Assembly: GCA_026413865.1 (NCBI GenBank)
Contig: JAOAKB010000002.1
Location: 49,507 to 113,506, forward strand
Reading direction: 5' to 3'
From: Nitrososphaeria archaeon
GTDB lineage: Archaea > Thermoproteota > Nitrososphaeria > JACIWG01
DNA: 64,000 nucleotides
Made by a program: the position numbers and the translations under genes. How positions within the stretch are numbered: the first letter of the stretch is position 1; every line of letters begins with the position of its first letter. This document shows, in pieces, positions 1 through 64,000 of the stretch. Below the pieces are notes generated by a model. The model was not told where the DNA came from. It worked only from the letters and a program-made list of their open reading frames with translations, and did no database searches.

Positions 1-2
1 TA

Positions 3-1166
3 AAAGGCTTTTCCACTAAAAGTATCCATGGACACGAATTTTATGATCCAGAATTAGGTTTATTTAAGGTTCCAATCTATCAAACAGTAGTTTGGGAACA
101 ATTTGATAAAATAACTGGATTGCCAAGAAAAACATCCAGAGAGACTGAATTAAAATATTCGAGAGAAGAGAATCCTACAGTCTATGCGTTGGAAAAAGTT
201 TTAGCAAAACTTGATGATACAGAGGATGCGCTTGCCTTCAATTGTGGTATGGCTGCTATTTCAACCATTTATCTTTCGACCCTAGAAAGTGGTTCCACCA
301 TTCTAATATCTAAAGAAGCATATGGTGTCACACAGCAGCTTGCTTTAAATTTAGGCAAATATGGTGTAAAAACATTATTTGGTGGACCAAATACTGAGGA
401 AATAATTGACCTGATAGATGATAAAGTGAGTCTTGTTGTAGTTGAAACCATAACAAATCCTTTACTCAAAGTTATAGATGTAAACGAGGTTATAAAAGTA
501 TGTAAGGAAAACAATGTAAAGATTGTTGTCGATAACACATTTGCAACACCAATACTTTATAGACCAGTAAAGAATGGTGCGTGGCTGGTACTCTACAGTC
601 TAACTAAATATCTTTCAGGCCATAATGATGTAATTGGAGGATCAGTTGCAGGAGACAAAGAAACAATTAAAGTACTATGGGACTGGCGCAAGAATCTTGG
701 AACAATAATGAATCCATTTGAAGCATATCTTGTAATTCGTGGGCTGGAAACGTTAGAAGTTAGATTTATTAAACAATGTGAAAACGCTTTAGAAATCGCT
801 GAATTCTTGAAAGATAATCCTAACGTTGAGGAAGTCTATTACCCAGGTTTAAAAGATAACGCCTACCATTCTATTGCAAACAAGGTCTTTGAACATCAAT
901 TATACGGTGGAGTAGTAAGTTTCAAGGTTAAGGGAGGGAAGGAGTCAGCATTCAATTTCTTTAAAAAGATCAAAGTAATAAAGTCTACACCAAGCCTTGG
1001 CGGAGTAGAAACATTAGCAACATATCCAATATTAAGTGCATCAAAGAGTATGCCTCAATCTTTAAAAGAGGAATTGGGTATAACGGATAATTTGATAAGA
1101 TTGTCCGTAGGATTAGAGGATATTGAAGATTTGAAGGAGGATATAGAGCAAGCCTTAAAAAGTTAG
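3..1166 (+). CDS. Cystathionine gamma-synthase/lyase-type PLP enzyme (Cys/Met metabolism), 5' truncated by the window edge
   Basis: The frame is open upstream of the listed ORF to the window start (KGFSTKSIHGHEFYDPELGLFKVPIYQTVVWEQFDKITGLPRK...). PLP lysine context YSLTKYLSGHNDVIGG; NPT..ALE and GVETLATYP motifs. Confidence 0.9.
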   Translation, partial: KGFSTKSIHGHEFYDPELGLFKVPIYQTVVWEQFDKITGLPRKTSRETELKYSREENPTVYALEKVLAKLDDTEDALAFNCGMAAISTIYLSTLESGSTILISKEAYGVTQQLALNLGKYGVKTLFGGPNTEEIIDLIDDKVSLVVVETITNPLLKVIDVNEVIKVCKENNVKIVVDNTFATPILYRPVKNGAWLVLYSLTKYLSGHNDVIGGSVAGDKETIKVLWDWRKNLGTIMNPFEAYLVIRGLETLEVRFIKQCENALEIAEFLKDNPNVEEVYYPGLKDNAYHSIANKVFEHQLYGGVVSFKVKGGKESAFNFFKKIKVIKSTPSLGGVETLATYPILSASKSMPQSLKEELGITDNLIRLSVGLEDIEDLKEDIEQALKS

Positions 1167-1339
1167 AGGACATATAAATTTAAATAATACAATTTTTTGA
1201 CTGAAGATGTTGAGGCTGAAATGGGTGGATTAGTTCATCTGTTCAAAGATTGAATATAGACAACCATTTTTAAATATAGAAACAGTTTTCGTGAACAAAC
1301 ATTTTATAGAACTAACAAGATGTTTTGAGGTGAAAAATT

Positions 1340-2323
1340 TTGGCTAATATTTCATTTGCGATACCTAAAGGGTCTCTTGAAAAAGCAACTTACGATTTTA
1401 TAGAAAAAGCGTTCATCAAACTATATGGCAAAGAAAGAAGCTACAGGCCAACATCAAGTGATACGGAAATCAAGTTTAAAATTTTAAGACCACAAGAAAT
1501 ACCAATATATGTTTCTGATGGATTATATGATTTAGGGATAACAGGCTTAGACTGGGTTCAAGAAACATCAGCAGATGTCAAAGTTCTTTTAAACCTTGAA
1601 TATGGTCAAACAAAACTTGTTTTTGCAGTTCCAAAAACATTTGAAGCAAACAATATGAATGAAATGATTAAAAAATACTGGTCTGAAAATAGGACACTAA
1701 GAATCTCGACAGAGTATCCTTTATCTATTTCAAAATATCTTATGTCACTCTCTGAATACAAGCAGATTTATGGCGGAATAAAGCCTATTATTATCACCCC
1801 ATGGTGGAAGACTGGCGAAAATAAGAATATACAAATATATCTTTCATTTGGTGCTACTGAAGCAAAACCTCCAGAAGAGGCAGACGCAATTGCAGACGTT
1901 TCAGAAACAGGCACAACACTAGAACAGAACGGATTAAAGCCATTAGACTTAATAATAGATTCACAAGCTGTACTAATAGCAAACAAAAGTTCTTTATCTA
2001 ATGAATTGAAGAGAGAAAAAATATATGACATTATAGCACTCTTTAGAGGAGTTATAGAAAGTGGGAAAAAATTGCATATATTCGTTAACGTTAAAGAAGA
2101 AAACCTTCAACCACTTGTTTCACTCTTGCCTGGACTAAAGGGGCCAACTATAAGTAAACTTTCTAAGCCCGGATGGTACGCAGTTAACACAGTAATATCA
2201 CGTTCAGAATACATGAAGCTTCTTCCAAAACTAAGAAAACTGGCTCAAGGTCTAGTGGTACATGAGCCACAACTGATAATGCCCTTAGAGGATATAGCGA
2301 AGGAAGAAAACGGTGAAAAATAA
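1340..2323 (+). CDS. hisG: ATP phosphoribosyltransferase (HisG), TTG start
   Basis: IPKGSLEKATYDFIEKA, DLGITGLDWV, ADAIADVSETGTTLEQNGL motifs; first gene of the his operon. Confidence 0.92.
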   Translation: MANISFAIPKGSLEKATYDFIEKAFIKLYGKERSYRPTSSDTEIKFKILRPQEIPIYVSDGLYDLGITGLDWVQETSADVKVLLNLEYGQTKLVFAVPKTFEANNMNEMIKKYWSENRTLRISTEYPLSISKYLMSLSEYKQIYGGIKPIIITPWWKTGENKNIQIYLSFGATEAKPPEEADAIADVSETGTTLEQNGLKPLDLIIDSQAVLIANKSSLSNELKREKIYDIIALFRGVIESGKKLHIFVNVKEENLQPLVSLLPGLKGPTISKLSKPGWYAVNTVISRSEYMKLLPKLRKLAQGLVVHEPQLIMPLEDIAKEENGEK

Positions 2324-2325
2324 GA

Positions 2326-3603
2326 TTGAAAACTTACTACATTAACAGAGAAAATATTAGAATGGTATTATCTAATATAAAAGAAAAGAGAACTTACATG
2401 AAAGATAGGGAAGAGATGGTGTTAAAGGTAATAGAGGATGTAAAAAGAAGAGGGGATGACGCATTAATTGAATACACTAAAATTTTTGATGGTATTATAC
2501 TGTCAAAGGATAAGATTCCCGTTAAAAGTGAGGAAATAAAAAATGCATACAGTTATATTAGTGAAGAACAGATTAAGGCATTAAAGATATTAAAAGAAAA
2601 TATAGAGAAAGTTGAAAAAGAAACCTTCAATAGAATGTTCTTTAAAATTGAAAATGATGGCTTCCAAATTATACAAACTTTAAAGCCAATAAATAGTGTT
2701 GGATGCTATGTACCTGGCGGTGAAGCGTCTTATCCTTCTACAGTGTTAATGGCAGCTATACCAGCAAAAGTTGCTGGAGTAAAGAGGGTTATTGTTGTTT
2801 CTCCACCAAAAAATTTGAGCGCACCACTATTGGTTGCGGCAGACATAGCAGGTGTTACAGAAATCTATCGTATAGGTGGTGCACATGCTATTGCAGCACT
2901 AGCCTACGGAACCGAAACAGTTAAGCCTGTGGATAAAATTGTTGGCCCTGGAGGAAAGTATGTGACTTTAGCGAAGGCTGCTGTAGCATGTGATGTTGCA
3001 ATAGATATGCTAGCAGGTCCTTCAGAACTTGTTATATATGCTGAGGGGGAAAGTTATGCTGAACAGATCGTGCTCGACCTTATTGCGCAAGCAGAACATA
3101 GCTCAGACACAATATGTGGACTTGTGACAACCTCTTCTAATCTCATTAAACGGGTTGCACAGCTTCTACCAGAGTATATTATGTCAGCACATAGACGTAA
3201 TATTGTTAATTTGTCTATCGAAAACAATGGCTTTCTAGCTTTAGCTGAAAATGAGGAAGTTGCAGTAGACTTCATCAACGAGCTTGCACCAGAACATTTA
3301 GAAATATTCTCAAAAGATTATGAAAAAATTCTTGATTCGATTAAAAATGTGGGTGCGATTATGATAAATGGTTCAAGTGTGGTAACAGACTATTATTGTG
3401 GAATAAACCATATACTCCCTACAAGTGGACAGGCAAGATATAGGGGGGGATTATCTTGTCTAGACTTTGTTAAAATCGTGAAAGTTATTGTAGCGTCAGA
3501 AAAATATTCTGAAAAAACACATTTTGTAATAGAACAACTCGGAAAATGTGAGGGATTACTTAATCATGTAAATAGTTTAATGTATAGAAAAGAGATAAGG
3601 TGA
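2326..3603 (+). CDS. hisD: Histidinol dehydrogenase, TTG start
   Basis: VGCYVPGGEASYPSTVLMAAIPAKVAGV, DKIVGPGGKYVTLAK, DMLAGPSELVIYA, LAPEHLEI, NHILPTSGQARYRGGLS. Confidence 0.95.
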   Translation: MKTYYINRENIRMVLSNIKEKRTYMKDREEMVLKVIEDVKRRGDDALIEYTKIFDGIILSKDKIPVKSEEIKNAYSYISEEQIKALKILKENIEKVEKETFNRMFFKIENDGFQIIQTLKPINSVGCYVPGGEASYPSTVLMAAIPAKVAGVKRVIVVSPPKNLSAPLLVAADIAGVTEIYRIGGAHAIAALAYGTETVKPVDKIVGPGGKYVTLAKAAVACDVAIDMLAGPSELVIYAEGESYAEQIVLDLIAQAEHSSDTICGLVTTSSNLIKRVAQLLPEYIMSAHRRNIVNLSIENNGFLALAENEEVAVDFINELAPEHLEIFSKDYEKILDSIKNVGAIMINGSSVVTDYYCGINHILPTSGQARYRGGLSCLDFVKIVKVIVASEKYSEKTHFVIEQLGKCEGLLNHVNSLMYRKEIR

Positions 3604-3649
3604 TTATAAATTGTATCTTTTATTCAATTAAATTTTTGAGGGAAACTAA

Positions 3650-4726
3650 ATGCCTGGAAACTATATTAAATTAGAGGACAAGAGAATATATTTGCATAAA
3701 AATTTTATAGAAGTTAAGAATAGTATAGAAAAACTGGTTTTTGATTGTGATGGCGTTCTAATAAATACAAACAATTCTTATAGAAAGACTATAAGAGAGA
3801 CACTTTCAATAATCTTTAAGCCCTTTCCTCAAAGAAGATTTATTGGATATAGGGAAATTGAAAAGCTAAAGTTTACAGGAATTTACAACAATGACTGGGA
3901 TACAACATACGCTTTAGCACTGTTTCTCTTTACAACCCTATCAGAGGAGCAGACTAAAGAATTAGTTAAATGGTTGACACTACAGAAAAATGATACTAGT
4001 TCTAAATCTTGTAAAAAGGGGTTTAACATAGAACTTCAAAGCTTCTTAAATAGCATAGAATCTGATCCAATTAAAGACCCTGAAAAATATGCAACAAAAG
4101 TATGCAAAGAAAAGGGAACATATAATGAACTAGAAGAATTTATTAAGATAATTGGAAAGCCAACTAATGTTCGAGAAAGTCTGCTAGCAAAAATCTTTGA
4201 TTCAATATATTATGGAGAAAAACTCTTTCAAAAAATATATAATATTGTTCCTCCAATCAAGATTCCAAAAGGAAATATTGAAACAGAAAGATTGTATATC
4301 AGTAAAAGAACATTATTATTTTTAAAAGAAACTTTCAATTCAAAAATATATCTACTTACAGGCAGATCTAAAATTTCAATTCAATACAAAATGAGATATA
4401 TGGAAGAATATTTTGATACAAAAAAATCATATTTTATAGAAGATATAGTTAGGGATGGTGTTGGAAACATAAATTTATTTAAAAAGCCTTCTCCAATACC
4501 ATTAATAAATTTGGCAGACAATCAACCAACATTATATATTGGAGATTCAACAGAAGATTTGATATTGGCTAAAAAGGCTAAGGATGTTTCAAACAAAATA
4601 TATTTTGCCGGAATAGTTAATCCAAATGATAAAATGGTAAGAAGATATTTTATGGAATCAAATGCAGATTTAATCGTTTTATCAGTTAATGACTTACCAA
4701 AAGTATTTAAGAACAAGATAAAGTGA
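3650..4726 (+). CDS. HAD-superfamily hydrolase embedded in the his operon (candidate histidinol-phosphate phosphatase)
   Basis: HAD motif I FDCDGVLINTNNSY; motif II LLTGRS; motif III/IV YIGDSTEDLILAKKA. Located between hisD and hisB. Confidence 0.8.
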   Translation: MPGNYIKLEDKRIYLHKNFIEVKNSIEKLVFDCDGVLINTNNSYRKTIRETLSIIFKPFPQRRFIGYREIEKLKFTGIYNNDWDTTYALALFLFTTLSEEQTKELVKWLTLQKNDTSSKSCKKGFNIELQSFLNSIESDPIKDPEKYATKVCKEKGTYNELEEFIKIIGKPTNVRESLLAKIFDSIYYGEKLFQKIYNIVPPIKIPKGNIETERLYISKRTLLFLKETFNSKIYLLTGRSKISIQYKMRYMEEYFDTKKSYFIEDIVRDGVGNINLFKKPSPIPLINLADNQPTLYIGDSTEDLILAKKAKDVSNKIYFAGIVNPNDKMVRRYFMESNADLIVLSVNDLPKVFKNKIK

Positions 4727-4734
4727 TTTAGTTT

Positions 4735-5310
4735 ATGAGAATAATGAAATTGGAACGTAAAACAAAGGAAACAGAAATAGTTATCACATTAAATTTAGAC
4801 GGAAGTGGCAAATATGAAATTGACACACCAATAGCCTTTTTAAATCACATGTTAAGTGAACTAGCGGTCCACTCCTTAATGGATCTACAGATTAAAGCAA
4901 AGGGTGACCTTAAGCATCATATTATTGAAGATGTCGCAATAGTTTTAGGAAATGCAATAAAAGATGCTTTAGGAGATAGAATAGGATTAAGAAGGTTTGG
5001 TTACGCTATGGTCCCAATGGATGATGCACTTGCATTAGCGAGTGTTGACCTTGTTAATAGACCGTATGTGTCAATAAAAATGAAGCTTGAAAAGCAAAGA
5101 GTTGAAGATGTAGCCTGTGAAGACATAATACACTTTATTGAAACTTTTGCTAAAAACATTCCCTGCACATTACATGTGGAAATTTTAAAGGGTGAAAATG
5201 TCCATCATAAGATTGAGGCAGCATTCAAGGCAATAGCGCTTTCATTAAGGGAGGCATGGTCCTATGATGAAAGAAGAGTGGGCAGTCCGAGCTCTAAAGG
5301 ACTGATGTAA
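4735..5310 (+). CDS. hisB: Imidazoleglycerol-phosphate dehydratase
   Basis: FLNHMLSELAVHSLMDL, HHIIEDVAIVLGNAIKDALGDR, HHKIEAAFKAIALSLREA. Confidence 0.95.
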   Translation: MRIMKLERKTKETEIVITLNLDGSGKYEIDTPIAFLNHMLSELAVHSLMDLQIKAKGDLKHHIIEDVAIVLGNAIKDALGDRIGLRRFGYAMVPMDDALALASVDLVNRPYVSIKMKLEKQRVEDVACEDIIHFIETFAKNIPCTLHVEILKGENVHHKIEAAFKAIALSLREAWSYDERRVGSPSSKGLM

Positions 5311-5913
5311 ATGATTTTTGCAGTTATAGATTATGGAGCAAGTAACATGTTCAGTCTTATAGCATCCCTTAAACGAGCAAATGTACAAGTAAAAATAGTT
5401 GATGAAAGAGAAAGATTAGAAAAATATTCTGCTATAATATTACCTGGTGTTGGAAATTTCACTTCAGCTGTTCAAAAGATATCTAATCTTAAAAATGAAA
5501 TTTTAGACGCAGTAGCTAAAGGAACATACATTTTTGGAATATGTTTAGGCATGCAGTTACTATTTAATGAAAGCGAAGAAGGACAAGGGGAAGGTTTAAG
5601 CATATTTAGAGGAAAAGTAGTAAAGTTTCCAAAAACAATAAAAGTACCGCATATGGGCTGGAATCTTGTAGAACCTCAAGGATATAGCTTACTGTTATCA
5701 GATTTTGAGAGAGAAAGGTGGGCTTACTTTGCACACTCCTATTATCCAAACCCTTCCAACAACAATATTGTTAAAGGGATAACACATTATGGTATAAAAT
5801 TTGTTTCTGTTGTAGAAGAAGGAAACATATTTGGGACACAATTTCATCCGGAAAAGTCTGGAGAATTTGGTAGACGAATTATTAAAAATTTTGTAGAATA
5901 TGTTAGAAGGTGA
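5311..5913 (+). CDS. hisH: Imidazole glycerol phosphate synthase glutaminase subunit HisH
   Basis: IDYGASNMFSLIASL, LPGVGNF, GICLGMQLLFNESEEG, GTQFHPEKSGEFG. Confidence 0.95.
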   Translation: MIFAVIDYGASNMFSLIASLKRANVQVKIVDERERLEKYSAIILPGVGNFTSAVQKISNLKNEILDAVAKGTYIFGICLGMQLLFNESEEGQGEGLSIFRGKVVKFPKTIKVPHMGWNLVEPQGYSLLLSDFERERWAYFAHSYYPNPSNNNIVKGITHYGIKFVSVVEEGNIFGTQFHPEKSGEFGRRIIKNFVEYVRR

Positions 5914-5919
5914 GAGTTT

Positions 5920-6639
5920 TTGGAAATATTGCCTGCAATAGACTTGATGGATGGTAAGGTTGTAAGATTAATAAGAGGGCAACCATCAAACATTATTGTA
6001 TATTCGGATAATCCTTGTAAAGTTGCATTAGAATGGGAGAAAAGTGGAGTCCCAGGAATACACGTTATCGATCTTAATGCAGCATTTGGTTCAGGAAATA
6101 ATCGAAAAATAGTCAAAAAAATATGTGAGAATATAAGGTTGCCAATAAACTTTGGAGGGGGATTGCATACAATTGAAGATATAGAGGAAGCATTTAGTAT
6201 AGGAGTTAGTAGAGTTATTGTTGGATCAGCAATCTTTACAAGAAAACTTGAGTTAGAGGAGGTACTATCTTTTGGAAAAGATAAGGTTATTGTAGCAATT
6301 GATCACAAGAACGGTAAAGTTACAATAGATGGATGGAAAACAGTTTTATCTATAGACATATATGATGCAATGAAAAGTCTCTGGTCTAGGGGTGCAAGAC
6401 TCTTTCTTACAACCAATACACAAACAGATGGAACGTTAGAGGGTATAGATATCCAATACCTAAAAAAGGTAGAAGAATTTTTAAAACAAGTCTATGTAGC
6501 AGGAGGAATATCCTCAATAAGTGATCTATTAATCTTGAAGCAGATGAAGGTTAAAGGTGTAGTTTTAGGAAGAGTATTATATGATAAGATTATAGATATT
6601 AAAGAGGCTTTAGAGGTTGCTAAAGATGACTGTAGCTAA
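5920..6639 (+). CDS. hisA: Phosphoribosylformimino-5-aminoimidazole carboxamide ribotide isomerase, TTG start
   Basis: [69 protein letters not shown]. Confidence 0.93.
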
Positions 6640-7393
6640 AAGAATAATACCATGCTTAGACGTTGATAATGGTAAAGTTGTAAAGGGCAGACATTTTGTC
6701 GAACTAAGAGAGGCAGGGGAGCCAGTTGAACTTGCAACAAGATACAGGGACGAAGGTGCAGACGAACTAGTCTTTCTCGATATTACTGCAACAGTTGAAT
6801 CACGGAACACATTATATGATGTGGTGAGGAATGTTGCTGAAGTTTTAGACATACCTTTTACAGTAGGAGGAGGAATAAGAAGTATAGAGGACGCTTACAA
6901 AATATTAAGAAATGGCGCTGACAAAATTTCAATAAATACAATGGCTGTTGAAAAACCTGAAATAATCAAAGAACTTTCTATAAAATATGGAGCACAGTGT
7001 GTTGTTGTAGCAATAGATGCAAAAAGAACATATAGGACAAAATCAGGATTTGAAGTATATACTCATGGTGCAAGAGTTCCAAGAAATATAGATGCACTAG
7101 AATGGGCTAAAAGAGTTGAAGAATTAGGTGCAGGAGAAATTCTTTTAACCTCAATTGATAGAGATGGAACAAAGGAAGGATACGACCTAGAACTAACTTC
7201 ACTTATTTCCTCAAATGTTAACATTCCAGTTATTGCTAGTGGTGGTGGAGGCACACTTGAGCACATTTATGAGGCACTAACTTTAGGAAAAGCTGATGCT
7301 GCACTCGCAGCATCTATTTTCCACTACAAAGAATATACAATTAGAGAAGTTAAAGAATATTTGAAAAGAAGAGGAGTGATGGTTAGATTATGA
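6626..7393 (+). CDS. hisF: Imidazole glycerol phosphate synthase cyclase subunit HisF
   Basis: [59 protein letters not shown] at 6626 preferred over the TTG at 6617; overlaps the end of hisA. Confidence 0.95.
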
Positions 7394-7731
7394 AATTTGA
7401 TATAGAGTATGTTAAGTTAGAAGATTTAATGTTTAAGGAACAATGGCTATTACCTGTGGTGGTTCAAGATGTCAACACTAAAGAGGTTCTTATGGTAGCG
7501 TATGCGAACAAGGAGGCAGTATCTAAAACTTTGGAAACAGGATATGCACATTTTTGGAGTAGAAGCAGAAAGAAACTTTGGAAAAAGGGTGAAACTTCAG
7601 GCAACTTTATAAAGGTAGAAAAGATTCTTGTAGACTGTGACAACGATACACTGCTATATTTGGCTTTTCCAACTGGACCAACATGTCATACAGGAAGAGT
7701 TTCATGCTTTTTTAAAGAATTAACTGTTTAA
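7390..7731 (+). CDS. hisI: Phosphoribosyl-AMP cyclohydrolase
   Basis: [68 protein letters not shown]; 4-bp overlap with hisF. Confidence 0.95.
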
Positions 7732-7737
7732 GCGTTA

Positions 7738-8319
7738 TCATTCTAAGCTTCTTTTTATCAAATATTTTATAAGCTTATGACTTATTACTGGCCTCCCATT
7801 TTCTATAGGATAAGCGTAGGGTAGAACTATGTAATGGTGATAAGGCTGTTTTTCCAACTTAATCTTTATTCTAAGCCCACGCTTAACAGGAATATCCTCT
7901 AACTTTTTACCATTCATCACCATATAGGAAACATATACAGCACCGTCTATAGGAAATTGCCAAACACCAATATTTCTCAACAAAGCACCCTTTGCATATG
8001 AACTTAACATTTTAGACGTCCTACCTTGAGGAGGATTATCGCCTAAAATGCCTCCAATCACAACAGCCTTTTTATTAACCATATCTTCATAGCAAAGTCT
8101 TAATTCAGCTTGAGGATCTAATATTATAATATCTTTTGGGTCAAAAATTTCCCAAACATGTGATTGAACGACTTTACCAAGTTTAGACAAAACTTTAACC
8201 CAACCAGATGGAACATTTGTAAAAACAATATTTTTTCCAGTAATTTTTGAAGCATTCTCATATTCATAATAAAGCCATTTACTTAGTTCATTCTCCAAAT
8301 TTTCTATAATAATTTCCAA
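7738..8319 (-). CDS. SPOUT-fold SAM-dependent methyltransferase of the DUF431/Sfm1-like family
   Basis: LDPQAELRL... VIGGILGDNPPQGRTSKMLSSYAKGALLRNIGVWQFPIDGAVYV matches the family signature as I recall it. Confidence 0.65.
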   Translation of the reverse strand: MEIIIENLENELSKWLYYEYENASKITGKNIVFTNVPSGWVKVLSKLGKVVQSHVWEIFDPKDIIILDPQAELRLCYEDMVNKKAVVIGGILGDNPPQGRTSKMLSSYAKGALLRNIGVWQFPIDGAVYVSYMVMNGKKLEDIPVKRGLRIKIKLEKQPYHHYIVLPYAYPIENGRPVISHKLIKYLIKRSLE

Positions 8320-8338
8320 CCTATATCACATTCAAACA

Positions 8339-8923
8339 TTATACCAGTTGATTAAAGCTTGCCAATCTTGCACCAGCATTAACCATTTCATTAAGGGCTT
8401 CCTCACTATCCTTTGGTTTCAAGTTAACACCCTTTACTGCATCCACTAGAACATAAACTTCATACCCAAGTTTTAGAGCATCACGAACAGTGGCCTTAAC
8501 ACAATAATCTGTGGCTAAACCAGCAACAAAAAGTCTTCTTACATTATTCCTCCTAAGTATTTTATCTAATTCTGTTCCCTGGAAACCTGAGTATGCTTCA
8601 ATTTCAGGCTTAAAAGCTTTAGAAATTACAATAACATTCTTAGGCAATTTTAGCATCGGATGAAACTCTGCACCCCAAGTATTTTGCACACAGTGTACAG
8701 GCCAAAGACCACCATACTCTTTAAAAGAAATATGATTTTTGGGATGCCAGTCTCTAGTTGCAACAACAATAGCATTTTTTGAAACAAACTTCTCAATATA
8801 CTTGTTTATAACAGGAACTATCTTGTCCCCCTCTGGTACTGCAAGTGCACCACCAGGACAGAAATCATTTTGTACGTCTACAATTATAAGTGCATCATTT
8901 CCTACAATATTGACATATTCCAT
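8339..8923 (-). CDS. pncA: Nicotinamidase / isochorismatase-family hydrolase
   Basis: ALIIVDVQNDFCPGGALAVPEGDKIVPVIN, ATRDWHPKNHISF, WPVHCVQNTWGAEFHP, FVAGLATDYCVKATVRDA. Confidence 0.92.
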   Translation of the reverse strand: MEYVNIVGNDALIIVDVQNDFCPGGALAVPEGDKIVPVINKYIEKFVSKNAIVVATRDWHPKNHISFKEYGGLWPVHCVQNTWGAEFHPMLKLPKNVIVISKAFKPEIEAYSGFQGTELDKILRRNNVRRLFVAGLATDYCVKATVRDALKLGYEVYVLVDAVKGVNLKPKDSEEALNEMVNAGARLASFNQLV

Positions 8924-9221
8924 ACTTCTAAAACTATTTAAAAGGAATATAATAAATTTTTTTGGTTAAGAATATAGTTTCAATAAAGGTTAAAGCAAGC
9001 ATAATTGTAAGAAAACTATTGCTCTGGATTCTTTAATTTAATATAGAATTTTTAATCAATATAAAGCTAGAGAATAAAAATCCGCCAAGTATATATGGGC
9101 TGACCTTATAACATTCCAAGCTTCTTAAAATAGAAAGGATTCTACTTTTCTATAAAGATTAGTAATTTTGTGTAAAAAGCTGCCAAAAAATTTTATATTC
9201 AATTAAAAAATTTGCCTATAC

Positions 9222-9245
9222 ACTTATATAAAAGTTTGTATAAGT
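9222..9245 (+). promoter_or_regulatory. Inverted repeat ACTTATA-N10-TATAAGT overlapping the TATA region upstream of the GYD-domain gene
   Basis: Perfect 7-bp arms at 9222-9228 and 9239-9245, ending 7 bp before the ATG at 9253. Confidence 0.4.
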
Positions 9246-9252
9246 TATTTGT

Positions 9253-9540
9253 ATGCCAGTTTATGTTCTACTTTCAACATTAACGGACGAGGGTGCCAAA
9301 ACAATTAAAAGTAAACCTGAAAGGATCAAGGAAGTTAATAAAGAGATAGAGGCTTTTGGAGTAAAGGTTTTACACCAATATGCTGTACTTGGACCATATG
9401 ATTTTGTTAACATTGTAGAGGCGCCGAATAATGAAACAATTTTTAAACTTTCTGTAGAATTATCCTCACGTGGGACAATTAAGATAATGAGTATGCCAGC
9501 TATTCCAACAGATGAACTCATAAAAATGATCAAAAAATAA
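9253..9540 (+). CDS. GYD-domain protein (ferredoxin-like fold)
   Basis: MPVYVLLSTLTDEGAKTIKSKPERIKEVN...GPYDFVNIVEAPNNETIFKLSVELSSRGTIKIMSMPAIP. Confidence 0.85.
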   Translation: MPVYVLLSTLTDEGAKTIKSKPERIKEVNKEIEAFGVKVLHQYAVLGPYDFVNIVEAPNNETIFKLSVELSSRGTIKIMSMPAIPTDELIKMIKK

Positions 9541-9592
9541 TATAGGCACCCTTACCACAAAATTTTTTTAGTACATCAATAATTTAGGAAAA

Positions 9593-10468
9593 TCATATCT
9601 TATCAATAAAAACTATGTCTTCCTGAAAATGATGTTCTGCTTTATCCAAATATCTTCCTTCACTATCTATTATTGAAGATATTCCTTCAAATTGGAAACC
9701 AAGAATTTTTCCTACACCCATGGGATTAACACCATACTTGAAACCATATTTTTTAGTCATACTATAACATCCTTTCCACCATATTTCCTTAGCCTTATCC
9801 CAAGTTAGTTCAGCATTGGCAGACGGTTGAATAAGTATTTCAGCACCATCTTTTCTAAGTTTAGAAACTACATCATCAAAAAATGAATCATAACATATGG
9901 CTACACCAATTTTTCCAAACTCTGTTTCAAAGGCATTAATTTTTTCAATACTAGAAGGATGAAGACCTAGCTCATATTCGGGTGGAGTTATGTGAACCTT
10001 ACGTTGTACACCTATAATTTTTCCTTCGGGGTCAAAAGTATATGAAATATTTCTTACCTTACCCTCATATTTAACAAATGTTGAGCCTGCAACAACATAG
10101 CATCCACTTTTTCTAGCAACTTCCTCGAAAGTTTTAACGTAGGTTTCAAGCATAGGTTTGCTTTTCCAAATTAGTATTGCTTCCGTCCACTTATTTGTCA
10201 AATTAGTTAACATTATTGAAACCAGCTTGGGAAAATTTTTTATTACAAGCTTTTTTAATGTACTTGAAATGTCTTCACTTTCAAAAGCTTTTGTACCTTC
10301 AAGCACTAGAAAAACACCTACATTTTCTGGATAGACGATAATTCCTTCGCTTCCAATTAATTTGGAGGCTTCGACACCAAGTTTAATCATTTTTTCCTTA
10401 AATCTATAAGACTCCAAATAATCTAAAGTTTCAAACTTGTATTGTATTGCCGCGATACCGGCCATCAT
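9593..10468 (-). CDS. Carbon-nitrogen hydrolase (nitrilase superfamily)
   Basis: Glu-Lys-Cys catalytic set: YPENVG; VQRKVHITPPE; GVAICYDSFF. Start codon overlaps the MFS stop. Confidence 0.88.
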   Translation of the reverse strand: MMAGIAAIQYKFETLDYLESYRFKEKMIKLGVEASKLIGSEGIIVYPENVGVFLVLEGTKAFESEDISSTLKKLVIKNFPKLVSIMLTNLTNKWTEAILIWKSKPMLETYVKTFEEVARKSGCYVVAGSTFVKYEGKVRNISYTFDPEGKIIGVQRKVHITPPEYELGLHPSSIEKINAFETEFGKIGVAICYDSFFDDVVSKLRKDGAEILIQPSANAELTWDKAKEIWWKGCYSMTKKYGFKYGVNPMGVGKILGFQFEGISSIIDSEGRYLDKAEHHFQEDIVFIDKI

Positions 10469-11754
10469 TCATCAGTCTCCAACTTTTTTCTTTCGAGCAT
10501 TGCCCTTTCTCTCATTAAATTTCTTAGTTTATCCATATCCTTTACCACAAAAAGTGAGGCTATAAAAAGGAAGATTCCACAAAAAAGCCATGCAGTTGAT
10601 GATATGGAGGCAATGGCTACACCTAAACCGTAAACATCAGCTATAATTCCAGCCGCCAGAGGAGAAAGAGAACTTCCTACATTCCCAAAGAATTCGTGAA
10701 TGGATATTGCTAAACTTCTTGCCTCCGGCTCTGTCACATCGTTTATTGTAGCAATAACATTGGCTGACGCCATAGGAATTACCGAAGCAGTAATGATAGC
10801 AAAATACTGGAAAATATCCTTAGAGCCTGCATAAATTGTTAAAGTTATCAAAATTGCACTTGCAAACACAATTAGAGTAGAAAATAGAAGCCTACCACGT
10901 CTATATTTTTTAAAAAGAAAGTCACCAAAGACACCACCTACAATATATCCAATGGTCATTAAAACCATTAAAATTATCATAAAAAAGGTGGCTTCATCAT
11001 TTGGATAATTTCTTACATTTACAAGATAACTGAACATCCAGTATATAATGGCCTGCCAAGCAAACATTGCAGAAAAACATTGAATATATAATAGTAACAG
11101 TGTCCTTTTTCTCAGAACATTAATAATATTTTCTCTACTAATCCTATATACAGTTATTTTACTGAATGATTCTAGTTCTGGTTCAGAAATGCCTCTTTGA
11201 GGGTCTCTTACAAAAAGGTATATCATTAGCGCAATAATTATTCCAATAGAACCTGTAAAGAAATATGCATACCTCCAACCATACTGTGAGCCAATAAAAA
11301 GTGATATCAGACTTCCTAATATAGTTCCAGTAACATTCGAGGCATAAAGCAAGCCCATTGCTCTTCCTCTCTCTGCAGGTTTAAAATAGTCTGAGACAAC
11401 ACTATATATTCCAGGATAACATGAATCATCTACACCAGTAGCAGATCTTGATATTAGAAAATTGAAAAAGTTTCTTGCAAGAGCACTAATCCAAGTTGTA
11501 GCACCCCATATAAATGAGGCTAAAGAAATTAATTTTGTCCTAGAATATTTGTCATAAAGATAACCCCAAGTTGGATAAAGTATAGAGGCAACAATTAAAC
11601 TACCAGTAAGAACCATACCCATTTCCGTATAAGATATTTCAAATTCATTCATAATAGAAGGAGTTAGAAAACTTATCATAAGTTTGTCAGCATAGTGGAA
11701 GATTACAAAAGACATGAATATTGATAAAACAAGCCAACGATATCTTTTCCCCAT
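10465..11754 (-). CDS. Major facilitator superfamily transporter
   Basis: About 12 hydrophobic segments; GYLYDKYSRTKL and YFKPAERGRAMGLLYASN MFS loop motifs. Confidence 0.9.
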   Translation of the reverse strand: MGKRYRWLVLSIFMSFVIFHYADKLMISFLTPSIMNEFEISYTEMGMVLTGSLIVASILYPTWGYLYDKYSRTKLISLASFIWGATTWISALARNFFNFLISRSATGVDDSCYPGIYSVVSDYFKPAERGRAMGLLYASNVTGTILGSLISLFIGSQYGWRYAYFFTGSIGIIIALMIYLFVRDPQRGISEPELESFSKITVYRISRENIINVLRKRTLLLLYIQCFSAMFAWQAIIYWMFSYLVNVRNYPNDEATFFMIILMVLMTIGYIVGGVFGDFLFKKYRRGRLLFSTLIVFASAILITLTIYAGSKDIFQYFAIITASVIPMASANVIATINDVTEPEARSLAISIHEFFGNVGSSLSPLAAGIIADVYGLGVAIASISSTAWLFCGIFLFIASLFVVKDMDKLRNLMRERAMLERKKLETDE

Positions 11755-11888
11755 ATATTAAGAAGAAACGAAAATATTATAAAAATTTTACCACAATTAA
11801 AAAATATGGCTTACCTTTTAATAAAAAGTTGCTAACAATTGAACATACTAAAATAAAATTTTTATACACAAGTTGGAAACAAAGTATT

Positions 11889-12140
11889 ATGGGAAAAGAA
11901 TTTTTAGAGATAACTTCACTTGACGCACTCATTAAGGTAGCAGAAGAGGCCAAAGTTGTAATCAGAATGGATCCCATAATTATAATACCATTATATGGCT
12001 TAACATTTTTTCTCGATCTAAGGAAAATGAATGAAGGAGAAGTAAAAGAAATTTTTATTAAACTTAGGGATAAAATTGTTCTAGTTAATAGAATAGTTAT
12101 GGAAGACTCTTTAAGTGATTTAATAAAAAAAGTTGTTTAA
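11889..12140 (+). CDS. Small orphan protein, 83 aa
   Basis: The listed ORF from 11721 overlaps the MFS 5' end. An internal ATG at 11889 (MGKEFLEITSLDALIKVAEEAKVV...) follows a TATA-like tract (TTTTTATACACA). Confidence 0.5.
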   Translation: MGKEFLEITSLDALIKVAEEAKVVIRMDPIIIIPLYGLTFFLDLRKMNEGEVKEIFIKLRDKIVLVNRIVMEDSLSDLIKKVV

Positions 12141-12162
12141 AAAAAAGGTTATAGAAAGTTAT

Positions 12163-12909
12163 TTACTTTTGACTCGCTTTCCACTTTAAATAATCAAAGT
12201 TTGGAGCTTTAAACACTTTCTGTTGCTCTATTTCTCTTCTCCTAAGTTCTCTAGCATATTCTAGAACCTTAGGTAAAAATCGCTCCGGAAACTTTGCAGC
12301 ACCACATACGTCCATGTGCACAATGTCTCCTGGAGAAACAGCCATTCCAGCAACATTAACTGGAATATTTGCACCTCTTAACATTAGTGGACCATGACCT
12401 GATGTTAGTCCTGTTGCCAAATATTGGACTTTCATTTCCTTAATTTCTTCAAAGTCCCTCATTGGGCCGTCTGTTACTACACCTACAACACCCATAGCTT
12501 TAAACTGTGCAGTCATATTACCTCCAAAAAGTCCAGAAAGGTTTCTTAGCTCTGGTGGATATGTTTGTTTGGCAACTAAAATTATTGGCTTTTTTGTTTC
12601 ATATAAGTGGTCTAGTAATATAAACTTGTCGAGTTTCGTATAGTTTAGAGATTCTTCAGAATACCATGCTGTTGCAGCATAGCCACATACAGGCCCAAGT
12701 TCAGGATACATACATTTTAGTGTCTGGTCTGTATAATATTCTCCATACCATGCATCATACAATTTTAGACATATATCGCTACCAGGATATGTTGCAACAA
12801 CATTACATATTGTAGCAGTATCAAAGTTTCTCAATTCTTGAATTATTTCTTCATTTGTCATTTCATTAATTTCTTTAACTTTCTTACTACTCATGATTTT
12901 TAACTCCAA
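12163..12909 (-). CDS. RraA-like / HMG aldolase family protein
   Basis: FDTATICNVVATY; FKAMGVVGVVTDGPMRDFEEIKEMKVQYLATGLTSGHGP; VNVAGMAVSPGDIVHMDVCG. Confidence 0.85.
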   Translation of the reverse strand: MELKIMSSKKVKEINEMTNEEIIQELRNFDTATICNVVATYPGSDICLKLYDAWYGEYYTDQTLKCMYPELGPVCGYAATAWYSEESLNYTKLDKFILLDHLYETKKPIILVAKQTYPPELRNLSGLFGGNMTAQFKAMGVVGVVTDGPMRDFEEIKEMKVQYLATGLTSGHGPLMLRGANIPVNVAGMAVSPGDIVHMDVCGAAKFPERFLPKVLEYARELRRREIEQQKVFKAPNFDYLKWKASQK

Positions 12910-13044
12910 TTTTAATATTATTAAACTTTTATATTAGAAATGGGAACAATCAAGTTAAAAATTAAAAAAGTTTAATAAGAATACTTTTGAAACCAATTAC
13001 ACCTTCTGATAAAAGAATGTGATTGTATCAAGAGGGAGTAAAAT

Positions 13045-13947
13045 ATGAACATGGAAATTTTGAAAGCTATGGAACTTACAAAGATATACAAGGGTGGAGT
13101 AAAAGCTTTGGATAATGTTAGTTTCGATTTTTATGGCCAAGGAGTTTTTACAATATTGGGAAGAAATGGTGCAGGAAAGACTACATTTTTAAGAATAATT
13201 GGAACACAACTTTTACCATCTAAGGGTAAAGCTTATGTTTTAGGATATGATGTTGTAAAAGAAAGTAAAAATGTTAGAAAAAATATTACGGTTATGCCTC
13301 AAGAAGGTTCAACTTTACCACCTCTTACTCCATGGGATCATGTATACTATACTCTTAGAATTAGAGGATTTAGCAAGGAAGAGGCTAGAGAAAATGCATT
13401 AGAAGCTTTATCAGCACTTGAACTGCTCGAATACAAGGATGTACATGCTGACCAACTTTCTGGAGGATTAAGACAAAGAACTTTGGTTGCAATGGCAATG
13501 GCTACCAAGTCAAAACTATTACTCTTAGATGAACCAACGTTAGGACTAGACCCATTAAGTAGGAGAAATATTTGGAAAGTTATAAGAGAATATTGCAAAA
13601 AATATGGTTCAATAATTTTGACAACCCATTACTTAGATGAGGCTGAAATCTTGTCTGATGATATCGTTATATTGAATAATGGTAAGGTTATTGCTAAAGG
13701 AAGTGTAGAACAGTTGAAAAGTGAAGTTAGAGAGAAGGTTAAAGTCGAGGTGTATAATGGTTTTACAGAGGAAGAATTAAGGTCATATGGTCGAATAGTT
13801 GTTGTTGGTGACAGAAAAAGAGTTTTAACAGATGAAAAGTCAGCACAGGAGCTTGTAAAAATTTCTATAAAACGGGGTGTCAGAGTACAAACATCGCCTA
13901 TAACTTTAGACGATGTTTTTGTAGACCTTGCAGCCGAAGGTGAGTAA
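13045..13947 (+). CDS. ABC-2 type transporter ATP-binding protein
   Basis: Walker A LGRNGAGKTTFLR; signature QLSGGLRQRTLVAMAMA; Walker B LLLLDEPTLGLDP. Confidence 0.93.
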   Translation: MNMEILKAMELTKIYKGGVKALDNVSFDFYGQGVFTILGRNGAGKTTFLRIIGTQLLPSKGKAYVLGYDVVKESKNVRKNITVMPQEGSTLPPLTPWDHVYYTLRIRGFSKEEARENALEALSALELLEYKDVHADQLSGGLRQRTLVAMAMATKSKLLLLDEPTLGLDPLSRRNIWKVIREYCKKYGSIILTTHYLDEAEILSDDIVILNNGKVIAKGSVEQLKSEVREKVKVEVYNGFTEEELRSYGRIVVVGDRKRVLTDEKSAQELVKISIKRGVRVQTSPITLDDVFVDLAAEGE

Positions 13948-13950
13948 AAG

Positions 13951-14682
13951 ATGGGAATAATGTCTGTTCTAATTTTAGGTTACATGTATGGTTTTCTTTG
14001 GCTAAGAAGAAACCTTCTTTCAATGGTATGGCTTTTTTCAACACCCTTTACCATTCTCTTCCTCTTTTACACTATTATTGGTGAAAAGGCTTTACCTACA
14101 GCATTTGTAGGCTCATATATTATGATATTTGTTGGAGCAGGTGTTAGTGTGATGGGAGACATTGTGTGGATAAAACGTGAAATAAAACTTCAAGATATAT
14201 TTGTGGCTTCACCATTGTCTGCTTTAGAATATATGGCAGGTATTGCTTTGGCGGAACTCTTTTTCTCTGCACCCGGAATAATTCTACTTTTTATACCACT
14301 CATGATAATGAATTCGAGCCTTAGTGGTATAATAACAATAATTGTGGTGCCTATATTTACATGGGTAATAGTATCAGCAATAAGCTTTTATATTTCAACA
14401 TATGTTCCAAACGCTAGAAATGGATGGCAAATAAGTTCGATTTTGAGCCTCATACTCACAATTTTACCTCCAATATTTTATCCAATAGAAATTATCCCCG
14501 AAGTTTTAAAGCCTTTAGCTTACCTTATACCAACGACACATTCAGCCCAAATATTAAAACAGTGTGTGAAAGTAGTTACCCTCAGCTCTAACGAAATTTT
14601 GATGAGTTGGGCATATTTGATACTTTTCCTCGTCTTCTCAATCTTTTTGGCAGTAAAGATGGCGAGATGGAGGGAAATTTAG
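13951..14682 (+). CDS. ABC-2 type transporter permease
   Basis: Polytopic hydrophobic protein directly downstream of the ATPase; ABC-2 membrane pattern. Confidence 0.85.
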   Translation: MGIMSVLILGYMYGFLWLRRNLLSMVWLFSTPFTILFLFYTIIGEKALPTAFVGSYIMIFVGAGVSVMGDIVWIKREIKLQDIFVASPLSALEYMAGIALAELFFSAPGIILLFIPLMIMNSSLSGIITIIVVPIFTWVIVSAISFYISTYVPNARNGWQISSILSLILTILPPIFYPIEIIPEVLKPLAYLIPTTHSAQILKQCVKVVTLSSNEILMSWAYLILFLVFSIFLAVKMARWREI

Positions 14683-14712
14683 CTACAGTAAAGATTATGA
14701 GATACAATATAC

Positions 14713-15813
14713 TTGCCCAAATCTATGGAATATACAGTAAAATGTAGCAAATGTGGTAAAGAAGACTGGGATAACACAAGTTGGAAGTGTGAATGTGGTG
14801 CACCATATAACATAATCTTAGAAGAAAAATTCTATGTTAATAGAATCGAAAGAAAAAACTATAGTTTATGGCGTTACAAAAAATTTTATCCATACATCAA
14901 AGACTCCATAGTTACACTTGGCGAGGGCTTTACACCAATTATTAAAGTTGAGGATAATCTTTGGTTTAAGCTTGACTTCTTAATGCCCACAGGCTCATAC
15001 AAAGATAGGGGCTCATCAATACTAGTTTCAGGGATAATAGAAAATTTAAAAGGAATTAATTGTGTTTCAGAAGATTCTTCAGGAAATGCTGGCGCGTCGA
15101 TTGCAGCATACTGTGCTAGGGCAGCGTTAAAAGCAAAAATATTTGTTCCAGAAAATGCGTCTGGACCTAAACTTTTTCAAATAAAAAAGTATGGGGCTGA
15201 AGTTTATACTGTTAAAGGGAAAAGAGAGGACGTATCAGCTGCCGCACAAAATGTTAAGGACAGCCTATATGTGGGCCACTCTTGGCACCCATATTTTAAA
15301 GACGGTATAAGGACATTAGCTTATGAGATCGCTGAACAAATGGACTGGAAGACGTTTGATAACATATTTCTACCAGTTTCAGCTGGAACGCTCTTACTTG
15401 GAGTCATAGCAGGTTTCATTCATTTACTCGATTCTGGCATAATTGATAAAATGCCTAAAATTATAGCATGCCAAACTAGCCAGGTTTCCCCCTTATATCA
15501 TAAGTTAAAGGGAGGCAAATATATTAAACCTGAAAAAATACTTTCTGTAGCAGACGCCTTAATAACTACAAATCCACCATTACTTGAAGAAATGTATAAT
15601 ATGATGAAAAAAATAGATGGAGATGCTGAAATCGTAAATGAAAACGAAATTATTCAAGCGCACACTATTTTAGCAAAAAAGGGCGTGTATGTTGAACCAA
15701 GTTCGGCTGTGGCTTATGCCGCATATTTAAAACGTTTAAAGGAAAAAAATTTAAGTGAAAAGGAAAATGTATTAATTATACTTACGGGTTCCGGTTTAAA
15801 AAGTGCACTTTAA
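14713..15813 (+). CDS. thrC: Threonine synthase-like PLP enzyme with N-terminal zinc ribbon, TTG start
   Basis: CSKCGKEDWDNTSWKCECGAPY; FKLDFLMPTGSYKDRGSSILVS; SEDSSGNAGASIAAYCA. Confidence 0.85.
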   Translation: MPKSMEYTVKCSKCGKEDWDNTSWKCECGAPYNIILEEKFYVNRIERKNYSLWRYKKFYPYIKDSIVTLGEGFTPIIKVEDNLWFKLDFLMPTGSYKDRGSSILVSGIIENLKGINCVSEDSSGNAGASIAAYCARAALKAKIFVPENASGPKLFQIKKYGAEVYTVKGKREDVSAAAQNVKDSLYVGHSWHPYFKDGIRTLAYEIAEQMDWKTFDNIFLPVSAGTLLLGVIAGFIHLLDSGIIDKMPKIIACQTSQVSPLYHKLKGGKYIKPEKILSVADALITTNPPLLEEMYNMMKKIDGDAEIVNENEIIQAHTILAKKGVYVEPSSAVAYAAYLKRLKEKNLSEKENVLIILTGSGLKSAL

Positions 15814-16486
15814 GTTTCTCGATTGCATTAACAATATTTTCTACAACTTCCTCAGGAGGGCGGTTCATCCAAACTTCTATAAATGGGACTGAACCTTTTT
15901 TAATATAATATTCTATTACAGGCTTACTTTGTTGTTCGTAAACTTTTAATCGCTCTTCAATAACTTCAGGCTTGTCATCATCTCTTTGGATTAAAGGCGA
16001 ACCACATTTATCACATTTCATATCATTTTTTGGGAGTAGTGGTGGAAGAATGTATTCGACTCCTTCGATAGTCTTCTTTATATTGGCTATGTTATAGTTT
16101 CCATCACATTTTGGATTTGAACATATTCTTCTTGCTGAAATCTTTTCAACCAATATTTCTTTATGAGCGTTAATTTTTATTATTGCATCAATTTTAGCGA
16201 TTTTGTCAAGAACTTTAGCTTGTTCAACTGTCCGAGGATAACCATCTAGTATAAAATTATCTAAACCTTCAAGTTTTCTTTTAACCACTTCTATAACTAT
16301 TTCATCAGGAACTAGCTTTCCTTCTTTTAAATAGTTTTCAATTTTTTTACCTAGATCAGTGCCCCTCTTTATTTCCTCTCTGAATATGTCTCCAGTAGAA
16401 ATCTTTTCTAAGCCATACCTTTCTCTTAGTCTCATGGAATAGGTTCCTTTTCCAGAACCAGGTGGACCAAAAATTATTAACTTCAT
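15782..16486 (-). CDS. adk: Adenylate kinase (bacterial-type long LID with Cys4 zinc site)
   Basis: IIFGPPGSGKGTYSMRL; FILDGYPRTVEQA; LID CSNPKC...CDKC; convergent overlap with thrC. Confidence 0.93.
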   Translation of the reverse strand: MKLIIFGPPGSGKGTYSMRLRERYGLEKISTGDIFREEIKRGTDLGKKIENYLKEGKLVPDEIVIEVVKRKLEGLDNFILDGYPRTVEQAKVLDKIAKIDAIIKINAHKEILVEKISARRICSNPKCDGNYNIANIKKTIEGVEYILPPLLPKNDMKCDKCGSPLIQRDDDKPEVIEERLKVYEQQSKPVIEYYIKKGSVPFIEVWMNRPPEEVVENIVNAIEKLKVHFLNRNP

Positions 16487-16554
16487 ATCTATCACCAACC
16501 TTAACTATTTGTGCAATTTTAAATCTTTTGAAAAAATTAAAAAAAGATTTTGGG

Positions 16555-18981
16555 TTAGGAAGTGGTTTCTTCAGAACCTAATTCTTCTTCCTCTTCTTCA
16601 ACTACTTTTCTTGACCGTCTCCTTAGTATAAAGAAAACTGCAATTAAGACAATTACAACTATGATCGGTATTATTACAAACGGTTCAAGCAATATCGCGT
16701 AAGGTGGAGGTGGTGGAGGGGTTGTAGTGGTTGTAGTTGTAACTTGTTCTGAATACGGTATCCCCCAAATAAGTGTTTTATTAGATATTGTTCCAACCCC
16801 TTGAATGGTTGCTGAAACTTCTATCACATTTTCCCTTTCTTGGACATAGAGTAGGTTGTTGGAGCTACCATCAGACTTTGTTACAGTTTGAGTTTGCTGA
16901 AGACCCATACCTTTCCATTTTATGGTGAGACCGCCATATGGCCTATTGTTTACTATGGCTTGAACTTCGATTATAATATTTTCACCAGCTTTTGCTGAAG
17001 CAACAGACCTAATGTTTAATGATGCAGTATAAGTATATGGTGTTAAATGAATTGATGAAGTTGTGAAACCGTCTGCTACAAATGAAATGTAACTACTTCC
17101 TGGCGCATTAGCATTCGCGAACAGTATGACTTCAGCATTTTCTGGTCCAAGACTTACTTCAGAGACTACAGATATAGCAGTAGCATTACTTGAAGCAACT
17201 TTTATAGTGAATGATTCGCCTACTACACCAGGACTTCCTGTTGAAGTTAATAATTGAACAGATATTGGGAACCGTAGTGTAGTTAATGGTGTTATTGTTG
17301 TAACAAAGAAAGTTGACGCTCTAACCACATGTACTGTTGAAGTTATACTACCAGAGGGAATACCACTTGCGGATGCTGTAAGGAAAAAGTTTCCAGGGGA
17401 CTTGCCCCAGATTTTGAAAATCTGATAATAGCTCTTCTTTTGCAGCACCACATTTTCTTCTACACCAACAACTTTAGTGTCTGATGGAGAAAGTAGAACA
17501 GGAGTATTTTGCTGAACAGGAGCGGGTAAACCTGAACTTGATGTTAAAATGCATGCTTCAACTTCACCACCTGAGGGTATAGGTGGAATAATTATAGTTG
17601 TTGTAGAAGGAACAGGTGAGTAAACATTAACTGTGCAACTTCCCTTGACTAAATCTGATGTCACAGCTGTTATTTCTACTTGGCCATATGCCTTTGGAAT
17701 GCCCTTAACATATTCAATAGACCTATTTGCACCTACTATGATCTGATTTTCTGTAGAAAAGACATCGGAATAGGAGGAGAAAACATTAACTATTATAGAG
17801 TTATTTGCTTTACATGGTTTGCCAGCTTTGTCTAAGAGTTGCACCATTAAAGCTGTATACTCTTTTTCGTCAGAAGGAAACATTTGAGCAAGAGAATAAA
17901 CTGTTATTGCATAAGGTTTGCCAGTATTATTTATTACTTCTATGTCAACGCTGGCAGTTATAAGATTTGCAGAAGAAGCATATATTGTGGCCCTGCCTGT
18001 ATTGTTAACGTAAACACGTGCTAAAGTGTACCATTCTTCACTACCAATTACAGCTTCTGGTTCTATTATAACAACAGACCTATTACTTGAATAAAGTTTT
18101 ATTGAAGCAGGATAGGGTACCTTTGCTGGCATAAGGTTTTGGTCAACTATGGCAACTGGAATGGAAAGATTTTCACGTGCACATAAAAGTTGAGGTAACA
18201 TTATGTAAAGCTTTTCAGGTTTTGCACCTGAAACTCTTAAAGTCATAGAATCTGGCATAAGGTCAGCACATGATGCAGTAATAGTAGTGCTGCCTATGAA
18301 ACCTTTAGCGATAGCCTTACCTTGGGCGGAGAAACTACCTTTAGGTATTTTGATCGACTCTTCTTCTATATAGGCGATTTGATTATTTGATGATGATAGA
18401 GAAACCGTTAGATCGGTTCTAGCCTTTGTAGGATTGCCATAAGAGTCAACAAGAGTAACAACCACCTTTGATTCAGCTCCAACAGACGGAGCAAGAATAT
18501 CTGGAAGCAAAGTCACCTTTAGAGCTTTAGGTGTACCTGCAAGCGGTTCAGCAACCATGTTGATAACAGAGGATCTAAAACCTGTTGCGGTAGCAGAAAC
18601 CTCGACAGTCCTACTTTCAGACACATTACTTGTCGCATTAACTATCACATAATAATTCCCACTGTTTATAACAACCCTCTTTGGAACTCTTAAAATATTA
18701 TCATCTGAACTAGACAATATGACTTCTACAGGATTCCTTAAAAGATAGGGGTTTCCTTCCTTATCAACAACTGAAACAAAGAATGCTGGATGAGGCTTTC
18801 CATCTGCTGGAACAGACTTTAATGCTGGAGTTAAAACTAATGATAGAGGTTCTTCTTGTGCAAAAACATTAGTGAATGATAAAACTGGAAAAACTAAGAA
18901 CATAATTGTTGTAACAGCCAAAAGATGTTTGTAAAAAACACGCCTTTTACTAAAATTGCAAGTTATAATTTCCATCAACAT
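16555..18981 (-). CDS. Large cell-surface protein with repeated Ig/invasin-like modules, Thr/Pro-rich stalk and C-terminal TM anchor
   Basis: N-terminal signal/TM (LLAVTTIMFLVFPVLSF); repeated VVSLVDxxGNP / SxSNxxxVxI modules; TTTTTTPPPPPP linker; C-terminal TM, RRRSRK and acidic tail. Confidence 0.75.
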   Translation of the reverse strand: MLMEIITCNFSKRRVFYKHLLAVTTIMFLVFPVLSFTNVFAQEEPLSLVLTPALKSVPADGKPHPAFFVSVVDKEGNPYLLRNPVEVILSSSDDNILRVPKRVVINSGNYYVIVNATSNVSESRTVEVSATATGFRSSVINMVAEPLAGTPKALKVTLLPDILAPSVGAESKVVVTLVDSYGNPTKARTDLTVSLSSSNNQIAYIEEESIKIPKGSFSAQGKAIAKGFIGSTTITASCADLMPDSMTLRVSGAKPEKLYIMLPQLLCARENLSIPVAIVDQNLMPAKVPYPASIKLYSSNRSVVIIEPEAVIGSEEWYTLARVYVNNTGRATIYASSANLITASVDIEVINNTGKPYAITVYSLAQMFPSDEKEYTALMVQLLDKAGKPCKANNSIIVNVFSSYSDVFSTENQIIVGANRSIEYVKGIPKAYGQVEITAVTSDLVKGSCTVNVYSPVPSTTTIIIPPIPSGGEVEACILTSSSGLPAPVQQNTPVLLSPSDTKVVGVEENVVLQKKSYYQIFKIWGKSPGNFFLTASASGIPSGSITSTVHVVRASTFFVTTITPLTTLRFPISVQLLTSTGSPGVVGESFTIKVASSNATAISVVSEVSLGPENAEVILFANANAPGSSYISFVADGFTTSSIHLTPYTYTASLNIRSVASAKAGENIIIEVQAIVNNRPYGGLTIKWKGMGLQQTQTVTKSDGSSNNLLYVQERENVIEVSATIQGVGTISNKTLIWGIPYSEQVTTTTTTTPPPPPPYAILLEPFVIIPIIVVIVLIAVFFILRRRSRKVVEEEEEELGSEETTS

Positions 18982-19237
18982 TAATCCAGTTAATTAAGAA
19001 TATGATATTAATAAAGTTAACGGTGAGAAAGGACTACAAATCAAAAACTTAAAATATAAGAAAAAGGAAATAGCTTAATATTAACTTCACATGATTTCAA
19101 CTTTGTTATAATTATCGCTGATAAAATTTATGCATTGAATAAGAAGAAAAATAATAGTCAATATTAATTTAATCAAAGAAGAATGGCATGAGATTAATAT
19201 TTATATAAGGTTTTTTTGAACCATTAAATATAAAAAA

Positions 19238-20359
19238 TTGCCTAACAGACGAGATTTTTTAAAAATTGGGACAGCATTTGGTGCAGGAGCTTTGGCAGGA
19301 GGAACAATCCAATACATTATTGGAAAAAGTGAAATTGATCAACTGAAAGAGTCTTTAAAAAGGTCAAATCTAGAAATTGAGCCAACAATTAACATCTACA
19401 ACTGGTATGATTACATAGCTCCAGGTTTATGTGACGATTTTAGTGATGAATATGGTGTTGATTTAAGGTATACGACTTACAGTAATCCTGATGAGATGTT
19501 TGCTAAAGTTAGGGCAGGCGGCTCAGGCTTTGATGTCGTTGTTGCTTCAGACTATAAAGTTGGGGAAATGATTCAACAGAATCTACTTCAGAAACTCGAT
19601 TATACTAAAATAAAACATTTCAAATTTGTTAATGATAAATTTCGTAATCCACCATTTGATCAAAAACAAGAATATTCTGTTCCATACTTGTGGGGTACAA
19701 CTGGAATAGGATACAACAAAAATATTGTAAAAGAAGATTTTGAGGGCTTCGAAATAATATTTGATGAATCAAGGATATCAAAGTATAACAAGAAAGTGGT
19801 ATTAGTCGATGAAATGAGAGAAGTTTTTGCAGCAGCGCTAAAGTATCTTGGCTACAGTATAAACGATACTAATGAAGATCACTTAAATCAGGCTAAAGAA
19901 GTAATATTAAAGATTAAACCATATCTTCTAAAATTTTCTGCGGAACAGATTAAGGAACTCTTGATATCTGGTGACGCCGTTTTGGCCTTAGGCTACAGTA
20001 CGGACATATACCTTGCATCATATCAAAATGAGAGTATAGCATATAAAATAGCTGGAGAAGGAGGAACACTTTGGATGGATAATTTTGTACTCTTAAATGA
20101 ATCAAAAAATGTGAACATATCACACAAATTTATAGACTACATGCTTAGACCGTCAATTGCCGCAATAAATAGCAACTATCTCTTTATAGCAAATCCATGC
20201 AAAATAACAGTTGATAGAGGATACGTTTATCCTGAAATTGCTGAAGACCCAAACATATATCCATCAGACGAAGTAATGGATAGGCTTGAGATTCTCCGAC
20301 CCTTTACACAAGAAGAAAGAAATCTTATGGGTAAGCTTTGGTCGGAGATTAGGGCGTAA
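19238..20359 (+). CDS. potD: Spermidine/putrescine ABC transporter substrate-binding protein with Tat-like leader, TTG start
   Basis: RRDFLKIGTAFGAGALAGG leader; INIYNWYDYIAPGLCDDFSDEYGVDLRYTTYSNPDEMFAKV; VPYLWGTTGIGYN. Confidence 0.85.
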   Translation: MPNRRDFLKIGTAFGAGALAGGTIQYIIGKSEIDQLKESLKRSNLEIEPTINIYNWYDYIAPGLCDDFSDEYGVDLRYTTYSNPDEMFAKVRAGGSGFDVVVASDYKVGEMIQQNLLQKLDYTKIKHFKFVNDKFRNPPFDQKQEYSVPYLWGTTGIGYNKNIVKEDFEGFEIIFDESRISKYNKKVVLVDEMREVFAAALKYLGYSINDTNEDHLNQAKEVILKIKPYLLKFSAEQIKELLISGDAVLALGYSTDIYLASYQNESIAYKIAGEGGTLWMDNFVLLNESKNVNISHKFIDYMLRPSIAAINSNYLFIANPCKITVDRGYVYPEIAEDPNIYPSDEVMDRLEILRPFTQEERNLMGKLWSEIRA

Positions 20360-21424
20360 ATGACCCGTGACCTTGAACTCATAAACTTGACAAAAAAGTA
20401 TGGTTCAATAATTGCAGTGGACAATATAAATCTCTACATTAAACCCGGAGAATTCTTTTCATTGCTTGGACCAAGTGGATGCGGAAAGTCTACAACATTA
20501 AGACTAGTATGTGGATTCGAGGAGCCGACTAAAGGTTTGATAAAAATTGGTGGAAACATTGTAAACGATATACCACCATATAAACGTAATGTTGGTATGG
20601 TCTTTCAATCACTTGCACTCTTTCCACATCTTACTGTGGGAGAAAATGTTGCCTTTGGACTAAAATTGAAGAAGCTGCCAAAGGATATAATACAGGAAAA
20701 GGTCATAAGAATGCTTGAATTAGTTGAATTACATGGATTCGAGAACAGGAAAATTAATGAACTAAGTGGTGGACAGAAACAGAGAGTTGCTCTTGCAAGA
20801 GCACTTGTAACTGAACCATCCATACTATGTTTAGATGAACCATTGGGTGCACTGGATTTAAAGCTTAGGCTTCAGATGCAGACTGAAATAAAGAGGATAC
20901 ATGATAAGACAAAAAACACCTTTATTTATGTTACACATGATCAAGGAGAAGCTATGGCGATGTCTGATAGGATTGCGGTAATGAACAAAGGACATATAGA
21001 ACAGGTTGGAACGCCTAGGGAAGTTTATGAACATCCACAAACAAAATTTGTGGCCCAATTTGTTGGAGAAAGTAATCTTCTAATGGGTAAATGCTTAGAT
21101 GGAAATAAGATCATAGTAAATGGTTTTGAATTAAAGGGGCTCTATCCCAAAGATTTCTTTAACAGAGAAGTGTATATAAGCATAAAACCTGAAAAAATTC
21201 TTGTAACAAAACACCATTATGTTAGAAAATTTGATAATTCTATTGAAGGAAAGATTGAGGAATATATTTACAGAGGAGATGATACAATCTACAAGATTTC
21301 AATAGGAGGACACTTCGAAATACTAGCAAGGGCACAGACTATAGGTGGACAATTTAATAAAGGAGAAAATGTTTTTGTAAACTGGAACATCGAAGATGCA
21401 ATAATTTTGCCCAAAGAAGATTAG
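20360..21424 (+). CDS. potA: Spermidine/putrescine ABC transporter ATP-binding protein
   Basis: LGPSGCGKSTTLRLVCGFEEPTKG; LSGGQKQRVALARALVTEP; LDEPLGALDLKLR; C-terminal TOBE-like region. Confidence 0.9.
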   Translation: MTRDLELINLTKKYGSIIAVDNINLYIKPGEFFSLLGPSGCGKSTTLRLVCGFEEPTKGLIKIGGNIVNDIPPYKRNVGMVFQSLALFPHLTVGENVAFGLKLKKLPKDIIQEKVIRMLELVELHGFENRKINELSGGQKQRVALARALVTEPSILCLDEPLGALDLKLRLQMQTEIKRIHDKTKNTFIYVTHDQGEAMAMSDRIAVMNKGHIEQVGTPREVYEHPQTKFVAQFVGESNLLMGKCLDGNKIIVNGFELKGLYPKDFFNREVYISIKPEKILVTKHHYVRKFDNSIEGKIEEYIYRGDDTIYKISIGGHFEILARAQTIGGQFNKGENVFVNWNIEDAIILPKED

Positions 21425-21469
21425 AAATTAAAATTAAGTTTATATTTTATAGTATGACCACCCAAGCGC

Positions 21470-21700
21470 ATGCCATCAACATATATATTAATAAACGCTG
21501 ATTCAGGCTATGAAAAGAAACTTTTGAAACAACTTAGGGAGATAGAGAACGTTAAAGAGGCTTTTTTAGTCTATGGAACATTTGATATAATAGCTAAGGT
21601 CTATACAGAATCTTTAGAAGAATTAAGGGAACTTATTTCTTCAAAAATTAGGAAACTGGATAATGTCGTGTCAACAATGACACTCATTGTAGCTGACTAA
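21470..21700 (+). CDS. Stand-alone Lrp/AsnC ligand-binding (RAM) domain protein, 76 aa
   Basis: YILINADSGYEKKLLKQLREIENVKEAFLVYGTFDIIAKVYTESLEELRELI; no HTH. Confidence 0.85.
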   Translation: MPSTYILINADSGYEKKLLKQLREIENVKEAFLVYGTFDIIAKVYTESLEELRELISSKIRKLDNVVSTMTLIVAD

Positions 21701-21704
21701 AAAT

Positions 21705-22502
21705 TTAACTTCTACTTGAAATCCAGTAACTTATGAAAGCTAACGTTCCAGAAATAATTAATGTTATTGTAGCAATAGCATTTATCTCGGGAGAAACACC
21801 TGACTTTATTTTCGAGAAGATTAGCATCGGTAATGTTATTATACCAGAACCTGTTGTGAAAGACGCTTTTATTAGGTCATCGAAAGATTGTGTAAAAGCT
21901 AACAACGAGCCCGCTAAAATTCCAGGTGCAATTATCGGTAAAGTAACTTTTGTAAAAGTCTGGAATGGAGTCGCACCTAAACTTAAAGCAGCCTCCTCTA
22001 ATGAACGATCATAATCTGAAAGCCTAGCTCTAACAACAGTAAAAACATAAGCAATACAGAATGTTGCATGACCAATTATAATAGTATTTAAGCCAAGTTT
22101 TATATTAAAAAGTACATAGAAAAGCAGAAGCGATAAAGCTTCAGTAATTTCAGGTATTATTATTGGAACAAGCATCATGATATAAAATAGGTTTTTGCCT
22201 TTTATATCATATCTGACCAAAGCGTATGCGGAAATTGTTCCTAAAACCGCTGAAATAAATGATGTCACAATCCCAATGAATGTACTATTGCCTAATGCAT
22301 TCCAAATTTCAGGAGTTCTAAAAAGTTTATCATACCATTCAAGAGAAAAGCCCTTCCATATTACTGTAGAACCAATTCTTCTACCACCCATCGTTATACC
22401 CTCATTAAACGAAAAAAGTACGAGGATAGCAATAGGCGCATACAATATGATAAAAATTATTACCAGATAAGCCTTTAAAAACTTATCAAATATTCGTTTC
22501 AA
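21705..22502 (-). CDS. potC: Spermidine/putrescine ABC transporter permease PotC-like
   Basis: ABC permease EAA loop EEAALSLGATPFQTFTKVTLPIIAPGILAG; 4-bp overlap with the PotB-like gene. Confidence 0.88.
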   Translation of the reverse strand: MKRIFDKFLKAYLVIIFIILYAPIAILVLFSFNEGITMGGRRIGSTVIWKGFSLEWYDKLFRTPEIWNALGNSTFIGIVTSFISAVLGTISAYALVRYDIKGKNLFYIMMLVPIIIPEITEALSLLLFYVLFNIKLGLNTIIIGHATFCIAYVFTVVRARLSDYDRSLEEAALSLGATPFQTFTKVTLPIIAPGILAGSLLAFTQSFDDLIKASFTTGSGIITLPMLIFSKIKSGVSPEINAIATITLIISGTLAFISYWISSRS

Positions 22503-23374
22503 AGACCCAATTCAACCTCCTTCGCAAAATACTTAATATACAATATTGTTATGAATAGGACTAAAATTATTAACACTATAGATAAAGCTGAACCTAATGG
22601 GTAGTTGCCCATAGTCAAAAATATTATCCATAAGTGATTACCAATCATATACCATTCTATGCCACCCAAAAGTTCGGGCACTAAAAATTCTCCAACAGCA
22701 GGAATAAATACTAGTATAGAGCCAGCAAAAATACCAGGCATAGTTAAAGGCAATGTAACTTTAAAAAACACATTTATTGGTGATGCACCCAAACTTTGAG
22801 CGGCTTCAAGATATTGAGGATTTAACTTTTCAGCGGAAGCGTAGATAGGGAGGACCATCATTGGTAAGTAATTATAGACCATACCAAAAACTACAGAATA
22901 CCAAGCATATAGCCATTGAGGCTTATCGCCAACGAAACCCAAGAAGGTCAATATTTGATTAAATATGCCATTGGTGCTAAAGATTGAGATTATAGAATAT
23001 GTTCTCGCTACAAAACTTAGCCAGAATGGAATTATTATTAACATAATGAGTAGATTTTGATATTTTTTTTCTTTAAAACCAATATAGTATCCTATAGGGT
23101 AGCCTAATATTAGACAAAAGATTGTAGAAATTGATGCTACAGCCAAAGTTCTTAATATTGTCTTAGTAAATTCAGGAGTCAAAATATTAAAGTAATTTTG
23201 TATTGTGAACTCAAAAGTTATTCGACCAAAAGCGTCAATTTTAGAAAAACTGTATACAAAGACTATAATTAATGGGATTATAAAAAAAAGTAGTTCGAAA
23301 ATGAAAGCTGGAACTATTAGAAAGTATCCCTTCAATCTTTTTAAACTTAGTTTAGCATTAGAGTCTGAAAGCAT
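22499..23374 (-). CDS. potB: Spermidine/putrescine ABC transporter permease PotB-like
   Basis: EAAQSLGASPINVFFKVTLPLTMPGIFAGSILVFIPAVGEFLVPELLGG. Confidence 0.88.
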   Translation of the reverse strand: MLSDSNAKLSLKRLKGYFLIVPAFIFELLFFIIPLIIVFVYSFSKIDAFGRITFEFTIQNYFNILTPEFTKTILRTLAVASISTIFCLILGYPIGYYIGFKEKKYQNLLIMLIIIPFWLSFVARTYSIISIFSTNGIFNQILTFLGFVGDKPQWLYAWYSVVFGMVYNYLPMMVLPIYASAEKLNPQYLEAAQSLGASPINVFFKVTLPLTMPGIFAGSILVFIPAVGEFLVPELLGGIEWYMIGNHLWIIFLTMGNYPLGSALSIVLIILVLFITILYIKYFAKEVELGL

Positions 23375-23422
23375 TCTTATACAAAAAGGATTATTTGAGC
23401 AATTTAAAAACTTAATCTCATT

Positions 23423-24397
23423 TTAGCCTTGAGTAAATATATAGTCTCTTACCCTTTTTTCGTCAACTTCAACTAGTACACCCCTCAGTACACCAATATT
23501 ATATTCGCTTCCAGGATTAAAAACAAGAGTTGAACCAATCCTATCAACACCTCTTGATTCATGTATATGGCCATGAAAACTTATTTTTGGCTGAAACTTT
23601 TCAATAGCCTTTCTTACAGAAATGCTACCTACATGGACCATTTCATACTCTCCTCCAGGTTTAAGTATAGGCTTTAATTCATCATCCAACTTTGGAGCTA
23701 AATCTATATGTGTTCCATAAGGTGGAACATGAATATTAAAAATAAGTTGCTCGCCAAGATTTCCATTCAAAAGGGCTTCAATTTTTGCTAAAATATCTTC
23801 TTCAGACAAATCTCTTGGACAATGCCATGGAGTAATATTTGATACGCCTAAAGAAAAAAGTTTATAGTTCTGGTCCACTTCAATAACTTTTTCATCTGGA
23901 TTAATAATATATTTTGATTCTAAAAGTATTTTATCCACAATATAGGAATCATCATTACCAGGCATTATAAAGAATTTAGTATCATTCATTTTTTCTAAAA
24001 TGTCGTCAGCCATTTTTATCCAAGAATAAAGGGATTCTTTAATAAGTTCCTCAAAAACAGTTTCTGCGAACTTCATGTTTTCTTTTAATTCAATAGCGCC
24101 TCTTTCGTCAGTAACATAGGGATAGAAGCCTATAGCACGAATCTTTTCTTTTAAACTATTCAATTTATCAATACTGTTTATATTAATTTTTTCACCAAGA
24201 AAATATGTTTCAAAAGAACCGTTACCTTTAGAAATTATGGGTATTAGAGCTTTTCCAGTAATATCGCCACCAACAATGACCAAATTGGCTTTATACACCT
24301 TTGGAACCATTAACAACTTTTTAAAACAACTATCACTACCATGTATGTCTGATGAAAAAAATATGCGGAGTTTTCTAGTTTTTCCTAATGAGAACAT
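23423..24397 (-). CDS. Metallophosphoesterase
   Basis: FFSSDIHGSDSCF; VGGDITG; MPGNDDS; HVPPYGTHIDLAP; FHGHIHESRG. Confidence 0.88.
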   Translation of the reverse strand: MFSLGKTRKLRIFFSSDIHGSDSCFKKLLMVPKVYKANLVIVGGDITGKALIPIISKGNGSFETYFLGEKININSIDKLNSLKEKIRAIGFYPYVTDERGAIELKENMKFAETVFEELIKESLYSWIKMADDILEKMNDTKFFIMPGNDDSYIVDKILLESKYIINPDEKVIEVDQNYKLFSLGVSNITPWHCPRDLSEEDILAKIEALLNGNLGEQLIFNIHVPPYGTHIDLAPKLDDELKPILKPGGEYEMVHVGSISVRKAIEKFQPKISFHGHIHESRGVDRIGSTLVFNPGSEYNIGVLRGVLVEVDEKRVRDYIFTQG

Positions 24398-24409
24398 CTT
24401 CTGGCCCCA

Positions 24410-25999
24410 TCATGCAGGTGGAAACTCTTTGAAAGCAAGTTCAAGTGGAATACCTTTGATTCTGTGGTATACTGAGCTTATAACATAAATTATTATTCCA
24501 ACAACATATATGCCTATTAAGAATATAACAGCATCAGGAGTAAGGCCTGAGACAGCAGGTTCTGTTCCGACCCACGCAAGCCAGATTGATAGTATAGCAC
24601 TTAATGTTGCAAGAATCACTAAAAGAGGTACACCCAAAACCTTTTTTCTCACAACAGCTGGAGCCAGTTCAAGAAGTTCCTTACGTTTATAGGGTAAAAT
24701 TATTCCCGCAAGTGAGGCCACAAATGTCATTATACCCCATCCAAGGACAACGAAGACAAAATAGCTTAGCAATGGTGTAAAAAGCCAAAGGTACTGGGCT
24801 ATAATTGCAACAACAGTTACAGTAATTAAAGCAGTATATGGTGTACCATATTTTTGATCAACTTTTGAGAGGAACTGTGGTACAATTCTATCAAAAGACC
24901 ATGCAAAAAGAAGCCTTACTGTGGTAAAGATATAGACTAAGATTGCTGAGAGTGTCATGGCAGCAAATCCGCAGACTATGAGAGTATATACAGGGAGAGA
25001 GACAGCACTCCTTGCCAGTATATGGAAGAATGGAAGTGTTTCACCTAATGGATAGTTGTCTGGGCTATTAACGAGTAAATACGCTAAGGATGCGACAAAA
25101 TTTGCGCCCATACCATTGTAAGTTGCATCATAAATAATGTAAGTAATTAAACCAAAAACGAGTACAGCACCAATTATAGCAATCAACTGAGACCTTTTAA
25201 CTTCTTTAATTTCTCCAGCGAGATATACTGAATTGTTAAATCCTAGAAAGTTGAGAATTGTGAACATTACACCTGAAAATGTTGCCGAAATAAGGAAAGT
25301 TTCAGGCATACCATTAGCAAGGGCTGTTGAGATTACATTGTTTGAATCAAAATTATATGCTGAAGCTACTGAAGACTGGAAATAGGAAGGGGACATTGTA
25401 TAGAAAGAGATAGCATACGCTATTACACCAGCACATATGATTAAAAAGAAGACCCAAAAAGCATACTTTGTCACTCTTACACCTCTAGACATGAGTAAGG
25501 CTATTAGAATATAGAATATTGCGGCGATTAAGAACATGTTCCAAGGATCATTAACCCAAGAGACAGCATCAAACATGCCGTAGGCTTCAAATAATGGAGA
25601 AAGAGCATACTGTGTAAACCATGGAACATAGGAGCCTGCAACAGATAATAGGGTTATAAACAGGAAGAAGTTTATTGCAAAACCAATTGATGGGTGAATC
25701 AGCCTACTAACCCAGATGTAGTCTCCACCAGTCCTTGGCATTATAATTGACATGTAGGCATAATATAATCCGATAATAATACTGATTGCCATTGCAAGAA
25801 AGACTGTTGTTGGTAGGTGTACACCGGGAAAGATGCCAAGAGCCCAAACACCATAGACGTATACAGCTGTAGGAGCCATAATTAGAACATTGTAAACAAG
25901 GGCATCCCATGCTGAAATCTCTTTTACGAGGCCAGAAGAACGTCTAACATACATTTGAAGTTCGCTAGACGAACCCATATGTATCGTAAACCTCTTCAA
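24410..25999 (-). CDS. APC-superfamily amino acid/polyamine permease
   Basis: About 12-14 hydrophobic segments; MPRTGGDYIWVSRLIHPSIGFAINF; FLGFNNSVYLAGEIKEVKRSQ. Confidence 0.88.
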   Translation of the reverse strand: MKRFTIHMGSSSELQMYVRRSSGLVKEISAWDALVYNVLIMAPTAVYVYGVWALGIFPGVHLPTTVFLAMAISIIIGLYYAYMSIIMPRTGGDYIWVSRLIHPSIGFAINFFLFITLLSVAGSYVPWFTQYALSPLFEAYGMFDAVSWVNDPWNMFLIAAIFYILIALLMSRGVRVTKYAFWVFFLIICAGVIAYAISFYTMSPSYFQSSVASAYNFDSNNVISTALANGMPETFLISATFSGVMFTILNFLGFNNSVYLAGEIKEVKRSQLIAIIGAVLVFGLITYIIYDATYNGMGANFVASLAYLLVNSPDNYPLGETLPFFHILARSAVSLPVYTLIVCGFAAMTLSAILVYIFTTVRLLFAWSFDRIVPQFLSKVDQKYGTPYTALITVTVVAIIAQYLWLFTPLLSYFVFVVLGWGIMTFVASLAGIILPYKRKELLELAPAVVRKKVLGVPLLVILATLSAILSIWLAWVGTEPAVSGLTPDAVIFLIGIYVVGIIIYVISSVYHRIKGIPLELAFKEFPPA

Positions 26000-26044
26000 T
26001 TATTAAATTAATAAGTGTTTCTTTTAAAATTAGTTCTTAAAAGA

Positions 26045-26947
26045 TTATTTGATGCCCAGAAAATCTTCAAATTTAACAAAATCTTTGGAAATTTCGGCTC
26101 TAACACCCTTTTTAGGATCAACTAACTGATTTATCCTCAAATTAACTATTAAGCTTCCAAGCATATAAGCTTCTTCAAAACTAAGTTTATGTGAAATCAT
26201 TAATGTCTCAACTGCATATTCGGTAGCAGCACGTATTGCCTCATCTATTGTATTGCCAAATGCCAATATTGCTATAATATCTTTATTTTCTAGAATAGGG
26301 AATCTTGGTTGCCTTTTCTTTATCAAATTAATTCTTACAAGTACTTCTCCAGAGGTTTCAGCTGCAGAAACACAGAGTTCCCCGTCAGCCTGCACAGCAT
26401 GAAGGTCCCCAAGGGCTAAAAGAGCACCTTCCACTGTTACTGGAAGATATAGTATTGAACCTGCATTTAATATAGGAACATCCATATTACCTCCATGCCG
26501 ACCCAAATCACCACATGGAATCTCATCATATGCTGGTGCAACACCTATTGTACCTATCATTGGATTTGATTTTATTCTTAATGAACTAAAATTGGTAGTG
26601 TATTTACTAGTCTTTAACATCTTTATTTTGGAGGAAAATTTTAGGTTAGAAAGTACTCCATTACCTGGAACTGTTACTAGAAAAGCTTTATCATCCACAC
26701 TAATATCAAGTATTTCAACTGCTAATGTGTCACCTGGTTCTGCACCTTTAACGTAAAGTGGGCCTGTAGCACCATTTACTCGACTCCAGTCAATGGCACT
26801 TATTGAATCATTTTCATTTCTAATTTGTCCGCCTAAACAGTCTATTGTTTCAAAAATAATCAAGTCACCTGGTGAGGCAGTTTCTACAGGCTTATTTTTT
26901 GCACTAAATTTGTATATAACATTTGTTTTACTAATACGTTTAACCAT
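26045..26947 (-). CDS. Acetamidase/formamidase family protein
   Basis: ATGPLYVKGAEPGDTLAVEILDI; CGDLGRHGGNMDVP; LGDLHAVQADGELCVSAAETSGEV. Confidence 0.92.
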   Translation of the reverse strand: MVKRISKTNVIYKFSAKNKPVETASPGDLIIFETIDCLGGQIRNENDSISAIDWSRVNGATGPLYVKGAEPGDTLAVEILDISVDDKAFLVTVPGNGVLSNLKFSSKIKMLKTSKYTTNFSSLRIKSNPMIGTIGVAPAYDEIPCGDLGRHGGNMDVPILNAGSILYLPVTVEGALLALGDLHAVQADGELCVSAAETSGEVLVRINLIKKRQPRFPILENKDIIAILAFGNTIDEAIRAATEYAVETLMISHKLSFEEAYMLGSLIVNLRINQLVDPKKGVRAEISKDFVKFEDFLGIK

Positions 26948-27043
26948 CTACATCCACTATAGAGACATCCAATTTTTAGGTCTATATAAGTTTATAAAAA
27001 CCTTCTTAAATTTTAAATAATTTTGGTAAAATATGAATATAGT

Positions 27044-27496
27044 ATGGATTTAGAGAAATTTTTAAAAGAAAATGGGCTATGGTACAGGTTTATTGAGAAG
27101 ACTGAGACAATACATACTGCTGATGCTGCGAAGGTTGCTGGAATCGAATTAAATAGGCTCACTAAGAATCTTGTATCAAAAACTGATAAAGGAGAATATG
27201 TTCTACTAATTGTTCCAGGAAATAAGAAGGTTGACCTTGATAAGGCTGCCAAAGTTCTTGGTGCAAAGAAAGTACGTCTTGTACCCTTTGATCAAGCTGA
27301 AAATGTAAGCGGATACCCTCCAGGAGGAACACCATCAATAGGACATAAAATACCAATGAAAATTATAATGGATAAAAGTCTACTTCTATATAAAACAGTA
27401 TTTTGTGGTGGCGGTTCTAGAACAAAGCTTCTAGAGTTAAATACAGAGGACATAGTTCGTGTAGGACAAGCAATTGTTGCAGATATTTCAGCCTAG
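27044..27496 (+). CDS. YbaK/EbsC-family aminoacyl-tRNA deacylase
   Basis: HTADAAKVAGIELNRLTKNLVSKTDKGEYVLLIVPGNKKVDLDKAAKVLGAKKVR; GYPPGGTPSIGH; FCGGGSRTKLLELNTEDI. ATG at 27044 or TTG at 27023. Confidence 0.88.
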   Translation: MDLEKFLKENGLWYRFIEKTETIHTADAAKVAGIELNRLTKNLVSKTDKGEYVLLIVPGNKKVDLDKAAKVLGAKKVRLVPFDQAENVSGYPPGGTPSIGHKIPMKIIMDKSLLLYKTVFCGGGSRTKLLELNTEDIVRVGQAIVADISA

Positions 27497-27755
27497 CAAC
27501 GAGTGTTGGGATATAGGCCATAATCCTTTAACAATTCATAATACTTAGCATTTCTAGTAAGATCATTTTCATTCTCTAAAATATTCTTAAGCCCATTCCC
27601 TAACCTTAGTATCAGTATATTCTAGTTTTAGAAAACTCTTTATCCTCTTTCTATAAACTAACCCTATTTTCAGCAACAGCCATATTTGTCAATCCATCTA
27701 AAGATGTAATCCAAGTCTTGTTATCTTTAATTTTCTTTAACTTTTTTAGTTTTTA
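27493..27755 (-). pseudogene. Decayed, frameshifted C-terminal gene remnant of unknown family
   Basis: Three consecutive protein-like segments in successive frames on the minus strand: VKTKKLKKIKDNKTWITSLDGLTNMAVAENRVSL / YRKRIKSFLKLEYTDTKVREWA / GLKNILENENDLTRNAKYYELLKDYGLYPNTRC*. Confidence 0.55.
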
Positions 27756-27839
27756 CACTAAATGATGTTGTGCATACATATTATAAAAAAATAAACGATA
27801 TATATGTACTAGAAACAAAAATATTGAAGAGCATAAGAG

Positions 27840-30800
27840 ATGAAAGCCATTTTCTTAAAACTTTGCCCAAACTGTGGAGGTGATATAAGCGATTACAGAC
27901 TCTCTTTAAAAGTTCCATGTGAAAAATGTTTACCTTTATCCGATGAAAAAATTTTAGAAATTGTAAGTGACAAGAAGAATGTACAGTTATATATTTTGGA
28001 ACTTTTAAAGAACTCAGATTCATTAAAAAACTTACGCAGTCTATATGAAATTGAAATTCAGTTAGAGGAATTAAATAATTTATTTCACAGGGCTACAGGG
28101 AGTAGGCTTTGGAGTGCACAAAGAACTTGGGCTAAAAGGATATTTTCTGGAAAAAATTTTGCAATTATAGCACCAACAGGAATGGGAAAAAGTGTTTTTG
28201 GAATAATCCTCTCACTCTACTATGCTTTGAAAAACAGGAAATGTTACATAATTGTTCCAACTGCAATTTTAGCAGAACAAACTTATCAGAGAATGATAAT
28301 ATTTTTAGAAAAAATTGGTACACAAATAAAAATTTCACGATACCATTCAATGTTAAGTGAAAAGGAAAGGGAGCTAGAAAAAGAAACAATTATTAGCAGA
28401 CAATATCATATATTAGTTACAACATCAGCTTTTCTTTCAAAAAATTTTGAAATGATAAATGGAGATGTTTTTGATTTGATCGTAGTAGATGATGTTGATG
28501 CACTATTAAAGTCTTCAAAAAATGTTGACAAGGTACTATGTTTAGCTGGTTTTTCAGAAGAAATAATAGCACAGGGGCTTAGACTAATTGAGCTTAGAAG
28601 AAAATATCAAAAGAATTTGAGGAAAGGTGAAAATGTAACAGAACTAATAGATGAAATATGGAATATAAGAAAGAGAATAGAAAATTATATGAATACAAAG
28701 AAAATTGGGAACATAATTGTATCAGGTGCATCTCCACGAGCGAAGAGGACAAAAAGGATAAAATTGTTTAAGGAGCTTATGGGCTTCGAAATCGGATCTA
28801 GAATAGAATTTATAAGGAACATAGAAGACCTTTTTATTCAAAAAGTGGATAATATTGAAGAAAAGGTTGTGCAACTTGTTAAGATTCTTGGCTCTGGCGG
28901 AATCATATTTGTGCCCATGGATAAGGGTCTAGAGTTTGCTGAGAAATTATATAAAAAATTATCAAAGGAAAAAATTAGTGTTTCATTATATGATAGAACT
29001 AAAGCTAAAATTTTAGAAGATTTTTCTTCAGGCAAGATTGAACTTTTGATTGGAATCGCATCCTACAGAAGCCCTCTTGCAAGAGGAATAGATTTACCAC
29101 ATATAATAAGATATGCTATATTTGCTGGAGTACCAAAATTTAAGATAAGTCTAGACATGGAAAAGGACTTTACTCCAACTAGGGCTATAATATTACTTTC
29201 AAATTTAAAAGAACTTGTAAGAGAAGAAGAACAAGCAATTATTGAAAAATATGTTACAGAATTAAGAAGTATAGTGCAGCAAATACCATCAAGTGATATC
29301 AAGGAAATTTTAGACTCAATATACAATAATTTAAAGCTTGAAGGATACAAAGGCATAATTAAAGAAAAACTTGAAAAAATTAGAGAGTTTCTTATAAAAC
29401 TTTTGTCTATGGAAGAGATTATAGAAAAAATTAGATCATCACCTAATATAACAATAAGTTCGGAAAGGGACAGACCATTCTTAGTTATACCCGATACCAT
29501 CGGATATATACAGGCTTCTGGAAGAACATCAAGAATGTTTGTTGGAGGTATATCAAAAGGAATATCTGTCACAATTGTTGATGATGAAAAAGCATTTAAT
29601 GGACTAGTTAGAGAATCCAGACTATTTTCTGAAGAAATAGAGTGGAAAAATTTTGATGAAGTAAACTTAAATCAAATTTTAGAGGAAGTTGATAGAGATC
29701 GGGCTACAATAAAAATGCTTATGGCAGGTACTATAAGCCCACAATTTAAAGACCCTATAACAACAGCACTTTTAGTGGTAGAATCACCAAATAAGGTTAA
29801 AACGATTGCAAGATTTTTTGGGAAACCAAGTAAAAGAACAGTTAACGGATTAACAGTTTATGAAGTGAGTACGGGTGATTATATTCTTAACATAACTGCA
29901 AGTGGGGGACACCTATTTGACCTACCAACCCATTTAGAAAAGAATAGTATTCATGGAGTAATAAGATTAGATGATAAATTTGTACCAGTATATATTACAA
30001 TAAAAATATGCAGAAAATGTAAGAAAACTTTCGCAAAACCTTTAGAAAAATGTCCTTACTGCCAAACAGAGGTAATAGATAAAGCAAATACAATAGAGGC
30101 GTTAAGAAAACTTGCTTTAGAAACAGACCAAGTATTGATTGGTACAGACGCAGATGCTGAAGGAGAAAAGATAGGATGGGATATATCCACAGCACTCTCG
30201 CCATATACACCAAAAATAAAACGAATAGAATTTCATGAAATAACAAAAAGAGCTTTAGTGAATGGATTAAGAAACATGAGAGACATGGATATGAAGCTTG
30301 TAGAAGCACAGATGGTTAGAAGAGTAGAGGACCGTTGGCTAGGTTTCGAGTTAAGTGCAAAACTTTGGGACAGATTTAATGATAAGACGCTTTCAGCAGG
30401 AAGAGTACAAACACCTGTTCTAGGATGGATTATTAACAGAACAAACGAATCCAGAAAAAGTTTCCAGACATTTTTTGAAATAATATTAAAAAACGGACTA
30501 AAATTTATTATAAAAATACCAATAGTAGAAGACAGTGTAGTCAGGGAAGAAATTGATAAACTGCTTAAAACAAAATATTATATAAAATGCTTGTCTAAGG
30601 AGGAGATAGAAATTCATCCACTTCCACCATATTCTACGGACACATTACTTCAAGAGGCAGCGATTACATTAAAATTTACTGTACAGAAGACAATGAATAT
30701 TGCACAAGATCTATTCGAACTAGGACTAATAACATACCATAGAACAGACAGTATAAGAGTTTCACCTACTGGACAGAATGTGGCAAAAGAGTATATTATT

Positions 30801-31505
30801 GACAAATTTAATAAAACATTCTTCAAACCAAGAGAATGGTCAAAAGAAGGCGCTCATGAATGCATTAGGCCAACAAGACCAATTGATGCAGTAAGATTAA
30901 AGCATATGCTTACTTTAGGAAGTATAAAACTTGCGAAAAAGATCACTCAAGAACACTTTCAACTGTATGAACAAATATTTAGAAGATTTATAGCAAGCCA
31001 AATGAAACAAGCAAAAGTGTTAAAAGAAAGGTATGAAATTAGATTCAACAATAATATTGAGTTTATTGAAGGATACACAAAGATAATAGAAGAAGGATTC
31101 AATTTGATCCAAAAAATAAATCTTATTCCAGAATTGCAGGGAGGAGAAGTTAGGGCTATAAATGTGAAAAGTTGGAAAGCACCAACAATACCACTCTTAA
31201 AACAAGCTGATGTAATAAAGCTGATGAAGCTAAAGGATATAGGTAGGCCGTCAACATATGCAAAAATTGTCACAACCCTCTTCCAAAGAGGATATGTACA
31301 GGAAAACGATAGGAAGGATATAATTCCAACAAAAAAAGGATACCAAGTGTACTTTTATCTAAACAAAAGATTCTATGAATTTATTTCAGAAGAGACTACA
31401 CAAAGATTAAAGAAGACCATGGATTCAATAGAAGAAGGTAAAGTAGACTATCAACAAATACTTAATAATCTTTACAAAGAAATACTAACTATAAGAGGAC
31501 AGTGA
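27840..31505 (+). CDS. rgy: Reverse gyrase (helicase plus topoisomerase IA)
   Basis: N-terminal zinc finger CPNCGG..CEKC; Walker A APTGMGKSVFG; VVDDVDALL; second zinc finger CRKCKKTFAKPLEKCPYC; topo IA ESPNKVKTIARFFG, GTDADAEGEKIGWD, catalytic Tyr ITYHRTDSIRVS. Confidence 0.97.
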   Translation: MKAIFLKLCPNCGGDISDYRLSLKVPCEKCLPLSDEKILEIVSDKKNVQLYILELLKNSDSLKNLRSLYEIEIQLEELNNLFHRATGSRLWSAQRTWAKRIFSGKNFAIIAPTGMGKSVFGIILSLYYALKNRKCYIIVPTAILAEQTYQRMIIFLEKIGTQIKISRYHSMLSEKERELEKETIISRQYHILVTTSAFLSKNFEMINGDVFDLIVVDDVDALLKSSKNVDKVLCLAGFSEEIIAQGLRLIELRRKYQKNLRKGENVTELIDEIWNIRKRIENYMNTKKIGNIIVSGASPRAKRTKRIKLFKELMGFEIGSRIEFIRNIEDLFIQKVDNIEEKVVQLVKILGSGGIIFVPMDKGLEFAEKLYKKLSKEKISVSLYDRTKAKILEDFSSGKIELLIGIASYRSPLARGIDLPHIIRYAIFAGVPKFKISLDMEKDFTPTRAIILLSNLKELVREEEQAIIEKYVTELRSIVQQIPSSDIKEILDSIYNNLKLEGYKGIIKEKLEKIREFLIKLLSMEEIIEKIRSSPNITISSERDRPFLVIPDTIGYIQASGRTSRMFVGGISKGISVTIVDDEKAFNGLVRESRLFSEEIEWKNFDEVNLNQILEEVDRDRATIKMLMAGTISPQFKDPITTALLVVESPNKVKTIARFFGKPSKRTVNGLTVYEVSTGDYILNITASGGHLFDLPTHLEKNSIHGVIRLDDKFVPVYITIKICRKCKKTFAKPLEKCPYCQTEVIDKANTIEALRKLALETDQVLIGTDADAEGEKIGWDISTALSPYTPKIKRIEFHEITKRALVNGLRNMRDMDMKLVEAQMVRRVEDRWLGFELSAKLWDRFNDKTLSAGRVQTPVLGWIINRTNESRKSFQTFFEIILKNGLKFIIKIPIVEDSVVREEIDKLLKTKYYIKCLSKEEIEIHPLPPYSTDTLLQEAAITLKFTVQKTMNIAQDLFELGLITYHRTDSIRVSPTGQNVAKEYIIDKFNKTFFKPREWSKEGAHECIRPTRPIDAVRLKHMLTLGSIKLAKKITQEHFQLYEQIFRRFIASQMKQAKVLKERYEIRFNNNIEFIEGYTKIIEEGFNLIQKINLIPELQGGEVRAINVKSWKAPTIPLLKQADVIKLMKLKDIGRPSTYAKIVTTLFQRGYVQENDRKDIIPTKKGYQVYFYLNKRFYEFISEETTQRLKKTMDSIEEGKVDYQQILNNLYKEILTIRGQ

Positions 31506-31536
31506 TGATACATTAAAATTCTTTTGGGTGCACATT

Positions 31537-32985
31537 ATGAAGCTTAAAAGCCTTAAAATAAATGAAATAGAATTTTTAAGAAAAATAGAGTTTAATCCCT
31601 TCACTAAAAAATACAAGAAGGGAATGAAAAAAGTCGCGCTAGTATATCCAAACAGATATGTTGGAGGAATATCTAATATTGGACTTCAAATAATATATTC
31701 AAAGGTTTTCGAACATAATGCGTACTGTGAAAGATTTTATTATGATGTCTTTGATGGAATAAGGAGCTTTGAAAATGCAACACCCTTACAAAAGTTTGAT
31801 ATTGCACTATTCAGTTTACAATATGAACTAGATTATTTTAGAGCAATAGAAATTTTAAAGAAGGGTGACTTTAAAGGCTTAAAGATTGCAGGCGGCCCAG
31901 CCGTTATGATAAACCCAAAACCTTTAACAGGATACTTTGACGCATTTTTTATAGGAGAAGTTGAGGAAAAGGTTGAAGAAATAATTGAAGCTAAATCTAA
32001 GGAAGAGCTTTCTGGAATAGAAGGCGTATATACTGGAAAGGAAGATAAAGTTAAAAGAGTTAAAGCAAAAATTGGCGCTCACCTACCTACAGAAATAGTT
32101 GGAAATGGAGTTTATGGCAGATGTTTTATCCTAGAAATAGGGAGAGGCTGTATAAGAAAATGCAGGTTTTGTGTTGTGAGAACACTCTATTCACCACCAA
32201 GATGGAGAAAAATAGATGATATGCCGGAAGTAAAAGGTGTTGAAAAGGTTGTTTTAGTAGCACCATCTCCAACCGATAACCCAAATTTTCTTGAGATGCT
32301 AGAATACTATGTAGAAAAAGGCTTTAAAGTTTCACCATCCTCTATAAGAGCCGACACTGTTGACGAAAAGCTTGTTAACCTTCTACATGAAGGAGGACTA
32401 AAAACGTTGACCTTGGCACCTGAAACAGCGTCTGAACATCTGCAGGAATTAATATGCAAGAATATTACTTCAACTGACATTCTTAATGCAGCAAAGTTAT
32501 CGTCAAAAAAGTTTAACAAAATAAAATTGTATTTTATGATAGGACTTCCATATGAAACAATGGACGACGTTAAAGGAATAGTGGATTTAGCTAATAAAGT
32601 TAAAGAAATAGTTGGTGTAGTAAAGATTTCAGTAAATCCACTTGTTCCTAAGCCGCATACACCTTTCCAATGGCTTCCCTTTGGTGGGCTTCAAAATATT
32701 AAAAAGGGATTAGATCAGCTTAAAAGAAAGATAGAGTATCTTAAATTGGAAACGAATAAGCTTAGGATAGATGCAAGAATTCCTAATATTACAGAATATA
32801 TTATACAGACAATTCTTTCAAGAGGGGATGAAAGTGTTTCTAAAGTTTTAGAAAAAAAAGATTTTAGAAGACTTTCCAAATTTTTAGGTGAACAGAAAAT
32901 TGATGAAACATTTCCATGGGATTTTATAGACCATGGATATAATAAAAACATGCTTTTGGAAGAGTATGAGAAGATAATGAGCTAA
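31537..32985 (+). CDS. Radical SAM protein with N-terminal B12-binding-like region
   Basis: LEIGRGCIRKCRFCVVRTLYSPPRWR (CxxxCxxC); KIAGGPAVMINPKPL; LTLAPETASEHLQ; 31 bp downstream of reverse gyrase. Confidence 0.88.
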   Translation: MKLKSLKINEIEFLRKIEFNPFTKKYKKGMKKVALVYPNRYVGGISNIGLQIIYSKVFEHNAYCERFYYDVFDGIRSFENATPLQKFDIALFSLQYELDYFRAIEILKKGDFKGLKIAGGPAVMINPKPLTGYFDAFFIGEVEEKVEEIIEAKSKEELSGIEGVYTGKEDKVKRVKAKIGAHLPTEIVGNGVYGRCFILEIGRGCIRKCRFCVVRTLYSPPRWRKIDDMPEVKGVEKVVLVAPSPTDNPNFLEMLEYYVEKGFKVSPSSIRADTVDEKLVNLLHEGGLKTLTLAPETASEHLQELICKNITSTDILNAAKLSSKKFNKIKLYFMIGLPYETMDDVKGIVDLANKVKEIVGVVKISVNPLVPKPHTPFQWLPFGGLQNIKKGLDQLKRKIEYLKLETNKLRIDARIPNITEYIIQTILSRGDESVSKVLEKKDFRRLSKFLGEQKIDETFPWDFIDHGYNKNMLLEEYEKIMS

Positions 32986-32994
32986 TATTTTATG

Positions 32995-33714
32995 CTAACA
33001 TGCTCTCGATTCAATCATATTCAGTGCTTCAATCAAATATTTTATTGATTTAATAGCTATACCCTTACCTTCTTCTGAAACATGTGAATTCATCCAAGGA
33101 TTAATCCATACAGCATTCATTCCCGCTGACAGTGCACCCTCAAAGTCTTCAATTCTATTATCGCCAACATGTAAAACATTTTCAGGAAGAACATTAAGTT
33201 CATTACAAACTTTTAGAAAAATATCTTTATCTGGCTTAGAAACCTTTGCTTCATCAGCATAAATTTGGAGAGAAAAATATTCTGTTAACCCAGCTCTTTC
33301 AAGCAATATTCTATTATATGATCCCGGCCAGAAAATGAGATTACCTACTGTAACAAGCCTTCTACCAGATCTAATAAGCTCAGAAAATATATTTTTAGCA
33401 TCATCTATAACAAGTAACCTACTATCAACTTCAAGTACAGCTTTTGTTACACACTTTTTTATAACCTCACCATTTATACCCAAATTTTTTGAAGAAAGTT
33501 CAAGACAGTGATTAATTAAATCATCAAACCGTAGCAGTCTACGTCTTCTATAATCTTTTAAAATTCTATAGTTTTCCTCTAATTCAAGATAAATTCTTTG
33601 ATAATCTCTTGAAGTGTATGATGCCATCTTTTCAGCGATCTTTGCATGGAAAGGTTTAAGGTCCAGAATCGTGTCCCAAACATCAAATGATACAACTAAA
33701 ATTTTTTGCGACAA
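32995..33714 (-). CDS. HAD-superfamily hydrolase (subfamily IA)
   Basis: VVSFDVWDTILDL; VTVGNLIFWPGSYNRILLERAGLTEYF; KPDKDIFLKVCNELN; HVGDNRIEDFEGALSAGMNAVWI. Confidence 0.88.
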   Translation of the reverse strand: MSQKILVVSFDVWDTILDLKPFHAKIAEKMASYTSRDYQRIYLELEENYRILKDYRRRRLLRFDDLINHCLELSSKNLGINGEVIKKCVTKAVLEVDSRLLVIDDAKNIFSELIRSGRRLVTVGNLIFWPGSYNRILLERAGLTEYFSLQIYADEAKVSKPDKDIFLKVCNELNVLPENVLHVGDNRIEDFEGALSAGMNAVWINPWMNSHVSEEGKGIAIKSIKYLIEALNMIESRAC

Positions 33715-33813
33715 CTACCAGTCAAAAAAGGTTCACTTTATTACGCTAATTAATTTTATGTAAAGGATATAAAAAATTTAAAAGATAGCCAAAATTATAT
33801 ATAAAGGAGCTTA

Positions 33814-34512
33814 TTGTCTAAAAGAGGTATAAGTAGTGAAAGAATAGCAAAAAGTATTCTTAAAAAGATGGGGTTCCAGATTTTGGAAAAGAACAAGAAG
33901 GTTGTGCTAAATGGAACTCAAGTTTTTGAAGTAGACCTTATAGCAAAGGATGAAATGGGAGACGTATACTGTGTTGAAGTTAAAGCGGGAAGAATTGGTG
34001 TAAGTGATGTAAGGCAGGCTTACGCAAATTCTATGGTCCTTGGATTAAAGCCTTTGATAATTTGTAAAGGTTATGCTGACAAAGCTACAGAAGTTTTGGC
34101 GGAAGAACTTAAAGTTAAAGTTTTTTTGTTTCCAGACTACTATTATCTAATAGAGCCTGAAGATCTGGATTATATTGTTAGAGAGGCTGTAAGGGATGTG
34201 CTAGAAGAGTACGGGTTAGTGAGCTTAACTGTTTTTGACACTATCACTAAAAAGGAGCTAAAGATCCTTAAGACACTTTCTGAAAAAGAAACGTTTGAGG
34301 AGTGTGCAAAAAGTTTAAACATTAGCTTAGAAAAATTGGGAGAACATATTTCTTTAATGAGAGAGAAGGGATTGTTACGTAAAACTGAAGGATACGAGGG
34401 TATAAGGAGACAAGCTAAGAGAACACTCATTTTCTTGGAAATGATAAACACATTTGAAAATATACAGAAGAATATTAAGAATATTTTAAAAAGGCTTGAA
34501 ACTAAAAATTGA
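33814..34512 (+). CDS. RecB-like PD-(D/E)XK nuclease fused to a C-terminal winged-helix domain, TTG start
   Basis: GISSERIAKSILKKMGFQILEKN...FEVDLIAKDEMGDVYCVEVKAGRIGVSDVRQAYA; C-terminal LKILKTLSEKETFEECAKSLNISLEKLGEHISLMREKGLLRKTEGY. SD-like AAGGAG before TTG. Confidence 0.75.
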   Translation: MSKRGISSERIAKSILKKMGFQILEKNKKVVLNGTQVFEVDLIAKDEMGDVYCVEVKAGRIGVSDVRQAYANSMVLGLKPLIICKGYADKATEVLAEELKVKVFLFPDYYYLIEPEDLDYIVREAVRDVLEEYGLVSLTVFDTITKKELKILKTLSEKETFEECAKSLNISLEKLGEHISLMREKGLLRKTEGYEGIRRQAKRTLIFLEMINTFENIQKNIKNILKRLETKN

Positions 34513-34568
34513 GAGAAATAGAAAAGAATTTTAAACTTTTAAGGCCAACATAATATAAGCTCTATGGC

Positions 34569-36581
34569 TTGCAATCAGGAGAAAAGATATTAGATAAAAG
34601 TATAAGACCATTAACGTATATTCGTGAAGTTATTTTAGAAAATTTTATGTCATACGAGTATGCTCGAATTCCCCTTTCAAGAGGGTTAAATATAGTATGT
34701 GGACCGAACGGTTCAGGAAAATCTTCAATACTTTTAGGAATCTCTGTAGCACTTGGACAGATATATACAGAAAGGTCTAGAAGATTAAGTGACCTTATTA
34801 GAAGAGGAAAGGATCTGGGTCGTGTGACGATAGTCTTTGATAACACCAGCTTTAATGGAAAAAGACCTATACCTTCCTCTCATTCTGACACATTCATGAT
34901 TTCAAGATATTTGAGAAAAGACGGATCATATTGGTTCGAAATAGATTATAAGGAGACATCTTCATCTGAAGTTAGAGAAATTCTTTCAAGTCTAAACATT
35001 AACCCAGATAACATGCTTCTTATAATGCATCAAGGAATGGTTGAAGAATTTGCAATAGTAAGTCCTCAAGATAAGCTTAAAATGGTTGAAGAAGTTGTAG
35101 GCTTAACTGGTTATAGAGAAAGGATTATAGAATCACAGAATAAACTAAAGAGTTTAGTTAGCGAGGAAAATGCCATAAGACAACTCATGGACATGGCTAA
35201 AGAAACACTTTCACATTGGAAAGATGTTTATGATAGATATATGAGGAAACAGGAACTTATAGTTAAAAGAGACAATCTTTTAAGAGAAAAGTTTTGGGCT
35301 CAAGTTATAAAACTTGAAAAGGGTATTGAAGTAACTACAAACAAACTTGATCTTAAAAGGAAGGAGTTAAGTGAACTTTCTAGAAGACTACTTTTGGCCG
35401 AGGAAAAATGCAGTCTTCAAGAAAAGGACATGCATTCGACCTTCAACAAGCTTAAGAAAAGCTACCATTCCCTTATCTTCTTAGACGCGGACAAGAGGGC
35501 AATAGAATCAAGAATTAAATCACTTTCAGAAACTATAATTTCATTTGAGAATATATTGTCCAAGTTAAATAGTCTTATACAGAGTATAAAGGAGGATGCC
35601 AAGGACATTAGGTTACTGCAAAAGGATATCACAATACTTCTAGAAGGTTGGCGAAGAGAAGCTGATTTGGAGTCCAAAAAAGTCGATGAAATTGTGAATG
35701 AAATTAATTTAATTGAGAAATCTATAGCAGAAATTGAGGAAGGTCTATTCACGCTAATAAGAAAATATTCTGAGGAGAAAGCTAATGCTACACTTCTAGC
35801 CTACCAAAAAAGAGTTAGTGAAAAAGAAGTTTCCGAAATTGAACATAATCTAAATGAGCTGAAAGCAGAATTAGAAAATTTAGAAACACAAAAAGAGGCA
35901 ATGAAACCAAGACCATCAACAGTAAGGCCGCTAAATGATATAGAAAGTGAACTTTCTTCCATAAACGCCCAACTTGAAACATATTCTGATGTTCCAGACG
36001 AAGCTAAAAACATATTTGAAGCATATTCTTCAAGATATAAGGAACTTGAGGAAAAGCTTAAAAAAGTTATAGAGAATAAAGAGATAGTTCTACAGGAGCT
36101 TGAAGAGAGAAAGAAAGTTTGGCATGATGAAATTTATAGAATATTGGATTTTGTGAACCCAAAATATCAGGAACTCCTAAGAGGATTAAACGCATATGGT
36201 TACATTAGATTAATAAATGAGGAAGAGTTTGAAAAAGCAGGACTTGAACTTTTAATAGGCTTTAGAGGGGCTAGACCAGCAGTCTTAGATGCTTATACAT
36301 TAAGTGGTGGTGAAAGGAGTACCGCTACAATTGCATTCCTTCTAGCACTACAGAAGCTTTCACCATCACCAATTGTTGCAGTCGACGAATTTGATGTGCA
36401 CATGGATCCAGTTAATCGGGAAAGAATGTTTAGAGCAATATTTCAAATGGTACAGGATGAGCCAAAACAGTATATTGTGATAACACCAAGTCAAGTTAAC
36501 ATATATGGTGATAATGTAAACTATATTGTTACACAGATAGTTGATGGAAAAAGCGGAGTTGGTGCAATTGCAAGAAAGTGA
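34569..36581 (+). CDS. Short SMC-like ATPase with Smc6-like head motifs and no visible hinge, TTG start
   Basis: IREVILENFMSYEY..RGLNIVCGPNGSGKSSILLGISVALG...RRLSDLIRRGKDLGRVTIVFDN; coiled coil; YTLSGGERSTATIAFLLALQKLSPSPIVAVDEFDVHMDPVNRERMF. Confidence 0.85.
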   Translation: MQSGEKILDKSIRPLTYIREVILENFMSYEYARIPLSRGLNIVCGPNGSGKSSILLGISVALGQIYTERSRRLSDLIRRGKDLGRVTIVFDNTSFNGKRPIPSSHSDTFMISRYLRKDGSYWFEIDYKETSSSEVREILSSLNINPDNMLLIMHQGMVEEFAIVSPQDKLKMVEEVVGLTGYRERIIESQNKLKSLVSEENAIRQLMDMAKETLSHWKDVYDRYMRKQELIVKRDNLLREKFWAQVIKLEKGIEVTTNKLDLKRKELSELSRRLLLAEEKCSLQEKDMHSTFNKLKKSYHSLIFLDADKRAIESRIKSLSETIISFENILSKLNSLIQSIKEDAKDIRLLQKDITILLEGWRREADLESKKVDEIVNEINLIEKSIAEIEEGLFTLIRKYSEEKANATLLAYQKRVSEKEVSEIEHNLNELKAELENLETQKEAMKPRPSTVRPLNDIESELSSINAQLETYSDVPDEAKNIFEAYSSRYKELEEKLKKVIENKEIVLQELEERKKVWHDEIYRILDFVNPKYQELLRGLNAYGYIRLINEEEFEKAGLELLIGFRGARPAVLDAYTLSGGERSTATIAFLLALQKLSPSPIVAVDEFDVHMDPVNRERMFRAIFQMVQDEPKQYIVITPSQVNIYGDNVNYIVTQIVDGKSGVGAIARK

Positions 36582-37332
36582 AAAAATTCAAAAAATTCTA
36601 AAGATAGTTGAGATGCTAAATACTGTTATAGGCTCAAATCTTGACCCATTTAAGGTTGATGTCAAAGAGTATGTTCTAAGACTAAAGGAACTTTTACCAA
36701 ATCTAAAAGAATTAGATGAAATCTTAATGGATGCCGAAGCTTTAAGACTTTTAGCAAGGATTGTTGAACTCCAAGAAAAATGGGTAAGATATCAAGCATC
36801 ATCCCTTTATGTTGACCCACTTATCGTCGAGCTAAAGATAATCACATTACCGCCAGAAAGATTAGCTGAAATATTTTCAAGAAGCTGGCATCCTATAGTC
36901 AAAATAGAACAGGTAACATTGAATGAGATAATCCGTGCAGCAAGCTACTGGAACACATTACTACCTATTCCAGAAAGATTTAGGAGAGAAACTGTTGAGG
37001 AAACCAAACTTTCACTTTTAGACAAAGAAGAACTAGTGAAAATGAAGATATTAACCGAAGAGGAATTAAATAAGAGACTTGAAGAATTGAGTATGGAGCT
37101 CAATAAATTTTTAGAAAATGAGGAGAAAGTTGATTACTGGAAATTTGTTCGAGGAAAAGACTATAACGAGACAATAACTAGGGCAGTACTATTAGCACAC
37201 ATAATTTCAATGGGACATGCAAGTCTAGAGATAAAGCCTTTAGAAGAAAAGATTGAAATTGTTAAGGGAGGACAAAAAAGGCAGCCAAGATCTTTTGCAA
37301 TTTCAATGCAAAAATTAGGTGAAAGAGATTGA
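36541..37332 (+). CDS. ScpA-like kleisin (candidate)
   Basis: SNLDPFKVDVKEYVLRLKELLPNLKELDEILMDAEALRLLARIVELQEKW resembles the ScpA N-terminal region; C-terminal WH-like DYNETITRAVLLAHIISMGHASLEI. 41-bp overlap with the SMC-like gene. Confidence 0.65.
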   Translation: MMEKAELVQLQESEKIQKILKIVEMLNTVIGSNLDPFKVDVKEYVLRLKELLPNLKELDEILMDAEALRLLARIVELQEKWVRYQASSLYVDPLIVELKIITLPPERLAEIFSRSWHPIVKIEQVTLNEIIRAASYWNTLLPIPERFRRETVEETKLSLLDKEELVKMKILTEEELNKRLEELSMELNKFLENEEKVDYWKFVRGKDYNETITRAVLLAHIISMGHASLEIKPLEEKIEIVKGGQKRQPRSFAISMQKLGERD

Positions 37333-37904
37333 ATTCTGAGGAAGAGATTAGAATAAAAGTAAGGAAAGCATTACAGCTTCTACTATTACCTAAGGTTAGG
37401 GCGCCAGGTGTAAAAGGATGGGAGCTAAAGAGAACTCTTGGGAAAGATTATAAAAAAGTTTTAGAAGTACTCTCATCAGAGCTTGAAAGAATCGGTTTAA
37501 CTATAAAGGTTGTGAACGAATCCGGAGAAATGGTAGCATCGGTAGGAGAAGAGGAACTTGATAATGCCAGATACTATATAATTTTTAAGGAGGGAATTAG
37601 TTTAAGAGAGGCTTCAACATCTGGGATGAGCGTAGATGATATGGCTGCACTAGCTATAATATTAAGCTATTTAACAACAAAGCATGGTAAAGCACCTGTA
37701 AAGGAGGTTGAAAAACTTCTTAAGGAAAAACTTCCCAAATGGAAAGTGGAGTGGAATATTAGACGTTTTATAAGAAAAGGTTATCTAAATAGGGAGGGAG
37801 AAATGCTTTTATTGGGATGGAGAAGTCTAGTGGAAGTAGACCTAAAATCTCTTCTAAATTTAATTCTAGCAACATCAGTAAAAGAAAGTTCTGAAATTCA
37901 GTAA
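37329..37904 (+). CDS. Tandem winged-helix kite protein, Nse3/MAGE-like (candidate), TTG start
   Basis: DDMAALAIILSYLTTKHGKAPVKEVEKLLKEKLPKWKVEWNIRRFIRKGYLNREGEMLLLGWRSLVEVD resembles the MAGE WH-B layout. Start overlaps the kleisin stop (TTGA). Confidence 0.55.
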   Translation: MNSEEEIRIKVRKALQLLLLPKVRAPGVKGWELKRTLGKDYKKVLEVLSSELERIGLTIKVVNESGEMVASVGEEELDNARYYIIFKEGISLREASTSGMSVDDMAALAIILSYLTTKHGKAPVKEVEKLLKEKLPKWKVEWNIRRFIRKGYLNREGEMLLLGWRSLVEVDLKSLLNLILATSVKESSEIQ

Positions 37905-37997
37905 ATAGATTTAATGAGATTATAGATATTTTATGCAATAAAAATATGGTTTAACACTTTTAAATTAAAACTCGTGCACCTAAGTTGAATATAAGAT

Positions 37998-39281
37998 ATG
38001 CTGAGTACATTAAATCAGTTTATTGCATTATTTTTACTATTATACCTAATTATTGGCCTGATTTTAAGAAGCAAAAGGGCAAAAATTCCAATTTGGGCTC
38101 TTATGGCATCAGCTGCATTTATTACAGTATTAACTGGGCTAGTCCCCAGCGATGAAATAGCTAATAGCATAGACTGGCAGGTGATAATGTTTCTTATTGG
38201 AATGTTTTCTATTGTAGCATTAGCTGACTCAAGCGGCTTACTAAATTATATATCATTGAAGTGGGTCTCAATATTTAAGAGTAGGTTAACACTTACAATA
38301 GCATCTAGTATCTTGTTTGGATTACTAGCCGCATTCACGGTTAATGATACAGTAGCATTAATGGGTCCACCTCTTGCCTTCTATTTTGCTAGGGCAGCAG
38401 GACTGCCCTTACCATTTATGTTCATTCTTCTAGCATTTTCTTTAACAATAGGGTCTGTTACAACCCCAATGGGCAATCCTCAGAACGTTCTAATTGCTAT
38501 AGGCGCCGGTATGGATGCTCCACTGATAACATTCCTAGAGTATCTTGCAATTCCAACATTAATAAACCTAGTCGTGACGCCCTTACTACTTTTTAAACTC
38601 TTTAATATAAAGAATACAAAAGTGGAAACTGGTTTTATCCCAGGCGAGCAGATAAAAAATTTTAGGGATGCAATACTAGGAGGAATTGGAATAATTCTTG
38701 TAGTCTGTATTTTACTTACAAATGATATACTGAGCATATATGGATTACCACATATACGCGAATATGGTTTCATACCATTCGTAATAGCAAGTATCCTCTA
38801 CCTATTATCAAGTAACCCAAGAGAAATCTTGAAGCACATTGATTGGGGAACAATACTATTCTTTATAACAATGTTTATAACAATGGAGGGAATTTGGAGA
38901 ACAAGCCTAGTTAAAGAACTTATTTCACTAGTACCAGTCATTGGTTCAGGTATACTAGGTAAATTAGTTAACATAACATTAGCTTCAATACTTTTTAGCC
39001 AGATATTAAGTAATGTTCCTTTTGCAAAATTTTATGTCGAATACTTAAAGGCTACAAGCATTTCTACACCAACTCAGATCGAGTGGATTACATTGGCTAT
39101 GGCTTCTACAATTGCAGGAAATCTTACAATTTTAGGTGCAGCTTCAAATATAATTATAGTAGAATATCTTGAAGGACATTATGGCACAACCATATCATTT
39201 AAAGAATTCTTTAAATATGGTTTAATAATAACTACACTTAATACAATAATTTACATGATATACATAATTTTTACACTCTAA
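37998..39281 (+). CDS. ArsB/NhaD/SLC13-type ion transporter
   Basis: Polytopic; AAFTVNDTVALMGPPLAFYFARAAGLP; IGSVTTPMGNPQNVLIA; STIAGNLTILGAASNIIIVE. Confidence 0.85.
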   Translation: MLSTLNQFIALFLLLYLIIGLILRSKRAKIPIWALMASAAFITVLTGLVPSDEIANSIDWQVIMFLIGMFSIVALADSSGLLNYISLKWVSIFKSRLTLTIASSILFGLLAAFTVNDTVALMGPPLAFYFARAAGLPLPFMFILLAFSLTIGSVTTPMGNPQNVLIAIGAGMDAPLITFLEYLAIPTLINLVVTPLLLFKLFNIKNTKVETGFIPGEQIKNFRDAILGGIGIILVVCILLTNDILSIYGLPHIREYGFIPFVIASILYLLSSNPREILKHIDWGTILFFITMFITMEGIWRTSLVKELISLVPVIGSGILGKLVNITLASILFSQILSNVPFAKFYVEYLKATSISTPTQIEWITLAMASTIAGNLTILGAASNIIIVEYLEGHYGTTISFKEFFKYGLIITTLNTIIYMIYIIFTL

Positions 39282-39362
39282 CATTAAATAAGAATTTGTA
39301 GAATCATTTACTCATCATTTATATACTTAGAAGATAAAAGAAAAGTTTGATGCTGATAATCA

Positions 39363-42212
39363 ATGAATAATGTGTTTAAACTATTTCCATCTATAATACA
39401 GAAGGCTATAGAAGAATTTGGATTTAAGGAGCCAACTGAACCTCAGATTAAGGCAATTCCATCAATATTAAATGGAGAAAATGTTTTGCTCGTTGCACCT
39501 ACGGGAACAGGTAAAACTGAAGCAGCCTTTTTCCCAATTTTAAGCAAGATTATTTCTCAAGAAAGATTACCAGGTATAAAGTTACTCTATATAACACCAT
39601 TAAGGGCTTTAAATAGAGACCTACTTGACCGCCTTGAATGGTGGTGTAAAAAGTTTGATTTAAAGTTGGCTGTTAGACATGGTGATACTAGTGCTTTAGA
39701 AAGGAGTAAGCAGTCTATTGCACCACCAGACATATTAATAACTACACCAGAAACTTTTCAAGCAATACTTCCTGCAAAAAGGATTAGAAAACATTTGAAA
39801 GCTGTAAAATGGGTTATTGTTGATGAGGTTCATGAGCTTGCTGAAGACAAAAGGGGCGCTCAGCTTTCTCTTGGTCTAGAACGTTTAAGAGAAAATGTTG
39901 GCGAAGATTTTCAGATAATTGGATTATCTGCTACAATAGGTTCCCCTGAAAATGTTGCAAAATTTCTTGTTGGAACAAACAGAGACTGTAAGATCATAGA
40001 CGTTAGAATTGAGAGACAACTTAAGGTTGAAATAGTTTACCCCCATCCTGCACCCCAAGACTATCATCTTGCCTCAAAGCTTTTTATGTTCCCTGAAGTT
40101 GTAGCCCGTCTTAGGTTAATAAGGAAGTTAATTGAGGAACATAATTCTACGCTAGTGTTCACGAACACACGCATAGAAAATGAGATTCTAGGCAGTAGGT
40201 TTAAGGTTTGGGAAAGCGAGTACCCGATATCTGTTCATCACGGATCATTATCTAAATCATCAAGAGTTAAAGCCGAAAGAGAGTTGAAAGAGGGTATATT
40301 AAAGGGTATAATCTGCACAAGCTCCCTAGAAATGGGCATAGATATAGGAAGACTTGATCTGGTTATACAATATAATTCACCAAGACAGGTTACTAGGCTT
40401 GTTCAGAGGATAGGGAGAAGTGGTCACAAGATTGGCATGGTAGCCAAAGGTGTTATAATAACACAGGATTCTGATGACTTTTGGGAATCTATTATAATTG
40501 CGAAAAGGGCAATACAGGGTGTTCTAGAAAAAACAAATGTTATAGATAAGCCTTTGGATGTTTTAGCACATCAGCTTGTGGGAATACTTTTAGATGGACA
40601 CAGGTTAAGTTTAGAAGAAGTTTTTGAACTTGTTAAGAGGTCTTATGTTTATAGAAATCTTACTAAAGAAGAATTTATGATGGTTTTAAACTACTTGAGT
40701 GAAAGAAAGCCTTCACTTGCAAGAGTTTTAGATAACAACTTTAGGAAACCTGTAAGGATTGGACCACTTTATCAATACTATTTTAACACACTTTCAATGA
40801 TACCTGAAGAAAAGCACTACATTGTAATAGACGAAAATGGTGAACCTGTTGGAACTTTAGATGAAAGCTTTGTTACTGAATATGGTGAGGTTGGCCTAAA
40901 ATTTATTTTAAGAGGAGCTATTTGGAAGGTTGAAAATATTTCTGATGGAAAAGTTTACGTTAGGCTAGAAGACGATCCAACTGGAGCTATTCCATTTTGG
41001 GTTGGTGAAGAAATTCCTGTACCTTATGAAATCGCAAATGAAGTTGGAATCTTAAGAAGGAAAGTAGAAGAATATTATCATAAAAAAATTAGTAAAGATA
41101 AAATAATAAGCTTACTCTGTGAAGAATATTCAATTCCCTTAAACGAATGCGAATACGGTTTAAAAGAAATATTTGAGCACATAGAGAAAGGATTTCCTGT
41201 ACCGACAGACAAGACAGTTACAATAGAAAAGTGGAAAGAATTTATTATAATACAATGCTGTTGGGGCCACCTTGTAAATAGAACTTTAGGAAGAGCATTA
41301 TCTTATATATTGTCTAATAGGTTTGGATATCCTGTTGGAGTTCAATTTGATCCATATAGAATAGTCTTGAGAGCATCATGGCTTGCACAAAAAGATGTTA
41401 TAGATGCATTAAATGATATTGAACCAGGTAAGCTGGAGGAGATAGTTAGAAAAGAATTGCTCGGTTCAGGAATATTTAAGAGACATTTTGTTAATGCTGC
41501 AAAAAAGTTTGGTGCAATATCAAAAGATGCAAATTTATCCGATATCTCAATACAGAAGTTAATGGAAGCATTAAAGGATACAGCGGTAACAGAAGAGGCT
41601 TTAAGAAGCACATTAAGAAGTGAAACAGATATAGAAAATTCTAGAAAAGTGCTTGAAATGATAAGATCTAAAGAAATCAGATTAGAAATCGTCTTAAAAG
41701 AGGAACTTTCACCAATAGCAAGGGTTGGTATGGAAGAGTTAAGTAGAAGAACAGAGATAGTGCCCCCGGAAAGACTAAAACATATAATAGTACAGATTGT
41801 GAAAGCAAGATTGCTAGAAGAAGCTTTTACAGTAGTATGCACAGAATGTTGGAATTACGTAGAAAATTTTAGAGTAAAGAAACTGCTTTATGGCATAAGC
41901 TGTCCAAAATGTGGCTCAAAAAAGATCGGGTTATATCAAGAAGATGAAGAAAAGATTAGAAAGTTAACATATAGAATGAAGGCTGGAATCAGGGAACCAC
42001 CTAAACAATTAAAAAGAATGTATAGTAAAATTATGAAAACAGCTCAAGTTATTGAGAAGTATGGTGGCATAGCATCATTTGTGCTAGCGGAACCCACCTT
42101 AACATTAAAGGACGTAGAAGAAATACTGGAGAAACATAAAATTTTGTCAGATGAGCTCGTAAATAGAATTATCGAATTGAGTAAAAGAAATCTTAGGAAA
42201 AGATTTATGTAA
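39363..42212 (+). CDS. lhr: Lhr-type superfamily 2 helicase
   Basis: VAPTGTGKTEAAFFPILS; VDEVHELAEDKRGAQLSLGLERL; CTSSLEMGIDIGRLDLVIQYNSPRQVTRLVQRIGRSGHK; C-terminal CTEC..CPKCG. Confidence 0.9.
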   Translation: MNNVFKLFPSIIQKAIEEFGFKEPTEPQIKAIPSILNGENVLLVAPTGTGKTEAAFFPILSKIISQERLPGIKLLYITPLRALNRDLLDRLEWWCKKFDLKLAVRHGDTSALERSKQSIAPPDILITTPETFQAILPAKRIRKHLKAVKWVIVDEVHELAEDKRGAQLSLGLERLRENVGEDFQIIGLSATIGSPENVAKFLVGTNRDCKIIDVRIERQLKVEIVYPHPAPQDYHLASKLFMFPEVVARLRLIRKLIEEHNSTLVFTNTRIENEILGSRFKVWESEYPISVHHGSLSKSSRVKAERELKEGILKGIICTSSLEMGIDIGRLDLVIQYNSPRQVTRLVQRIGRSGHKIGMVAKGVIITQDSDDFWESIIIAKRAIQGVLEKTNVIDKPLDVLAHQLVGILLDGHRLSLEEVFELVKRSYVYRNLTKEEFMMVLNYLSERKPSLARVLDNNFRKPVRIGPLYQYYFNTLSMIPEEKHYIVIDENGEPVGTLDESFVTEYGEVGLKFILRGAIWKVENISDGKVYVRLEDDPTGAIPFWVGEEIPVPYEIANEVGILRRKVEEYYHKKISKDKIISLLCEEYSIPLNECEYGLKEIFEHIEKGFPVPTDKTVTIEKWKEFIIIQCCWGHLVNRTLGRALSYILSNRFGYPVGVQFDPYRIVLRASWLAQKDVIDALNDIEPGKLEEIVRKELLGSGIFKRHFVNAAKKFGAISKDANLSDISIQKLMEALKDTAVTEEALRSTLRSETDIENSRKVLEMIRSKEIRLEIVLKEELSPIARVGMEELSRRTEIVPPERLKHIIVQIVKARLLEEAFTVVCTECWNYVENFRVKKLLYGISCPKCGSKKIGLYQEDEEKIRKLTYRMKAGIREPPKQLKRMYSKIMKTAQVIEKYGGIASFVLAEPTLTLKDVEEILEKHKILSDELVNRIIELSKRNLRKRFM

Positions 42213-42250
42213 AATAAAGATTTTATACTATTATAGCACTAGTATATTTT

Positions 42251-42946
42251 ATGGTTCTGGCATGCAAAATATTTGTTTCCCAAGAGTTTATCCCATTTGA
42301 AGAACTGGCTTTAAAACTTAAAGGGTTTAAAGTTGCTAATGAATATGCTGAAGGCCAACAGAAGATAGAATTAGTAAACGAAATTAAAGACCTTGAAATC
42401 AGAGGGGAAATGCTAAGGGGAACATTTTGTTATGATATACCATTGCATGTATTAAGCAGAGGAGAAATGAAATTGATTCCAAGAACATATGAAACAGTAT
42501 TCGAGTTCCATCCATATGAAAAAAGTAGACTTTTCCTCCTTGTTTTCGAAAAGAAGGAGAGAGCAAATAATATTGCTAATCAACTTAGCAAAATAATTTT
42601 TTTGGTCCAGGGAAAAATTTTGGAGGCTAGAATTGACCCAGATACTATTAGAAGATACCATGAGGAGCATATGGAGGATGCTAAGGTCCTATTTTTTGAT
42701 GATGTAGACATCCCCAATATTAGCAAGCTTTCATTATATGGATCAAGTCTCGCTAACACTGCACTCTATACAGAATATCTTACCCATGGCAAGCTCTGGT
42801 ATCTTGTAACAAGGTCAAAGAAATTTGGATATGTGGTAGGGTTTACGAGAAACGGTATTGTTGTCTCGTTTACTAAAATCGACATTCCAGAACTGTCAAG
42901 GTATATTATTTCAGAAATATTTCCATTAATTTCAAAACAAGAATAA
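42251..42946 (+). CDS. Uncharacterised protein between Lhr helicase and a phosphoesterase
   Basis: Long ORF with coding character, co-oriented with its neighbours; family not recognised. Confidence 0.75.
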   Translation: MVLACKIFVSQEFIPFEELALKLKGFKVANEYAEGQQKIELVNEIKDLEIRGEMLRGTFCYDIPLHVLSRGEMKLIPRTYETVFEFHPYEKSRLFLLVFEKKERANNIANQLSKIIFLVQGKILEARIDPDTIRRYHEEHMEDAKVLFFDDVDIPNISKLSLYGSSLANTALYTEYLTHGKLWYLVTRSKKFGYVVGFTRNGIVVSFTKIDIPELSRYIISEIFPLISKQE

Positions 42947-43017
42947 AAATTTATTAATTTAATTTTAATGGATAAGGTTTAAATTCATAATTATAGTGTT
43001 AAAAATTTGTTTGATGA

Positions 43018-43809
43018 ATGTTGAATGCTAAAATATTGTTTAAAGAACATGCTGTATTATTAAATTGTAAAATAAAAATTCTTGTCATCTCAGACATCCA
43101 TTTAGGTTATGAAGTTGAACTTATCAAAAAAGGTGTTAATGTACCAGAAAGAGCACCAATCTTGGCAGAAGAAATTGTAAATTTAGGAAAAAAAACGAAT
43201 ACAAAAATACTATATATACTTGGTGATGTTAAACATAAGATTGCAACAGCATCCAACTTTGACCTGTATCAGATAACACTATTTTTTGAAAAAATAAAAA
43301 AATGGTTTAATGAAGTAAATGTTACATTAGGAAATCATGATGGAGGATTAAAGAAACTTCTACCATCAAGTGTCAATTTAACTGGAAGCAGGGGAACAAT
43401 TATTAAATGCGATAATGAAAAAATTTCACTCTTTCATGGTCACGCTTTCCCACAACCAGATAGTATTCACTCAAAATATATTATTACAGGACATGGCCAC
43501 TATTTGATTGAACTAAAGGATACAATTGGATTAAAGTTCACTGAACCAATATGGATTGTTGGAGAAATTAATAGAAAAAAATTTTCAAAAAATTATCAAA
43601 AAAATAAAGAAAGCATACCTAAAGAGAACATAAAATTCATTGTCATACCACCATTTAACAGAATTGTGGGAGGAATTTCTATAGATAAGGCTGTCGAAAA
43701 TTCAATAATTTTAAAGTATATGATAAAGAAGAATACAAAGTTATTTTTGGAAGATGGAACATATCTAACAACATTTTCTAATCTGATAAAGTTTAATCCA
43801 ACAAAATAA
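43018..43809 (+). CDS. ICC-like metallophosphoesterase (Lhr-associated type)
   Basis: ISDIHLGYEVELIKKGVNVPERAPILAE; LGDVKHKI; TLGNHDGGLKKLL; FHGHAFP; TGHGHYLIELKD. Confidence 0.85.
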   Translation: MLNAKILFKEHAVLLNCKIKILVISDIHLGYEVELIKKGVNVPERAPILAEEIVNLGKKTNTKILYILGDVKHKIATASNFDLYQITLFFEKIKKWFNEVNVTLGNHDGGLKKLLPSSVNLTGSRGTIIKCDNEKISLFHGHAFPQPDSIHSKYIITGHGHYLIELKDTIGLKFTEPIWIVGEINRKKFSKNYQKNKESIPKENIKFIVIPPFNRIVGGISIDKAVENSIILKYMIKKNTKLFLEDGTYLTTFSNLIKFNPTK

Positions 43810-43812
43810 AGT

Positions 43813-44607
43813 CTAGAGTACACCGAAATTGTATAAGTATCTTAATAAAATTAGTATTATAAAAGCTGATATAATCATGACAAGGAAAGCCAAGTCCTCC
43901 TTCCGCATTTTCATTTCATTTATAAACGTCCTCTTATTATATGCTCCAAAACATCTTGCTTCCAAACTCATAGCCAATTCAACATTCATCTTTAACATTC
44001 TCACAATTAATGGAATAAATATGGCAGTGTACTTTTTTAACCTAACCAGAATGTTACCCTTACTAAGATCGAGACCTCTTGCAGCCTGGGCCTCAATTAT
44101 AGTTTTTGTTTCAGTAAAAGTCACAGGCAGAAATCTTAATGCAATCGAAACGATAGAGGCAACCTTATATGGCAACCTTAATTTAATAAAACTTTGTACA
44201 ATATCATATGGTTTAGTAACAGAAATGTAAACTAGGAATGCAGTAATGGGTGTGACTATTTTGAATACATTATTTACTGCTATCATGAAACCATAGTCTG
44301 TTACCTCACCAAATATTGGTAAATTGAATATAACTACACCAACATCTCTATAATAAGAGGGCCACATGAGCAAGGATACAATCAATACTACACCAAATGT
44401 ATAAAAGGTTAAAATAAGCCTTTTCAAAGAAACTCTTGCAATAATAGCAGCGGGAAATATGCTTAGATAAATTATGCCAGTAATTATAGGATTTGTGAAA
44501 AAACCTATAATAGCAAAATAGAATGCCAAGTACACAAGCTTTACTCTAGCGTCAAGCCTATGCATTATGCTTTTTCCAGGCTTATAAAGACCATATACCC
44601 AACTCAA
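43813..44607 (-). CDS. ecfT: ECF transporter transmembrane T component
   Basis: MHRLDARVKLVYLAFYFAIIGFF; EAQAARGLDLSKGNILVRLKKYTAIFIPL; SLEARCFGAYNKRT. Confidence 0.92.
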   Translation of the reverse strand: MSWVYGLYKPGKSIMHRLDARVKLVYLAFYFAIIGFFTNPIITGIIYLSIFPAAIIARVSLKRLILTFYTFGVVLIVSLLMWPSYYRDVGVVIFNLPIFGEVTDYGFMIAVNNVFKIVTPITAFLVYISVTKPYDIVQSFIKLRLPYKVASIVSIALRFLPVTFTETKTIIEAQAARGLDLSKGNILVRLKKYTAIFIPLIVRMLKMNVELAMSLEARCFGAYNKRTFINEMKMRKEDLAFLVMIISAFIILILLRYLYNFGVL

Positions 44608-44634
44608 TTTGGATCAAAAAAATTTTGGGGGAGT

Positions 44635-45474
44635 TTAGAGCCACTGCACCCTATCAGACCAGTGTAAGCCCCAGTTTTTTACCAAAGGAAACAAAGGAAA
44701 TACAAGAAGAGGTGTAAATATTTCGGCGATAGCATTATTGATAATCACAAATGGTGAGAATATGCCCCAGACGAATAGTGGAGGAAGTCCTATAACACCA
44801 GTCAAAGTATTAAAGTATGAGAGGAACCATGAAATGTAGAAGCTACACCATACACTTCCCAGTATAACTCCAAAAAGGTAGTATTCTGCAATACTTCTTG
44901 CATCTCTAAGCGAATGATCTCTCACAAACTTGTATGGTATATATGCTAGAAGGAAGTTTCCGATAAAGCCTCCACCTAAGCTACCCCATCCAAGATATCC
45001 AGCTAAACTATCTGCAAGAAGATTTCCTACTGCAACACCTAAAGCACCTGGTACACCAAACAATAGCCCAAATAATGGTGCAAGAGCATTCGCCGGCCTA
45101 ATCCATGTGAAACCAGGTATTATTGTAAGGCCGCCAGTTGCAGCCAATCCGCCACCGTATACTGCTGCAGACAATGCGGCCGTAGCTATATCAACACTAT
45201 CCCACTTTAACTTATATCTTGCTATCTTGAAACCTTTGATAGTGTAACCGAACATTTCCATAAAAAATAGTATAGTTCCAACGATCCAGAAGGGAGCAGC
45301 AATAATATGCCAAGTGTTTATTCCAAGAGAAAGGAATGCTACTCCGAATATCCAATTCTGGGCGCCGAAAGCACCCGCAGAAGCAAATGTGATTGCACCA
45401 TATATTCCAAGTGCTGCAGCCAAAATTATGAAAACAACTGCCAAAATTTTCCAAACTATACTTGTTCCTTTCAT
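44635..45474 (-). CDS. ECF transporter S component with N-terminal membrane extension
   Basis: FTWIRPANALAPLFGLLFGVPGALGVAVGNLLADSLAGYLGWGSLGGGFIGNFLLAYIPY; extra hydrophobic segments N-terminal to it. Confidence 0.8.
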   Translation of the reverse strand: MKGTSIVWKILAVVFIILAAALGIYGAITFASAGAFGAQNWIFGVAFLSLGINTWHIIAAPFWIVGTILFFMEMFGYTIKGFKIARYKLKWDSVDIATAALSAAVYGGGLAATGGLTIIPGFTWIRPANALAPLFGLLFGVPGALGVAVGNLLADSLAGYLGWGSLGGGFIGNFLLAYIPYKFVRDHSLRDARSIAEYYLFGVILGSVWCSFYISWFLSYFNTLTGVIGLPPLFVWGIFSPFVIINNAIAEIFTPLLVFPLFPLVKNWGLHWSDRVQWL

Positions 45475-45761
45475 TTTCTAGCACCTCTTTTAATTGCATA
45501 ATATCCTATCAAAATTCCAACCAAGATTATCACCAAGGCCACAATATTTAAAATAAAATTGCCTTGAGGGCCAGCTAAAGCTGAAGCGCCGCCTGCACTT
45601 TGGACAGCAATATCCATTAATTCCACGACTAGCAATAAAATACCTACAAGCATTAGAGCACTGGCACGAGGTTTTTTCGAAACCCTTAAAACTATTCCAA
45701 GTACGAGTAGGATTAGCCCTAGTATTATGAAACCGTAGGCATAGTCGGGTACGATTATCAT
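45471..45761 (-). CDS. Small about 3-TM protein translationally coupled to the ECF S component
   Basis: MIIVPDYAYGFIILGLILLVLGIVLRVSKKPRASALMLVGILLLVVELMD...NFILNIVALVIILVGILIGYYAIKRGARK; 4-bp overlap with the S-component gene. Confidence 0.7.
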   Translation of the reverse strand: MIIVPDYAYGFIILGLILLVLGIVLRVSKKPRASALMLVGILLLVVELMDIAVQSAGGASALAGPQGNFILNIVALVIILVGILIGYYAIKRGARK

Positions 45762-45800
45762 GCATATCATAACATGTATTTTAATTTGTATATATAAACT

Positions 45801-46643
45801 TTATTTACTTAACTTTGTTAAATTAACATATTTTTGTAAAAATTCAACCATTTCTTCAACTTTTATAATATCCTCTGGAACATTTATATCTTTAAGTTTT
45901 TTTGCAAGGATATTTATTTGTGGAGGTATAAGGTTACTTTTAGCTAACAAAAGCGTATCAGACAAAACCTTTTTCGAGCTTCCGTCTGCAATTATCTTAC
46001 CATCCTTCAATATTACAACTCTTTTAGAAAATTGTGCAGCAAGATTTACATCATGTGTTACTAAGACTATTGTTTTGCCTTCTTCGTTTATCTTTTTAAC
46101 AAGTTCCATTAGCTCTAAGGACCTTTTATAGTCTAAGCCTGTAGTTGGTTCATCTAATATGAGTACTTTTGGCTCCAAAACAAGTATTGATGCTATAGCA
46201 ACCCTATGCCTCTCACCCATGCTCATAAAATGAGGGTTATCAGTTAAACTTTTTTTCAAATCAACCTTCTCTATAGCGGCCTTCACCCTTTCTAAGACCT
46301 CATCTTCAGCATATCCAAGATTTCTTAATCCAAAACCTATTTCATCCAAAAGGGTGCTACTGAATATCTGATGATCAGGATTTTGGAAGACATACCCTAC
46401 AATTTTACATAATTCAGCTGTAGTATATTTTGACGAGTCCTCTCCAAAAACGTAAACTTTTCCCCTAGTTGGTCTAAGTAAGCCATTAAAATGCTTTACT
46501 AAAGTTGTTTTGCCACTACCATTCTGACCCATGACCGCAACAAACTCACCCTCATTTATAGAAATGTCTATCCCCTTTAATGCTTGAAAACCATTTGGAT
46601 ATACATATTCTATTCCCTCAGTCCTTATTGCTTCAGTCATCAA
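45801..46643 (-). CDS. ecfA2: ECF transporter ATPase
   Basis: MGQNGSGKTTLVKHFNGLLRPTRG; MSMGERHRVAIASILVLEP; LILDEPTTGLD. Confidence 0.9.
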   Translation of the reverse strand: MMTEAIRTEGIEYVYPNGFQALKGIDISINEGEFVAVMGQNGSGKTTLVKHFNGLLRPTRGKVYVFGEDSSKYTTAELCKIVGYVFQNPDHQIFSSTLLDEIGFGLRNLGYAEDEVLERVKAAIEKVDLKKSLTDNPHFMSMGERHRVAIASILVLEPKVLILDEPTTGLDYKRSLELMELVKKINEEGKTIVLVTHDVNLAAQFSKRVVILKDGKIIADGSSKKVLSDTLLLAKSNLIPPQINILAKKLKDINVPEDIIKVEEMVEFLQKYVNLTKLSK

Positions 46644-47493
46644 CCAACCACCTTACTAACCTTTCAGCTTCCTCAACAGTTATCGGAAAATCTTGAATTG
46701 GAATACCATTATCCATTAATCTATATACTAATTCTGTAACCTGCGGTGGCCTAAAACCTATTTTCTTAACCAATTCGTATAATTTGAATACATTAGAAGG
46801 CTTATCATCGACTATAATTTGTCCCCTATCCATTACAATAAGCCTATCTGCAACATTAACAGCCCATTCAACCCTATGGTCTACTGCAACAACGGTAATC
46901 CCAAACTTTTTATTCAGATCATTTATTATATTCGATACCATTGCTGCACCAGCAGGGTCAAGCATACTAGTAGGCTCATCTAAAGCTAGAACTTTAGGCC
47001 TTAAGGCAATAACTGAGGCTATAGCCAAAGCCTGCTTTTCACCACCAGAAAGACTTGTTGTTGGAAAATCTCTTTTATCTGTTAGCCGTGCAATAGTTAA
47101 TGCTTCTTCAACTCTCTTCTGTATTTCTTTAGTTGGCAGATTAAGGTTTTCAGGACCAAAGGCAACTTCTTCGATAACTGTTGAAGAAACAATTTGCGTT
47201 TCGGGATTCTGGAAAACCATTCCAACAATTTGACTGAGCTTAGAAATGCTACTTTCCCTTGTATCAATTCCGTCAACAATAACATGACCCTCCATTTTAC
47301 CTCTGAAAAGATGAGGAATGATACCGTTAAATGTGTAAAGTAGTGTACTTTTACCACAGCCACTTGGACCCATAATTACAACAAATTCACCCCTTCTGAT
47401 CTTCAAATTTATATTGTTTAATGCATACGAATTTCCTGACATATAAGTATATGAGAGATTCTCTACAGAAATTATTTCGTCGCTCACCATCAT
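46633..47493 (-). CDS. ecfA1: ECF transporter ATPase
   Basis: MGPSGCGKSTLLYTFNGIIPHLFRG; LSGGEKQALAIASVIALRP; LALDEPTSMLDPAG. Confidence 0.9.
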   Translation of the reverse strand: MMVSDEIISVENLSYTYMSGNSYALNNINLKIRRGEFVVIMGPSGCGKSTLLYTFNGIIPHLFRGKMEGHVIVDGIDTRESSISKLSQIVGMVFQNPETQIVSSTVIEEVAFGPENLNLPTKEIQKRVEEALTIARLTDKRDFPTTSLSGGEKQALAIASVIALRPKVLALDEPTSMLDPAGAAMVSNIINDLNKKFGITVVAVDHRVEWAVNVADRLIVMDRGQIIVDDKPSNVFKLYELVKKIGFRPPQVTELVYRLMDNGIPIQDFPITVEEAERLVRWLVDD

Positions 47494-47588
47494 TCTGCCT
47501 TAAGAAGAAGAACCTTTAAACATTTACTATTTTAATTGAAAATATATTTTATGAAATATTATTTATTTAACATGAATGTGCTAAAATC

Positions 47589-48341
47589 TTATAGCTTGTA
47601 AAGAAGGTCGTATGTTTTTATGAAGTCTGAAACAAATTTGCTTGCCGGAGTTTCATAGATTTCTTGTGCTCTGCCTACTTGTTCTATTCGCCCCTCACGC
47701 ATTATAGCCATCCTATCAGCCATAGCAAAAGCTTCGGGTAATTCATTTGTTACATAAATTGTAGTCGCCTTCAAATCCCTATGTAATGTTTTAATTTCTT
47801 CTCTGACCTTGAGTCTTGTTGGCGGATCCAAATGCGCTAGAGGTTCATCTAAAAGGAAAATCTGCGGAGGTAATGCTATTGCTCTTCCAACAGCAACCTT
47901 CTGCTGCTGTCCTGAAGAAAGTTCTTCTGGATACCTTTCATAAAGGTCTTCTGTTATTCCTAATTTTCTAGAAACCATTTCAATCCTGCTAACAATATTA
48001 TCTTTTAGATATTTTCTGATTTTTAGTGCAAATGTTAAATTTGAATAACCTTCTTCCTCGTAAACTTTCATGTGAGGATAGAGTGCGTAGTTTTGAAAGA
48101 CCATTCTAACATGTCTTTTTGAAGGAGGAAGGTCTGTCACATCCTTTTCGTCAATGTATATTCTTCCCTCGTCTGGTCTAAGTAGGCCTGCGATAAGCTT
48201 TAACACTGTTGTCTTACCGCATCCGTTTGGGCCGACTATGACAAAAAGTTCATTATCTTCAACATCTAAACTCAGTCTATCGACAGCGACAACCTTACCA
48301 AACCTTTTTGAAACATTTCTTAAACTTATTCTAACCATCAA
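47589..48341 (-). CDS. Orphan MalK/UgpC-type ABC ATPase without a TOBE domain
   Basis: VGPNGCGKTTVLKLIAGLLRPDEG; LSSGQQQKVAVGRAIALPP; LLDEPLAHLDPPTR; ends at FVSDFIKTYDLLYKL. Confidence 0.88.
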   Translation of the reverse strand: MMVRISLRNVSKRFGKVVAVDRLSLDVEDNELFVIVGPNGCGKTTVLKLIAGLLRPDEGRIYIDEKDVTDLPPSKRHVRMVFQNYALYPHMKVYEEEGYSNLTFALKIRKYLKDNIVSRIEMVSRKLGITEDLYERYPEELSSGQQQKVAVGRAIALPPQIFLLDEPLAHLDPPTRLKVREEIKTLHRDLKATTIYVTNELPEAFAMADRMAIMREGRIEQVGRAQEIYETPASKFVSDFIKTYDLLYKL

Positions 48342-48432
48342 AACCCCTATAATGTGTTTAACATTTTTAACTTTTACGGAATAAAATCTTACTAGAGAAA
48401 CTATTTTTAAGATTAGATGGTAACCTATAGTT

Positions 48433-49353
48433 ATGCAATCAGATGAAATGCCCTGGAGATGGTTTGTTGAGCATCAGACACCATATACTTCAATAATCCA
48501 TAAAGTTAAGAGAATAATTTACAGTGGTAAAACAGAATATCAGCAGGTTGATATTATTGAAACCTATGATTTAGGCATATGTCTTGTACTTGATGGGAAA
48601 GTTCAATCTTCTACAAAGGATGAATGGATATATCATGAAACACTTGTCCATCCAACACTTTTTACGCATCCTAAACCAAAGAATGTGCTTATTATTGGTG
48701 GAGGAGAGGGTGCAACTGCAAGAGAGGTTTTAAAACACAAGTGTGTAGAGAAGGCGATAATGATTGATATTGATAAGCAAGTAGTTGAACTATCGAAAAA
48801 ATATTTAAGAGAAATTTGTGAGAATGTATTTGAGGATCCTAGGCTGGAGCTTATTTTTACCGATGGAAGAAAATTTGTTGAAAAAACTAGTACAACTTTT
48901 GACATTGCTATCATTGATGTTACAGACCCATTAAGTGGTGGCCCATCCTATTTACTTTACACTAAAGAATTTTATGAAAAACTTTATCAAAGACTCTCAG
49001 ATGATGGTATTCTAGCAACACAGGCGACTTCAACATTCTATAGTATAGACTGTTTTTTAGCAATATACAATACTTTGTCAAAAGTGTTCAATATTGTTAA
49101 AGCAGCACATGTTTGGATCCCATCATTTGCTTCCACTTGGGGGTTTGTTATAGGGTCAAAAAAGTATGATCCAGAAGAATTGGAAATTGAGTATTTGGAG
49201 GAAAAGATAAAGGAAAGAAAAATTACAAATCTAAAATTTTATACACCAAAAATTCATAAAAGCGTCTTCGTTTTACCACCTCATATAGAAAGAAGGTTAA
49301 AGGAAGAGAATAGGATTATAAGGGATGAACAACCAATTTTTATGCCAGCCTAA
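48433..49353 (+). CDS. speE: Polyamine aminopropyltransferase (spermidine synthase family)
   Basis: LGICLVLDGKVQSSTKDEWIYHETLVHPTLFTHPKPKNVLIIGGGEGATAREVLKH; FDIAIIDVTDPLSGGPSYLLYT. Confidence 0.93.
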   Translation: MQSDEMPWRWFVEHQTPYTSIIHKVKRIIYSGKTEYQQVDIIETYDLGICLVLDGKVQSSTKDEWIYHETLVHPTLFTHPKPKNVLIIGGGEGATAREVLKHKCVEKAIMIDIDKQVVELSKKYLREICENVFEDPRLELIFTDGRKFVEKTSTTFDIAIIDVTDPLSGGPSYLLYTKEFYEKLYQRLSDDGILATQATSTFYSIDCFLAIYNTLSKVFNIVKAAHVWIPSFASTWGFVIGSKKYDPEELEIEYLEEKIKERKITNLKFYTPKIHKSVFVLPPHIERRLKEENRIIRDEQPIFMPA

Positions 49354-49374
49354 TAAAATCACTAAATCAAATTT

Positions 49375-49746
49375 TTACTCTTCTACATCAGAATATATAA
49401 TAATACCATTTTCAACCTCTTTTGGAAAACTACTGCCCGAAGATTTTAATTTTCTAAACTCGTCCAACGTGTATATGTGAAGTTGAGCCTCAGGCAGTTG
49501 TATGGAATCCCAGATTATATGATAATCATCTTTTAACTTATTACCTTTATAGATTATAAGAATATCAATATCACTTGCTGCATTATACCTATTTTTGGTA
49601 TATGATCCAAAAAGAATAAGACTTGCCAATGGTATTTTTTCCTTTAACTCTGGCACTTTTGCCCTTAAATATTCTACTATTTTTTTCTTATCAAATCTGG
49701 GATAATAAATTTTCACAGAATCTGACAATTTTTCTTCCATATTCAA
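49375..49746 (-). CDS. MNT-type minimal nucleotidyltransferase (antitoxin of a HEPN-MNT pair)
   Basis: LASLILFGSYTKNRYNAASDIDILIIYKG (GSxxxxxxxxxSDID). Confidence 0.88.
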   Translation of the reverse strand: MNMEEKLSDSVKIYYPRFDKKKIVEYLRAKVPELKEKIPLASLILFGSYTKNRYNAASDIDILIIYKGNKLKDDYHIIWDSIQLPEAQLHIYTLDEFRKLKSSGSSFPKEVENGIIIYSDVEE

Positions 49747-50086
49747 CTAGCCTCTCAGCCTCCTCTCTGGTATACAGTTCATATGGAGCACCTTCAGGAT
49801 GAGCGTTTGGATAACGTGTTGGAATATATGCTTTATCCAATTCTTTAGCGAACCTTATAAGTTCTAAGTCCAAATTAAAATGTTCAGAAAGCCTTTTAAT
49901 TGAACCTGCAACAGAATAACCAAAAGCTTCTACACCCATCTTCTGGAAAACAGCTTTAACAGCCTTTTCTGAAGCCTGCTGAGCTAGAAAACATACATAT
50001 TCATAAAATTCACCTCTAATTTCATATTCTGCATTCTCTAAGTCTCTTTTAGCTTGCTTTAGCCAGTCTAAACTTCTTTCCACCAT
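49691..50086 (-). CDS. HEPN-domain protein (partner of the MNT protein)
   Basis: DWLKQAKRDLENAEYEIRGEFYEYVCFLAQQASEKAVKAVFQKMG; overlaps the MNT gene. Confidence 0.88.
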   Translation of the reverse strand: MVERSLDWLKQAKRDLENAEYEIRGEFYEYVCFLAQQASEKAVKAVFQKMGVEAFGYSVAGSIKRLSEHFNLDLELIRFAKELDKAYIPTRYPNAHPEGAPYELYTREEAERLVEYGRKIVRFCENLLSQI

Positions 50087-50115
50087 ACTATATGATATTA
50101 TATTGAACTTTTAAT

Positions 50116-50129
50116 AATAAATATTTATT
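50116..50129. repeat. Perfect 14-bp palindrome AATAAATATTTATT in the divergent HEPN-MNT / URO-D-like promoter
   Basis: Read directly; lies between starts at 50086 (-) and 50182 (+). Confidence 0.45.
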
Positions 50130-50181
50130 TAGAACAGAATAGTATTGCATAAATTGGTGAGGATACACTATTGTTAGTAAT

Positions 50182-51459
50182 ATGAAATCTAGAGAGCGTG
50201 TTTTGACCACATTAAATCATATGGAGCCGGACCGTGTACCTTTAGACTTAGGAGGAAGCGCTGTTACCGGAATGCATGTTAGTACAGTTTATGCAGTCAG
50301 ACAGGCTTTAAAGCTTGACCCACCAGGAACGCCTGTAAAGGTTATAGAACCATATCAGATGTTGGGTGAAATTGGAGATGATTTAAGAAAAGCTCTTGGT
50401 GTTGATGTCATTGAATTGAGTAGTTGTTACACAATGTTTGGATTTAAAAGGGAAAAATGGAGACCATGGAAACTGCCTTTTGACGGAACACCAGTACTTG
50501 TTCCAGAAGGATTTAATACTGAATTATCAGAAACTGGTGAAGTCTTCATGTACCCTCAAGGTGATAAAAGTGTTCCACCATGCGCAAAAATGCCTAAAAA
50601 CGGATACTTTTTCGATGCAATAGATAGACAAGTACCTATAAATTGGAAGGATCTTAAGGTTGAAGATAACATAGAAGAGTTTAAACCAATTTCGAATGAA
50701 GAGCTAGAATATTATAGAAATATGGCTGAAGAACTATATCAGAGAACAGATTATGCGATATTTGCAAATTTTGGAGGAACAAGTTTCGGAGACATTGCAC
50801 TTGTTCCAGGATTAAATCTAAAACATCCAAAAGGGGTAAGAGGAGTAAAGGAATGGTATATGTGCCTCGCATTAAGACCTGACTTTATAAGTAAAGTCTT
50901 TGAAAAACAATGTGAAATAGCTTTAGAGAATCTTGAGAAAATATATAGGGTTATAAAAAATCGTGTACATGTTATTTTCGTTTCGGGAACAGACTTTGGA
51001 ACACAACGTGGTCCAATAATGTCCAAGGAAACATATAGGAAACTGTTTAAACCCTATCATAAAAGAGTTAACAACTGGATACATGAACATACAGAATGGA
51101 AAACATTCATTCACTCATGTGGATCAATTGAAGTTTTCATAGAAGATTTTATAGACGCCGGATTCGATATACTTAATCCAGTACAAACGTCAGCAGCAAA
51201 CATGAATCCTTCGTATTTAAAAGCAAAGTATGGAGATAGAATAGTTTTCTGGGGTGGAGGAATAGACACGCAGAAGACCTTACCCTTTGGAACGACTGAA
51301 GAAGTAAGAAGAGAAGTTATAGATAGAATCAAGATATTTGGAGCAAAAGGGGGATTCGTTTTTAACACAATACATAATATTTTACCTAAGACCCCAGTGG
51401 AGAATATTTTAACAATGTATAAGACCGTTCACGAGTTTGGAATGTATCCGATAAAATAA
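50182..51459 (+). CDS. Uroporphyrinogen decarboxylase-superfamily protein (URO-D/MtaA-like fold)
   Basis: MKSRERVLTTLNHMEPDRVPLDLGGSAVTGMH; KTFIHSCGSIEVFIEDFIDAGFDILNPVQ; GGGIDTQKTLPFGTTEEVRREV. Confidence 0.88.
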   Translation: MKSRERVLTTLNHMEPDRVPLDLGGSAVTGMHVSTVYAVRQALKLDPPGTPVKVIEPYQMLGEIGDDLRKALGVDVIELSSCYTMFGFKREKWRPWKLPFDGTPVLVPEGFNTELSETGEVFMYPQGDKSVPPCAKMPKNGYFFDAIDRQVPINWKDLKVEDNIEEFKPISNEELEYYRNMAEELYQRTDYAIFANFGGTSFGDIALVPGLNLKHPKGVRGVKEWYMCLALRPDFISKVFEKQCEIALENLEKIYRVIKNRVHVIFVSGTDFGTQRGPIMSKETYRKLFKPYHKRVNNWIHEHTEWKTFIHSCGSIEVFIEDFIDAGFDILNPVQTSAANMNPSYLKAKYGDRIVFWGGGIDTQKTLPFGTTEEVRREVIDRIKIFGAKGGFVFNTIHNILPKTPVENILTMYKTVHEFGMYPIK

Positions 51460-51508
51460 TTTTACAGAAACTTTTATATAAGAATATCTTTAATAGTTGC
51501 GGCTCCAA

Positions 51509-53041
51509 ATGTTTCCAGAAGTAGGTATTGCAGACCTTTCTGCAATAAAGTCAGGATTTGCACGGGATGTTATATCTAGAGGGAATAATATTAAAAAGAT
51601 AATAATTTCCGAGGTCGTATACAATAATATTAGAAGAGCAGCTGAAAGAGGAGAGAATGTTGGGCTTGAAGAATTAAATAGATTAAAGATGTTATCAGAA
51701 GCAAAGGGAGTGAATATTGAAGTAAGAAAACAAGACGGAGTTAATGATCCTGATGAAGCTGTTCTAAGACTTGCCCTAGAAAATGGCTTTTATCTCATGA
51801 CTTCAAAGGAAAGCTTAGCAAAGCTGGCCGAATCTCTAGGAATAAAGGTTCTTAGGGATAGTAGAATAAACTTGAAGCCACCTATCTACACAAGATATTT
51901 TTATAATGACGTGATGTCTGTTCATTTAAAAGAAGGCGTTGTTCCGAAGGTTAAGGTTGGTAGACCGGGTAACTGGCGCCTTGAAGATATTGGATCAGAA
52001 CCAATTGACAAAAATGAACTTGAAAAGATAGTTGAAGAAATATTTCAGAGAGTTGAAGCAGGTGAAGGATTCTTTGAAATAAAACGTGAAAGTTCAACTA
52101 TTATAATGTTAAATGATTACAGAATAGTTATAACATTTCCACCACTCTCTGACAAACTCGAGTTAACAATAACTAAGAAAGTAGCTGAGCCAGAGATTGA
52201 AGACTACAATCTTGATCCAGAGCTTATTAGAAGATTTAGAGAAAGGGCTGAAGGTATACTTATAGCAGGAGCGCCCGGTATGGGAAAAACGACATTTGCT
52301 CAAGCACTTGCAAAGTATTATCTTAGAGAAAATAAGATTATAAAAACCATAGAATCGCCTAGAGACCTTCATCTACCATCTTCTGTTACACATTATTCTA
52401 AAAGTAAGTCATGTTCAGAGGAACTACATGATATCCTCCTTTTAAGTAGACCAGACTATACATTTTTTGATGAGATGAGGGACACAGAAGATTTCAAACT
52501 TTTTACAGACCTAAGATTGGCTGGAATAGGAATGGTTGGAGTAATTCATGCAACAACACCAATAGATGCCATACAAAGATTTATAGGAAGAGTAGAGCTT
52601 GGAATAATACCCTCAATAATCGATACAGTAGTCTTTATAAACAGAGGGTGCGTCGAAACTGTTTATACTCTTGAAACATGCGTCAAGGTTCCCCATGGCT
52701 TAACTGAGGCAGATTTAAGTAGACCAGTTGTATTAATTAAAAACTTTATGACAGGAAATGTGGAATTTGAGATCTATGTGTTTGGTGAGAGAACATTTGT
52801 TGTACCAATCAAAGAAAGTGGTAAAAAAGTTTCAAGAGTAAATCTTATGATAAACAATATTCTTGACAAGTATATTCCAGAAAGTGAGGCAAGAATACAA
52901 TCTCACGGTGGAACCGTGACTATCTCTATGCCTTCACATCAAATGGCATATGTTATAAAAAAATGCAGAAAGAAGTTTGAACGAATAGAGAAACAGTTTA
53001 GAGTAAATATCATTCTAAAGCCTTTAGAGACTGAAACTTAA
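51509..53041 (+). CDS. PIN-ATPase-KH protein (PINA-like)
   Basis: N-terminal PIN-like region; Walker A IAGAPGMGKTTFAQALAKYYL; VirB11/PilT-like ATPase; C-terminal KH-like ESEARIQSHGGTVTISMPSHQMAYVIKKCRKKFERIEKQF. TATA-like CTTTTATATAAG at 51471-51482. Start TTG 51497 or ATG 51509. Confidence 0.85.
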   Translation: MFPEVGIADLSAIKSGFARDVISRGNNIKKIIISEVVYNNIRRAAERGENVGLEELNRLKMLSEAKGVNIEVRKQDGVNDPDEAVLRLALENGFYLMTSKESLAKLAESLGIKVLRDSRINLKPPIYTRYFYNDVMSVHLKEGVVPKVKVGRPGNWRLEDIGSEPIDKNELEKIVEEIFQRVEAGEGFFEIKRESSTIIMLNDYRIVITFPPLSDKLELTITKKVAEPEIEDYNLDPELIRRFRERAEGILIAGAPGMGKTTFAQALAKYYLRENKIIKTIESPRDLHLPSSVTHYSKSKSCSEELHDILLLSRPDYTFFDEMRDTEDFKLFTDLRLAGIGMVGVIHATTPIDAIQRFIGRVELGIIPSIIDTVVFINRGCVETVYTLETCVKVPHGLTEADLSRPVVLIKNFMTGNVEFEIYVFGERTFVVPIKESGKKVSRVNLMINNILDKYIPESEARIQSHGGTVTISMPSHQMAYVIKKCRKKFERIEKQFRVNIILKPLETET

Positions 53042-53052
53042 AGTAACAAAAA

Positions 53053-53391
53053 TTATTTGAAGGCAGTAATATATAATACAACCAACGCCTCTTCTGATAC
53101 ATTTTTCAAACCATGCTGAACGTTTCCAGAAATGTAGACAGCATCCCCTTTGGTCACATTTAATTCACTATCTTCTACCATAAGAAGACCAGAACCTGAT
53201 AAAATATAATATATTTCCTCCTTTTCTGGATGGACATGCTTAGGAAATATACCATTTGATGGAACTCTTAAAAGCCCAAGGCCCTCAAACCGACCTTCAG
53301 AAGCGGATTGTCGCATGATCCTTTTTATATCAGCTATACCTTTACCATATGGTTCAAAAGAATATTCTTCAGATCTAATTATCTTCCACAA
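53053..53391 (-). CDS. Cupin-domain protein
   Basis: FPKHVHPEKEEIYYILSGSGLLMVEDSELNVTKGDAVYISGNVQHGLKNVS. Confidence 0.9.
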   Translation of the reverse strand: MWKIIRSEEYSFEPYGKGIADIKRIMRQSASEGRFEGLGLLRVPSNGIFPKHVHPEKEEIYYILSGSGLLMVEDSELNVTKGDAVYISGNVQHGLKNVSEEALVVLYITAFK

Positions 53392-53455
53392 ACCTAACCA
53401 CCTTTACGTTGAAATAGAATCTATTATATAAAAAATTTAAACCTTATGATTTTTA

Positions 53456-54493
53456 CTATGCTAGTGTTACCCCAAGCTCTTTTGCAACATCCTCTATACG
53501 TTGCCAGATTTCGATATCGATAGGAACACCTTCTTTAAGTCTCTTTTCTCTAACACTATATTCTATTTCACCCGGGACAACAACTTTTTGGAAGCCTTTA
53601 GCTGGAGAAGTATTACCAATCACTTTAAAGAAATCATCAACTTCTGACTTAAACTCTTCAATTGGCCTAAAATTTGATATATTTAAAGCTATCAAAAGTG
53701 CATTATTTCCGCCTACAAAGTCTGGATGTGACACAAAATGAGCCCCAGTCAATATGCCACCTAATGCGTCAACAGCCATTGAAAGAGCATAACCCTTATG
53801 TTCACCAAAAGGTAGAAGTGCACCGTACCTTTCATAAAAGTCAGCAGGATCTGTTGAAATGTTACCCTCCTTATCGATTACCCAACCTTCAGGAATCCTC
53901 TCTTTCAAAATATATTTTCGCCTTAATTTTCCTTCAGCAACTATAGAAGTTGCAAAATCAAGCAGAAATGGCCTATTATGGCTTGGAAAGGCTATAGAGA
54001 GAGGGTTTGTGCCAAATCTTCTTAAAGCACCACCATATGGTGCTACAATACCACCTTTAGGACCACTATTGCAAAACATTATACCAATCATATCATGCTC
54101 TGCAATAAAAGTCGTATACTCGCCTAGTCGACCAATATGATTTGAACGTACAATACCCACAACACCAACACCGAGGCTGTTTGCCCTTTCTAGAGCAAGA
54201 TTAGCAGCCTTCCTTGCAATAACCTGACCAAAACCAAAGCCACCATCAACTAAAACTGTTGCACCTTTATCTTTAACAACCTTTATTTCCGCTCTAACCC
54301 TAATCCTACCTTCTTTAACCATCTTCACATAATCTGGAACTCTCATAACACCATGTGAATCAACACCTAAAAGATTTGATTCCACCAGAGACTCTGAAAC
54401 AATTTTTGCTTCCTCCTCATCGGCACCGACAGCTAAGAAGATTTTTTCACAAAGAAACTTTAATTCATCAGCGAAAATAATTTTTTGTGCCAT
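53456..54493 (-). CDS. Malate/L-lactate/ureidoglycolate dehydrogenase family (Ldh2) oxidoreductase
   Basis: LGVDSHGVMRVPDYVKMVKEGRI; GVVGIVRSNHIGRLGEYTTFIAEHDMIGIMFCNSGP; FGTNPLSIAFPS; LPFGEHKGYALSMAVDALGG. Confidence 0.92.
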   Translation of the reverse strand: MAQKIIFADELKFLCEKIFLAVGADEEEAKIVSESLVESNLLGVDSHGVMRVPDYVKMVKEGRIRVRAEIKVVKDKGATVLVDGGFGFGQVIARKAANLALERANSLGVGVVGIVRSNHIGRLGEYTTFIAEHDMIGIMFCNSGPKGGIVAPYGGALRRFGTNPLSIAFPSHNRPFLLDFATSIVAEGKLRRKYILKERIPEGWVIDKEGNISTDPADFYERYGALLPFGEHKGYALSMAVDALGGILTGAHFVSHPDFVGGNNALLIALNISNFRPIEEFKSEVDDFFKVIGNTSPAKGFQKVVVPGEIEYSVREKRLKEGVPIDIEIWQRIEDVAKELGVTLA

Positions 54494-54527
54494 AAAAAAT
54501 GCTTAACCATTAGCTCTTAAAAAACTT

Positions 54528-54557
54528 TATAATATTAATGGGAAAATTTATATTATA
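54528..54557. promoter_or_regulatory. Inverted repeat TATAATAT-N14-ATATTATA upstream of the AbrB-PIN operon
   Basis: 8-bp arms at 54528-54535 and 54550-54557, 29 bp before the ATG at 54586. Confidence 0.4.
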
Positions 54558-54585
54558 GTGGGCTAAAATAAACTTTGAGGGCTAA

Positions 54586-54831
54586 ATGTCAATTATTAGG
54601 GTAGATAGTAGAGGTAGAATGGTCATTCCGAAAGAAATTGGTGTCAGGGATACAAATGCAATTATAATACCAGCAGAATCATTCCTTGTGGTAATACCAT
54701 TACCAAAGGTTCCAGGTGGCGGGTGGCTTATTACTAAAAAGAGCCGTAGAGAATTAAAGGATTTGGCTGAAAAATTAGGTAGAAAAGATGCAATAGAACG
54801 GGTAAAGAGGAGAAAAAAAATTGATGATTGA
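54586..54831 (+). CDS. AbrB/MazE-type antitoxin (SpoVT/AbrB domain)
   Basis: IIRVDSRGRMVIPKEIGVRDTNAIIIPAESFLVVIPL. Confidence 0.88.
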   Translation: MSIIRVDSRGRMVIPKEIGVRDTNAIIIPAESFLVVIPLPKVPGGGWLITKKSRRELKDLAEKLGRKDAIERVKRRKKIDD

Positions 54832-55240
54832 AACTGACATCTTATATGCTTATCTGAAAAAGTATGATTGGTTAAAGGATACTGCAGTAAAACTGATATC
54901 AAAAGTAATGAAAGGCGATTTTGGAACAGTTTATGCATCAAGAGAGGTCGTTCATGAAATCTATTATGTTAGCATGGAAGAAGGGGTAAAAATTGATGAA
55001 TTTATTTCGGGAATAACATCATTATTTACAATAGAGAATTTAATCTTTCTTGACACAAACTATGAAATTGACCTTCTCGCACTAACTCTAATAAAACAAT
55101 ATAATTTGAAATCCATCTTTGACGCATATTATGCAGCAACAGCATTAAACCAGGTTCCAGACCACACTATAATTTCTACAGACAACATTTTTGATAATAT
55201 TCCTAGAGTAAAAAGATTGGATCCAAGAATAATCGTGTAA
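54824..55240 (+). CDS. VapC-type PIN-domain toxin
   Basis: MIETDILYAYLKKYDWLKDTAVKLI...VYASREVVHEIYY...KSIFDAYYAATAL...IISTDNIFDNI; 8-bp overlap with the antitoxin gene. Confidence 0.87.
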   Translation: MIETDILYAYLKKYDWLKDTAVKLISKVMKGDFGTVYASREVVHEIYYVSMEEGVKIDEFISGITSLFTIENLIFLDTNYEIDLLALTLIKQYNLKSIFDAYYAATALNQVPDHTIISTDNIFDNIPRVKRLDPRIIV

Positions 55241-55301
55241 AAATTTTTAAGAACATTTTCATTAAAAATTTAAAATTAAAAAAGCAATTAGGTAATTAGG
55301 T

Positions 55302-56762
55302 ATGAAGATTATAAAAAACTTTGATAATCTTATATCACAAGGTAATGTTGAAGGACGAAAAATTGTCTTAGACATCTTAGAAGAAGGGTTAAAAGCATCT
55401 GACCCCTATGATAATGTAAGAAAATTAATAAAATTAGAAGGAAGCATTTTGAAAATCGATTGCAGACAGATTCCAGGATTTACTGCAGAAGGAAATAGGA
55501 TTACTGAGCCATTGATATTTGATCTAAACAAGGTAAGGAACATTTATGTTGTTGGTGGGGGGAAAGCGGCGCAAAGAATGGCTAAGGCGATAGAGGACAT
55601 TTTGGGTGAGCATATAACGGAGGGGCACGTTAATGCTAAGAAGGGTGAGAAAGTTGAGTTAAAAAGGATTGAAGTTACTCTCGCAGGACACCCTTTACCT
55701 GATGAAGATAGCGTTGAAGGCTCAAAACGTATACTGGAAATTTTAAAGAAGGCACGGAAAGGCGATATTGTGTTTTTTGCTGAATCGGGAGGTGCATCAG
55801 CGTTAATGGCTTTGCCCGGCCCAGGAATCAGCCTTGAAGATATAAGGGAAACGACTAGGATGCTATATTTTGATAAGGGTGCCACAATGTGGGATACAAA
55901 TGTTGTAAGATGGAACCTTATGATATTAAGGGGGAAGGAGAGAAGATACGTTAATGATGCAACCTTGATTGCGGTACACACTGATGAGAGACCTCCTGGA
56001 GTAAGGGTTAATATTGAACCGATTATAAGAGGGTATAATGAAGCGATAAAGATTTTGAAAAAATATGACCTATGGGATAAGGTTCCAGTTTCAGTAAAGG
56101 CGTACTTGGAGAAGGCAGATCCACAATATGGCCCACTTAAGCTTGAGGAACTAGTTAACAAGCCACACTATCATTTTAGGGTTATGGGGCCAGAATATAT
56201 GCTGGACGCTGCAAAAAAGAAAGCGGAAGATATGGGGATAAATGCGACAATATTAGCTTCAAGCTTAAGTGATATTGAGGCAAAAAGTGTTGGGGAAACC
56301 TTGGCCTATATAGCAAATGAAGTTGAAGTTTATGGTAGGCCGCTAAAGCCTCCAGCAATATTATTATGTGGTGGAGAGGTAGTAGTAAGTGTTGGTGGAA
56401 AAAAAGGTGTTGGAGGTAGGAACCAAGAACTTGTTCTTTCTGCAGCGGTAAGGATTTCGAACAGTAAAAATATTGTTATAGCCTCAGTTGATTCAGATGG
56501 AACAGATGGACCAACGGATGCAGCAGGAGGTATCGTAGACGGTTACACGGTGCAGAGGGCAAAAGATAAAGGTATTAATGTGCTTGAGGAGTTAGAAGAA
56601 CACAATTCTTATAATGCACTTTCGAAACTTAGTGACCTCATTTTTACCGGAGCACGTGGAACTAATGTTCAAGATCTGAGGGCGGTTTTTGTTGGAGGTA
56701 AAAGTGAAGTAATTCATATTGGGCTTCCAGACTATCTTAGAACATTAATACAACAGAAATAG
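55302..56762 (+). CDS. Glycerate 2-kinase (MOFRL family)
   Basis: VVGGGKAAQRMAKAIEDIL; GDIVFFAESGGASALMALPGPGISLEDI; CGGEVVVSVGGKKGVGGRNQELVLSAAV; DSDGTDGPTDAAGGIVDG. Confidence 0.93.
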   Translation: MKIIKNFDNLISQGNVEGRKIVLDILEEGLKASDPYDNVRKLIKLEGSILKIDCRQIPGFTAEGNRITEPLIFDLNKVRNIYVVGGGKAAQRMAKAIEDILGEHITEGHVNAKKGEKVELKRIEVTLAGHPLPDEDSVEGSKRILEILKKARKGDIVFFAESGGASALMALPGPGISLEDIRETTRMLYFDKGATMWDTNVVRWNLMILRGKERRYVNDATLIAVHTDERPPGVRVNIEPIIRGYNEAIKILKKYDLWDKVPVSVKAYLEKADPQYGPLKLEELVNKPHYHFRVMGPEYMLDAAKKKAEDMGINATILASSLSDIEAKSVGETLAYIANEVEVYGRPLKPPAILLCGGEVVVSVGGKKGVGGRNQELVLSAAVRISNSKNIVIASVDSDGTDGPTDAAGGIVDGYTVQRAKDKGINVLEELEEHNSYNALSKLSDLIFTGARGTNVQDLRAVFVGGKSEVIHIGLPDYLRTLIQQK

Positions 56763-56796
56763 TTTTTGTAAACTGCATTATTGTTGGCGGTATTTT

Positions 56797-57387
56797 ATGG
56801 ATAAAATTTTACCTCAAGAGTTTTATATCAATGAACCAGAACTTGTTGCTAAAAAACTATTAGGTAAAGCTTTAGTTAGAAGATTGTATTCGAAAAATTT
56901 AATTGGAAAAATTGTTGAGACAGAAGCTTATTATAGTGAGGGTGATCCTGCATTCAGGAAAGATTTTTTACCAAGAATTTTAAACCTTAAACAAGGAACA
57001 GCGTTCATTTATATGGTTCATGCAAACTGGTTGCTTAACGTTATCGCATATGATAAAATTTTCGGCGGAGTTCTTATTAGGGCAATAGAGCCCATAGAAG
57101 GTGTAGATACAATGAGAAAGTTTAGAGGGATGAACAATATATTTAATTTAACAAATGGGCCTGGAAAATTGACAAAAGCCATGAACATTACAAAGGATTT
57201 AAACGGAGTAAAGGTATATGATACAAAAAGTAAATTGATAATCTGTTCTTTTAAAAAAGAAGAAGAAACAGAAATAATTTCATCCTATAGAGTTGGTGTA
57301 AAAAAAGATTTAAATAAAAAGCTAAGATTTTTCATAAAAGGAAATAATTTTGTGTCAAAACTAGACTCTAATAATATTATGGCCTGA
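56797..57387 (+). CDS. DNA-3-methyladenine glycosylase (AAG/MPG family)
   Basis: EPELVAKKLLGKALVRR; IVETEAYYSEGDPAFR; GTAFIYMVHANWLLNVIA; VLIRAIEPIEGVDTMRKFRG; LTNGPGKLTKAM. Confidence 0.9.
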   Translation: MDKILPQEFYINEPELVAKKLLGKALVRRLYSKNLIGKIVETEAYYSEGDPAFRKDFLPRILNLKQGTAFIYMVHANWLLNVIAYDKIFGGVLIRAIEPIEGVDTMRKFRGMNNIFNLTNGPGKLTKAMNITKDLNGVKVYDTKSKLIICSFKKEEETEIISSYRVGVKKDLNKKLRFFIKGNNFVSKLDSNNIMA

Positions 57388-58416
57388 AGCCTTTCTCAAC
57401 CTATTTTGGACAGCAAAAAGTATACCCTTCATAGGTAATCCCTCAGCATATATTTTATTAACATTGAGATCGTCCATCAATCTCAAACTTTTGAATAAAT
57501 TATGGGCAATAGTATATGGTTCACTTCTTGAGCCTAAAACTATAACATTAAAAGATTCAGGATAAAGTTTACAGGTTTCACTTGTAGCAAGAACACCCAC
57601 CTTCAACCCCTTCAACACATCCTCTTGAGCGAGCTCAATTATTTTAGCGACAACCCTATCTATTTCACCTTCAACTAGAAACATTGGCGCCATAGGAGCA
57701 TAATGTCTATATTTCATTCCAGGAGCTTCAGCAATAAGTTGATAAGGTTTTTCAGCCAACGCAGCCTCACTTACATCCACGCATCCCACTACTTTCTCAA
57801 TTTCCTCTAAGGGTATGGCACCAGGTCTCAAAAGCTTTGGAGGGTCTGATTGTATGTTTAAGATTGTAGATTCGACACCATATAATGTTTCCCCACCATC
57901 AATAATGATGTCAATTTTATCATACAAGTCTTTTATGACATGCTCAGCTGAAGTCGGACTAGGCTTTGAAGAAATATTTGCACTTGGTGCAGCAATAGGA
58001 GTTTTTGACTCATTAATCAATGATAACGCAATAGGATTCGCTGGCATTCTAACGGCAATAGTAGGCAAGTATGCAGAAACTTCAGGAGGAACACCACTTT
58101 TTCTTTTAAATATTAAGGTAAGTGGACCAGGCCAGAAACAGTCTATCAACTTTAAAGCCTTATCTGAAATATCATATGTAATCCTTTCAAGCTGCTCTAA
58201 ATTTGATACATGAACAATTAGAGGATTATCAATAGGTCTACCCTTTACTTCAAAAATCTTCTTTACAGCACTTGAGTTAAAAGTGTCAGCACCTAAACCG
58301 TAGACAGTTTCTGTAGGAAAAGCAACAAGTCCACCTTTTACAATAATTTCAGCAACATACTTTATAATAGAGGGGTCAGGATTTAATGGGTCCACCTTGA
58401 TAATTTCGGTCAACAC
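57361..58416 (-). CDS. sua5: Threonylcarbamoyl-AMP synthase (Sua5/YrdC family)
   Basis: GGLVAFPTETVYGLGADTFN; VKGRPIDNPLIVHV; IAAPSANISSKPSPTSAEHV; VESTILNIQSDPPKLLRPGAIP; C-terminal Sua5 domain. Confidence 0.94.
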   Translation of the reverse strand: MLTEIIKVDPLNPDPSIIKYVAEIIVKGGLVAFPTETVYGLGADTFNSSAVKKIFEVKGRPIDNPLIVHVSNLEQLERITYDISDKALKLIDCFWPGPLTLIFKRKSGVPPEVSAYLPTIAVRMPANPIALSLINESKTPIAAPSANISSKPSPTSAEHVIKDLYDKIDIIIDGGETLYGVESTILNIQSDPPKLLRPGAIPLEEIEKVVGCVDVSEAALAEKPYQLIAEAPGMKYRHYAPMAPMFLVEGEIDRVVAKIIELAQEDVLKGLKVGVLATSETCKLYPESFNVIVLGSRSEPYTIAHNLFKSLRLMDDLNVNKIYAEGLPMKGILFAVQNRLRKASGHNIIRV

Positions 58417-58502
58417 CTATTCCCTACCAAACAATAGCATCATAGTTTAAAAATTTAAAACCATTTATGCAACATAAAAAAATAAAAATATTATAAAACA
58501 TA

Positions 58503-59624
58503 ATGGTTAAGATAATGAAAATTCGAAGCATATTCGAGAATTTTATTCCATATGAGTGGGAGATTTCTAGTCAAGAAGTAGCTAAAATGGCCAATATTCC
58601 TGTTGAAAAAGTTTTAAGGCTTGATACAAACACTTCACCTTTTGTTCCAAAAAAATGGTTGAATAAAATTGCAGAAATGTTACCCAACCTACAAGTAAAC
58701 CAGTATCCTGACACAAGATATACTGAACTATTGGATAAAATTTGCAAATATGCTAATGTTAAAGAAGATTGTGTTGTCATAACCAATGGAGCTGATGAAG
58801 GAATAGATATAGTTTCAAAAACATTCATAGATTATGGAGACAAGGTTATCATTTCAGTACCTACATATTCCATGCTAAAGATATCTTCACAGTTGGCTGG
58901 AGCAAAGGTTATCGAAGTTCCAAGAAAAAAGCCAAGCTTCGAAGATGATGTAGAAAACATTATCCAAGTTTGTAATAGAGAGAAGGCTAACGTGATATTC
59001 CTATGTAATCCAAACAATCCGACAGGAAACTTTACAGAAATAGAGAGGATAAAAAGTATTGTGGAGGAAACAGATAGTTGGGTTATAGTTGACGAGGCAT
59101 ACTATGAATATTGTGGAAAATCAACTGTAAACCTTATTTCCAAGTACCCAAATATAGTTATTATTAGGACACTTTCAAAGGCATTCTCTTTAGCTGGAGC
59201 ACGAGTTGGATACCTGTTAGCTAACGAGGAAACGGTTAAAAAATTGAATCTTGTTAGACCACCAAATTCCTTAACAGTAATTTCTATAAAATTAGGATCA
59301 ATAGCATTATCAGACATACAGCAAATGAGAGAATGGGTTAAAGAAATTATTAAGGAAAGAGAAGGATGCTATAATATTTTGAACTCTATTAAAAAAATTG
59401 AAGCATATCCTAGTGAAACTAACTTTATACTATTTAGGGTAAAGGGGGTAGACGCAAATGTTGTTCATAAAAAACTATTCAGCAAGGGAATATGTGTAAG
59501 AAATTTAAGCGATGTTAAAGGGCTTGAAAATTGTTTAAGGGTAACAATAGGTACAAGAGAACAGAATGAAAGATTTTTACATGAACTCAACTATATTATA
59601 GAAAAAGATGCCAAAAGTCGATGA
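58503..59624 (+). CDS. hisC: Histidinol-phosphate aminotransferase (class I/II)
   Basis: RLDTNTSPFVPKKW; NQYPDTRYTELLDKI; TNGADEGIDI; CNPNNPTGNF; RTLSKAFSLAGARVGYLL. Confidence 0.88.
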   Translation: MVKIMKIRSIFENFIPYEWEISSQEVAKMANIPVEKVLRLDTNTSPFVPKKWLNKIAEMLPNLQVNQYPDTRYTELLDKICKYANVKEDCVVITNGADEGIDIVSKTFIDYGDKVIISVPTYSMLKISSQLAGAKVIEVPRKKPSFEDDVENIIQVCNREKANVIFLCNPNNPTGNFTEIERIKSIVEETDSWVIVDEAYYEYCGKSTVNLISKYPNIVIIRTLSKAFSLAGARVGYLLANEETVKKLNLVRPPNSLTVISIKLGSIALSDIQQMREWVKEIIKEREGCYNILNSIKKIEAYPSETNFILFRVKGVDANVVHKKLFSKGICVRNLSDVKGLENCLRVTIGTREQNERFLHELNYIIEKDAKSR

Positions 59625-59706
59625 CAAATTAAAATAGTGCACATATATGAATTCAATCTAACTTAAAGGCTACAAGCTTATAGGTTAATGAACTTATTCA
59701 TATCTT

Positions 59707-60657
59707 TTATTCTCTTTTTATACTTTTTACTGTTTGTATAAATGTTTTTATGTTTTCTGGTGGCGTTTTGGCTGGTATGTCGCATCCTGTGCTTGCTATT
59801 ATGTTTTTGCTATCTTTTACTGGATTCAACATTTTTATCACCTTTTCTTTTATTATATTGGGAGTTTCTTTTGCAAGGTCCGCTGGCGAGTAGTTTCCTA
59901 ATATTAGGAAGTCTTCTTTGAATTTTGTTACGGCTTCTTGCAGTGGTATGTTTTGGTCTATACTTATTCCCGCTACTCCTGTTTCTGTTACCTCTTCGAG
60001 CAAGTGTTTTGATCGACCGCATATGTGTAGTACTGTTTCTATTTTCATTTCTCTTGTTATATTTCTTATGTATGGTTTTGAACATTTTTTGAATCGTTCT
60101 TTTGATATTAGGCTTGACGTTGGTTCCGCAATTATAATATAGTCTGCTCCTTCTTCCTCTATTTTTCGTGCATAATCTTTTACAGTTTCCGTTACACTTT
60201 CTAGTATTATTTCTGCTTTTTCTGGCTCCATATATGAAAGTTTTATTATTTTTTCTAATCCTATCGTCTGACCTGCCGCTGTATATGGTCCCGTTATATA
60301 TGCTCCTACTGGAACATTTTTTGAATACTCTTTTAGTTTTTTGACTGTTTTAATATACGCATTCATTTTTTCTGTCTCCTTATAACATGGTTCTTGGATA
60401 TGTTTTATTATCTGAGGGGCATCGTATTCTGTATATTTTACTTGCGCACCTAATGCTTCAGCTTCAACTGTTAGATCTAAGAGTGTCAACAACGAGTCTA
60501 TTTCATATTCCTGGAATATGTATTTTGCTATCCTAAAATGTTTTTCTGGATCAAAAAGACATTCGTGTACACTTATTTTTAGAGCAGGCAATTCTGGATA
60601 GCCTAGTATCGGCACTACTGGAAACCTTTCAAAGCTTCCAAAATATTCTTTTAGCAT
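59707..60657 (-). CDS. URO-D superfamily protein, MtbA/MtaA-like (methylcobamide methyltransferase-type Zn motif)
   Basis: GAYITGPYTAAGQTIG; ETVLHICGRSKHLLEEV (HxC); IASTGCDIPAKTPPENIKTFI (third Cys). Confidence 0.8.
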   Translation of the reverse strand: MLKEYFGSFERFPVVPILGYPELPALKISVHECLFDPEKHFRIAKYIFQEYEIDSLLTLLDLTVEAEALGAQVKYTEYDAPQIIKHIQEPCYKETEKMNAYIKTVKKLKEYSKNVPVGAYITGPYTAAGQTIGLEKIIKLSYMEPEKAEIILESVTETVKDYARKIEEEGADYIIIAEPTSSLISKERFKKCSKPYIRNITREMKIETVLHICGRSKHLLEEVTETGVAGISIDQNIPLQEAVTKFKEDFLILGNYSPADLAKETPNIIKEKVIKMLNPVKDSKNIIASTGCDIPAKTPPENIKTFIQTVKSIKRE

Positions 60658-60845
60658 AAAACCATCATTTTAAAGCTATTAACACCATCCTTCAATGTAA
60701 TGCTAGTAAATTCTTTAACTCATTAAGTCGATTTTCACTATGTAGCCCAAATAAAAAATATTCCTTGCTCAAATTAATCCACACTCTTATAGAAAGAGCA
60801 TGTAGGTGTAATTTTAGGGTCTTGCAAAATCTTTCACTTACAATA

Positions 60846-61979
60846 TTATAAAGGATATTTTCCATATTTTCTCGCTTCATCAACCATTATGAAAATGTTT
60901 TCTGGCTTAACATCAGCATGTAATGAGTTGCTTGAAGTTAGTATGTATCCGCCTCCTTTTGCTGCTGCATCAATACATCTTCTAACCTCTTTTCTTACAT
61001 CTTCCTCATTTCCAAATGGCAGAATATATCTACAGTCAACACTTCCAGCTAAACATATTTTATTACCATATCTTTCTTTAACATCCTTTAGGTCCATTGC
61101 ACCAGGTTCAATAGGATGTAAACCAGTAATCCCTGTTGCAATAATGTCTTCTATTATCATGTAAAGGTTGCCATCCGAATGTTTCATAACAGGAATATTA
61201 TATTTTCTGGCAATTTCAACAATTTTAGCCAAATTTTGGAATTCATATTGTCTCAAGAGTTTTGGATTTATTAGTGGACCATTATTGTCAGCATAGTCAT
61301 CTGTAACCCATATAACTTCAACACCAGCCTTAATCATTGCCTCTGTGAGTCTTTGAAAAGCTTTAGCATATTTTTCTAAAAGTCTTTTAGCAAATTCAGG
61401 ATTTTTGTAAAAGTCTATCGAAATCTTGTCTATACCACCTCTTGCTTGGAAAGCCATATGCCAGCCACTATGAACCTGGCCCATAACAACAATATCTTTG
61501 TCTTTAAATGGGCTTATTATTTCTTCCATCATCTCCATAATGTCTGGATGAAAACCGTCTGGAAGTTCAAAGTTTTCCAGATCTTCGGGAGTTTTGATCA
61601 TCCCATCAACAAAATAGGTTGTTTTAGCCCTTTCACTTGTCTGCATTATTCTACCCCATTGGTCAACAAACTTTACTTTATCAACAAATTTTGGCACATA
61701 ATCCTTTGTCACAAGCGAATAGTCTGAGATAAATGGGGCACCATCGAAGTCAAGTTTCATGCATGCTTCAACTAAAGCTCTTCTATAGCTTATTGCAGAA
61801 GACCATGCTTTTCCAGCCTCCTTGCCAGAAACACCTTTACCAAATTTTGTTAATCCAAAATCGAGTCTTTTGTTTAAAACAGCTTCCACAATAGGGGGGT
61901 CCATGCTTAAGTCTGCTATAGGGACATAATCTGGTTCCTTATGCTCTAAAGCTGTAAAAAATCTATCCCTATGATTCAA
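60846..61979 (-). CDS. URO-D superfamily protein
   Basis: MNHRDRFFTALEHKEPDYVPIADLSMDPP; WVTDDYADNNGPLINPKLLRQY; PVMKHSDGNLYMIIEDIIATGITGLHPIEPGAMDL. Confidence 0.85.
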   Translation of the reverse strand: MNHRDRFFTALEHKEPDYVPIADLSMDPPIVEAVLNKRLDFGLTKFGKGVSGKEAGKAWSSAISYRRALVEACMKLDFDGAPFISDYSLVTKDYVPKFVDKVKFVDQWGRIMQTSERAKTTYFVDGMIKTPEDLENFELPDGFHPDIMEMMEEIISPFKDKDIVVMGQVHSGWHMAFQARGGIDKISIDFYKNPEFAKRLLEKYAKAFQRLTEAMIKAGVEVIWVTDDYADNNGPLINPKLLRQYEFQNLAKIVEIARKYNIPVMKHSDGNLYMIIEDIIATGITGLHPIEPGAMDLKDVKERYGNKICLAGSVDCRYILPFGNEEDVRKEVRRCIDAAAKGGGYILTSSNSLHADVKPENIFIMVDEARKYGKYPL

Positions 61980-61991
61980 AAGACACTACAC

Positions 61992-62993
61992 CTATTTCTT
62001 TACATAATTTATAGCTTCTGGATTTAATGCAAATTTAGGAACTTCCCCTCTTAATGCTTGCTCTATCTGTTCCTCAATAATAGCATCACATCTAATAAAA
62101 TTTTCTAGACTAGCACCACCAACATGTGGTGTAATAATAACATTATCTAATGTAAAGAGTGGATTATTAGGTTCAGGAGGTTCTTTTTCCATAACATCAA
62201 GCCCAGCTGCAAGAATCCAGCCCTCTTTTAACGCCCTATAAAGTGCTTTTTCGTCAACAATAGGTCCTCTGGCAGCATTAATTAGTATAGCATTTCTTTT
62301 CATCATCTTAAGTTCTTTTTCACTAATCAAATGTCTTGTTTCTGAAGTAAGGGGACAATGTATTGTAACAATATCGGCTTCCTTCAAAAGCCTTTCTAAG
62401 GAAACAAGTTCAGCATTAACTTCTTTAGCCTTTTCAGGTTTAGTGTATGGGTCGAAAGCTAGAATTTTCATATCAAGCCCAGTACATAATTTTGCAACCT
62501 TTGTCCCAATGGCACCTAATCCTACTATACCCAAAGTTTTTCCATAAAGCTCAAACGGGGTGTGTGTGGAATAATATTTTTTCTGCACGTAATTCCATGT
62601 TTCAGGCTTAGTCGATTTAACACAATCAACTAAGCCTCTTGCTACAGCATAAATAAGGGCCATAGTATGTTCTGCTACCGTTTCAGCATTAACGCCAGGT
62701 AAGATTGTTACAAAAACACCATGCTTTGTAGCTTCAGGAATGTTAACATTATCGTATCCAACACCAAACCTTGCAACAATCTTCAGTTTTGGTGCAGAAT
62801 CAAAGACTCTGGCAGTATATGGTTCACTTGCAGCAACCACAGCATCAACATCCTTAATCACACTAACAAGTTCATCCTCATTTAGCCATTTACCGAAGGG
62901 ATTCTGTCTAAAATCATACTTTTTCCTAAAATTTTCTGAAAACAGTTCAGCAGGCTTACCTAAAATCATATTTAACACAACTGGCCTACTCAA
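61992..62993 (-). CDS. D-isomer-specific 2-hydroxyacid dehydrogenase (phosphoglycerate dehydrogenase-like)
   Basis: GKTLGIVGLGAIGTKVAKLCTGLDMKILAFDP; HCPLTSETRHLISEKEL; INAARGPIVDEKALYRAL; VIITPHVGGAS. Confidence 0.92.
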   Translation of the reverse strand: MSRPVVLNMILGKPAELFSENFRKKYDFRQNPFGKWLNEDELVSVIKDVDAVVAASEPYTARVFDSAPKLKIVARFGVGYDNVNIPEATKHGVFVTILPGVNAETVAEHTMALIYAVARGLVDCVKSTKPETWNYVQKKYYSTHTPFELYGKTLGIVGLGAIGTKVAKLCTGLDMKILAFDPYTKPEKAKEVNAELVSLERLLKEADIVTIHCPLTSETRHLISEKELKMMKRNAILINAARGPIVDEKALYRALKEGWILAAGLDVMEKEPPEPNNPLFTLDNVIITPHVGGASLENFIRCDAIIEEQIEQALRGEVPKFALNPEAINYVKK

Positions 62994-63072
62994 TTTACAT
63001 CATCTAAAAGTTGTAAAATTAATAATTTAAATTTTAAACGCTAAAACAAAAAAGAGAGAAAAGATGAATGAT

Positions 63073-63939
63073 TTATCTTTTGACAGCGCCAGCAGTTAAG
63101 CCTGCAACAATATATCTTTGTATTGCAAAGAATAGCAATGTTGGCGGAAGAGTTGCAATAAAGCTTGCAGCCATAAGACGATCCCATGGTACAAAGTCAG
63201 CCTTCATATAATTTAATATTCCAATGGATACAACTTGTAAGTCAGTTCTAGATATTAGTATGAGTGGAAATAGAACATTATTCCATGACAATATGAAAGC
63301 ATACGTAGCTGTTGCAACAATTCCTGGAGTGGATAATGGGAAAACTATTCTAATTATTGTCTTAATTCTGTTACACCCGTCTATAAATGCAGCCTCTTCT
63401 ATGTCAATAGGAATTGTTTGGAAAAAGCCACGGAGCATCCAAAGAGTATATGGCAATGTATGAGACAATAATGCCAGAATAAGGCCTGTAGGAGAGTTTA
63501 CAAGTTTCCACATAGAAAAGAGGTAGAATATTGGAACCATTATAACAACTGTTGGGAAAACGTATGCGAAAAGTGACATACTAGAGAGTACATCTTTTCC
63601 TGGAAAACGCATTCTAGCCAGAGCATATCCACCTAATACACCTAGTATTGTTGATACAACCATCACAATTATTGAAATATATGTGCTATTGATAATATAA
63701 GGCGTAATTGTACTCCCAACAGTTATATATTCTTCACCGAATCCAAAAATTGCTAAAACAGAGTTTAAGCTAAGTTGTTTTGGAATAACTAAACCTTCGT
63801 ATATTTCTTTTTCAGGTCTAAATGCTGTTGCAACCATCCAGTAAAGTGGTAGAGCAGTCCAGATGAACACTATGGTCGCTGAAATATATATTATAATTTT
63901 TTTAATCAAAATGGAAGTGCTTCTTTTCAACACACTCAC
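63073..63939 (-). CDS. Carbohydrate ABC transporter permease (MalG-like)
   Basis: EEAAFIDGCNRIKTIIRIVFPLSTPGIVATATYAFILSWNNVLFPLIL. GTG start at 63939 overlaps the upstream stop. Confidence 0.9.
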   Translation of the reverse strand: MSVLKRSTSILIKKIIIYISATIVFIWTALPLYWMVATAFRPEKEIYEGLVIPKQLSLNSVLAIFGFGEEYITVGSTITPYIINSTYISIIVMVVSTILGVLGGYALARMRFPGKDVLSSMSLFAYVFPTVVIMVPIFYLFSMWKLVNSPTGLILALLSHTLPYTLWMLRGFFQTIPIDIEEAAFIDGCNRIKTIIRIVFPLSTPGIVATATYAFILSWNNVLFPLILISRTDLQVVSIGILNYMKADFVPWDRLMAASFIATLPPTLLFFAIQRYIVAGLTAGAVKR

Positions 63940-64000
63940 CTTCTTAAAGCCCACAGAATGATAGAGATAAGCGCTAAAAAGATTGGCACGCTTATAACAG
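63936..64000 (-). CDS. C-terminus of an upstream membrane protein, probably the partner sugar ABC permease, truncated by the window edge
   Basis: Reverse strand reads VISVPIFLALISIILWALRR*, with the stop overlapping the GTG of the next permease. Confidence 0.65.
   Translation of the reverse strand, partial: VISVPIFLALISIILWALRR

Follow-up and report, generated by a model that had tools for sequence, protein, structure and literature searches.

A conserved archaeal operon encoding a putative hinge-less, Smc5/6-type SMC–kleisin–kite complex

Among the three SMC complexes of eukaryotes, least is known about Smc5/6. Could an archaeal operon, in which an SMC-like ATPase gene is followed by genes for a kleisin and a tandem winged-helix (kite) protein, encode a simpler relative of it? 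Such a minimal Smc5/6-type relative was the reading of the initial annotation, and it was supported by the profile, tree and fold evidence that we obtained for the three subunits. The operon most likely encodes a stripped-down, probably homodimeric SMC–kleisin–kite complex of the Smc5/6 type, which would serve as a DNA clamp in chromosome maintenance; neither a model of the complex nor biochemical evidence is available for this reading.

The operon, its distribution and its neighbourhood

The window, i.e., the whole 64,000-nucleotide stretch of DNA analysed, comes from a 1.45-Mb assembly of 102 contigs that is 77% complete. Its archaeal class also includes ammonia oxidisers; AmoA was detected in families f3, f9 and f10 and was not found in the window genome. 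Three plus-strand open reading frames for the SMC, kleisin and kite were present with every motif cited in the initial annotation. The features are as follows, in window coordinates.

34569–36581, + strand: mini-SMC ATPase gene, Smc5/6 type, 670 aa; predicted N-head, short hinge-less coiled coil and C-head
34701–34727, + strand: Walker A GPNGSGKSS, residues 45–53; in 26 aligned homologs either unchanged or with conservative substitutions only
35112–36086, + strand: predicted coiled-coil hairpin joining the heads, about residues 182–506; position approximate, no detectable hinge domain
36303–36317, + strand: ABC signature SGGER, residues 579–583; SGGE invariant in the 26-member alignment
36384–36407, + strand: Walker B region DEFDVHMD, residues 606–613, Smc6-like in sequence, with ITP downstream
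36541–37332, + strand: kleisin, 263 aa as the longest ORF; 254 aa from the probable TTG start at 36568
37057–37266, + strand: kleisin C-terminal winged-helix domain; AlphaFold2 pLDDT about 66–88 over most of it, with matches to the ScpA/Scc1 C-terminal winged-helix domain
37329–37904, + strand: kite, 191 aa, two winged-helix domains, Nse1/Nse3-type by PDB profile and Foldseek
39363–42212, + strand: Lhr-type DEAD helicase, 949 aa (Pfam DEAD, DEAD_assoc and WH_Lhr); conserved neighbour, not shown to be in the complex

The 4-bp TTGA overlap described for the second and third genes was correct, whereas the 41-bp overlap described for the first and second was a product of choosing the longest ORF. 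In a close relative (locus L033), the kleisin start codon leaves an overlap of 14 bp with the SMC gene; the corresponding codon in the window is a TTG at 36568, which GGAG precedes by about 9 nt. These start signals suggest that the true SMC/kleisin overlap is probably 14 bp.

Mini-SMC was detected in 34/61 relatives. When neighbourhoods from the class of the window genome and from the wider phylum were compared, the order SMC–kleisin–kite on one strand was found at 48 of the 49 loci for which the compared stretch included all three genes. The genes were dispersed at one locus (L112), the SMC of one genome was on another contig (L100), and one locus was cut off by a contig end. The initial annotation had proposed a co-occurrence check across archaeal genomes, and this check found the SMC and kite to be co-inherited: of 400 genomes sampled from the phylum, 159 had a match to the kite profile, 158 one to the SMC profile and 153 both, so that 153 of the 164 positive genomes had both and 11 had one only (Fisher p = 9e-96). 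On account of the gene order and this co-inheritance, the operon arrangement is far from chance. Mini-SMC and the kite each occurred as one copy per genome in nearly all cases. No long form of mini-SMC was seen among the SMC matches listed for the 400-genome sample, because their open frames measured only about 300–760 aa, the shortest being truncated. IMG/VR virus scans returned generic SMC/Rad50-like heads only, with no kite and no copy of the system.

A separate canonical operon lies on contig C58 of the window genome and comprises a 1178-aa SMC with a hinge (1349–4885), a ScpA-like gene (4882–5523) and ScpB (5523–6059; Pfam 1.7e-27). Therefore, this organism has two SMC–kleisin–kite systems. 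Canonical-SMC searches of 50 genomes, weak Rad50-like matches aside, left mini-SMC as the only SMC-type protein in at least 17 genomes (G010, G013, G063, G072, G079, G086, G138, G067, G088, G114, G174, G225, G242, G278, G154, G254 and G416) of eight families (f5, f14, f18, f35, f37, f45, f55 and f63), most of these genomes being 90–99% complete. The ammonia-oxidiser families had the canonical SMC form only.

Several further observations concern SMC content in the phylum. About 146 of the 400 genomes had neither mini-SMC/kite nor a detectable hinge SMC, in agreement with the previously reported loss of SMC in Crenarchaeota. Long SMCs with weak or undetected PF06470 hinge matches occurred in several families (loci L217, L218 and L219; L199, L211 and L201), and some ORFs of this set start about 100–165 aa before the head, which may reflect mis-called starts or real extensions. 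An assignment of family f12 to Sulfolobaceae was rejected, as Sul7d was absent in 36/36 genomes tested and was detected in the Sulfolobus control. In Thermofilum adornatum, according to a review, the two chromosome halves are juxtaposed although clear subunits of an SMC complex are lacking (PMC11946384). Mini-SMC is carried by a Thermofilales genome (L063) and by family f37, and it was considered as an explanation of this arm juxtaposition. This was rejected on finding no match in genus g77, which is probably Thermofilum (G201, G156, G219, G191, G344, G213 and G123, several of them closed, 1.1–1.9 Mb, of the same order as G278). Other genera of the family have mini-SMC as their only SMC, and the loss in g77 is worth comparing with them.

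As to the genomic context, a 1221-aa reverse gyrase is encoded at 27840–31505 of the window, and its presence suggests that the host is probably a thermophile. Of 23 families sampled, 14 had the Lhr-type helicase close to the operon, mostly as the adjacent downstream gene in convergent orientation; in the window, it is the second gene after the kite. A calcineurin-like phosphoesterase (43018–43809) lies two genes beyond the helicase. The gene directly upstream of the operon (33814–34512) encodes a nuclease-like domain (UPF0102/Mrr-like) fused to a helix-turn-helix region, and it was absent from the neighbours conserved across families. The Lhr helicase hints at repair, a link that would rest on homology and synteny only.

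This distribution bears on a different reading, in which the operon would be an SMC-based defence system of the Wadjet or Lamassu type, acting against plasmids or viruses and not on the chromosome. Wadjet also consists of an SMC, a kleisin and a kite, and the ATPase has PADLOC matches to JetC (1e-16) and LmuB (5e-21). However, these matches, together with one to mad3, were set aside as generic ATPase-head matches, and neither the kleisin nor the kite had a PADLOC match. Eukaryotic Smc5/6 does restrict episomal viral DNA (PMC10586767), but no conserved defence effector or nuclease gene was found in the operon neighbourhoods, and the usual single copy, the fixed order, the broad conservation and the standing of the operon as sole SMC complex in several lineages all speak against such a system. 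Thus, we consider a defence function unlikely.

Affinities of the three subunits

When a profile of 26 mini-SMCs was searched against the whole PDB, Smc5 (4.4e-64) and Smc6 (6.1e-61) scored better than any canonical Smc, archaeal ones included. The [IVL][TS]P motif after Walker B was present in 50/50 mini-SMCs versus 4/20 long SMCs; the Walker B of canonical SMCs reads DE[VI]DAHLD. A head tree was then built from 39 sequences, namely 19 mini-SMCs, 14 long archaeal SMCs, human SMC1A, SMC2, SMC3 and SMC6, and yeast Smc5 and Smc6; the set left out SMC4 and human Smc5, and the human head sequences were checked against PDB chains. Mini-SMC and Smc5/6 were split from the long archaeal SMCs and SMC1–3 with support of 100/100, and the grouping of mini-SMC with Smc5/6 stayed at 99–100 when the longest branches were dropped in three ways. 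In a Rad50-rooted tree, this clade was recovered at 100/99 with Rad50 outside it. Furthermore, an AU test rejected a single eukaryotic SMC clade uniting Smc5/6 with SMC1–3 (p = 1e-9).

The initial annotation had put the SMC nearer to Smc6 than to canonical Smc. Its separation from canonical Smc was borne out by the PDB profile and the tree, whereas a particular closeness to Smc6 was not: the mini-SMCs formed one group beside Smc5 and Smc6 jointly (78/87 without Rad50 and 93/96 with it). A head phylogeny inside Rad50, named beforehand as an outcome that would refute the reading, was not obtained, the heads joining Smc5/6 with 99–100% support. The sister position would fit one archaeal-type gene that predated the Smc5/Smc6 duplication.

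For the kleisin, a profile of 41 sequences searched against the PDB matched yeast Nse4 first (8.6e-5), followed by EID3 of the human Nse4 family (1.8e-3) and ScpA (0.022). A sorting nexin match of the first kleisin profile was due to chance and was gone with a wider alignment. In hhalign, an alignment with archaeal ScpA of its own phylum spanned most of the kleisin (96.1% probability, E 3.1e-9). Its AlphaFold2 model was of low confidence overall (pLDDT 54); nevertheless, the best two Foldseek matches were Nse4, and the C-terminal winged-helix domain matched ScpA/Scc1 C-domains with target TM of 0.65–0.77. The second gene product is thus a kleisin, as had been claimed, its best matches by profile, hhalign and Foldseek being Nse4, ScpA and Scc1 and not a non-kleisin fold.

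The kite profile, searched against 177,635 PDB sequences, matched MAGE/Nse3 (0.0046) and Nse1 (0.058 and 0.072) first, and Nse3 and Nse1 remained the best genuine matches with a wider alignment. A match to a designed repeat protein was set aside as chance. No relation to ScpB of the same phylum was detectable (0.6% probability). The AlphaFold2 model was of medium confidence (pLDDT 70.5), and against 350,542 chains its Foldseek ranks 1–9 were all Nse1, Nse3 or MAGE, ScpB coming only at positions 34 and 40; global TM for the predicted-fold matches was only 0.3–0.44. The single E-values are weak (0.005–0.07), and the assignment of the kite to the Nse1/Nse3 type, which agrees with the resemblance to MAGE/Nse3 over ScpB noted earlier, rests on rank and on the agreement of sequence profiles with a predicted fold.

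Might the operon instead be a shortened, fast-evolving copy of canonical Smc–ScpA–ScpB that lost its hinge and came to resemble Smc5/6 by convergence? The kleisin is ScpA-like too, and the canonical operon has the same gene order. Against these two points stand the full support for heads apart from canonical SMC, which persisted without long branches, the AU test, the kite without a detectable ScpB relation and the coexistence of both operons in the window genome. Such an origin is therefore very unlikely.

Absence of a detectable hinge and short arms

The families listed for 26 mini-SMC members did not include SMC_hinge, which in the window genome matched only the canonical SMC, on another contig, and not mini-SMC. 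By these domain searches, mini-SMC is an SMC without a detectable hinge. The segment between the heads was 184–307 residues long in 91 sequences (some of them repeat fetches of one gene), giving a predicted arm of about 17–26 nm; the arm of bacterial Smc is about 47 nm (PMC5344682). Another reading takes mini-SMC for an ASRP/coalescin or Rad50 relative, dimerising through a zinc hook and without a true kleisin partner. The size is similar (ClsN, 68 kDa with a coiled coil of about 350 aa; PMC9764264), but this reading is hardly credible given that the CxxC zinc hook was absent in all 26 mini-SMC members, the ASRP model scored 71 bits against a cut-off of 300 and the Rad50 models fell far under theirs, Rad50 lay outside the mini-SMC/Smc5/6 clade, and the operon supplies kleisin and kite partners.

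A proposed clamp and its relation to known complexes

We propose that one Nse4/ScpA-like kleisin would connect the ATPase heads of two mini-SMC subunits; its C-terminal winged helix would, by homology, bind an SMC head, and it would carry the Nse1/Nse3-like kite. ATP-driven head engagement together with the kite would most likely clamp DNA above the heads, as in Smc5/6. Because the arms are short and lack a hinge, the ring may close through head–head and kleisin contacts, and perhaps through the coiled-coil tip. The complex would most likely serve to maintain the chromosome, through repair, recombination or DNA handling linked to replication, alongside canonical Smc–ScpA–ScpB where both are present; where the canonical complex is missing, the operon product would act as the only SMC–kleisin complex. 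Stoichiometry, physical assembly, ATP-dependent DNA clamping and the cellular role (repair or segregation) are extrapolated from the known families, whereas composition, homology, operon conservation, the lack of a detectable hinge, the Smc5/6 grouping and the absence of a long SMC in several lineages were computed.

A bolder reading, which we regard as a serious possibility that falls somewhat short of probable, is that this hinge-less complex is the living counterpart of a single-SMC ancestor of Smc5/6 and does chromosome-scale work alone in several archaeal families. If so, the hinge and long arms would be dispensable for an SMC–kleisin machine. Because the hinge is held to be a hallmark of SMC complexes, an SMC that lacks it but has a kleisin and a kite puts current ideas about ring closure and loop extrusion to the test. 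The operon encodes a single motor, kleisin and kite, each nearest to an Smc5/6 subunit; it offers a simple system for probing the job of the ancestral machine and makes the question of Smc5/6 origin testable.

No description of a hinge-less SMC accompanied by a kleisin and an Nse1/3-type kite of its own was found; van Hooff et al. 2025 (Cell Reports 44:115855), which reportedly deals with archaeal ancestors of SMC complexes, may cover part of it. The SMC clade itself is not new, because an archaeal 'SMC5/6-related' SMC clade was reported by Yoshinaga and Inagaki in 2021 (as cited in PMC9389158 and PMC10003631). In the literature examined, no mention was found of kleisin or kite partners, a hinge-less form or genomes in which it is the sole SMC. 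The strongest features that go beyond the initial annotation are the absence of the hinge, the phylum-wide operon and the standing as sole SMC in several families. The general view of archaeal SMC complexes as kite-less (PMC7055376) also needs qualifying in the light of this operon.

Among known systems, MukBEF and MksBEF-JetABC (Wadjet) are likewise kite-type SMC complexes with a kleisin; their SMCs, however, are long and have a hinge, whereas the kleisin and kite of the operon had no match to their families and no JetD nuclease lies nearby. ASRPs, coalescin (ClsN) and Sph are, like mini-SMC, small archaeal proteins of the SMC superfamily. Most ASRPs have a zinc hook and no consistent gene neighbours (PMC9389158), whereas mini-SMC has consistent neighbours and no hook. 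Canonical archaeal Smc–ScpA(–ScpB) shares the three-gene layout, and its ScpA is homologous to the operon kleisin (96%). Its SMC, in contrast, is 1170–1190 aa long with a hinge and the DE[VI]DAHLD motif, its kite is different, and mini-SMC scored 208 bits against the canonical model TIGR02169, for which the cut-off is 729. Archaeal ScpB has been reported not to bind ScpA (PMC7055376). The heads of the archaeal 'SMC5/6-related' clade, as reported, likewise group with Smc5/6 and not with canonical SMC, and the window mini-SMC very probably belongs to this clade.

Unlike eukaryotic Smc5/6, the operon has one SMC and one kite gene in place of two each, and thus no heterodimer; mini-SMC has no hinge, its arms are about half as long or less, and no RING, Nse2 or Nse5/6 genes were seen in the operon. 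Yet it is the Smc5/6 core (Smc5, Smc6, Nse4, Nse1 and Nse3) that gave the best PDB matches for all three operon subunits, and the two share the Smc6-like DEFDVxMDxxNR, the TP motif after Walker B and the combination of a kleisin with a kite of the Nse1/Nse3 type.
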